Source: an uncultured Photobacterium sp. (GTDB lineage Bacteria > Pseudomonadota > Gammaproteobacteria > Enterobacterales > Vibrionaceae). Taken from it: a stretch of DNA of 32,732 bases. Location: assembly GCA_947039005.1 (NCBI GenBank), contig CAMQXY010000029.1, positions 1 to 32,732 on the forward strand. The letters run 5' to 3'. The first letter of the stretch is position 1. Each line of letters opens with the position of its first letter. Below the pieces are notes generated by a model. That model was not told where the DNA came from and made no database searches. It worked only from the letters and a program-made list of their open reading frames with translations. Below are positions 1-32,732 of the stretch, in pieces. Position numbers and translations under genes: made by a program.

Positions 1-128
1 ACTCTTAACCAAAAGGCTTATGCTATAAGTAGCTAACTATCGAGGCAACCTTATTCTTGGGTCAGCTAAGATAAAAATACTTGATGCTTGATAACTAACA
101 TGACGTTCAATTATAAGGATGAATCATT

Positions 129-575
129 GTGTTTTTGAAAATTCCCCCACCCATCTTTGTTGTTATCGCATTACTTGCCATGTATGGATGTAAGTTATTT
201 TTGCCATTATGGCAATTTAATACGCTTTGGATTATTGCTATCCCATTGATTATTATTGCGGTGGTGAGTGGTTTTTTAGCAGTATTGGCTTTAACAAAGG
301 CAGATACAACGATCAGTCCTTTCATGCCTCAGCAAACAGCCCGATTAGTAACGCGTGGTATATACCAATATAGCCGTAATCCAATGTATGCCAGTTTATT
401 GTTATTGCTGACGGCTGCCGTCTTTATTTACGGAGAACTCTCAACAATATTAGGTATAGTTCTCTTTATAAGAGTGATTAATCACTATCAAATTAAACCA
501 GAAGAAAAAGTATTATTAACTTTATTTGGTGAGGAATATGCTCAGTATTGTCGCCAAGTTCGACGATGGTTTTGA
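129..575 (+). CDS. Isoprenylcysteine carboxyl methyltransferase-like membrane protein
   Basis: A 148-residue protein starting at GTG. It has about three to four hydrophobic helices (roughly residues 5-24, 32-55, 90-115) and the C-terminal signature of the ICMT/phospholipid methyltransferase superfamily. That signature is RGIYQYSRNPMY near residue 75, which is the S-adenosylmethionine-side motif, followed by EE near residue 125 and a GEEYAQYC segment that ends the family domain. Members are inner-membrane methyltransferases. The bacterial small forms have mostly unknown substrates (lipids or isoprenoids are guessed by homology). It stands alone: no partner gene overlaps it and mog follows after about 105 bases. 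A GGAT stretch before the GTG is a weak ribosome binding site. The family call is solid; the substrate cannot be read from the sequence. Confidence 0.8.
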   Translation: MFLKIPPPIFVVIALLAMYGCKLFLPLWQFNTLWIIAIPLIIIAVVSGFLAVLALTKADTTISPFMPQQTARLVTRGIYQYSRNPMYASLLLLLTAAVFIYGELSTILGIVLFIRVINHYQIKPEEKVLLTLFGEEYAQYCRQVRRWF

Positions 576-680
576 TACCTGATTTACCATCTTATTGATT
601 TTTATATATACAGTATCCATTGATAGTGATGGAAATGTTACTATTCAATGTAAGATTGATTTTAAGTGAAGAGGCGACAC

Positions 681-1214
681 ATGAGTAAAGCAAAAATTGG
701 TATTGTAACGGTAAGTGATCGCGCAAGTGCGGGTATCTATGACGATATTTCAGGGAAAGCTATCATCGATACATTAAATGATTATCTTACTTCGGAGTGG
801 GAAGCTGTTTATAAAGTCATTCCTGATGAACAAGATATCATCGAAGCAACGTTAATTGAGATGACAGATATAGCGCAATGTAGTCTAGTTGTGACTACTG
901 GTGGTACCGGACCTGCAAAACGTGATGTTACACCTGAGGCAACAGAAGCTGTTTGTGATCGAATGATGCCTGGTTTTGGTGAATTAATGCGAGCCGAATC
1001 ATTAAAATTTGTCCCTACGGCAATTTTATCACGACAGACGGCTGGATTACGTGGTGATAGCTTAATTGTTAACTTACCAGGTAAGCCAAAGTCTATTCGT
1101 GAGTGCTTAGATGCTGTTTTTCCTGCTATTCCTTATTGTATTGATTTAATGAATGGTCCATTTCTCGTTTGTGATGAAAATGTAATTAAACCTTTTCGTC
1201 CAAAACAAAAGTAA
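681..1214 (+). CDS. mog: Molybdopterin adenylyltransferase Mog
   Basis: Mog activates molybdopterin by adenylation (MPT plus ATP to MPT-AMP), the step before molybdate insertion in molybdenum cofactor synthesis; it is cytoplasmic. The protein of 177 residues carries the MoCF-binding fold: an IGIVTVSDRAS start, the TTGGTGPAKRDVTPEAT nucleotide/MPT-binding loop in the middle, a MPGFGELMR segment, and NLPGKPKSIRECL towards the end. This matches the Mog (not MoeA or MoaB) pattern and the usual length of about 180-195. I place the start at ATG 681 because GAAGAGG lies 6-12 bases before it. An in-frame GTG at 666 would add five residues (MKRRH) and has no better site. The gene appears monocistronic and is closed by a strong terminator just downstream. 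Confidence 0.95.
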   Translation: MSKAKIGIVTVSDRASAGIYDDISGKAIIDTLNDYLTSEWEAVYKVIPDEQDIIEATLIEMTDIAQCSLVVTTGGTGPAKRDVTPEATEAVCDRMMPGFGELMRAESLKFVPTAILSRQTAGLRGDSLIVNLPGKPKSIRECLDAVFPAIPYCIDLMNGPFLVCDENVIKPFRPKQK

Positions 1215-1583
1215 AGATATAAAATGATAAAGATAGCGACATATTGATGTCGCTTTTTTTGTATTGGTCGCTATCAATTAACTTCTCTCTATTTGAAAAT
1301 AAGATAAATTGAATGTAGATCACGAAAACAGATAGTTAGCATTTATTCATAATACAGTGTTCAATATTAAAAATAGAATAATTGCTAGATATACAGTATT
1401 TTTTTATTTTATTTTCAAATGGTTATGTTGCTTGATTAATATTGCACAATATTTACCCGTTATTTATTGTTATAGATGTTGGTTTATTTTTTTTTCGTGA
1501 ATTGTTTTTTTTTGTTATTTGTAATATTCTCACGCAAAGTTTTACTGCTAGTTGCATATAAGTGTTATTACGTGGGTTTGAAT
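1215..1583. other. Gap between mog and the small membrane protein
   Basis: Apart from the mog terminator this AT-rich stretch holds no convincing gene. At 1438-1453 there is a palindrome, AATATTG-CA-CAATATT, placed about 130 bases before the likely start of the next gene; it could be an operator. Long T runs at 1398-1412 and 1486-1512 are conspicuous. An upstream in-frame extension of the next gene (from 1476) translates into a very hydrophobic F/L/V-rich segment that I consider untranslated leader. Confidence 0.4.
1235..1260 (+). terminator. Rho-independent terminator of mog
   Basis: A perfect 8-bp stem AGCGACAT / ATGTCGCT around the 4-base loop ATTG is followed directly by seven T residues, 20 bases after the mog stop codon. 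Confidence 0.9.
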
Positions 1584-1862
1584 ATGGATGTTAAACAAAG
1601 CTGGGGTTTTATTTCGGTCTCTTTAGGTGTGATCTCTCTTTTATGGGGGGCGGTTTCATTGAGTGGCATCGTGGGTCAAGAGCATGTATTTACTGAAATG
1701 GGATCATTTCTAACGATGACAGGATCTGATTTGTATAACAGTACTTACACTGAAAATATGTTGGCAGCGGAACGTCATAAAAATTTTATAGTGTTACTAA
1801 CGGGTGTTGTAATGGCAATTATTGGCTCGTTATTAATGAGAATGCGTTTGTTTAAGTTATAA
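1584..1862 (+). CDS. Small two-helix membrane protein of unknown function
   Basis: I do not recognise this 92-residue protein. It has one hydrophobic helix near residues 6-27 (WGFISVSLGVISLLWGAVSL), a polar loop with a GSFLTMTGSDLYNSTYTENM stretch, and a second helix near residues 68-85 followed by a short basic tail (RMRLFKL). That layout predicts a hairpin in the inner membrane with both ends in the cytoplasm and a loop of about 40 residues in the periplasm. The start is uncertain. ATG 1584 opens a sequence that looks like a normal soluble N-terminus (MDVKQSW). An ATG at 1476 is in frame and would add 36 hydrophobic residues. Neither has a strong ribosome binding site. It lies alone between mog and the exopolysaccharide operon on the same strand. 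Confidence 0.6.
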   Translation: MDVKQSWGFISVSLGVISLLWGAVSLSGIVGQEHVFTEMGSFLTMTGSDLYNSTYTENMLAAERHKNFIVLLTGVVMAIIGSLLMRMRLFKL

Positions 1863-2298
1863 TTAATTTTTCAGTCATGGCTATTGTTTTATAGGCATGA
1901 CTGATATTCCCCCAAAATCGTTTATATCGATTCATTTCTGCTATTTATTTGTTATCGCTGCCTATTATTTTGTGAGATAAAATAGCTATATAACAGTGAG
2001 TAACACTTGATGATCTAAAGAAAAATCAGTGTTGTTTTTCAGCGTACAAAGTCTATTAGTTGCCATTTCTTATTCCTTTTTGAGATAAAAAAAGCTAAAA
2101 ATTGTCCATTAAAACAAATTTTTGTGTTTTTTTAATAAAACATTATTTAATTAGCCACTCAATTGTACGGTGTTTTATTTTTTCGGGTGGGATATTGTGT
2201 TTTAAGTCTTTGTTTTTTAGTATTATTTTTTTTGTGACAAATTATCGCTGCTTAAGTATTCTTTTTGCGCATTTATTTATGACAAAAGTGACAAAAAC

Positions 2299-2329
2299 TT
2301 GACGGTCGGCTGATTTTTTACAGTATAAT
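2299..2329 (+). promoter_or_regulatory. Candidate sigma-70 promoter of the exopolysaccharide operon
   Basis: TTGACG at 2299-2304 and a consensus TATAAT at 2324-2329 are separated by 19 bases, longer than the usual 17, which fits a promoter that needs an activator. It would start a leader of about 95 bases before the first gene. Three TGAC repeats overlap or precede the -35 box. Read by eye only. Confidence 0.45.
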
Positions 2330-2375
2330 TACATCGTAAACATGAATATTTAAACGTGTAATTATTAGAAAGCAA

Positions 2376-2390
2376 TGGAAATGACATTGC
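2376..2390 (+). promoter_or_regulatory. Candidate sigma-54 promoter (GG-N10-GC)
   Basis: TGGAAATGACATTGC keeps the invariant GG and GC dinucleotides of a -24/-12 promoter at the exact 10-base spacing and the TTGC of the -12 box; the CAC of the -24 consensus is missing. It would start transcription about 28 bases before the first gene of the operon. Sigma-54 activators are known to control Vibrionaceae polysaccharide loci (SypG in Vibrio fischeri). No activator gene lies in this window. It may be chance in a single 15-base match. Confidence 0.35.
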
Positions 2391-2429
2391 CCATTATAAA
2401 ATTAGTAGTGCTAGAGGCTAGTTTAAGCG

Positions 2430-3842
2430 ATGAAAATACAAGCTATAAAAATAGCGGATGATGGTTATGCTGTATTAATAAAAGCCAGTGATTTTTTACT
2501 GCTCAATATTACATTAACATTTCTTATTTCTTTACATGGTGTTAGTGAAACAGCTGTAGGTTTGGCTGCAAGTTTTCTTTTTGCTGTAATATTCTTACTG
2601 ATAGGTGAATATAGCGGACTTTACAAAAAATATGTCCGTCAGGATTATTCTTATACAGCACTAAAAACGTTATTTACCTTTTTCTTGTCATTTTTAATCT
2701 GGCGAATTTTGTGTCTGCAGCTGAACTCATTTGAAGGTATTAATGATACGCATTTAAATACTATTATTGTTTGGCAATGGATTCTTTTATCTATTAGTTG
2801 CATGATTTTTGTTAAATGTGTGGCTATTTATGCTATTCGTGAATTTTTAAAACGAAATTCTCATGTTAGACGTATTGCTATATTGGGCATGACTAAAGGT
2901 GGTATTGCCATCGAACATGCTTTAAGAAAAGATATTCGTCATCAGAAATTCGAGATTTCTTATTTTGATGATCGTGATGTTAGCCGATTTGGTTATTTAT
3001 CAAAAACACAACTGAATGGCAATATTGACCAGTTGGTGCAGTTGGCTAAAGATGGTGAAATTGATGAGGTCTATATTGCGCTACCTATGGTCGCTAAAGA
3101 TCGTATTCAGAAATCTTTAAGATTACTGTCTGACACGATGGCTGAGACATATATTGTTCCTGATTTATATACTTATGATTTGAATGTTAGTCAAATTCGT
3201 ACTATCGGTAATGTTCAAACCTTTAGTGTGTTTGGATCGCCATTTGAAGGTATGGGCGCAGTATTAAAGCGTATTGAAGATATTATTATTAGTAGTGTGA
3301 TCATTTTATTGATTTCACCAGTCTTGATTGCTGTTGCAATTGGTGTCAAACGTAGTTCACCAGGTCCAGTGCTATTTAAGCAAGATCGTTATGGTTTAGG
3401 CGGTAAGAGAATACGCGTCTGGAAGTTTCGTTCTATGGGTGTAATGGAAAATGATGCAATTGTAACACAAGCGACTAAAAACGATCCTCGTGTAACTAAA
3501 TTTGGCGCATTTATTCGTCGTACATCATTAGATGAATTACCTCAATTTTTTAATGTATTGCAAGGTAGTATGTCTATCGTTGGTCCTCGTCCGCATGCCG
3601 TTGCGCATAATGAAGAATATCGAGTTCTTGTTGATAAATATATGTTACGTCATAAGGTTAAACCAGGTATTACTGGCTTAGCACAGATAAAAGGTTTCCG
3701 TGGTGAGACTGATACATTAGATAAAATGGAAATGCGTGTTAAATACGATTTAAAATATATTCAAAATTGGAGTCTTTTGTTGGATTTAAAGATTATATTT
3801 CTGACGATTTTTAAAGGTTTTGTTAGCGAGACAGCGTACTAG
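2430..3842 (+). CDS. Undecaprenyl-phosphate hexose-1-phosphate transferase (VpsL/WcaJ-like)
   Basis: This inner-membrane enzyme starts each repeat unit by moving a sugar-1-phosphate (commonly glucose-1-phosphate in this family) from a UDP-sugar to undecaprenyl phosphate. The 470-residue protein has four to five N-terminal helices (residues about 20-135), a Rossmann-like central domain beginning RIAILGMTKGGIA near 148, a further hydrophobic segment near 285-305, and the C-terminal catalytic domain. The catalytic motifs are all visible: SSPGPVLFKQDRYG, KFRSM, RRTSLDELPQFFNVLQG, SMSIVGPRPHA and HKVKPGITGLAQ. The length fits the WbaP/WcaJ/VpsL class. It is the first gene of the operon, three bases from the next start. 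An AGAGG box at 2413-2417 precedes ATG 2430. The sugar specificity cannot be deduced. Confidence 0.92.
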   Translation: MKIQAIKIADDGYAVLIKASDFLLLNITLTFLISLHGVSETAVGLAASFLFAVIFLLIGEYSGLYKKYVRQDYSYTALKTLFTFFLSFLIWRILCLQLNSFEGINDTHLNTIIVWQWILLSISCMIFVKCVAIYAIREFLKRNSHVRRIAILGMTKGGIAIEHALRKDIRHQKFEISYFDDRDVSRFGYLSKTQLNGNIDQLVQLAKDGEIDEVYIALPMVAKDRIQKSLRLLSDTMAETYIVPDLYTYDLNVSQIRTIGNVQTFSVFGSPFEGMGAVLKRIEDIIISSVIILLISPVLIAVAIGVKRSSPGPVLFKQDRYGLGGKRIRVWKFRSMGVMENDAIVTQATKNDPRVTKFGAFIRRTSLDELPQFFNVLQGSMSIVGPRPHAVAHNEEYRVLVDKYMLRHKVKPGITGLAQIKGFRGETDTLDKMEMRVKYDLKYIQNWSLLLDLKIIFLTIFKGFVSETAY

Positions 3843-3845
3843 ATT

Positions 3846-5153
3846 ATGCATTTATTTAAGACGAAGAAAGTTCATTTATTACTAATTGGTTGCATTAGTG
3901 CAACCTATAGTTGTGTTGCGAGTGCAGATAATACTTTTCAAGACTCAAAACATATAGATCCTTTCTTAGGTTTAGAATTTTCTTCATCAGTCAGTGCAGG
4001 TTATGGTTTTGATGATAATGTACTTCATCAACGTAATCATGACATTATTAGCTCTGATTATTATTCGTTAAAACCTACATTCAGTGTCGTTGGTCAACGC
4101 AATACGAAAAACTTTGGACTTTATTATTCTGGCGATTATCGACGTTATAGTAATAATGAAGTTAAAAGTGATGGGTATGATGATCATCAAATTAAAGGCA
4201 TATTTAAGTGGGAATTAGGCATTCGTCATCATTTAGAATTAACTGGTAGTTATAGCCAAGGCCACGAAAGTTTGGGAACAGGTGTAACGAATGGTTTCTT
4301 CTTTGATAATGAATCAACCCAGCCAAATGTGGCAACGTTTGATTATTTTAATATCACGCATGATATTGGTAAAACGAAGAAAAAAATAGATGCAAAATAT
4401 ACCTATGGTGCAAAATATGCTAAAGGGAATATTGTATTAGATTTATCTCGAGAATATACAGATTATAATATTCTTGATAGTTATCAATCAGCATTCATTA
4501 ATTACTTAAAGAATGAGAATGTTACGGAAAATAATATAAAAGTAACATTTACACATCAATATACAGATCGGCTTCGATTTGATTATACTTTATTATATAA
4601 AGATTTTAGCTATTTAGATCCTGATCGTAATAATGATGAATTGATTGGTGCTTTTTCTATTATTAGTCAGTTAACAGGTAAGTCAAAAATAGAAGCAACT
4701 ATTTCTAAAGAACAAAAGAAAATGCAAGGAAGTAATTTTTCTGGCGTTAATTGGAATGTGGCATATAGATGGCAACCTGTTGATTATTCTACAATAATAT
4801 TGAAGACTGTGAGTGAAGCAAAAGAGCCTGATAATCTCGGTGATTTTGTCCAATCTGAACAAAATAGTATTGCGTGGCAACATCAATTTTTAGGGCATAT
4901 AACAAGTTATTTATCATATAAACATATATCTGATAAATACCATATTCGAAAACGAAAAGATCGTTATGATTATTTAGATTTGAGTATAAGCTATTTATTC
5001 AGACCTAAAATTGAGTTTACATTAGGTTATAAACACATGCTGTTTCATACAAATAATAGTGCTGATCCGGTATTCATTGACGGCAATTCTTATATAAGAA
5101 GATTAGGTTATGAACAGAATCAATTTGGATTATCAGTTAAAGTGGCGATTTAA
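3846..5153 (+). CDS. Outer-membrane beta-barrel for polysaccharide export (VpsM-like)
   Basis: A 435-residue secreted protein with a signal peptide of about 27 residues ending SCVASA. The remainder alternates short beta strands rich in aromatic residues (GLYYSGDYRRYS, DYTLLYKDFSYL, LGYKHMLF) with charged loops. It closes with QFGLSVKVAI; barrels usually end in a terminal aromatic or hydrophobic strand. It follows the initiating transferase and precedes a short OPX protein, the order of vpsL-vpsM-vpsN-vpsO in Vibrio cholerae. In such loci the OPX protein lacks its own outer-membrane helix, and a separate barrel of this type is thought to supply the outer-membrane channel. The barrel class is clear from sequence; the export role rests on gene order. 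Stop codon and next start lie two bases apart, suggesting coupled translation. Confidence 0.8.
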   Translation: MHLFKTKKVHLLLIGCISATYSCVASADNTFQDSKHIDPFLGLEFSSSVSAGYGFDDNVLHQRNHDIISSDYYSLKPTFSVVGQRNTKNFGLYYSGDYRRYSNNEVKSDGYDDHQIKGIFKWELGIRHHLELTGSYSQGHESLGTGVTNGFFFDNESTQPNVATFDYFNITHDIGKTKKKIDAKYTYGAKYAKGNIVLDLSREYTDYNILDSYQSAFINYLKNENVTENNIKVTFTHQYTDRLRFDYTLLYKDFSYLDPDRNNDELIGAFSIISQLTGKSKIEATISKEQKKMQGSNFSGVNWNVAYRWQPVDYSTIILKTVSEAKEPDNLGDFVQSEQNSIAWQHQFLGHITSYLSYKHISDKYHIRKRKDRYDYLDLSISYLFRPKIEFTLGYKHMLFHTNNSADPVFIDGNSYIRRLGYEQNQFGLSVKVAI

Positions 5154-5154
5154 G

Positions 5155-5688
5155 ATGAAAAAGATAGCTTCTATTATTTTTATGTTAACGATTAGTTTAT
5201 TTATTAGTGCTAATGCATCAGCAGCAACAAAAGCAACCGGTTATTTACTTGGGCCTGGAGATCAAATTCAAATACTTGTTTATAACGAAGCTAATTTATC
5301 AATGAAGTTAACTATTGATGCGAGTGGTAATGTGATTTATCCATTAATTGGCACATTACAATTGACAGGTAAAACGCCTGATCAGGTTGCAATGGATATT
5401 CGCGATAAATTGAAAAATGGTTATATCAATAATCCAATGGTAACTGTATCAATACTTCGGTTTAGACAAGTATATGTTTCTGGCGAAGTTAAAGCACCGG
5501 GCAGTTATGAATATCGTCCAGGATTAACTCAAGAACAGGCTATTGCTATTGCAGGTGGCTTTACTGATCGTGCTGATCGTAGTGATGTTGATATTCGCCT
5601 ATCTAATGGCCAACTTTTAAAAGATGTATCACCGACTCAGGCTGTAAATCCAGGTGATACAGTAATTATTGATCAAAGCTTTTTCTAA
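5155..5688 (+). CDS. Short periplasmic polysaccharide export (OPX) protein, VpsN-like
   Basis: A 177-residue exported protein: signal peptide MKKIASIIFMLTISLFISA with cleavage after NASA, then a polysaccharide-export domain (GYLLGPGDQIQILVYNEANL, near 25-100) and one SLBB-like domain (VYVSGEVKAPGSY to GGFTDRADRSDV, near 105-160). There is no lipobox cysteine, and it is less than half the length of Wza, ending right after the SLBB unit. It therefore lacks the C-terminal amphipathic helix with which Wza crosses the outer membrane. That puts it in the short OPX class that needs a partner barrel, which the preceding gene supplies. I chose ATG 5155, immediately after the previous stop and at the start of the signal peptide. 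An in-frame ATG at 5110 would add 15 residues overlapping the upstream gene and spoil the signal peptide. Confidence 0.88.
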   Translation: MKKIASIIFMLTISLFISANASAATKATGYLLGPGDQIQILVYNEANLSMKLTIDASGNVIYPLIGTLQLTGKTPDQVAMDIRDKLKNGYINNPMVTVSILRFRQVYVSGEVKAPGSYEYRPGLTQEQAIAIAGGFTDRADRSDVDIRLSNGQLLKDVSPTQAVNPGDTVIIDQSFF

Positions 5689-5704
5689 TTTAGGGTAAAT
5701 ATAA

Positions 5705-7795
5705 ATGTCGTCATTGTTTGTAGAGGAAGGGAGTAAGTTAGAAAGTACAATTGACTTTTCTCGCTTTCTCAAGTCAGCTAAAAAAAATTGGTGGAAAGTT
5801 TTAGCATTTAGTGTAATTACAACGGGTTCTATGACACCGCTTGTTTTGAAGATGCCACCAAAATATGAAGCTTATGCTTCTGTGTATTTAAAAGCAGAAG
5901 AAACAAAACCAACATTATTTGAACAGGTTAGAAGCTTTGATGCTACACGTAAAGAATATTACGAAACCCAGTATCAATTGATTAAAGCACGTCGAGTAGC
6001 AGTAATTGTTGTTAATGATCTTAAACTTTATAATGTTCCTGAATTTTACGGAAAATCAAAACAACAGTTAACATTAGTACAAAAGAAAGAAAACAGTGTT
6101 AATTACTTATTAAAGCATCTTACCGTTGCGGCAGTACGTAAAACACAGTTAGTTGATGTTGGTTTTGAGTCAGAGAAAGCCACTATTGCTGCTGAAGTTG
6201 CTAATAGTGTTGTACAGGCTTACATTAATTATACAATTGATGATAACCGTGATGCGACGGACAATGCATCAGCGCTACTTGGAAAACAAATAGCAGATCT
6301 TAAAGTAGATTTACAGCACAAAGAAGATAATCTAAATGCCTTTTTAAAGAAAGAGCATTTAATTACATTCCGCGGTATTGATGGCTTTCAAACATCTGAG
6401 TTATCATTACTTAATGAAAATTTAGCAGCGGCAGTTGCGCAGCGTGTGCATAGCGAATCTATTTACAAAACAGTAACGAGTCAAGCTAATGCAGGTTTGA
6501 AGTCTTCGGCTATTCCTGAAGTATCACGTCATCCACAGATGGAAAATTTACGTGTTAAGATCATTGATCAGCGAACATTACTATCAGATTTAGAAAAACG
6601 CTATGGCGCTAAAAATGAGAAAGTTATTCAAGCTAAATCAAGTTTAGTTATCTTGCAGCAACAATCTAATGTTTTAGTTAAACAAATAGTTCAAGGTATT
6701 AAAGAACAATACCAAGCTGCTGTTTTTAAAGAAAATCAACTGCAAGATTCTGTTAATAAAATGACAGCAAGTTTTCAAGTGTTAGGTGATAAAAAGACAG
6801 AATATAACAATTTATTAGATGGTATAAATAAAACTCGTAAGATTTATAACCAACTGATTCAACGTCAAAATGAAACAGAGATCAATGGTCAGTTTGTAGA
6901 ATCAGCGGCATCAATGATTGATCCTGCGTTGGTTCCACATATGCCAACAAAACCGAATAAGAAGTTATTAATTGCAGTTATTGCGATTATGTCTTTACTT
7001 ATTGCGACAATATTTTTTGTTATTCTTGCTGCAGTTAATAATAAAGTCCTAACAATTAGTGAGATTAAACGTCGTCTTGGTTTGGAAATTTTAGGTGAAA
7101 TTAAACGTTATAAAAAGCCATTAACGCCACAAGATATCCTTGATAACAAAACTGATTTACCATCGCTGGATGAAGCAGCGTATGGTATTCGTAGTGCAAT
7201 GCATTTATTAAATACGCATTCAAAAATGATCGCGATATCTTCGACAAGAGAAAATGAAGGGACATCAATCGTTTCAACAATAATTGCTAAATCGTTGGCT
7301 GTTGATTCTCGCGTTTTAGTTGTCGATCTTGACTTAAGATCAAAAATGTTAACAAAAGCATTATCTGATACAAATCATGTTGGTATGAGTGAGTTGATCA
7401 CAAATAAAGCGACACGACAAGAATGTATTATTAAATCAGCAAATTTCGACTTTATTGCTGCGGGTAATAATAAATCTATTTCTCCGTTAGTAATGTTAAC
7501 TAATAATAATTTGAAAGCATTATTTACTGAGTTTAGCAATCAGTATGATTATGTGATTTTTGATACACCCGCAGTTGAAACAGGAAAGGATTCGGCATTA
7601 ATAAGTCAACTTGTTGATGGTGTTATATTTGTTGTTGAGTCTAATCATTTAAGCTCAAATCAAATTGTGAATGCAATTAATAAATTAAAAGCGAGCAAAG
7701 CGACACTATTGGGTTGTGTATTAAATAAAGTAAATGAAAAGTTAGTTGAAACTACTGAGAATATTAATCCAACTGATGTGAAAGGTATTATTTAG
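5705..7795 (+). CDS. Wzc-like polysaccharide co-polymerase with degenerate kinase domain (VpsO-like)
   Basis: The protein controls chain length and links the inner-membrane polymerase to export. Its 696 residues show an N-terminal Wzz domain with the first helix near 33-55, a long periplasmic coiled-coil region (about 180-400), a second helix near 418-446 preceded by the proline-rich MPTKPNKK motif, then a cytoplasmic tyrosine-kinase-like domain. That domain is unusual. The Walker A loop reads STRENEGTS, with Thr520 where the kinase has its ATP-binding lysine (usual pattern GEGKS/T). The A' motif VVDLDLR (540-545) and B motif FDTPA (Asp620) are kept. The C-terminal tail has no tyrosine cluster; the last residues are PTDVKGII. 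So the architecture of a fused Wzc is intact but autophosphorylation looks unlikely. No Wzb-type phosphatase gene is nearby, consistent with this. The stop overlaps the next start by one base. Confidence 0.92.
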   Translation: MSSLFVEEGSKLESTIDFSRFLKSAKKNWWKVLAFSVITTGSMTPLVLKMPPKYEAYASVYLKAEETKPTLFEQVRSFDATRKEYYETQYQLIKARRVAVIVVNDLKLYNVPEFYGKSKQQLTLVQKKENSVNYLLKHLTVAAVRKTQLVDVGFESEKATIAAEVANSVVQAYINYTIDDNRDATDNASALLGKQIADLKVDLQHKEDNLNAFLKKEHLITFRGIDGFQTSELSLLNENLAAAVAQRVHSESIYKTVTSQANAGLKSSAIPEVSRHPQMENLRVKIIDQRTLLSDLEKRYGAKNEKVIQAKSSLVILQQQSNVLVKQIVQGIKEQYQAAVFKENQLQDSVNKMTASFQVLGDKKTEYNNLLDGINKTRKIYNQLIQRQNETEINGQFVESAASMIDPALVPHMPTKPNKKLLIAVIAIMSLLIATIFFVILAAVNNKVLTISEIKRRLGLEILGEIKRYKKPLTPQDILDNKTDLPSLDEAAYGIRSAMHLLNTHSKMIAISSTRENEGTSIVSTIIAKSLAVDSRVLVVDLDLRSKMLTKALSDTNHVGMSELITNKATRQECIIKSANFDFIAAGNNKSISPLVMLTNNNLKALFTEFSNQYDYVIFDTPAVETGKDSALISQLVDGVIFVVESNHLSSNQIVNAINKLKASKATLLGCVLNKVNEKLVETTENINPTDVKGII

Positions 7796-9003
7796 TGAGT
7801 TTAATTAAGAGTGCTTCAACAATTGGTGGATCATCAGTTATTTCACAATTAATTGGTGCATTTACCATTTTATTCATATCGTATCGATATGGTATGTCTG
7901 CAGTTGGTAATTATGCCTTAATGTTGGGCATCATCATGATTGGTGCTCAAGTGGCATTATATGGTTCACACTTTTTATTAACAAAAGTGCATGATGATGA
8001 ATTAGAGACTGCGATTGTTTTTAGCTTTATTCAGTCATGGGTTGTCAGTGCATTATATATTTATTTAGTTCGCTTAATTTTTGATTTGCCTTTTTGGCCG
8101 ACATATATATTAACAGCTAGTTATTCATTGATGATCGTGTCTGAGAATGTGTTGTTAAGATATAAGTTATTCAATACATTAGCTTTACAACGTATTTCTG
8201 TAACTACTGTTGTTTTTATTGCAGCTTTATCTTCATGGAAAGATGTTTATTTATATGATGTCTGGGCTGTATTTCATTTAAGTTTGATTAGTTTTTGGTT
8301 GTATAAGTATGTTGACTTTAAGAATTTTAAAGCATCGAACTTTTACCCGACAACACAATATAAATATATCGCACGACATTGGCAGCATTTATCACGAATT
8401 GGTAGTGCTGAAGTTATAGCTAATGCCAGTTTACAGCTACCGACAATATTAATTAACCATTGGTTTAGTCCTTTGGTCGCGGGTTATTTTGCTGTTGTAA
8501 ATCGTTTTTGTTTATCGCCTGTGCTTATTATGGGGCAATCGGTTCGCAATTATACATTTTCTAAATGGTCAGAAGATTTTCGTAATAAATTCTTTAACAT
8601 TAAAGAATACCGTCAAGTAAGAGCCTTGTTATTTGGATTGTCGGTTATTGTTATTGTTGGTATTTACTTTGTTTATCCGTGGATTACAGAACGTTTCCTT
8701 AGTGAACAGTGGGTACAATCAATATCAACATCACGTATGATGTTGCCTTATGTATTTGTAATGTTAGCATTTGTACCGTTAACTGTTGTTGAGTTGATTT
8801 TTGGATCGCCCACTTACTTTTTACGTATTCAATGTGAGCAATTACTGATCGTTGTTATAACATTTATTATATTGCCACTCATTTATAAAGATTATACGTT
8901 GTCATTGATGATGTTTTCAGTGCTAACCGCTATTCGATACTTAATGATTTATATCAATATCAATAAACGTGTACTGATTTTAAAAGAACAAGGTTTTAAA
9001 TAG
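7795..9003 (+). CDS. Wzx-type oligosaccharide flippase
   Basis: A 402-residue inner-membrane protein with about ten to twelve hydrophobic segments and few charged stretches. It begins SLIKSASTIGGSSVISQLIG, the typical first helix of MOP-superfamily Wzx proteins. It would move the lipid-linked repeat unit from the cytoplasmic to the periplasmic face. Wzx proteins share little sequence, so this is assigned from hydropathy, N-terminal style, length and position between the co-polymerase and the polymerase. The start is GTG 7795, whose G is the last base of the upstream TAG stop (TAGTG), an overlap that suggests translational coupling. The stop at 9001-9003 abuts the next ATG with no gap. Confidence 0.8.
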   Translation: MSLIKSASTIGGSSVISQLIGAFTILFISYRYGMSAVGNYALMLGIIMIGAQVALYGSHFLLTKVHDDELETAIVFSFIQSWVVSALYIYLVRLIFDLPFWPTYILTASYSLMIVSENVLLRYKLFNTLALQRISVTTVVFIAALSSWKDVYLYDVWAVFHLSLISFWLYKYVDFKNFKASNFYPTTQYKYIARHWQHLSRIGSAEVIANASLQLPTILINHWFSPLVAGYFAVVNRFCLSPVLIMGQSVRNYTFSKWSEDFRNKFFNIKEYRQVRALLFGLSVIVIVGIYFVYPWITERFLSEQWVQSISTSRMMLPYVFVMLAFVPLTVVELIFGSPTYFLRIQCEQLLIVVITFIILPLIYKDYTLSLMMFSVLTAIRYLMIYININKRVLILKEQGFK

Positions 9004-10404
9004 ATGAATACGGGAGCATATTTCCAAGTCTATGTTTTTGTAACGTTAGTTTTTAGCGGGCTGGCACAGTATTTTACTGATGTTGGTGCTTTTCTATGGC
9101 TGCCGTTTTTAATGACTATAGGGATGGTAGCTTTGCTCCCATTGCAAACAAGGTATAATTTCAAACAGCTGGATCGTTTAGAAATTATGCTAATTGTACT
9201 TTTTGTTGGGCTTTTTGTTCTCGCATTAGCATCTTCGTTATTGCAAGAGGGGATTAAGCCAACAATTGCCGGCATTAAAAATAGTCTTGGTGTGCCTTTA
9301 TTATTATTGTGCTTATTGCTGGGTTTCTGTCGTGAGTCTCAGATTTATCGGATCACAGAAAAGTTATACTGGGTTTTTTATGCTCAAATTCCCGTCATAG
9401 CTTATCAAATGCTGGTTGTTGTTCCTGCTCGAGTCGCAGCACAAGGTAAAATGGATTCTTGGGATTCAGTAGTAGGGACTTTTGGCGGTAGTATGCATTC
9501 AGGTGGTAATGGTGCTTCTATGGGGCTCTTTGCTATGCTGATCATGTTGATGAAATTATCTGAGTATAAGCATGGTGTAGCAACATTAAAGTCATTACTT
9601 TTTCATCTATTGGTTGGGTTTGCGATAGCGATTATTGCACAAGTACAGTTTGTTGTACTATTTTCACCTATCTTTATGATGTATGTATTTATATTACCGA
9701 GTTATGTCAAGGAAGTTAAACCTGTAAATATAAAAACAATTCTGATTGGTATTACAATTATTACTGTATTGGTTGGTATATTTATCACCATACTCGCCGT
9801 AACGTATTCTAATCAATATTCAGCAAAACTGGGTATTTGGGATATGTTTATGGATAATATTGGCTATATCTTTAATACACACGCGATTGTAGCTGGACTT
9901 AATGGTCGAGTAGATGAACTTGGTCGTTTAACATCCATTGTATTCTGGGGACAGCAATCAACGCTTCATGGGGTTGTAGATCAGTTATTTGGTTATGGTT
10001 TGAATAGTTCAAATCCTGGTGGTGATACTCCAGGCTATGTTTCGACTTTATTTAATTTAAATGTTGGTTCAACAGCGTTGGCTATTTATCTTTGGGAAAT
10101 TGGGTTTATTGGAACATCATTTTTAGTTCTTATTAGTTTATTAATTATTTGGAATTCTAAACCTAAACCAATGTTTTCAAGGAATAATCTGTCTATAGAA
10201 GATGTTAAATTATTGTCACGTCAACCTGCTTTTATTGGTTTTACTGTTGCAGGGTTAGTGACGTTACCTTATGCACCGTTATTGGCATTAATTCCGGTTT
10301 ATCAGTTTCAATTTTATTTATGTTTAGGTGCTATGCTTATAATCAGAAAGGCAACCATAAATAGAAATAATGAAACTATTTGCATAAATGTTCTTTCTAA
10401 TTAA
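9004..10404 (+). CDS. Wzy-like polysaccharide polymerase (O-antigen ligase family)
   Basis: A 466-residue membrane protein with about ten to twelve helices and a larger periplasmic loop of about 100 residues between roughly 270 and 360. This loop contains NAHIVAGLNGR-like and FGYGLNSSNPGGDTPGY segments, typical of Wzy/WaaL proteins. In the Wzy-dependent pathway it joins lipid-linked repeat units into a chain in the periplasm. It lies directly after the flippase with no spacer, and an acetyltransferase follows. Assignment rests on topology, the loop and position, since polymerases are very divergent. A ligase role is possible in principle, but the operon needs a polymerase and has no other candidate. 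Confidence 0.8.
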   Translation: MNTGAYFQVYVFVTLVFSGLAQYFTDVGAFLWLPFLMTIGMVALLPLQTRYNFKQLDRLEIMLIVLFVGLFVLALASSLLQEGIKPTIAGIKNSLGVPLLLLCLLLGFCRESQIYRITEKLYWVFYAQIPVIAYQMLVVVPARVAAQGKMDSWDSVVGTFGGSMHSGGNGASMGLFAMLIMLMKLSEYKHGVATLKSLLFHLLVGFAIAIIAQVQFVVLFSPIFMMYVFILPSYVKEVKPVNIKTILIGITIITVLVGIFITILAVTYSNQYSAKLGIWDMFMDNIGYIFNTHAIVAGLNGRVDELGRLTSIVFWGQQSTLHGVVDQLFGYGLNSSNPGGDTPGYVSTLFNLNVGSTALAIYLWEIGFIGTSFLVLISLLIIWNSKPKPMFSRNNLSIEDVKLLSRQPAFIGFTVAGLVTLPYAPLLALIPVYQFQFYLCLGAMLIIRKATINRNNETICINVLSN

Positions 10405-10450
10405 TTAAAAAATGGATATGTTTTACTCTCATCAATATGGGAGAAACAAA

Positions 10451-10942
10451 ATGTCAAAGAAAGCAGCAAATAACAATCCATTAATAGCAAAGATTTTTTT
10501 GTTAAATTTTAACTTGGCATCACGTTATTATACAAATGGTATTCGAGGTAAAATTTTTGTTATTAATTTGATGATATTGAAAGTGTTTAAATTTTTTTGT
10601 GGTTTAGATATACCAGCGAGAACAACAATTGGTAAAGGATTAATGATGTATCACCCTCAAAACATCGTTATTAATGCAGATGTTGTTATTGGTGATAATG
10701 TCATACTAAAACATAATATTACCATTGGTAATAAAATCGATAAAGTAACCGGTAAATATGTTTCACCAGTGATCGGTAATAACGTTGAATTGAGTCCTGG
10801 TGTCATTATTTTGGGGGATGTTGTTATTGGTGATAATTGTATTATTGGTGCCGGGTCAATAGTTACTAAAAGCATTCCCAAAAATAGTATTGCAGTTGGT
10901 AATCCTGCAAAAGTTATAAAAACAATAGATGAGAAGTATTAA
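10451..10942 (+). CDS. Left-handed beta-helix acyltransferase (serine acetyltransferase-like)
   Basis: A 163-residue protein with hexapeptide repeats in its C-terminal two thirds: ARTTIGKGLMMYHP, INADVVIGDNVILKHNITIG, VIGNNVELSPGVIILGDVVI and GDNCIIGAGSIVTKSIP, ending in the typical AVGNPAKVIK. The H-P and N-I-T-I-G pattern matches the CysE-like branch of trimeric acetyltransferases. Here it most likely O-acetylates a sugar of the repeat unit with acetyl-CoA, because it sits between polymerase and glycosyltransferases; it is too short for a biosynthetic CysE. ATG 10451 is preceded by GGGAG at 10439-10443, seven bases away. An in-frame ATG at 10412 would add 13 residues without a ribosome binding site. 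Its stop shares a base with the next ATG (TAATG). Confidence 0.85.
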   Translation: MSKKAANNNPLIAKIFLLNFNLASRYYTNGIRGKIFVINLMILKVFKFFCGLDIPARTTIGKGLMMYHPQNIVINADVVIGDNVILKHNITIGNKIDKVTGKYVSPVIGNNVELSPGVIILGDVVIGDNCIIGAGSIVTKSIPKNSIAVGNPAKVIKTIDEKY

Positions 10943-12168
10943 TGGCTAGTAAGATAAAAATTATAAACTTTGTTCCTGAAGAGTTGCCATCATATCGTCC
11001 TGATGTTGATGTACTTTATTCAAAAGAACTACCCAAAGAAGGTGTTGAAACTACGATTGTTGGTATTCCTAAAAAGGAAGCTATCTTTATTAAGGGAGAT
11101 GGCACAACATTAATGACCAGCAAAAAAATGACCAATAAGCACTTGGATTCACTGGCTTATTTTTTAAATGCTTGTAAGTTATCGATGCAAGCGAAGAAAA
11201 ATGGATTTGATGTTATTCAAGCTCGAGATATGGTTTGGGTTGGATTATTTACATTATTAGCAGCAAAGTGGAATAAGCTACCGTTTACTTATTGGGTCTC
11301 ATTTTTGTACGCTGAAAGCCGAACGATGCGTGCAAAAGATAAAAATGAAAATATTCCTAGCTGGAAGCGTCCAATATTACTGGCTAAAGGGTTAGTTGAA
11401 GAATTTATTCTATATCGTTTTATTCTTCCTCACTCTGATCGTGTCTATGTTCAGAGTGATTTCATGTTTAATTATATGAAAAATAAAGGTGTTGATCCTC
11501 AATCAATGATGGTTGTGCCGATGGGTGTTGACTTTGATAAAATTGAAGAGTCTTCACAGACTGAACCTAAACAGATTCCACAATGGCAAGACTCTATTGT
11601 TATTGGTTATTTAGGTAGTCTGGATCGATTACGTAAATTAGAAACCATTGTTCAAGCCTTTAAACAAGCAAAAGAACAAGTGCCTAATTTAAAATTATTA
11701 TTTGTTGGTGATTCTGAAATTGCTCGAGATCGTGAGTGCTTATTAGAAGAAGCTCAAAAATTGGGTGTGGCTGATGATTTTATTATCACTGGTTGGGTTC
11801 CGACTCAAGAAGCTTGGGCTTACCTAAAAGGTGTTGATATGGTGATTGGTTTTATGAATAGAGGCTTGTTACTTGATGTCTCTACACCAACAAAAGCCAT
11901 GGAATATATGGCACTTAAAAAGGCAATGATTTGTAATGATTCACCCGATCAACAGTATGTTATTGAACAGTCACACTGTGGTCGAGTTACCGATGGTAGT
12001 AGTGAGTCTTACGCTAACGCTATGATTGATTTGGCTCAAAATCCGATGTCAGAACAAGAATTAGATGCTGGTTATAATTATATTAAAAACAATCGTTCTT
12101 ATTCATATCTAGGCCAGCAAGTTGCTAATGATATTAAGAATGTTTTAAATAAACACAATGCGTTGTGA
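10942..12168 (+). CDS. Glycosyltransferase family 4-like protein
   Basis: A 408-residue cytoplasmic glycosyltransferase with the GT-B fold. The N-terminal acceptor half includes a DVIQARDMVWVGLFTLLAA stretch and an aromatic PFTYWVSFLYAES segment. The C-terminal half carries VIGYLGSLDRLRKLETIVQA (nucleotide-sugar side), LLFVGDSEIARD, a ITGWVPTQEAWAYL segment and STPTKAMEYMALKKAMIC. The usual E-x7-E motif of GT4 is not clear: the segment has glutamate only in KAMEYM. That makes this the most divergent of the three transferases in the operon. It would add one sugar of the repeat unit; donor and linkage are unknown. It starts at the A of the preceding stop codon (TAATG), so translation is probably coupled. 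Confidence 0.85.
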   Translation: MASKIKIINFVPEELPSYRPDVDVLYSKELPKEGVETTIVGIPKKEAIFIKGDGTTLMTSKKMTNKHLDSLAYFLNACKLSMQAKKNGFDVIQARDMVWVGLFTLLAAKWNKLPFTYWVSFLYAESRTMRAKDKNENIPSWKRPILLAKGLVEEFILYRFILPHSDRVYVQSDFMFNYMKNKGVDPQSMMVVPMGVDFDKIEESSQTEPKQIPQWQDSIVIGYLGSLDRLRKLETIVQAFKQAKEQVPNLKLLFVGDSEIARDRECLLEEAQKLGVADDFIITGWVPTQEAWAYLKGVDMVIGFMNRGLLLDVSTPTKAMEYMALKKAMICNDSPDQQYVIEQSHCGRVTDGSSESYANAMIDLAQNPMSEQELDAGYNYIKNNRSYSYLGQQVANDIKNVLNKHNAL

Positions 12169-12184
12169 TAGTGAGTTAGGTTTT

Positions 12185-13393
12185 ATGAAAGTTTTATTTG
12201 TAAATAAGTTCTTTTTCCCTCATGGCGGTGCGGAAACTGTTTTCTTGCAAGAGCGAGAAATGGTGAAAAATACTGAAGGTTTTGAGGTTATTGATTTTTC
12301 CATGAAGCATGAGAAAAACTTACCATCAGAGCAAAGTGAATATTTTGTTGATAATGTTGATTATAATAATGAGCATGGTTTAAAGTCGAAGCTGAAAGTA
12401 TCACGCGACTTTATTCATAATAAACAAGCGTGTGAAAAATTTGAACAATTAATCATTAATGAAAAACCTGATATTGTTCATTTCCATAATATATATCACC
12501 AATTAACACCGTCAATTATCAAAATAGCTAAAAAACATGGCTGTAAAACCATTTTGACGGCTCATGATTATAAAGTGGCGTGTCCTGGTTATGGCTGCTT
12601 AATCGATGGTAAAGTTTTTGATGTAAAAAATATTAATGGTAGCTTTGTTAATCTCTTTAAATATCAGTGGCATGAAGGCTCATGGTCAAAGAGCTTTTTA
12701 ATGTCATGTGAAGCTGTATTCCATGGCTTAAACAAGAGTTATGAAAATATTGATACTTTTGTCGCTCCTTCTGCGTTTATGAAAAGTATGATTAAAACGC
12801 GCTTACCTGATGCCAATGTTCAAGTGATTGTTAATGGCATTGATGCCAGCAAAACTGAAATTGGCGAAGATGGTGGTTACTTCCTTTACTGTGGTCGCTT
12901 AAGCCCAGAGAAAGGGGTTCCTACACTGGCTAAAGCACATAGTTTAATGAAAGCTGATGTACCTTTAAAAGTACTAGGTAACGGTCCTGTTAAAGAATTA
13001 ATTGAGCGCGAATATCCAAATGTTGAATTGCTCGGTTTTTTACAAGGCGATGAACTGTTCAATATTATAAAAAATGCCAAAGCCGTGATTGTACCTTCTG
13101 AGTGGTATGAAAACTGTTCAATGTCGGTTATTGAAGCGATGAGTTATGGTAAGCCTGTCGTTGGCGGTAATATTGGCGGCATTCCTGAGCAGGTACTTGA
13201 TGGCGAGACTGGTTTCTTATTTGAACCAGGTAATGCACAACAACTTGCAGATAAGCTTGATATCTTAGCGTCTAATCCTGAGTTAGTTAAAGAAATGGGT
13301 GTAAAGGCGAGAGAACGGATGGTGAATAAATATTCATTAGAGGTTCATAAACGTGAACTCATTAGTTTATATCATTCATTAGCTGGTAAGTAG
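12185..13393 (+). CDS. Glycosyltransferase family 4 protein
   Basis: A 402-residue GT-B glycosyltransferase. It opens MKVLFVNKFFFPHGGAETVF, the classic GT4 N-terminus with the glycine loop. It continues with DIVHFHNIYHQL, TILTAHDYKVACPGYGC and, in the donor half, YCGRLSPEKGVPTLAKAH and the E-x7-E motif in ENCSMSVIE followed by AMSYGKPVVGGNIGGIPE. It should transfer a nucleotide-activated sugar to the growing lipid-linked repeat at the cytoplasmic face. I use ATG 12185 because the family N-terminus begins there and a GTTAGG box precedes it. An in-frame ATG at 12158 would add nine residues and overlap the upstream gene. A hairpin lies after the stop, before the third transferase. Confidence 0.9.
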   Translation: MKVLFVNKFFFPHGGAETVFLQEREMVKNTEGFEVIDFSMKHEKNLPSEQSEYFVDNVDYNNEHGLKSKLKVSRDFIHNKQACEKFEQLIINEKPDIVHFHNIYHQLTPSIIKIAKKHGCKTILTAHDYKVACPGYGCLIDGKVFDVKNINGSFVNLFKYQWHEGSWSKSFLMSCEAVFHGLNKSYENIDTFVAPSAFMKSMIKTRLPDANVQVIVNGIDASKTEIGEDGGYFLYCGRLSPEKGVPTLAKAHSLMKADVPLKVLGNGPVKELIEREYPNVELLGFLQGDELFNIIKNAKAVIVPSEWYENCSMSVIEAMSYGKPVVGGNIGGIPEQVLDGETGFLFEPGNAQQLADKLDILASNPELVKEMGVKARERMVNKYSLEVHKRELISLYHSLAGK

Positions 13394-13403
13394 ATATATC
13401 TAT

Positions 13404-13434
13404 AAAGTCAGTCTAATTTAGACTGACTTTTACT
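13404..13434 (+). terminator. Possible internal attenuator between two glycosyltransferase genes
   Basis: An 11-bp perfect stem AAAGTCAGTCT / AGACTGACTTT around the loop AATTT, followed by TACTT. It has the shape of a weak intrinsic terminator, with only a short interrupted T tract. It sits in the only sizable gap of the operon, 10 bases after one stop and about 20 before the next GTG. Confidence 0.5.
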
Positions 13435-13452
13435 TAGATAAGAAGGGTTGTT

Positions 13453-14562
13453 GTGAAAGAATCAATTATTGTTTTAGGTACACGTGGTATTCCTAATGTA
13501 CCTGGTGGTGTCGAGTCTCACTGTCAGGCATTATATCCATTATTAGTGAAAAAATATGATTTGGATATTACGGTTACTGCGCGTAAACCTTATGTGCCTT
13601 ACACTGAAAGCGTGTATGAAGGTGTGAAGTTAAAAGCGTTACCAGCAGTAACAAATAAGTCTTTAGAAGCACCTCTGCATTCATTAATTGCTGCTTTATA
13701 TGCAATTAAAGAAAAAGCTGGAATTGTACACATCCATGCCATCGGTTCTGGTTTGGTTATTCCATTATTACATTTTTTTGGTAAAAAAGTTGTATTTACC
13801 CATCATAGCCAAAATTATGATCATCAAAAATGGGGTAAATTAGCGAAGTTTATTCTTCGTCTTGGTGAAAAGTGGGCGATGAAATATTCAACAGAGGTGA
13901 TTGTTATCTCTGATTTTATGCAAAACCTGATGAATGAAAAATATGGTCGCAGTGATACTCATTTGATTTTTAATGGTGTTAATCCGCCACAATTACCAGA
14001 CCAAAGTAAAATTAATGAATATCTATCAAAGTATGATCTTGAACCTAGAGATTATATTATTGCCGTCGGTCGTTTTTCACAAGAAAAAGGGTTAGATGTT
14101 TTACTTGAAGCTTATAAACTTAGCGGAATTAAGAAAAAGCTAGTTTTAGTGGGTGATAGTGATCATGTGACGGAATACAGTTATCAATTAAAAGGAACGG
14201 CACGAGAAATGAACGGTGTCGTATTAACTGGCTTTTTATCAGGTGAAGAATTACATAGTATCTTCTCACAAGCAGATACTTTTGTGTTACCATCATACAG
14301 TGAAGGATTGCCTATCGCTTTATTAGAAGCGATGTCTTTTTCATTGCCAGCTATTATTAGTGACATTCCTGCAAATAAAGCAGTACATTTGCCTGACGAT
14401 TGTTATTTTAAATGCGGTGATAGCCAAGATTTAGCAGATAAGCTTGTAACAGCAATAGACCAACCTCTTATTTCATATGCTGAATATTTAGAATATTATG
14501 ATTGGAATTTAATAGCAGAACAAACTTACCATGTTTACCAACAAGCGATAATGAAAAAGTAA
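13453..14562 (+). CDS. Glycosyltransferase family 4 protein (WchF-like N-terminus)
   Basis: A 369-residue GT-B transferase starting at GTG 13453 with an AGAAGGG ribosome binding site at 13441-13447. The N-terminus IVLGTRGIPNVPGGVESHCQ is typical of the DUF1972/WchF-type group of GT4 enzymes, several of which are rhamnosyltransferases. Further motifs are HIHAIGSGLVIPLL, VFTHHSQNYDHQKWG, the donor-side AVGRFSQEKGLDVLLEAY, and the E-x7-E motif in EGLPIALLE followed by AMSFSLPAIISDIP. It would extend the lipid-linked repeat unit in the cytoplasm. Rhamnosyl specificity is only a family hint; no rhamnose-nucleotide genes are present here. It is the third transferase, so with the initiating sugar the repeat may hold about four residues if each acts once. 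Confidence 0.9.
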   Translation: MKESIIVLGTRGIPNVPGGVESHCQALYPLLVKKYDLDITVTARKPYVPYTESVYEGVKLKALPAVTNKSLEAPLHSLIAALYAIKEKAGIVHIHAIGSGLVIPLLHFFGKKVVFTHHSQNYDHQKWGKLAKFILRLGEKWAMKYSTEVIVISDFMQNLMNEKYGRSDTHLIFNGVNPPQLPDQSKINEYLSKYDLEPRDYIIAVGRFSQEKGLDVLLEAYKLSGIKKKLVLVGDSDHVTEYSYQLKGTAREMNGVVLTGFLSGEELHSIFSQADTFVLPSYSEGLPIALLEAMSFSLPAIISDIPANKAVHLPDDCYFKCGDSQDLADKLVTAIDQPLISYAEYLEYYDWNLIAEQTYHVYQQAIMKK

Positions 14563-14571
14563 GAACAGTAT

Positions 14572-14991
14572 ATGAAATTTAGTAACAACTATTCTACTGA
14601 AGAAAATACGGTAGCAGCTCGTTTTTTTAACACTATGTCTGAAGATGTTTTATTGTCTTTTACAGCAGAACAAAAAAAAGAAATTGAAAGCTCCATTATT
14701 AAAAATACGTCAAGAGGAGATCATTGCGTAGATTTAAGACCTGTTATTGGGGTTGGTAAATGGCGTTATTATACAATTTTTCTGATTGGTAAAGATCGAC
14801 GAGGCCATGTTCGAAAAAGAGATTCACTATCAATATTACTTAAGTCATTATTTATTTTAGCTGGCGGGATAGGTTTATTTATGTCCGCAGTATTAACAAT
14901 GTATTTAATTAAATCAGCTTTGGGTATTGATATTTTTAAACATTTTTCCTTTGGTGTTTGGGACGCATTTAGAAATACATTTATAAGTTAA
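14572..14991 (+). CDS. Operon-terminal membrane protein of unknown function
   Basis: I do not recognise a named domain in these 139 residues. The first half is soluble: a helical TAEQKKEIESSIIKN stretch, then HCVDLRPVIGVGKWRYYTIF, where a basic-aromatic segment looks membrane-associated, followed by IGKDRRGHVRKRD. A hydrophobic helix near residues 92-115 (LKSLFILAGGIGLFMSAVLT region) is followed by a short tail. One transmembrane helix with a cytoplasmic N-terminal half, by the positive-inside rule, fits best. It begins nine bases after the third glycosyltransferase on the same strand, so it belongs to the operon and is a good candidate for an accessory assembly or regulatory factor. Similar small genes at the ends of Vibrionaceae polysaccharide loci are often left unnamed or misnamed. 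Confidence 0.75.
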   Translation: MKFSNNYSTEENTVAARFFNTMSEDVLLSFTAEQKKEIESSIIKNTSRGDHCVDLRPVIGVGKWRYYTIFLIGKDRRGHVRKRDSLSILLKSLFILAGGIGLFMSAVLTMYLIKSALGIDIFKHFSFGVWDAFRNTFIS

Positions 14992-15095
14992 TTTTTAAAT
15001 GTGATCGTTTAGTTATTATCTGTATAAATATAACGTTTTACTTATGTATTTATTTATATCGTAACGTTCTATTTAAATAAATAATAAAGGTATTT

Positions 15096-15566
15096 ATGAA
15101 GAAACGATATATTGCGTTTAGTTTGATTGCGGTATTATTATCAACATCTGCGTTAGCTGATGGGCGAATAACGACGGCTAGTGGGGTTTGGCAAGATTGT
15201 GGACCTGCTAAAGTTGAAGCTGTACGTGTTGAAAAGGGTGTTGTTTTTGCTCTGTTAAAGAACACCACAGATCATTGGAAGGCTTGGAAGCGTATCTCAT
15301 CTAATGAATCGTTGCCCTCTAATGTGGGGAATAATTTATCAGAAGGGGCGCTTCTTGCTGAATATAGTTCATCTACTGATCTTAATAAGCTGAAAAAAGA
15401 TGATGATTCACGTATTAAAACTGAATTGCAACATTATCAATACCAATCATTGCTTGAGAATGCATTATTAAATGATAAAACGGTTATAGTACGTTTTCCT
15501 AATACTGAGTCTTGTAAAAGTGATAATTGGGCATCAAATGCAGAGATGGTGCAGCTTAATAAATAG
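15096..15566 (+). CDS. Small secreted protein of unknown function
   Basis: A 156-residue protein with a clear signal peptide (MKKRYIAFSLIAVLLSTSALA, cleavage before DGR), so mature periplasmic or secreted. Only two cysteines remain, in WQDCGPA and TESCKSD near the two ends of the mature chain, and they may form one disulfide. The core pattern of alternating hydrophobics (AKVEAVRVEKGVVFALLKN, LLENALLNDKTVIVRF) suggests a small beta-barrel around a helix, reminiscent of OB-type secreted proteins, but this is a weak structural guess. AAAGG at 15086-15090 precedes ATG 15096. It has its own leader and a strong terminator, so it is a single-gene unit placed between the exopolysaccharide operon and the hydrolase pair. 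Confidence 0.75.
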   Translation: MKKRYIAFSLIAVLLSTSALADGRITTASGVWQDCGPAKVEAVRVEKGVVFALLKNTTDHWKAWKRISSNESLPSNVGNNLSEGALLAEYSSSTDLNKLKKDDDSRIKTELQHYQYQSLLENALLNDKTVIVRFPNTESCKSDNWASNAEMVQLNK

Positions 15567-15590
15567 TATTAAATAGTATTAAATGATATT
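15561..15590 (+). repeat. Three tandem decamers at the stop codon
   Basis: AAATAGTATT occurs twice in direct succession, followed by the variant AAATGATATT. The first copy contains the TAG stop of the secreted protein gene, and the array runs straight into the terminator stem. Confidence 0.8.
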
Positions 15591-15623
15591 AAAGCGTCAA
15601 ATATTTATATTTGACGCTTTTTT
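15591..15623 (+). terminator. Strong terminator between convergent genes
   Basis: A 14-bp perfect stem AAAGCGTCAAATAT / ATATTTGACGCTTT with a TT loop, followed by further T residues to 15623. It closes the secreted-protein gene and lies only a few bases from the stop of the minus-strand hydrolase-like gene, so it may serve both directions. Confidence 0.9.
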
Positions 15624-15628
15624 GGTTT

Positions 15629-17140
15629 TTAATTTTTAATTTTAATTTCAATTAGTTTGAACCATCTGTTTTTTATTTTTCCATTTATTCCTAGTAATAT
15701 CTGTGGTTGATGACTATGAGGTTTTACCATTGCAACATCAATATAATATTTTCCAGGAATAATATTTTTAGGTAGGGTGAAAATATTACTTATATTATAA
15801 ATAGGTGCTTTACTTATAATGCTTGATGCTGGCATCCATTGAGTTATATTATTATTAGTATCAAAGTAATATTTTTGTTTACTATTAATACTTCTCAATC
15901 TCCATACAATAGGGTAGTTATTATAACTAGGTGCAACGCCCATATTTTGCCATTGTGAGTTAAAGGTAATCGTTGAATTAGGCTTAAAATCGCTGATGAC
16001 TTCAACATGATTTAAGTTAAAACGGTAACCAAGCTTTTTAATTAATGAGTCTAAAAGAGGCTGATATTCTGCTGGGATTTTACTCGATTTTAAATTAAAT
16101 AATGATGTATGCAGTGTAAGTATGACGTCAAATGTCTTTTTTACTTTTGCAAGAGTATATATTTTGGGTTGTTTTTCCCAATCTAACATGTCAGTACATA
16201 TTTCTAAATCAACTGGCGCATGCTGCCAACGATTAAGAAAATCTTTATCGGGATAACTATTTTTTATATTCCCTTTGCCTTCTAAATGTTTAATCGTTTG
16301 CGGATAACCATCGAGCATATGGTTCCAGCCTGGAGTCCAATCACCGATACAGTCAGCTCGCCACCCCAAACCATGTTGGGTGGCATAACTGGTGGTACTA
16401 TCGCTTGTGGTACCAATACTCATGGTTAACATTTTATCGGGAAATGCATGTTGCATCATCGTAATATAAGGAATGAGATCGGCAGCTTTATAGCCATGAT
16501 TACCGAGTGTCGGTGCTGGATTTTTATAATGTGTTGCAAGATGCCATTCACCCCATGTACCGACTAGCCCCACATCTAAGCGTAATATGGTTGGATTATG
16601 ATCGTAGCGTTTGCCCATAGCATCAATAAAACGTTTAAGATTAGCTTTAAATACTTTATTTTTATAATTAATAATAAAGCTATTATCATTTTTACAGAAA
16701 GTATGCGTTTGTGGATCTATTTGTTTTTTTAACCAGCAAGGAATACCTAATATTTTCTTTCCTGCTCGAGGAGAATGTTTGTAGTAGGTTTCATTAAGTC
16801 CTGGCATGGTCATAAATCGAATGACTAATTTTTTATTCTGGTCTCTAGCTGCTTTGATCGTATCATCGATAATTTTATAGTTATAAACACCTTTTTGTGG
16901 TTCAAGCTGTTCCCAATACCAGCGGTAATACGCAACACTTGTTTTGGGATAGGAGGGTTCTGCCCAATATGGATTATTGTGACGATTAATAGTTTGATGG
17001 TCTGTAATGCCTATATCAGGATTTACAAGAATATTATTATTAATTGTTGGGGTGTAATTGAGAGTGATTGGTTTTGTATTTGCTAATACGGGCATGGATG
17101 CACATATTAGACTAGTAATGATTAAGCGATTGTACTTCAT
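15629..17140 (-). CDS. Secreted glycoside-hydrolase-like protein, DUF4832 type (copy 1)
   Basis: A 503-residue exported protein: signal peptide MKYNRLIITSLICASMPVLA, then a TIM-barrel-like region (about 35-330) and a C-terminal beta-sandwich domain (about 380-503) of the DUF4832 kind. Barrel signatures of clan-A glycosidases are seen: WYWEQLEPQKGVYNYKIIDD (the W..lEP..G.y motif), LVIRFM, LRLDVGLVGTWGEWH with Glu198 as likely acid/base, and PVDLEIC with Glu312 as possible second acid. These catalytic roles are my inference; the family's substrate is not established. It is a close paralogue of the next minus-strand gene, 146 bases upstream, sharing roughly half of its residues by eye over the full length. 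Proximity to the exopolysaccharide operon suggests action on that polymer. Confidence 0.75.
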   Translation of the reverse strand: MKYNRLIITSLICASMPVLANTKPITLNYTPTINNNILVNPDIGITDHQTINRHNNPYWAEPSYPKTSVAYYRWYWEQLEPQKGVYNYKIIDDTIKAARDQNKKLVIRFMTMPGLNETYYKHSPRAGKKILGIPCWLKKQIDPQTHTFCKNDNSFIINYKNKVFKANLKRFIDAMGKRYDHNPTILRLDVGLVGTWGEWHLATHYKNPAPTLGNHGYKAADLIPYITMMQHAFPDKMLTMSIGTTSDSTTSYATQHGLGWRADCIGDWTPGWNHMLDGYPQTIKHLEGKGNIKNSYPDKDFLNRWQHAPVDLEICTDMLDWEKQPKIYTLAKVKKTFDVILTLHTSLFNLKSSKIPAEYQPLLDSLIKKLGYRFNLNHVEVISDFKPNSTITFNSQWQNMGVAPSYNNYPIVWRLRSINSKQKYYFDTNNNITQWMPASSIISKAPIYNISNIFTLPKNIIPGKYYIDVAMVKPHSHQPQILLGINGKIKNRWFKLIEIKIKN

Positions 17141-17246
17141 GTGAAATACCGATATTTAATAACATTAAGGTATTATAACGTATATTGTAATTGGCATATC
17201 AGTGGAGTGTAAACTGAGTCATTTATTTTACGATAATGGTTTAATT

Positions 17247-17273
17247 TAAAGGCTAATATCGCATTAGCCTTTA
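17247..17273 (-). terminator. Hairpin after hydrolase-like copy 2
   Basis: An 11-bp perfect stem TAAAGGCTAAT / ATTAGCCTTTA around a 5-base loop, 13 bases beyond the minus-strand stop codon. The following T tract on the minus strand is short, so this is a weak terminator. It implies the two paralogues may be transcribed separately. Confidence 0.6.
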
Positions 17274-17286
17274 ATAATAAATTAAA

Positions 17287-18861
17287 TTAGTAATTATTCA
17301 TTAAGTAAATAGATTTTACTTGATGCCATTTATCGTTTTTCATTCCTTCAATGCCTAATTTAATTGTAGCGTCATAAGTATTAGGTTTCACTAATGCAAC
17401 ATCAAGGAAATAGTGTCCATCATTAATGTATTCCGGTAGTGTAAATGTATTGTTTTGGTAATGTTTGGGTGCTACATCATCTTTATTGTTAGCTGGAAGC
17501 CAACGGCGAATGTCATTATTTGTTTCAAAGTGAGCAATAACATGATTATTACTATCACGTAATCGCCATACAACGGGATAATTATTGTAACTTGGTGCCA
17601 CACCAGTATTTTTCCAATTTGAGTTGATTGCAATCGGAGAGCCAGCTTTAAAATTACTGGTGATCTCAACTGTATTCAATTCAAATCTATAACCCACTTT
17701 TTTTAGGAAATCATCTAATAGTGGCTGATACATTTCAGGAATATTTCCTGATTTAAGATTTAATAATGATGTATGCATATCAAGCGCTGCGTCAAATGTT
17801 TGTTTTACTTTTTCAACGGTATAAATTTCTTTCTTAGCTGCCCATTCATCAACGGTGTAACAAATTTCAAAATCGACAGGATTTTGCTTCCAACGTTGAA
17901 GGAATTTTGGATCGGGATAGTTGTTAACTGTATTTCCTAGCCCTTGCGCGTGTGCAATGGTGTCAGGATAGCCTTGTTCCATATGATTCCAGCCTTGTTC
18001 CCAATCGCCAAGACAATCTGCTCGCCAACCATAATCTCGCTGAGTACTATGACTTAATACATTTTCATCATTAGATCCGAGATACATAATTAAGGTTTTA
18101 TTAGGAAATGCATTTTTCATCATTTTAGGATATGGCAGCAGATCTTCATCTGAATAGCCATGGTTACCTAATGTTGGTCGATCGTAACCTTTATGTGATG
18201 CTAAATTCCATTCCCCCCATGTACCAACAAGGCCTACATCTAGACGTAAGATATTAGGGTTATTGTTGTAACGTTCGCCCATCGCATTAATGAAGCGTTT
18301 AAGGTTCTTTTTAAATACTGGGTTTGTATAATCAATCGTAAAGCTATTATCATCAATACACACATCGCCGGTTGTGTTTGCATCTACTTTTTTCTTAAGC
18401 CAACAAGGAATGCCGAGTATTTTTTTGCCTTCATTCGGTGAGTTATTGTAATAAACTTCATCTACTCCAGCCATTGTCATAAATCGAATGACAGTTGTTT
18501 TTCCTAATGCGGCAGCTTGGTTGATGGTGTCATCAATAAGTTTGAAATTATACTGTCCTTTTTGGGGCTCTAATTCTTCCCAATACCAACGGAAATAAAC
18601 GACAGAGGTTTCTGGATGGGTCGGTTGATTCCACCACGGATCATTTTTGATATCAAATGAGTGATGTTCAGTGATACCAATATCTGGATTGATCAGTATG
18701 TTGTCAATTGTTGTTGGCGTTGTCGTTATTGTTGTTTCTTGTGCAACAGCAATATTCCCTAGTGGCAAAGCAGTAAAAGTCAGTAAGCAAAGCTTAGCTA
18801 ACAGAGTGATTGACTGGGAAGGCATATTGAAAGCAATCGATTTTGTAGTATTTGGTTGCAT
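17287..18861 (-). CDS. Secreted glycoside-hydrolase-like protein, DUF4832 type (copy 2)
   Basis: A 524-residue paralogue of the downstream minus-strand gene. It has a longer N-terminus and a signal peptide whose hydrophobic core is ITLLAKLCLLTFTALPLG, with cleavage after NIAVA; an internal Met13 (MPSQS) is an alternative start. Matching motifs are NPDIGITEHH, WYWEELEPQKGQYNF, VIRFMTMAG, LDVGLVGTWGEWN (Glu217), WRADCLGDWEQGWNHM and PVDFEIC, then the beta-sandwich with NTGVAPSYNNYPVVWRLR and FLDVALVKPNTYDA. The cysteines of RADC and EIC are kept in both copies and may pair. Identical architecture with dispersed differences points to an older duplication. Likely a periplasmic or secreted polysaccharide-active enzyme; substrate unknown. 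Confidence 0.75.
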   Translation of the reverse strand: MQPNTTKSIAFNMPSQSITLLAKLCLLTFTALPLGNIAVAQETTITTTPTTIDNILINPDIGITEHHSFDIKNDPWWNQPTHPETSVVYFRWYWEELEPQKGQYNFKLIDDTINQAAALGKTTVIRFMTMAGVDEVYYNNSPNEGKKILGIPCWLKKKVDANTTGDVCIDDNSFTIDYTNPVFKKNLKRFINAMGERYNNNPNILRLDVGLVGTWGEWNLASHKGYDRPTLGNHGYSDEDLLPYPKMMKNAFPNKTLIMYLGSNDENVLSHSTQRDYGWRADCLGDWEQGWNHMEQGYPDTIAHAQGLGNTVNNYPDPKFLQRWKQNPVDFEICYTVDEWAAKKEIYTVEKVKQTFDAALDMHTSLLNLKSGNIPEMYQPLLDDFLKKVGYRFELNTVEITSNFKAGSPIAINSNWKNTGVAPSYNNYPVVWRLRDSNNHVIAHFETNNDIRRWLPANNKDDVAPKHYQNNTFTLPEYINDGHYFLDVALVKPNTYDATIKLGIEGMKNDKWHQVKSIYLMNNY

Positions 18862-19158
18862 AGTTATTCACTCAGGGAATATTAAGTAATTATATATAGT
18901 TAATATGTATTGTTCTGGTGTGAACTATGCCAAAAAAAGAAAAAATGAGAAGCGATATTATCGGAATCGGAATCACACTTTTCAATAATGGTGGTTGTGT
19001 TTGCAGGTAGATGTTTATTTTATGTTGGTTATTGTTATTAAATCGGTGTTTTTCATGGTGTAATTGTTGGTTTTTTATATGATTTATGAGGGTTAAGTGA
19101 AAAAGATAATGCAATATATCGCTTCTTAATTATAAAGATAAGAAGCGATATGTGGATA
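18862..19158. other. Gap between hydrolase-like copy 2 and creA
   Basis: No gene is supported. The stretch contains the creA terminator (19116-19151) and presumably the promoter of the hydrolase-like gene at its left side. Short open frames here are low-complexity in composition. Confidence 0.4.
19116..19151 (-). terminator. Terminator hairpin of creA
   Basis: A 13-bp perfect stem ATATCGCTTCTTA / TAAGAAGCGATAT around a 10-base loop starts eight bases after the creA stop on the minus strand. The T-rich tract on that strand is interrupted (TTGCATTATCTTTTT). Confidence 0.7.
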
Positions 19159-19644
19159 TTATTGAATATTGGTTGCAGGAGTATGATCAACGTAGGCTTT
19201 TGTACCCCACAATGGCACTGTTGATAAACTGTGCTTATAACTGCCTGTAGTAGTTTTGGTTGAGTATGATAAATACATCAATGTTTCTGATTGTGGATCA
19301 TAAATACGACGTATCTTCATTGTTTTGAAGAAAATACTTTTAGATTTTTTAAATACTACTTCGCCTGATTTTGATTTGTCAATTTGAGCTATCATCTCAG
19401 GGGTTATTTCACCAGTTTGACGGCATGAAATTGATGAGTCAGATGGATCCGCTAAACTTAAGTCGGCTTCAATACTTGCAATATGACAAGTGACACCTGG
19501 TACAACAGGATCGACTAATGTATTTAGTTTAATATCTTTAGTGGTAAACATACCTAAAGAAACATCCCCAACTTCATTATCCGAGCAGCCACTTAGTGTT
19601 AATGCAATAGCAAGTGAGCTGGCAACCACTAAAATTTTTCTCAT
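19159..19644 (-). CDS. creA: CreA family lipoprotein
   Basis: A 161-residue protein of the CreA family, a conserved periplasmic protein of unknown biochemical role. Family landmarks are GDVSLGMFTTKDIKL, DPVVPGVTCHIAS, LADPSDSSISCRQTGEI, GEVVFKKSKSIFFKTMKIRR and LMYLSYSTKTTTGSYKHSLSTVPLW. The cysteine pair in VTCH and ISCR is conserved with the Escherichia coli protein. Unlike that protein, this one has a lipobox (LTLSGCSD), so it should be lipid-anchored, and the Asp after the Cys favours inner-membrane retention by the Lol rule. GGGAG lies six bases before the start ATG. It is a single-gene unit; no creBCD genes accompany it. Confidence 0.92.
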   Translation of the reverse strand: MRKILVVASSLAIALTLSGCSDNEVGDVSLGMFTTKDIKLNTLVDPVVPGVTCHIASIEADLSLADPSDSSISCRQTGEITPEMIAQIDKSKSGEVVFKKSKSIFFKTMKIRRIYDPQSETLMYLSYSTKTTTGSYKHSLSTVPLWGTKAYVDHTPATNIQ

Positions 19645-20032
19645 ATAAGACTCCCTATTAAATGAATAATTTCACTTAAAATTTTCAATTATCGTTTGTT
19701 ATTATTACGCTAAGTTATACGCGAAATTTAAATTATTTTCATTATACTCTTTCAAATATGATGTTTGTCATCAACAAATCATAGCAATAGTGATCATAAT
19801 GAAAATAAATATGAAAGATTTATATAAGGGTAGTCTCTGTTTTAACTTAATGATAATAAAGTATTTTTATTTTATTAAAGACGTTTTAAACGAGTGTTTT
19901 TTATCGGGGGCTGATGAATTTTATTAAAAATGGTCTTTTCAAGTGCGTGAATTACACATAGGATGAATGTAGCAACAATGTTATTATAATAATTATCAAC
20001 GGATGATTATTACTGATTATGAGGAGGATATG
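19645..20032. other. Divergent promoter gap between creA and the 111-aa gene
   Basis: No gene is supported. The stretch must hold promoters in both directions. An imperfect inverted repeat at about 19758-19786 (ATGATGTTTG, TCAT, CAACAAATCAT) could be an operator or hairpin. AATGATAAT near 19850 resembles half of a Fur site but is not a full palindrome. Confidence 0.3.
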
Positions 20033-20368
20033 ATGTCAAATATTCTTGCGTTTCCAGTAAAAGAACAGCCTCGAGATCGTACGCCGTTAGAATTAATTGT
20101 TGAACAAGAATTGTTGGATGTGGGTGCAGATTGCTACATGATTGATGTTGTTATCGAACGAATGGAAAAATTTTTAGCGCTTGCTTCGTTTGAGTTTGAT
20201 TTGAAAATGAAAGTGTCTAAAGGCTGTTTAGATGAAATGAATCAAAATGTATTTCCGGTTATTTCTGATATGCAAGCGTCAATGCGAGATACCATGAATG
20301 AAATACTCACCGAACGTGTATTGCATGAAATCCGATTATACAATTTAGAAAGGCACGCAGTTAAATAA
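20033..20368 (+). CDS. Conserved-looking 111-aa cytoplasmic protein, unknown function
   Basis: I do not recognise the family. The protein has no signal peptide or membrane helix and is acidic and Met-rich. After MSNILAFPVKEQPRDRTPLE it is predicted largely helical: LIVEQELLDVGADCYMIDVV, a middle helix with MEKFLALASFEFDLKMKV, then CLDEMNQNVFPVISDMQASM and a C-terminal helix. This looks like a small helical bundle. A very strong ribosome binding site, GAGGAGG at 20021-20027, favours ATG 20033 (five bases away) over ATG 20030 (two). In-frame ATG 20003 would add ten residues including the binding-site region. It is monocistronic with its own terminator, convergent with the next gene. Confidence 0.8.
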   Translation: MSNILAFPVKEQPRDRTPLELIVEQELLDVGADCYMIDVVIERMEKFLALASFEFDLKMKVSKGCLDEMNQNVFPVISDMQASMRDTMNEILTERVLHEIRLYNLERHAVK

Positions 20369-20426
20369 TATATGTCCCCACTTTATGATTTCACGATATA
20401 CGTAATAAATTGTATCTATAAATAAT

Positions 20427-20465
20427 GCCGCTGCTTGATGTTTATCATAACAGCGGCTTTTTATT
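20427..20465 (+). terminator. Terminator of the 111-aa gene
   Basis: Stem GCCGCTG / CAGCGGC with a further inner TGAT / ATCA pairing, followed by TTTTTATT. The T tract overlaps the stop codon of the converging minus-strand gene. Confidence 0.85.
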
Positions 20466-21504
20466 AGTTTTTGTTTCCTAGATGCCAAAGTTTTTCTGCT
20501 CGGCTACCGATCCACCAAAAACTTAAGGCTAATATCGCAAAAAAGAGCGCTTTATGGAGTGTTCCCCAAAAAAATTCAAAATAACGGCTATATAAACACA
20601 ATAATAAAAAGATGATCCCAAAAGCTCTTACTAGCGGGTTATTATTTTTAATGCCGTAGAGAATAGCGCTTAATGTCAGAAATACCATTGCAACACTCCA
20701 ACCCCATAGCTCAATTTGTTTGACGTGTGACCAAGCACTTAAACTGTCATAATTACCAAAAATTGTCAGCATCCATAACGCATTAAAGAAATACATTAGT
20801 CCAACAAATTGGGTGGCTTCTTTTGCAAAGTAAAATCGGCTATGAGGCTTAAAAATCGCACTTAATCCGACAATCAATATTCCCACAAAAATAAACCGTA
20901 ATGGAATGTTCATTCCCCAAAAGAGATAATGATTTTGGGCGAGGTAAGAGGTTTCAGTTAGTACCCATAAGCCAACACCCAATAAAGCAAATAGCCACAC
21001 TAAGACAGATCGTAGTTGGATTCCAATAATGAGATAGGTGATCGTAGGAAGAAGAATAAAAAGACTTTCACGCCAATTTTGTGCCATTGCAGTATGACTT
21101 AAAAAACCACTGGCAACAGCTGTGATAAGTACGCCAAAAAAGAACATTGCTTCATTGCTAACGGTTTTCTCGGGGTAACGTTGACGGCGTTTGACACCAA
21201 AATAAAACAACAATCCTGCAATGATCGTACTTAGAATAGTTAATACGCTTGCTGGTGTATTAATTAGGCGAGAGAGCAGTGAGATCAAATAATCATCGGC
21301 TACTAATAAGATCACCGACAGAATAAAGCAGGCAATGGCTACCCAGAAAGAATAGACAGCCAGTAGTTTCCAATCAAAACTAATAACATGATAACTCTGA
21401 CGTAGTTGCTGTGCTTGTTGGTTATCAATAAGCTGTTGTTGCTGCCACTGCTCAATAGTGTCATTAAGTAGTTGGCTCTGACGTTTATTAACTTTTATAT
21501 CCAT
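20464..21504 (-). CDS. Multi-pass membrane protein, DUF2157-like
   Basis: A 346-residue inner-membrane protein. The N-terminal 45 residues are soluble and rich in glutamine (EQWQQQQLIDNQQAQQLRQS), as in DUF2157 proteins, where a short helical domain precedes the membrane part. Then about nine to ten helices follow from residue 48 to the end (for example LAVYSFWVAIACFILSVILL, ILSTIIAGLLFYFG, FILLPTITYLIIGI, AIILFLLLCLYSR-like segments), with short loops. The C-terminus ends in a basic RAEKLWHLGNKN. Function of the family is unknown. On the minus strand the gene stands alone; a DUF4401-type partner, common in such loci, is not present. The start ATG 21504 is the only sensible one. Confidence 0.8.
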   Translation of the reverse strand: MDIKVNKRQSQLLNDTIEQWQQQQLIDNQQAQQLRQSYHVISFDWKLLAVYSFWVAIACFILSVILLVADDYLISLLSRLINTPASVLTILSTIIAGLLFYFGVKRRQRYPEKTVSNEAMFFFGVLITAVASGFLSHTAMAQNWRESLFILLPTITYLIIGIQLRSVLVWLFALLGVGLWVLTETSYLAQNHYLFWGMNIPLRFIFVGILIVGLSAIFKPHSRFYFAKEATQFVGLMYFFNALWMLTIFGNYDSLSAWSHVKQIELWGWSVAMVFLTLSAILYGIKNNNPLVRAFGIIFLLLCLYSRYFEFFWGTLHKALFFAILALSFWWIGSRAEKLWHLGNKN

Positions 21505-21644
21505 ATGTATTCCAGATAACGCCGACCGCAGAGATGCGTTACATTATCTTATTGTAGAATTAGCGAGTCGAAGTGACAATTGTAACTGACTGGTGTGATA
21601 TTGGTAGCATAAAATTAGCTACCATGTGATGTCGATGATAAATA

Positions 21645-21950
21645 TCAGAGGGTTGGCATTAAGGATAAACATTGTCGGCACAGGCAAGCCTTTGGTGAAT
21701 CTGATGATGTTTGGCGTGGTTCAATATCAAAGCACCAGCATGTCGATTTACCCGCACTAATATCACATTGTGCAGGCTGTTGGCATTGTGGGCACTGGTG
21801 AGTGGCTTTAATCGCTTTAATGTTAGCCATTATCGCCAGTTGTTGTTGTTCTGGATAGGCTATCCAGTGGCTGATTTCTGTCATTGTGCGTAAGCAGCCA
21901 CTGCACATTCCTGCATTATTTTTACATTTAGCAACACACGGTGATTTCAC
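21645..21950 (-). CDS. DUF1289 plus cysteine-rich CWC domain protein
   Basis: A 101-residue protein with two cysteine clusters. Residues 1-45 are a DUF1289 domain: SPCVAKCKNNAGMCSGCLRT followed by the E-I-x-x-W motif (EISHWIAYP). Residues about 53-95 form a CWC domain: CPQCQQPAQCD, then AGKSTCWCFD and CLCRQCLSLM. Both clusters probably bind zinc or iron-sulfur, by analogy with cysteine spacing only. It could act as a small nucleic-acid or protein-binding module, but no function is known. The hairpin TGGTAGC / GCTACCA at 21602-21624, past its stop on the minus strand, may be its transcript end. Single gene on the minus strand. Confidence 0.85.
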   Translation of the reverse strand: MKSPCVAKCKNNAGMCSGCLRTMTEISHWIAYPEQQQLAIMANIKAIKATHQCPQCQQPAQCDISAGKSTCWCFDIEPRQTSSDSPKACLCRQCLSLMPTL

Positions 21951-22072
21951 TATTGATACCTATTAACGAGTCCAGTAACTTGATTAATATGCTAACGACT
22001 AATAGGGACAAATGCTACTCTTGCTATCGCTTCAACGCGCATGAGGGCTAATTTATTGTGATTCTATATCGC

Positions 22073-22612
22073 TTATGAAGCAATTTGTTTTAGTACTTCA
22101 TAAATCGCAATATCGTCTTGTGATAGATGATGACTGGGTACGGTTAACGTTGTGACGTTTTTCATGCCAATTTTAAGCATGACATTTTCAGGGCCAGATA
22201 CTGTTTTTAGATGGCGACCGTAAAGATGGTGTAAATTAAGTTTATTAAAGCCAAATTCTTTAATGCGTTCAACAGCTTCTGTACAATAACCGTTACCCCA
22301 AAATGGGACGCCAATCCAATAGCCTAGTTGAGCGCTATTCTGATTAATGTTTTCTAATCCAGCACAGCCTACCAGTTGATGATTACTTTTTAGCGTAATG
22401 GCAAAGATAGCTGATTGGTGGCTATACCATCCCGCTAAGTGCTTACCGATCCATTTTCCCGCCATACCATCAGAATAAGGATGCGGAACACTGATGGTGC
22501 CATTCGCAATATCAACATTGCCAGCGAGTTGTTGTATTCTTGTCGAGTCAGATAATTCTAATGGACGAAGGATTAAGCGTTCAGTTGTTAATAGGGGTTG
22601 AATTGTATTCAT
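22073..22612 (-). CDS. GNAT family N-acetyltransferase (RimJ/RimL-like)
   Basis: A 179-residue cytoplasmic acetyltransferase. It begins TTERLILRPLELSDSTRIQQ, the standard N-terminus of the RimJ/RimL group. It then shows AIFAITLKSNHQLVGCAGLE, AQLGYWIGVPFWGNGYCTEA (the acetyl-CoA-binding region with WGNGY), and HHLYGRHLKTVSGPENVMLKIGM near the end (GPENVML replaces the usual NxxSxrvleK). It would transfer an acetyl group from acetyl-CoA to an N-terminal amine or small molecule. Members of this group include ribosomal-protein acetylases and antibiotic-modifying enzymes, and the target cannot be told. No operon partner is seen. Confidence 0.9.
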   Translation of the reverse strand: MNTIQPLLTTERLILRPLELSDSTRIQQLAGNVDIANGTISVPHPYSDGMAGKWIGKHLAGWYSHQSAIFAITLKSNHQLVGCAGLENINQNSAQLGYWIGVPFWGNGYCTEAVERIKEFGFNKLNLHHLYGRHLKTVSGPENVMLKIGMKNVTTLTVPSHHLSQDDIAIYEVLKQIAS

Positions 22613-22771
22613 AAAATAGACTCATACACATAGCTAGATGTGACTATTAATCAATAAATACGCGTTAATTTATAGCACTATGATCAATTATTGTGTGAGT
22701 AATGTAGTTTAATAGTGAAAACTGTGGAGTAACGCTTAATTATTACGATGGTAGACATACGTAACTTGGGC

Positions 22772-23233
22772 TTAAGGAGCAGTTTGCTTGTGATTGTGTG
22801 TTTGAGTTTCGCTAAAATGAATGAGTTTAATTAGCGCAAGTTTAATGAAGCGATAAATATGTTGCTTAATCAGCCAGCCTGTACCGATAAATTTAGGTGA
22901 GAAGGTCATGTGATATAGAATCTTGGTTTGATCGGCATTAATGCTAATAAATTTGATCCAACAGCCGTGTTCTTCTACTGGCGCACCGGTGATAATTTTA
23001 TAGTGCAGATGCTCATTTTCTTTGAAGTCAATAATTTGTTCTTGATAAACGAAAAAGCCATTGCTTACTTCTCGTATCGCACCAATGCCATTGTTATGGG
23101 GTTTACCGGTGCGTAATAAGCTGTAGCTGGCATTAAAAAATCGATGTAGTTGCTCGTGATCAGAAAGTAAGGCAAATAATAGTTTTTTAGGCGCATTAGC
23201 AGTAAGTTCGATAGTAACACTGTGCATCGTCAT
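22772..23233 (-). CDS. SRPBCC (START-like) family protein
   Basis: A 153-residue protein with the helix-grip fold of the SRPBCC superfamily: VTIELTANAPKKLLFALLSD at the start, the LHRFFNASYSLLRTGKPHNN turn, GAIREVSNGFFVYQEQIIDF, HLHYKIITGAPVEEHGCWIK, a ILYHMTFSPKF strand and the long C-terminal helix. This matches polyketide cyclase/dehydrase-like stand-alone members that bind hydrophobic ligands. Ligand and role are unknown. AGGAA lies seven bases before ATG 23233; Met3 is an alternative start. The last dozen residues are His/Gln/Thr-rich and probably disordered. Confidence 0.85.
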   Translation of the reverse strand: MTMHSVTIELTANAPKKLLFALLSDHEQLHRFFNASYSLLRTGKPHNNGIGAIREVSNGFFVYQEQIIDFKENEHLHYKIITGAPVEEHGCWIKFISINADQTKILYHMTFSPKFIGTGWLIKQHIYRFIKLALIKLIHFSETQTHNHKQTAP

Positions 23234-23838
23234 TGTTCATTCCTGAAGCTTTTTCTCATTATTAAGCATAGATGTTAGAAATATATTTGCATTCTTATTA
23301 TGAGGAAAAATAAGATAAATAAGCAACACAGTTACATTTTGAGGGGAGATACCAAAAAAAAACAGTATGTGATAAATAAACGTTACTGAATGATATAACG
23401 ATAAAATAAATTATTTTTCTTATTTAGCAATGTGTTAGCTATTATTTAATGTTGTTTTTCATCGAAAGATGATATTTGTCACAAAAAAAAGACAATAGAG
23501 TGGTTGTCAAAATGGAAAAACATATTTATATTGACTGTGTTGATATAGATCGTTAGGTGAAATTCGTTTCAAAAATCAGAAAGTCTTAGTTTATATTCTT
23601 TCCTAAATTACCCCCGCGAAGCCTTATCACAGTTATATTTATCGATAACGGAACTTGTTTATAGAAGTTGTTGTCGTTAAGTAGATATATAAAAATTGTT
23701 GTTTATAATAATTCAATGAATATGTCATCATAATGTCATATGATCTTGGTTAAGTAGAACACGAATAGTCGAGTAAGAACGGTATTAATAAATAGTGATA
23801 TCAACCTTGCTCATTGGGAAATAAATGAGAGGTTTAAA
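23234..23838. other. 600-base gap upstream of the candidate small RNA
   Basis: No coding gene is supported. A CRP-like half palindrome GATGATATTTGTCACA lies at 23468-23483: the right arm TCACA is perfect, the left matches TGTGA at 3 of 5. A consensus TATAAT occurs at 23704-23709 but without a good -35 box. A run CCCCC at 23611-23615 echoes the CCCCCC at 24063-24068. These may belong to the promoter or leader of the RNA that carries the 22-codon frame. Confidence 0.35.
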
Positions 23839-24122
23839 ATGAAAACACGTAGTCGTAGACAGTGGTTTTACCATAAAAATCAAACTACTAAAGTAGTTAA
23901 AGCTTAAGTTTTAGAAAAACATTTCTTTGTAGGTGATAAAGAAATGAATACACATAATTATCCTCTAATTATGTGTATGTTGAAAATTGTTCATTACAAA
24001 TATCAACAGCCAAAGTGGCCAGGAATCTATTTTCACGTTGTAATATTTCTGGCTAACTTATACCCCCCTTTATCAAAATTAAATTATTGTTTATTAAAAA
24101 CACAACTGTTTGTTTTTGTTAA
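23820..24122 (+). ncRNA. Candidate structured regulatory RNA containing a small ORF
   Basis: Successive local hairpins are visible. They are AACTAC-TAAA-GTAGTT (23883-23898), CATTTCTTT-N9-AAAGAAATG (23920-23946) and ATACACATAATTA-TCCTC-TAATTATGTGTAT (23948-23978, perfect 13 bp), then a longer GCCAGGAAT/ATTTCTGGC stem (about 24018-24054, one mismatch). An unpaired TACCCCCCTTTAT (24061-24073) follows. The loop TCCTC and the C run are complementary to ribosome binding sites, the usual seed type of such RNAs. An AT-rich hairpin (AAACA/TGTTT) followed by GTTTTTG near 24100-24121 may end the transcript. The 5' end is not defined; my start only covers the frame's binding site. Direction is inferred from the small frame. 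Confidence 0.45.
23839..23907 (+). CDS. 22-residue basic small protein within a candidate dual-function RNA
   Basis: The frame reads MKTRSRRQWFYHKNQTTKVV then KA and TAA, with an excellent ribosome binding site (GAGAGG at 23827-23832, six bases before ATG). Eight of 22 residues are K, R or H and there is no acidic residue, so the net charge is strongly positive; the RSRRQWFYH block is the striking part. It is followed at once by a series of hairpins and a C-rich stretch. In Vibrio cholerae the dual-function RNA VcdRP encodes the small protein VcdP (29 residues), which acts on citrate synthase, and pairs with sugar-transport mRNAs through C-rich motifs. This locus has the same design, but I cannot compare the actual sequences, so homology is a guess. 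Confidence 0.55.
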   Translation: MKTRSRRQWFYHKNQTTKVVKA

Positions 24123-24142
24123 TAATGTTTAGTGACTATTTT

Positions 24143-24703
24143 TTATCGATATATAAATCCCTTGATAATAGCATCATCTGGAATAGTAGTGAGTGGCATA
24201 TTACCAATATAAATATTACCTTTTACAACCAGTTTATTAGGTAAAGTACGAATTTTGCTATTTTGCAGTAATAAATCACCTTTAATATATAAATTATCAG
24301 GCAGTTTTTTTAGTTGAGTATGAGCTACGCTGAGATCGCCAATAACGCGTAAACCAAAGTTAAGTTCTTTAATTTTAGAGTAAGCTAGATTGATATAACC
24401 ATCGACGTTAAGGGCTAACGGTAAATATTCAATATCACTGTAAGCTAAATTAAGGTTACCTTTAACTGTGACGCTTTGGGGTAACATGCTAATACGGCTA
24501 TTTTCAAGATTAAGATCACCATCAATGATGAGTGGATCAGGTAACCGAATATCACCACTGTCTCTTAATGAAATATTACCGTAGCTATCTTGATAATTAA
24601 GTAAATGAGTCGGGGTTAATGCCAAAGCTGGTTGGACGATAGAGAATAAGCTGATTATGCATACTAGCCGTTTTAAAATAGACATATTGATAGACATCGT
24701 CAC
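24143..24703 (-). CDS. Secreted 20-residue leucine-rich repeat (beta-solenoid) protein
   Basis: A 186-residue exported protein. After the signal peptide (core LKRLVCIISLFSIVQPALA) come about six and a half repeats of 20 residues with the pattern LP-x-x-L-x-V-x-G-x-L-x-L-x-x-S-x-I-x. Examples are LPDPLIIDGDLNLENSRIS, LPQSVTVKGNLNLAYSDIE and LPDNLYIKGDLLLQNSKIR. This pattern occurs in many bacterial and phage proteins of unknown role and predicts a right-handed solenoid, probably a binding surface. The start is uncertain: GTG 24703, Met3 or Met7 are all possible, and Met7 (MSILKRL) gives the most normal signal peptide. It is convergent with the candidate RNA. Confidence 0.8.
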   Translation of the reverse strand: MTMSINMSILKRLVCIISLFSIVQPALALTPTHLLNYQDSYGNISLRDSGDIRLPDPLIIDGDLNLENSRISMLPQSVTVKGNLNLAYSDIEYLPLALNVDGYINLAYSKIKELNFGLRVIGDLSVAHTQLKKLPDNLYIKGDLLLQNSKIRTLPNKLVVKGNIYIGNMPLTTIPDDAIIKGFIYR

Positions 24704-24851
24704 TTTTCATAATGAATAAGTGCTATATCGGATGATATTGTATTTTCTTTAGGTTTTAGTGAGCATTTAATGGCAGTGATCGTTGTTGTTTTTGTTTGTG
24801 TTTCTATTCAATGTATAATCAGCGCCCATTTGGCTAATAGGTTAATCGTTA

Positions 24852-25334
24852 ATGAACAAACAAGCGTTACTTGAGCGTATTCAGGCACAGTTAGAACGGA
24901 CGTTACAAATAGCGACTGAGGCTGCGATGCGTGCTTATAATACCGCAACTGACGATGAAAATGTGGCTGAAAATAAATATGATACTTTTGCATTAGAAGC
25001 CTCTTATCTTGCTCATGGTCAAGCACTGCGAGTGGCTGAATGCAAAGCGGATATTAGTGCGTATCAGCATTTGCTTGCCGCTATGCCCACCCAACAAGAT
25101 ACGGTTGTTGTTGGTCATTTAGTGGTTTTAGAAGATCATGATGGTAACGTTAAACATGTCTTTTTAGGTCCAGCAGCTGGCGGATTAAAGTTTCTTATTG
25201 ATGGGCAAGATGTGATTATTGTGACGCCAACATCACCCTTTGGAGAAGCATTACTTGGTCGTGAAATCGATGAAGAAGTCGATATTCATATTGGTGGTAA
25301 TGTTATATGGTTTGATGTAATCAGTATTGCATAG
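24852..25334 (+). CDS. GreA/GreB-like transcription factor (short form)
   Basis: A 160-residue protein combining a helical N-terminal part (about 1-78) with a C-terminal GreA/GreB FKBP-like domain (about 84-160). The C-terminal landmarks are VVVGHLVVLEDHDGNVKHVF, FLGPAAGG, VIIVTPTSPFGEALLGREID and EEVDI. The N-terminal part contains ATDDENVAENKYDT, with acidic residues like the tip of the GreA coiled coil that enters the RNA polymerase secondary channel, then LEASYLAHGQALRVAECKAD. True Gre factors stimulate transcript cleavage by backtracked polymerase. This short variant may instead modulate the channel, as Gre-fold homologues such as Rnk do. Start ATG 24852 has only a weak binding site (TAGG). 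It is monocistronic. Confidence 0.8.
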   Translation: MNKQALLERIQAQLERTLQIATEAAMRAYNTATDDENVAENKYDTFALEASYLAHGQALRVAECKADISAYQHLLAAMPTQQDTVVVGHLVVLEDHDGNVKHVFLGPAAGGLKFLIDGQDVIIVTPTSPFGEALLGREIDEEVDIHIGGNVIWFDVISIA

Positions 25335-25362
25335 CGTCATAAATAAACGATGCAATAAGGAC

Positions 25363-25851
25363 TTATTGGAACTGATCGCGATGGCGTTGATAATAATATA
25401 AATGCTCAATAAATAATTTCACTTTAGTTGGTTGCTGTTTGGTATAAGGATATACCGTATAGATACCGAATGATTTAGCGACATAAGGTGCTAATACTCC
25501 AACTAATGTGCCTTGGGCTAAATCTTGAGCGAGATAGCAGGGTGCACCACATATCACCCACCGCGTTTACACCAATTGTCGTGCAATAAAGCTAGAATCA
25601 GATATTGCGTCTGTACGAATCGCGAGATCAAACCCTTCCTGCACTAAATCAATAAAACGATTATCGAAATCCATTTCAATGTGAATATCGGGATATTTCT
25701 CACTAAAAGCGGCAATCGGCTCTGGCAAAATAAGTTCACCAGAGATAGTGGAAACCGTTAAGCGAATATTGCCCGTTAAACTTCCACCTAAACCACTCAG
25801 CGCGTTATTGGCATTAGTATGGTTTTTGCAACATAGATGTGAATTAATCAA
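25363..25851 (-). pseudogene. LysR-family regulator remnant
   Basis: On the minus strand the sequence matches pieces of a LysR-type regulator and is broken in three ways. The DNA-binding helix-turn-helix (about the first 85 residues) is missing: only 90 bases separate the first match from the divergent dehydrogenase gene. An in-frame TAA (minus-strand complement of 25567-25569) interrupts SSFIARQLV from TRWVICGAPCYLA. After CYLA the chain jumps straight to QDLAQGTLVGVLAPYV, a segment that normally lies about 60-80 residues further on, so an internal deletion is likely. The surviving parts are LTGNIRLTVSTISGEL, FDLAIRTDAISDSS and IYTVYPYTKQQPTKVKLFIE. LysR genes often sit divergent to the operon they control, so this was probably the regulator of the neighbouring dehydrogenase. 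Confidence 0.85.
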
Positions 25852-25946
25852 TATATATTAACTATAACGATAGCAGTAAAATTATTCATCCTTTATTAAA
25901 ATAGTAGCATGATATTTATGCTTAAAACTAATCACATGGAGCAATG

Positions 25947-28778
25947 ATGCAGCCTGCTTATACGGATTTGATAGAACAATTACGCCAGCAAATTGATGAA
26001 AAAAGAATTATTACCGATCCAACCTTAACCTTGGCTTATGGTACTGATGCGAGTTTTTACCGTTTGTTACCGCAATTAGTTCTACAGCTTGATACACTCG
26101 ACGAAGTTATTTTTGCGATTAAAACCTGCTATGAACGTCAAATAGCCGTTACGTTTCGCGCAGCAGGCACCAGTCTTTCTGGTCAAGCACAGTCAGATTC
26201 AGTGTTAATTACCTTAACGCGACGTTGGCGTGACTATAAAGTGTTGAATGAGGGCGCTCAAATGTGGCTGCAACCGGGTATTATTGGCGCAGAAGCGAAT
26301 GCCATTTTAGCCCCATTTGGACGTAAAATTGGTCCCGATCCCGGTTCCATAAATAGCTGTAAAATTGGAGGGATTGTTGCTAATAATGCCTCAGGTATGT
26401 GTTGTGGTACTTCTCAAAATAGCTACCGCACCATTGCGGGTATGACGGTGGTACTAGCCGATGGTACTTTGCTTAATACCTTAGATCTCAACAGTATTGC
26501 TGCGTTTAAGAAAAGCCATGCCACAATGATCTCAGAATTGATGTTATTGGTGAGTGAGTGTCAGGCTAATCGTGTTTTAGCGGATAAGATCCGTCATAAA
26601 TACCGTTTAAAAAATACCACCGGATACAGTTTAAATGCATTGGTGGATTTTGATGATCCGATTGATGTCTTACAACATTTATTTATTGGCTCAGAAGGGA
26701 CATTAGGTTTTATTGCAGATGTGACTTATAACACTGTTATTAACCATGCTTTTAAAGTGTCTGGTCTGTTCGTGTTTGCTGATATTGAACAAACATGTCT
26801 TGCTGTCAGCCAACTCAGTAAAACCCGTGTTGCAGCGGTAGAGTTAATGGATAACCGTTCATTAGCATCCGTAGCTGAGAAACCCGGCATGCCACGTTTT
26901 ATCGCGCAATTAGGTGTGGAGGGTAACACTGAGGCAGCGGCATTATTAATTGAACTGCATGCTGAAGATGAACACGATCTGCTGCTTCAAAGTGATGGAA
27001 TACAACAGATAATCAATGCGTTTTCGCCCATTAAACAAATAGATTTTAGTCGTGATGCTAAAGTGTGTGAGCAATTATGGGGCATTCGTAAAGAGCTATT
27101 TCCGGCAGTTGGTGCAGTACGAGAAAGTGGCACAACGGTTATCATTGAAGATGTTGCTTTTCCAATAGCACAATTAGCGCCCGCTGTACGTGATTTACAA
27201 ACACTCTTTGTGCAATTTGAATATCATGAAGCGATCATTTTTGGTCATGCTTTAGCGGGTAATTTACATTTTGTCTTTACACAGGCATTTGATACGCAAG
27301 TTGAAATTGAACGTTACAGCGCATTTATGGATGCTGTAGCCCAATTGGTGGCGGTTGATTATCAAGGTTCATTAAAAGCTGAACATGGTACGGGTCGCAA
27401 TATGGCACCCTTTATTGAACTTGAGTGGGGGTATGACGGCTATCAGCTGATGCTGGCGATTAAAGCTATTTTTGATAAGCGCGGAATATTAAATCCGGGC
27501 GTGATCATTAATGCAGATAAAAAAGCACATATTAAGCATTTGAAAGCCATGCCCGTTGCGGATGAGCTTATTGATAAATGTGTTGAGTGTGGTTTTTGTG
27601 AGCCAGTATGTCCATCACGTAATTTATCGTTAACACCGCGTCAGCGTAATACCGTATTTCGTGAAATATCACGTTTGCGACGCAGTAATGAAGATCCGGC
27701 TCGTTTAGCCGCGATGGAAAAAACCTACCGCTATTATGGGCTTGATACTTGTGCGGCAACTGGATTGTGTGCTGAACGGTGCCCTGTTGGTATTAATACG
27801 GGGGATTTAGTGCGTAAATTACGTCAAAATCATACTGAAAAAGCCAAAAAAATTGCCTCATGGACAGGGGATCATTTTGCAACCGTTACCGCTTCTGTAA
27901 AAGCAGGATTAACTGTCGCGAGTCAAATGCATAAAGTATTGGGCACGAATAAAATGCGTAAGCTAACGCAAAAGGCTTACCAACTATCAGGGCATAAAAT
28001 ACCGCAATGGACGCCACATTTGCCATTGCCTGCTGCGAAAATAATAGCCCCTGTTATTAACGGGATAACAAAAGAGCGAGTGGTGTATTTTCCAAGTTGT
28101 GCTGCTCGAAATATGGGGGTTGAAGTACAAGCAAAAGATAAACGTCCATTGGCTGAAGTAACGATGTCTTTGCTGGAAAAAGCAGGCTATGAGGTTATAT
28201 TACCTGCAGATCTCAATAACCAATGTTGTGGTATGCCTTATACTAGTAAAGGCTTTCCTGAAACAGCACATCTTAAAGCACAACAATTAGAAAATGTATT
28301 GTGGGAAGCTTCAAAGCAAGGTCAATATCCGATTTTAATGGATACCAGCCCATGTGCCAGTACCAGTAAGCAACATTTACGTAAAGAACTCACTATTTAT
28401 GAGCCGTTTAAATTTGTCGCTGAGTTTGTCTTCTCAAGATTAGAAATTATTCCTCAGCAAGAGCCGGTGATGTTACATATTACTTGCACGTCACGACGCC
28501 AAGGCTTAGCACCACTTATAGAGCAGGTGACTAAAGCCTGTGCGCCACATGTGATTATTCCTGATGATATTAGCTGTTGTGGTTTTGCGGGCGACAAAGG
28601 CTTTACTAAACCAGAACTTAATGCCAGTGCTCTCGCACCGTTAAAAGCGCAAGTACCAGCAGGGTGTAGTGAAGGATATTCAAATAGTCGAACTTGTGAA
28701 ATTGGTTTATCAGAACACAGTGGTATTGAGTATCGTTCAATTTTATATTTAGTGGATAAAGTGAGTCATCGTCGTTAA
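25947..28778 (+). CDS. FAD- and Fe-S-containing D-lactate dehydrogenase-like enzyme (Dld-II type)
   Basis: A membrane-associated respiratory dehydrogenase, predicted to oxidise a D-2-hydroxyacid (probably D-lactate) and pass electrons to quinone. Counting from ATG 25944, the FAD-binding type 4 domain (about 35-260) has AAGTSLSGQAQ, IGPDPGSINSCKIGG, NNASGMCCGT and GSEGTLGFIADV. The oxidase C-terminal domain (about 270-530) ends with AEHGTGRNMAPF and KRGILNPGVIIN. Two 4Fe-4S motifs follow (Cys546-549-552-556 and Cys603-609-613), then CCG domains with CCGMPY and SCCGFAGDKGF. The length of about 944 and domain order fit Dld-II of Shewanella. YdiJ-type D-2-hydroxyglutarate dehydrogenases are related but longer. 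I prefer ATG 25947 because GGAG (25938-25941) is five bases before it but only two before 25944. No lactate permease is adjacent. Confidence 0.88.
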   Translation: MQPAYTDLIEQLRQQIDEKRIITDPTLTLAYGTDASFYRLLPQLVLQLDTLDEVIFAIKTCYERQIAVTFRAAGTSLSGQAQSDSVLITLTRRWRDYKVLNEGAQMWLQPGIIGAEANAILAPFGRKIGPDPGSINSCKIGGIVANNASGMCCGTSQNSYRTIAGMTVVLADGTLLNTLDLNSIAAFKKSHATMISELMLLVSECQANRVLADKIRHKYRLKNTTGYSLNALVDFDDPIDVLQHLFIGSEGTLGFIADVTYNTVINHAFKVSGLFVFADIEQTCLAVSQLSKTRVAAVELMDNRSLASVAEKPGMPRFIAQLGVEGNTEAAALLIELHAEDEHDLLLQSDGIQQIINAFSPIKQIDFSRDAKVCEQLWGIRKELFPAVGAVRESGTTVIIEDVAFPIAQLAPAVRDLQTLFVQFEYHEAIIFGHALAGNLHFVFTQAFDTQVEIERYSAFMDAVAQLVAVDYQGSLKAEHGTGRNMAPFIELEWGYDGYQLMLAIKAIFDKRGILNPGVIINADKKAHIKHLKAMPVADELIDKCVECGFCEPVCPSRNLSLTPRQRNTVFREISRLRRSNEDPARLAAMEKTYRYYGLDTCAATGLCAERCPVGINTGDLVRKLRQNHTEKAKKIASWTGDHFATVTASVKAGLTVASQMHKVLGTNKMRKLTQKAYQLSGHKIPQWTPHLPLPAAKIIAPVINGITKERVVYFPSCAARNMGVEVQAKDKRPLAEVTMSLLEKAGYEVILPADLNNQCCGMPYTSKGFPETAHLKAQQLENVLWEASKQGQYPILMDTSPCASTSKQHLRKELTIYEPFKFVAEFVFSRLEIIPQQEPVMLHITCTSRRQGLAPLIEQVTKACAPHVIIPDDISCCGFAGDKGFTKPELNASALAPLKAQVPAGCSEGYSNSRTCEIGLSEHSGIEYRSILYLVDKVSHRR

Positions 28779-29105
28779 TCACGAAGGGTTGATTTGCGTT
28801 AAAAAAGAGTTTGATTATTGGCTCGAATAAAAACCTCACATTGTTGAGGTTTTTATATTTAGATATGCCCAAATTATGTCGTTACAGATAAAAAACTTTA
28901 TTTTAATGTGTGTATTAGTCACGTAACGCTCAAAAACTAATCATTAATAAAAGTGGTTTTTAAGTTTTTATATTTAAAGTAAAACAATAAAAAGAATTAC
29001 AAATTATCTGATCATGGCTATTTAGTGAGGGAAAATCACCAAATTAATGCTTTTACTCTAATTCAGCTTGGTTAAGATTTCAAAAGAGGTGAACAATAGA
29101 GATGT
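28779..29105. other. Gap before the efflux operon
   Basis: After the terminator the stretch is AT-rich, with no gene supported. It must carry the promoter of the efflux genes; no regulator gene is adjacent on either side. A strong Shine-Dalgarno AGAGGTGA at 29085-29092 precedes ATG 29102, which opens a frame of only 11 codons. Confidence 0.35.
28829..28858 (+). terminator. Terminator of the dehydrogenase gene
   Basis: A 10-bp perfect stem AAAAACCTCA / TGAGGTTTTT with a 6-base loop, ending in a T tract and AT-rich sequence, about 50 bases after the stop codon. Confidence 0.85.
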
Positions 29106-29137
29106 TTGGACGTTCCATCACCGTTCCCTGCACTTGA
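29102..29137 (+). CDS. Possible 11-codon leader peptide upstream of the efflux genes
   Basis: MFGRSITVPCT followed by TGA. ATG 29102 lies nine bases after a near-perfect Shine-Dalgarno AGAGGTGA, which is better than anything before the overlapping TTG-started membrane protein in the next frame. It may be a leader peptide or the sign that the true start of the membrane protein lies in this frame with a frameshift. Speculative. Confidence 0.3.
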   Translation: MFGRSITVPCT

Positions 29138-29306
29138 AAGCCTTGGTTGGCAGGCTTATTATTTCAACGCTTTAATTATTGTATTTATGTTAATAACAAT
29201 ATTGTTGCACTGTTATTTATGTGTATATGTATTCGTTATGAGCAGGAAAATATTTTTTAGCCAAAATAATCCCTATCATCTAGACTCAAATTTAGCTAAC
29301 TATTAG
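29106..29306 (+). CDS. Small membrane protein preceding the EmrAB-like genes
   Basis: A 66-residue frame beginning at TTG 29106: MDVPSPFPALESLGWQAYYF, then one long hydrophobic segment (residues about 22-46, NALIIVFMLITILLHCYLCVYVFV) and a polar tail. I do not recognise it. Small one-helix proteins often precede HlyD/MFS efflux genes, as AaeX precedes AaeA, and it ends 17 bases before the HlyD-type gene, so it probably belongs to the same transcript. The start is doubtful: the best ribosome binding site serves the ATG at 29102 in another frame, and a GAG at 29099-29101 is the nearest one for TTG. Confidence 0.5.
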   Translation: MDVPSPFPALESLGWQAYYFNALIIVFMLITILLHCYLCVYVFVMSRKIFFSQNNPYHLDSNLANY

Positions 29307-29323
29307 CTAAATAGGATAAATTC

Positions 29324-30370
29324 ATGGCAACGACAAATACGGCTCAAATAGAGCAGTCCAATCCAGCAAAAAAATCAAATAAATTTCGTAATATTATCAT
29401 TTTTATTGTTATTGCTGCTGGTTTAGGTACCGCAGGATATTTTTACATTCGTCATCAAAAATTATATCCAAGTACCGATGATGCTTATATTCATGCCAAC
29501 ATTCTTTATGTTGCACCGCAAATTAGCGGCAAGGTATTGAATGTTAATGTTGAAAATTATCAACATGTTGCTGAAGGGGATTTATTAGTTAAGATTGATC
29601 CTGCACCTTATGAAATTCAGTTAGAACAAGCGAAAGCTGCTTATGAAGTTGCTAGTCAGCAAAATAAAGCAACCGACGATGCGATTTTAGCCGCGAGTGC
29701 GAATGTACGTGCTGCAGATGCTAACCTTGTTGATGTTCAAAAAACATATCATCGTGTGATGGATTTAGTGAGTCGTAAATTATTGCCTTTGCAACAAGGT
29801 GATGACGCTAAAGCGAAGTTAGCTGGGGCTCAAACTACACTTGAAGCCGCACGTGCCAAAATGTCGCAATTGATTAATCAACAAGGTGCGAAAGGCGATG
29901 AAGCACCGCAGGTAAAACAAGCGGCAGCTGCATTAAGCCAAGCCACGTTAAATCTATCGTATACTAATATTTATGCGCCATATGATGGTGCATTAGGCAA
30001 AATTAGTGTTCGTCCTGGTAGTGTTGTTTCTCCTGGCCTTGCGATGATGCCATTAATTGAAGATAACACCGCGTGGCTGCAAGCAAACTACAAAGAGAAA
30101 GATATTGGTTTATTAAAAGTAGGTATGACCGCTGATGTGGTTTTAGACATGTATCCGAATGTGGTTTATCAAGCTCAAGTCGAAGCCCTTTCTCCAGCAA
30201 GTGGTTCATCATTCTCATTATTACCCCCTGAAAATGCAACGGGTAACTGGGTGAAAGTACCCCAACGTTTCCCTGTTCGAGTAAAATTTACTGATTTGAA
30301 AAATAAGCCATTACTTCGTGTGGGTGCGAGTGCTAATGTCACCATTGATACCCAATCAGAGACGAACTAA
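29324..30370 (+). CDS. HlyD-family membrane fusion protein (EmrA-like)
   Basis: A 348-residue periplasmic adaptor anchored by one N-terminal helix (about residues 23-43, NIIIFIVIAAGLGTAGYFYI). It has the typical start STDDAYIHANILYVAPQISG, a lipoyl half-motif NVENYQHVAEGDLLVKIDPA, a helical hairpin with coiled-coil character (about 100-205), the second half-motif TNIYAPYDGALGKISVRPGS, and a beta-barrel with TAWLQANYKEKDIGLLKVGM. The segment NATGNWVKVPQRFPVRVKF is characteristic of the EmrA branch. Together with the next gene it should form a proton-driven tripartite pump with an outer-membrane channel of the TolC type, encoded elsewhere. Start ATG 29324 has a modest ATAGGA site. Its stop shares the A with the next ATG (TAATG). 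Confidence 0.92.
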   Translation: MATTNTAQIEQSNPAKKSNKFRNIIIFIVIAAGLGTAGYFYIRHQKLYPSTDDAYIHANILYVAPQISGKVLNVNVENYQHVAEGDLLVKIDPAPYEIQLEQAKAAYEVASQQNKATDDAILAASANVRAADANLVDVQKTYHRVMDLVSRKLLPLQQGDDAKAKLAGAQTTLEAARAKMSQLINQQGAKGDEAPQVKQAAAALSQATLNLSYTNIYAPYDGALGKISVRPGSVVSPGLAMMPLIEDNTAWLQANYKEKDIGLLKVGMTADVVLDMYPNVVYQAQVEALSPASGSSFSLLPPENATGNWVKVPQRFPVRVKFTDLKNKPLLRVGASANVTIDTQSETN

Positions 30371-31875
30371 TGAGTGGGTCAGTTACGCCAGCTAACCGTA
30401 CATGGATCACCTTAGCCGTTATGTTATCAGCAATTATGGTATTGCTGGATATGACGATTGCTAACGTTGCACTGCCGCATATGATGGGCGCGTTAGGTGT
30501 GACATCTGAGCAAGTAACATGGGTACTTACCTCTTACTCAATGGCTGAGGCCATTTGTATACCGCTTGCGAGTTATTTCGCGCTTAAGTTTGGTGTGCGC
30601 AGATTACTCATTGTTTCTGTGATTGGTTTTATCATTAGCTCCGCTTTGTGTGGTCAAGCTGATAGCCTTGCTGAAATGGTTATTTTTCGAATAATGCAAG
30701 GTGCTTTTGGTGCGTCTGTTATTCCATTAGCACAATCAACGATGGTACAAATTTATCCAGCGAGTGAGCGCGGTAAAGCAATGGCATTATTCAGTGTCGG
30801 TATTTTATTGGGCCCAATTCTCGGTCCAACGGTCGGTGGCATTATTACCGAAAATATGGATTGGCGCTGGATTTTCTACGTTAACGTACCTATTGGCGCA
30901 TTATGTCTTACTTTGATTTATCTATTTGTTAAAATTGATGGCAAAGGTGAATCAAAACTAGATTGGCCATTAGTAATAGGTATGACCGTTGGTATTGGTT
31001 TGTTGCAAATGGTGCTTGATAGAGGCAATGAAGAGGGATGGTTTGAGTCTAACTTTATCTTGTTTTCTTTAATTATTAGTGCAATTGCGTGGGTCTTCTT
31101 TATTGTGCGTTCATGGCGCACCAAAGGGGATGTTGCACCAATGTGGTTATTGAAAGACCGTAATTTGGCCGTGTCATGTTTAATTATGGCTGGTTTTTCG
31201 ATGGGGCTGTTTGGCATTACACAACTACAACCGATGATGTTGGAACAGTTATTACATTACCCAGTAGAAACAACGGGTTTTGTGATGGCGCCGCGAGGGC
31301 TAGCCTCGGCGATTGTATTGTTGGTGATGGCGCAATACATGGATCGATTAGATCCAAGAATGCTGGTGGCTGTCGGGCTTGGGTTCAGTATCTTTGGTAC
31401 CTATTTGATGATGCAGTACTCAATGAATATTAATTTATATTGGGTATTAATACCGTCAATCATTCAAGGAATGGGGATGGGATTGGTATTTGCACCGTTA
31501 AGTCAAATGGCGTATCGCACACTAGAGGCAAAATATGCGGTCGGTGGTGCGGTGATGTATAACCTTTGTCGAACCATTGGTAGTTCATTTGGTATATCGA
31601 TAGTAAATACCTACTTCAGTCGTACACAGCAGCGTGAGTGGCATGCATTAGGTGCTGATATTACAGCGACTAACCCGATATTACAGCAGCAAGCGATGCA
31701 GCATCATACTACAGTCACTGATCCTAACTTTATTGCTCAAGTGAGTGCATTGTTACATCAGCAATCAACATTACTTGCGTTTATATATACGTTTGGTTTC
31801 TTGATGTTTTCTTATGTTGCGCTGTTGCCACTATTAATGTTGTACAGATTTAAGAAAAAGACAATAACGATATAA
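30370..31875 (+). CDS. DHA2-family MFS drug transporter (EmrB/QacA-like)
   Basis: A 501-residue inner-membrane drug:proton antiporter with about 14 helices. Signature motifs are LDMTIANVALPHMMGALG in helix 1 (family motif D1), WVLTSYSMAEAICIPL in helix 2, FGVRRL in the first loop, RIMQGAFGASVIPLAQS and GPILGPTVGGIITENMDWRW (motif C, antiporter signature). PASERGKAMALFS matches the second loop motif. It is the partner of the EmrA-like adaptor, with overlapping stop and start codons, so both should be made in fixed ratio. Likely exports hydrophobic toxic compounds; no substrate evidence. Its expression control is unknown as no local regulator is seen. Confidence 0.93.
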   Translation: MSGSVTPANRTWITLAVMLSAIMVLLDMTIANVALPHMMGALGVTSEQVTWVLTSYSMAEAICIPLASYFALKFGVRRLLIVSVIGFIISSALCGQADSLAEMVIFRIMQGAFGASVIPLAQSTMVQIYPASERGKAMALFSVGILLGPILGPTVGGIITENMDWRWIFYVNVPIGALCLTLIYLFVKIDGKGESKLDWPLVIGMTVGIGLLQMVLDRGNEEGWFESNFILFSLIISAIAWVFFIVRSWRTKGDVAPMWLLKDRNLAVSCLIMAGFSMGLFGITQLQPMMLEQLLHYPVETTGFVMAPRGLASAIVLLVMAQYMDRLDPRMLVAVGLGFSIFGTYLMMQYSMNINLYWVLIPSIIQGMGMGLVFAPLSQMAYRTLEAKYAVGGAVMYNLCRTIGSSFGISIVNTYFSRTQQREWHALGADITATNPILQQQAMQHHTTVTDPNFIAQVSALLHQQSTLLAFIYTFGFLMFSYVALLPLLMLYRFKKKTITI

Positions 31876-31901
31876 AAAGACATTGATGCCAGTGCCTGAT
31901 A

Positions 31902-31938
31902 CTAATAAAAAAGACAGGATATCTGTCTTTTTTATTAG
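31902..31938 (+). terminator. Terminator of the efflux operon
   Basis: A 16-bp perfect stem (31902-31917 with 31923-31938) around the loop GATAT, GC core GACAG/CTGTC flanked by A6 and T6, so it could work in both directions. Confidence 0.9.
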
Positions 31939-32283
31939 CTGTAATTTGATGATTATGTCAGTGATTGAATGTGTATGCTGATTTTGTTGAACGATGATAA
32001 TCGAAGTGTATGGTTATTGATAACTATGCCTTTTTTTTAAGCTATTGTAATATGTGTTCTATAAAAAACTTTACAAGCACATGGTTTAATGAGAATATGC
32101 TCTCACTCTGTAGCTAGAGTTATTGATTGAGAATTAAGTTAAAGAAAAACCCTTAGAAGCATCTTCGTTATTGTTGTGTAAGCTAGTGTTTCCCTTCGCT
32201 TTTCATCGTCATATTGAACAATTCAAGCTTCAGTGCATCGCATTTTGCGATAATTTTAAAGAATTTATATTAAGGGACACATT
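31939..32283. other. Promoter and long leader of the cold-shock gene
   Basis: No gene is supported in these 345 bases. CspA-family genes usually carry a 5' leader of more than 100 bases that controls translation at low temperature, and the spacing here allows one. A small hairpin ATCGCA-TTT-TGCGAT at 32237-32251 lies about 33 bases before the start. No exact cold box is seen. Confidence 0.4.
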
Positions 32284-32496
32284 ATGTCTAACAAATCAAC
32301 TGGTCTAGTAAAGTGGTTTAACGAAGAGAAAGGTTTTGGTTTTATTACTCAAGACAATGGCGGCGCTGACGTATTCGTTCACTTCCGTGCAATCGCTTCT
32401 GAAGGCTTCAAAACTCTTGCTGAAGGCCAGAAAGTGTCTTTTGAAGTAGAGCAAGGCCAAAAAGGTCTTCAAGCTGCAAACGTTGTAGCTCTATAA
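32284..32496 (+). CDS. CspA-family cold-shock protein
   Basis: A 70-residue single cold-shock domain that binds single-stranded RNA and DNA, acting as an RNA chaperone. Both nucleic-acid-binding motifs are intact: [13 protein letters not shown] (RNP1, about 10-22) and DVFVHF (RNP2, about 29-34), followed by [20 protein letters not shown]. The length and sequence match CspA/CspE types of Vibrionaceae. AAGGGA at 32271-32276 precedes ATG 32284. In contrast to its neighbours it uses codons typical of highly expressed genes (GGT, CGT, TTC, AAC, CTT). Single-gene unit with its own terminator. Confidence 0.95.
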
Positions 32497-32523
32497 TTTT
32501 ATAGTTAATCTATAAAGTTTGAT

Positions 32524-32556
32524 AAAAGCGTAAATAACATTGTTATTTGCGCTTTT
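32524..32556 (+). terminator. Terminator of the cold-shock gene
   Basis: A 16-bp stem with one G-T pair, AAAAGCGTAAATAACA / TGTTATTTGCGCTTTT, about 28 bases after the stop codon and ending in T4. Confidence 0.9.
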
Positions 32557-32700
32557 GTAGTATCTGGGATCCGTATTTAACGATCATCACTTTCACTGCT
32601 TTTATTAATATCCCTTCCTGCGACTATTTTTACTCCGATAAATCCTATTATCTTCATTAATATAAAATAATATCTCTAACTATAATTTAAGTATTATATT

Positions 32701-32732
32701 TACCAATACCAATACCAATACCAATACCAATA
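32701..32732. repeat. TACCAA hexamer tandem repeat at the window end
   Basis: Five perfect copies of TACCAA plus a partial TA run to the last base of the window, so the array continues beyond it. The flanking 32557-32700 is AT-rich with no gene seen. Confidence 0.95.

Follow-up and report, generated by a model that had tools for sequence, protein, structure and literature searches.

The closest described system to the locus reported here is VcdRP of Vibrio cholerae. In the accessible parts of the published reports, VcdRP is described as a 306-nt transcript (PMC8672173), and vcdRP, together with a CRP site, is placed between VC2278 and pepD (VC2279) (PMC8672173, PMC3136459, PMC6050953). A seed of four cytosines lies 35–40 nt after the ORF and is followed by an intrinsic terminator, and the protein binds citrate synthase and activates it (PMC8672173). 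SgrS/SgrT, in which a small ORF precedes the base-pairing sequence according to the available part of the same paper (PMC8672173), is similar to our locus in plan only.

Small genes tied to phosphate control provide a second comparison. The yoaI gene of E. coli is a small-protein gene, the product of which is a membrane protein. In the accessible parts of the respective papers, yoaI is supported as a member of the Pho regulon (PMC10294691), DUF1127/YjiS small proteins bind PhoR (PMC12501420), EsrL is a reported PhoB-bound sRNA that was not reproduced (PMC10294691), and srvg23535 of Vibrio alginolyticus is 107 nt long with a predicted phoB site (PMC6186989). By description, yoaI is likewise a small-protein gene under PhoB, but the window protein, unlike it, is short and basic. 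The DUF1127/YjiS proteins are likewise very small and tied to phosphate control, but no Pfam DUF1127 match was obtained with 17 members of our family. For EsrL and srvg23535, both small RNA genes, a PhoB site has been proposed, and no small protein is named in the descriptions that were compared. The open-access literature searched, as far as its text was available, contained small RNAs linked to PhoB, none of them described as dual-function, and the peptide motifs matched no paper in it. An RNA-seq study of P. profundum, available in part, gave 460 putative small RNAs and 298 new protein-coding genes (PMC3505737; data deposited as GSE38259), and its tables may have a transcript of this locus on record.

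The locus lies in a stretch of 32,732 nt of Photobacterium DNA, which was analysed whole and is referred to as the window. The original prediction had placed a candidate dual-function RNA at 23820–24122 and had likened it to VcdRP. The two are alike in layout: the window gene would also produce a transcript of about 300 nt, in which a small ORF follows a leader of about 80–100 nt, and it too has hairpins, a C-rich unpaired stretch and a nutrient-linked promoter. They differ in that the peptide here is unrelated, the locus is another one, a PhoB-type box stands instead of CRP, and no matching seed or terminator is found.

The profiles of VcdP and the window peptide did not align (hhalign probability 0.12%, a value that is weak alone for profiles this short). 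CRP-like matches with up to two mismatches numbered 17 in the window against 17.9 expected, the nearest being at 23468–23483. The C run began 155 nt after the stop codon, and a simple scan of the plus strand found no intrinsic (U-tract) terminator. The window contained no pepD, which was on contig C10.

In the Vibrio-like genomes (this and similar labels were assigned in our analysis), the pepD family was present in 60 of the 61 searched, and 30 loci were examined. A VcdP of 28–30 aa was found upstream of pepD in 23 of the 30 by a strict pattern, and in two more (L085 and L094) on a looser reading. One Vibrio-type VcdP of 29 aa, MNKGLSSVMFWNQHSVYTGNFAYPRSFGY, has the published length. A CRP-like site was seen in part of these loci, the seed read CACCCC, and most of those listed carried a terminator of the form CCGCCACTC..GAGTGGCG-T7. 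The VcdP profile also gave matches with E of 0.1 or less in 51 of the 52 Photobacterium genomes. In 50 of them E was 1.1e-4 or better; the remaining match was weak and contained a stop. The vcdRP of the window's own genome was located at G000:C10:6831-6899 (L153), beside pepD at C10:7466. It encodes a diverged VcdP, MKIFSSVTHFWNNRAVYTSNFHYPSPYRY, followed by an ACCCCC seed and CCGCCACT. With both genes in one genome, the likeness in layout is misleading, and the proposed homology to VcdRP did not hold. The link to carbon uptake and the TCA cycle that would have come with it was not supported by our results; judging from the promoter, phosphate starvation is the relevant condition.

The promoter and coding elements of the window gene are as follows.

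23723–23739, plus strand: PhoB-type box TGTCAT-CATAA-TGTCAT, the sole match in the window at no more than one mismatch
23750–23755, plus strand: putative −10 hexamer TTAAGT, 10 nt after the box, matching TATAAT at three of six letters
23827–23832, plus strand: Shine-Dalgarno sequence GAGAGG, of which AGAGGT is invariant in 39 aligned Photobacterium leaders
23839–23907, plus strand: ORF of the small basic protein MKTRSRRQWFYHKNQTTKVVKA, 22 aa plus stop

The 22-codon, well-initiated ORF was as predicted. The sequence directly 5' of it is ATGAGAGGT, in which GAGAGG is separated from the ATG by 6 nt, and the translated MKTRSRRQWFYHKNQTTKVVKA contains no D or E. Proteins of this type are short, strongly basic, aromatic and arginine-rich, 22–25 aa long in Photobacterium and up to 28 aa in relatives, with the core R-R-x-W-[FY]-Y. 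Because of this composition, a nucleic acid or an acidic protein is the likely partner. Nothing convincing was found for the peptide in Pfam, NCBIfam, PHROGs or PDB. The single weak Pfam match among the 17 members was DUF4337 (E 0.2, one member), and PHROGs gave two weak matches (E 0.053 and 0.24, one member each). One annotated record was matched by the search; no feature was annotated beneath the match, and the gene table there was incomplete. In Rfam, two matches below the gathering threshold covered the small-ORF region, both at chance level. The sole match in the window at the gathering threshold, distant from this region, was the cspA thermoregulator RNA (RF01766, 32109–32556, plus strand, 112 bits).

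Of 52 Photobacterium genomes, 50 carried the peptide, including all 48 of good quality. The 34 named loci comprised 32 labelled Photobacterium, one Enterovibrio and one gammaproteobacterial MAG (L077), which has no start codon and was left out of all counts. The Photobacterium set used below consists of 39 loci, including the 32 named ones. From a family-wide search of 329 genomes, 20 further places were examined. Seventeen of them, in other genera of the family, were small ORFs of 25–28 aa, all starting with ATG and most with a clear ribosome site. The other three (L128–L130, in the Vibrio-like genus g12) had no start codon and were rejected as small ORFs. Since, in addition, the best of the listed matches in g12 were partial, the family was counted as not found in that genus.

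Beyond the family, 394 genomes of the order were searched. With the profile, homologues of the form MSKxVRRQWFF were found in nine of 11 genomes of one genus in another family; two of the nine were already members of the search profile. Among 14 further matches listed, a start codon and a ribosome site were both present only in two of genus g14. L147, L150 and L139 have an ATG and no ribosome site. L147 and L150, from other families, are weak profile matches with an RR-x-W-x-Y-H core (MKLNRRHWCYHLAQARRTKPVA in L147), and may be relatives or chance. In genus g2 (14 genomes), the four matches listed contained no fitting ORF and were rejected.

Selection on the frame was estimated by pN/pS, given as uncorrected proportions. 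Within four Photobacterium groups, the ratios were 0.138 (10 loci), 0.175 (7), 0.169 (5) and 0.308 (17). Over all 39 Photobacterium loci the ratio was 0.367, and over all 57 loci, a set in which one Enterovibrio genome is counted twice (L076 = L113), it was 0.451. At codons 2–13 the amino acids were unchanged in the two closest groups, the closest being a clade of 10 loci. Four different codons are used for the invariant R6 and three for R7. These results indicate that the small frame is under purifying selection and that the protein is real.

The box was examined in the same loci. Its count in the window alone was not significant, as shuffled windows averaged 0.55 matches, and the case for PhoB therefore rests on position, conservation and calibration in the window's own genome. 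Boxes were scored out of 12 as tandem TGTCAY repeats with an 11-bp period. A score of at least 10 was reached at a constant place in 35 of the 39 Photobacterium loci, compared with 64 of 10198 random windows drawn from these loci. The box was perfect in 23 of the 39 and in none of the 10198. The remaining four scored only 9. In the whole genome, the exact pattern occurred six times (control, two). One copy is the small-ORF locus, another is upstream of pstC-pstA-pstB-phoU, with polyphosphate kinase nearby on the other strand, and another is upstream of an alkaline phosphatase gene. By-eye inspection spotted no phosphate gene beside the remaining three. The E. coli PhoB sites given for phoA, pstS, phoE and csrA in the available part of the list are of the same form, and the list includes a TGTAAT variant, as in the weaker Photobacterium loci (PMC10294691).

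The hexamer was chosen as the best one within 8–13 nt of the box, with ties broken towards 10–11. The gap from box to hexamer was 9–11 nt in all 39 loci, partly by this rule, and TATAGT was found exactly 11 nt after the box in 13 of the 39. The two sequence features of Pho-regulon promoters, tandem TGTCAY repeats at an 11-bp period and a fixed short spacing to the −10, are thus both present. We infer that transcription starts near 23762 in the window and that the promoter in Photobacterium is activated by PhoB under phosphate starvation. The new finding is that, in 35 of the 39 Photobacterium loci, a −10-like hexamer is preceded by a tandem box of PhoB type. The predicted extent stood as far as its elements are concerned, but the unit begins further upstream than 23820, with the box at 23723–23739 and, from around 23762, a leader that is conserved.

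Between about 23762 and the ATG, the leader was conserved in 37 of the 39 loci; its hairpin was lost in L068 and L075. Two folds were found for it.

23771–23812, plus strand: leader hairpin, GAGTAAG (23771–23777) with CTTGCTC (23806–23812), around GGTATTA (23781–23787) with TGATATC (23796–23802)
23803–23834, plus strand: alternative stem, AACCT (23803–23807) with AGGTT (23830–23834) and CTCAT (23810–23814) with ATGAG (23825–23829)

In the alternative stem, AACCT and CTCAT pair with ATGAGAGGTT, which would hide the ribosome site. This closed fold is the minimum-energy fold of the leader in the window. Over 37 sequences, the closed minus open energy ranged from −1.8 to 4.2 kcal/mol (mean 1.3). 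Twenty-four preferred the open fold and 10 the closed one, and three were equal within 0.3. The closed fold was within 4 kcal/mol of the open one in 35 of the 37 and within 2 in 21, counts that carry no shuffle baseline. The leader alone gave z = −2.1 (7 of 200 shuffles as good). The hairpin has 11 consensus pairs with 96.1% of cells paired in 30 distinct rows. Its covariation was not significant (two cells with two-sided changes, reached by 65 of 500 shuffles; score reached by 101 of 500), and was uninformative because variation was too low. That both folds are kept suggests that they form a regulatory switch of translation. A search with the leader model outside Photobacterium gave no convincing copy (best E 0.037).

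The explanation that we consider probable is a PhoB-activated small-protein transcript with a two-fold leader, conserved in Photobacterium. When phosphate is scarce, the PhoB-activated promoter would start a short transcript encoding the conserved arginine-rich protein. With the leader hairpin open, the ribosome site would be free; in the closed fold, ACCU and CUCAU would pair with AUGAGAGGU and the ribosome site would be hidden. Having two alternative folds, the leader could thus allow output to be set after transcription. The 3' part would be a row of hairpins ending in hairpin D (described below), with both transcript ends as predicted here, and the basic protein would act in the phosphate response by binding an acidic or nucleic-acid partner. 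Of these parts, the selection on the protein and the conservation of the PhoB-type box, the leader and the 3' hairpins are established by comparison of the loci. A conserved protein of 22–28 residues thereby gains a likely condition of expression, and its leader becomes a candidate for a translational switch.

The region after the ORF contains the following elements.

23920–23946, plus strand: hairpin B, CATTTCTTT/AAAGAAATG
23948–23978, plus strand: hairpin C, ATACACATAATTA/TCCTC (23961–23965)/TAATTATGTGTAT, a perfect 13-bp stem
24017–24054, plus strand: hairpin D, GGCCAGGAAT/ATTTCTGGCT, better conserved than any other element of the 3' part
24063–24068, plus strand: CCCCCC run, predicted unpaired, which represents here the C/U-rich tail that follows hairpin D

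The 306-nt stretch 23757–24062 was far more structured than its shuffles (z = −4.9, 0 of 100 as good). The stem with its TCCTC loop and the further hairpins were present as originally described, and 23908–23980 gave z = −6.3 (0 of 200). The region of the last hairpin gave z = −2.4 (5 of 200), and the tail, 24050–24125, was not special (z = −0.15, 86 of 200).

Conservation of the hairpins was uneven. In hairpin C, 6 of 13 pairs were changed on both sides and 84.5% of cells were paired over 17 loci of two clades; one pair failed in 15 of the 17. The hairpin thus shows compensatory changes between the two clades. Hairpin D, with GCCAG..CTGGC in 37 of the 39 loci, had 99.4% of cells paired and nearly no variation. 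Hairpin B had 81% of cells paired and 2 of 9 pairs changed on both sides in 17 sequences, but several of its pairs failed in one clade. For the three together, 28 cells had two-sided changes, where shuffles gave 12 (none of 500 as high), in a control that leaves relatedness in, most changes separating the two clades. Pairs with two-sided changes numbered 8, compared with 5.9 in shuffles (at least as many in 40 of 500), and there were 26 further pair types, compared with 24.3 (at least as many in 34 of 500). A pairing of the AGGUGAU loop of hairpin B with the leader was considered but discarded, since within the closest clade the loop is variable and the leader is not.

These hairpins bear on the tentative possibility, somewhat on the doubtful side, that the transcript is a full dual-function RNA, in which the C/U-rich loop of hairpin C and the tail pair with the ribosome sites of target mRNAs, as in VcdR or SgrS. 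Of 37 loci, 22 had a C/U-rich tract after hairpin D, compared with 422 of 3700 control windows taken upstream (11%), the loci being related and hence not independent; the purine counterpart was found in none of the 37. The TCCTC loop was preserved in nine of the 10 closest loci, with its stem changing on both sides between clades. A loop pyrimidine run with at least three C occurred in 10 of 10 loci of the phosphoreum clade and in 6 of 7 of the angustum clade, in a count made without control; the latter clade has no C/U-rich tail. The strong folding of the 306-nt stretch is in keeping with such a function. On the other side, the tract was absent in 15 of the 37, and by the same rule most loci outside the two closest clades had no such loop. 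The motif shifts in place and letters between clades, and anti-Shine-Dalgarno letters are easily found by chance. The exact CCCCCC run, although present and predicted unpaired as first noted, was not conserved: it followed hairpin D in 4 of the 39 loci, including the distant L062, L065 and L066, and in the closest clade of 10 loci only the window has it. The C/U-rich stretch is a candidate base-pairing segment, enriched but shifting, and a base-pairing function for it is possible. An additional pairing with mRNAs would make the transcript a phosphate-linked dual-function RNA. With or without that function, the fallback of the original prediction, a new small-protein RNA, was borne out by purifying selection, the compensatory changes in hairpin C and the recurring C/U-rich tracts.

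A further sequence was found beyond the hairpins. The palindrome GCAANCGNTTGC, scanned with a slightly relaxed pattern, occurred 148–276 nt after the stop codon in 25 of the 39 loci (for example, at 198 nt in L045, 196 in L048 and 204 in L053), against once in 290,936 background bases. From the PurR consensus, we take this palindrome to be a PurR operator. Two relatives had 23 and 16 such sites per genome (controls, 3 and 7). Ten sites were inspected, and seven of the adjacent proteins were the products of fhs, folD, purC, nupC, purT, pyrC and mnmA. At the small-ORF loci the box was mostly between convergent genes, where it might serve as a roadblock ending the RNA or as a promoter for an antisense RNA. 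The window copy fails the pattern and is placed by its position only:

24093–24104, strand not assigned: possible decayed remnant of a PurR-type box

Taken together, these elements might make up a new family of dual-function RNA, started by PhoB, with a bistable leader deciding protein output, C/U-rich loops and tail silencing mRNAs by masking their ribosome sites, and the PurR operator of the 25 loci as a roadblock that ends or limits the transcript. We consider this combination unlikely; if true, one short gene would link the supplies of phosphate and purines.

The OmpR family in general typically uses direct repeats of about 11 bp, and the tandem box could belong to another of its regulators. 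The behavior of the box in other genera would fit such a regulator. In 26 distinct loci outside Photobacterium, with 320 nt searched, three boxes scored 10 of 12 and none higher, and the background rate predicts about one or two. PhoB control therefore does not extend to the protein family as a whole. Against another regulator stand the same exact box upstream of the pst-phoU operon and of alkaline phosphatase in the same genome, and the like form of the E. coli PhoB sites in the available part of PMC10294691. This makes a regulator other than PhoB quite improbable in Photobacterium.

It was also considered that the ORF is a leader peptide, the translation of which controls a downstream gene. 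The structured RNA around a short ORF would suit this, as would the arrangement in other genera of the family, where the next ORF of at least 90 aa was on the same strand in 14 of 18 loci, 154–387 nt on, so that the small ORF there could share its transcript. In Photobacterium, however, the next ORF of at least 90 aa was on the opposite strand in 35 of the 39 loci; three others had a same-strand ORF more than 530 nt away and one was at a contig end. Moreover, it is the amino acids that are under selection, and the ORF has no repeats of one codon type. We regard a leader peptide as very unlikely, and the PhoB-activated small-protein transcript remains the preferred explanation.

Several observations were made on the neighboring genes. 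In the window, they include GNAT, Polyketide_cyc2-like (below the Pfam cut-off) and GreA/GreB-type genes. At 24143–24703 on the minus strand is a convergent protein with repeated 'GDLNL..S.I..LP' units and no match in Pfam or NCBIfam; a convergent ORF of similar size is next in many Photobacterium loci. In L076 and L113–L127, the same-strand next ORF often starts with MNVLS, and the arrangement may be an operon. The other-family homologues L156–L164 have a hairpin, TTGTCAGTAAAT..ATTTACTGACAA, about 50–130 nt after the ORF and without a U-tract, and their next gene is convergent and ACBP-like by reading.

That the window gene is the vcdRP of this species was rejected as virtually impossible, since the general layout (small ORF first, then hairpins and a C run) is all that speaks for it, against an unrelated peptide whose profile does not align, another locus, chance-level CRP matches and a separate true copy upstream of pepD in the same genome. 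Among the Vibrio-like loci, L099 was seen to carry two VcdP-type ORFs in tandem (positions 397 and 646) upstream of pepD, a possible duplication of vcdRP.
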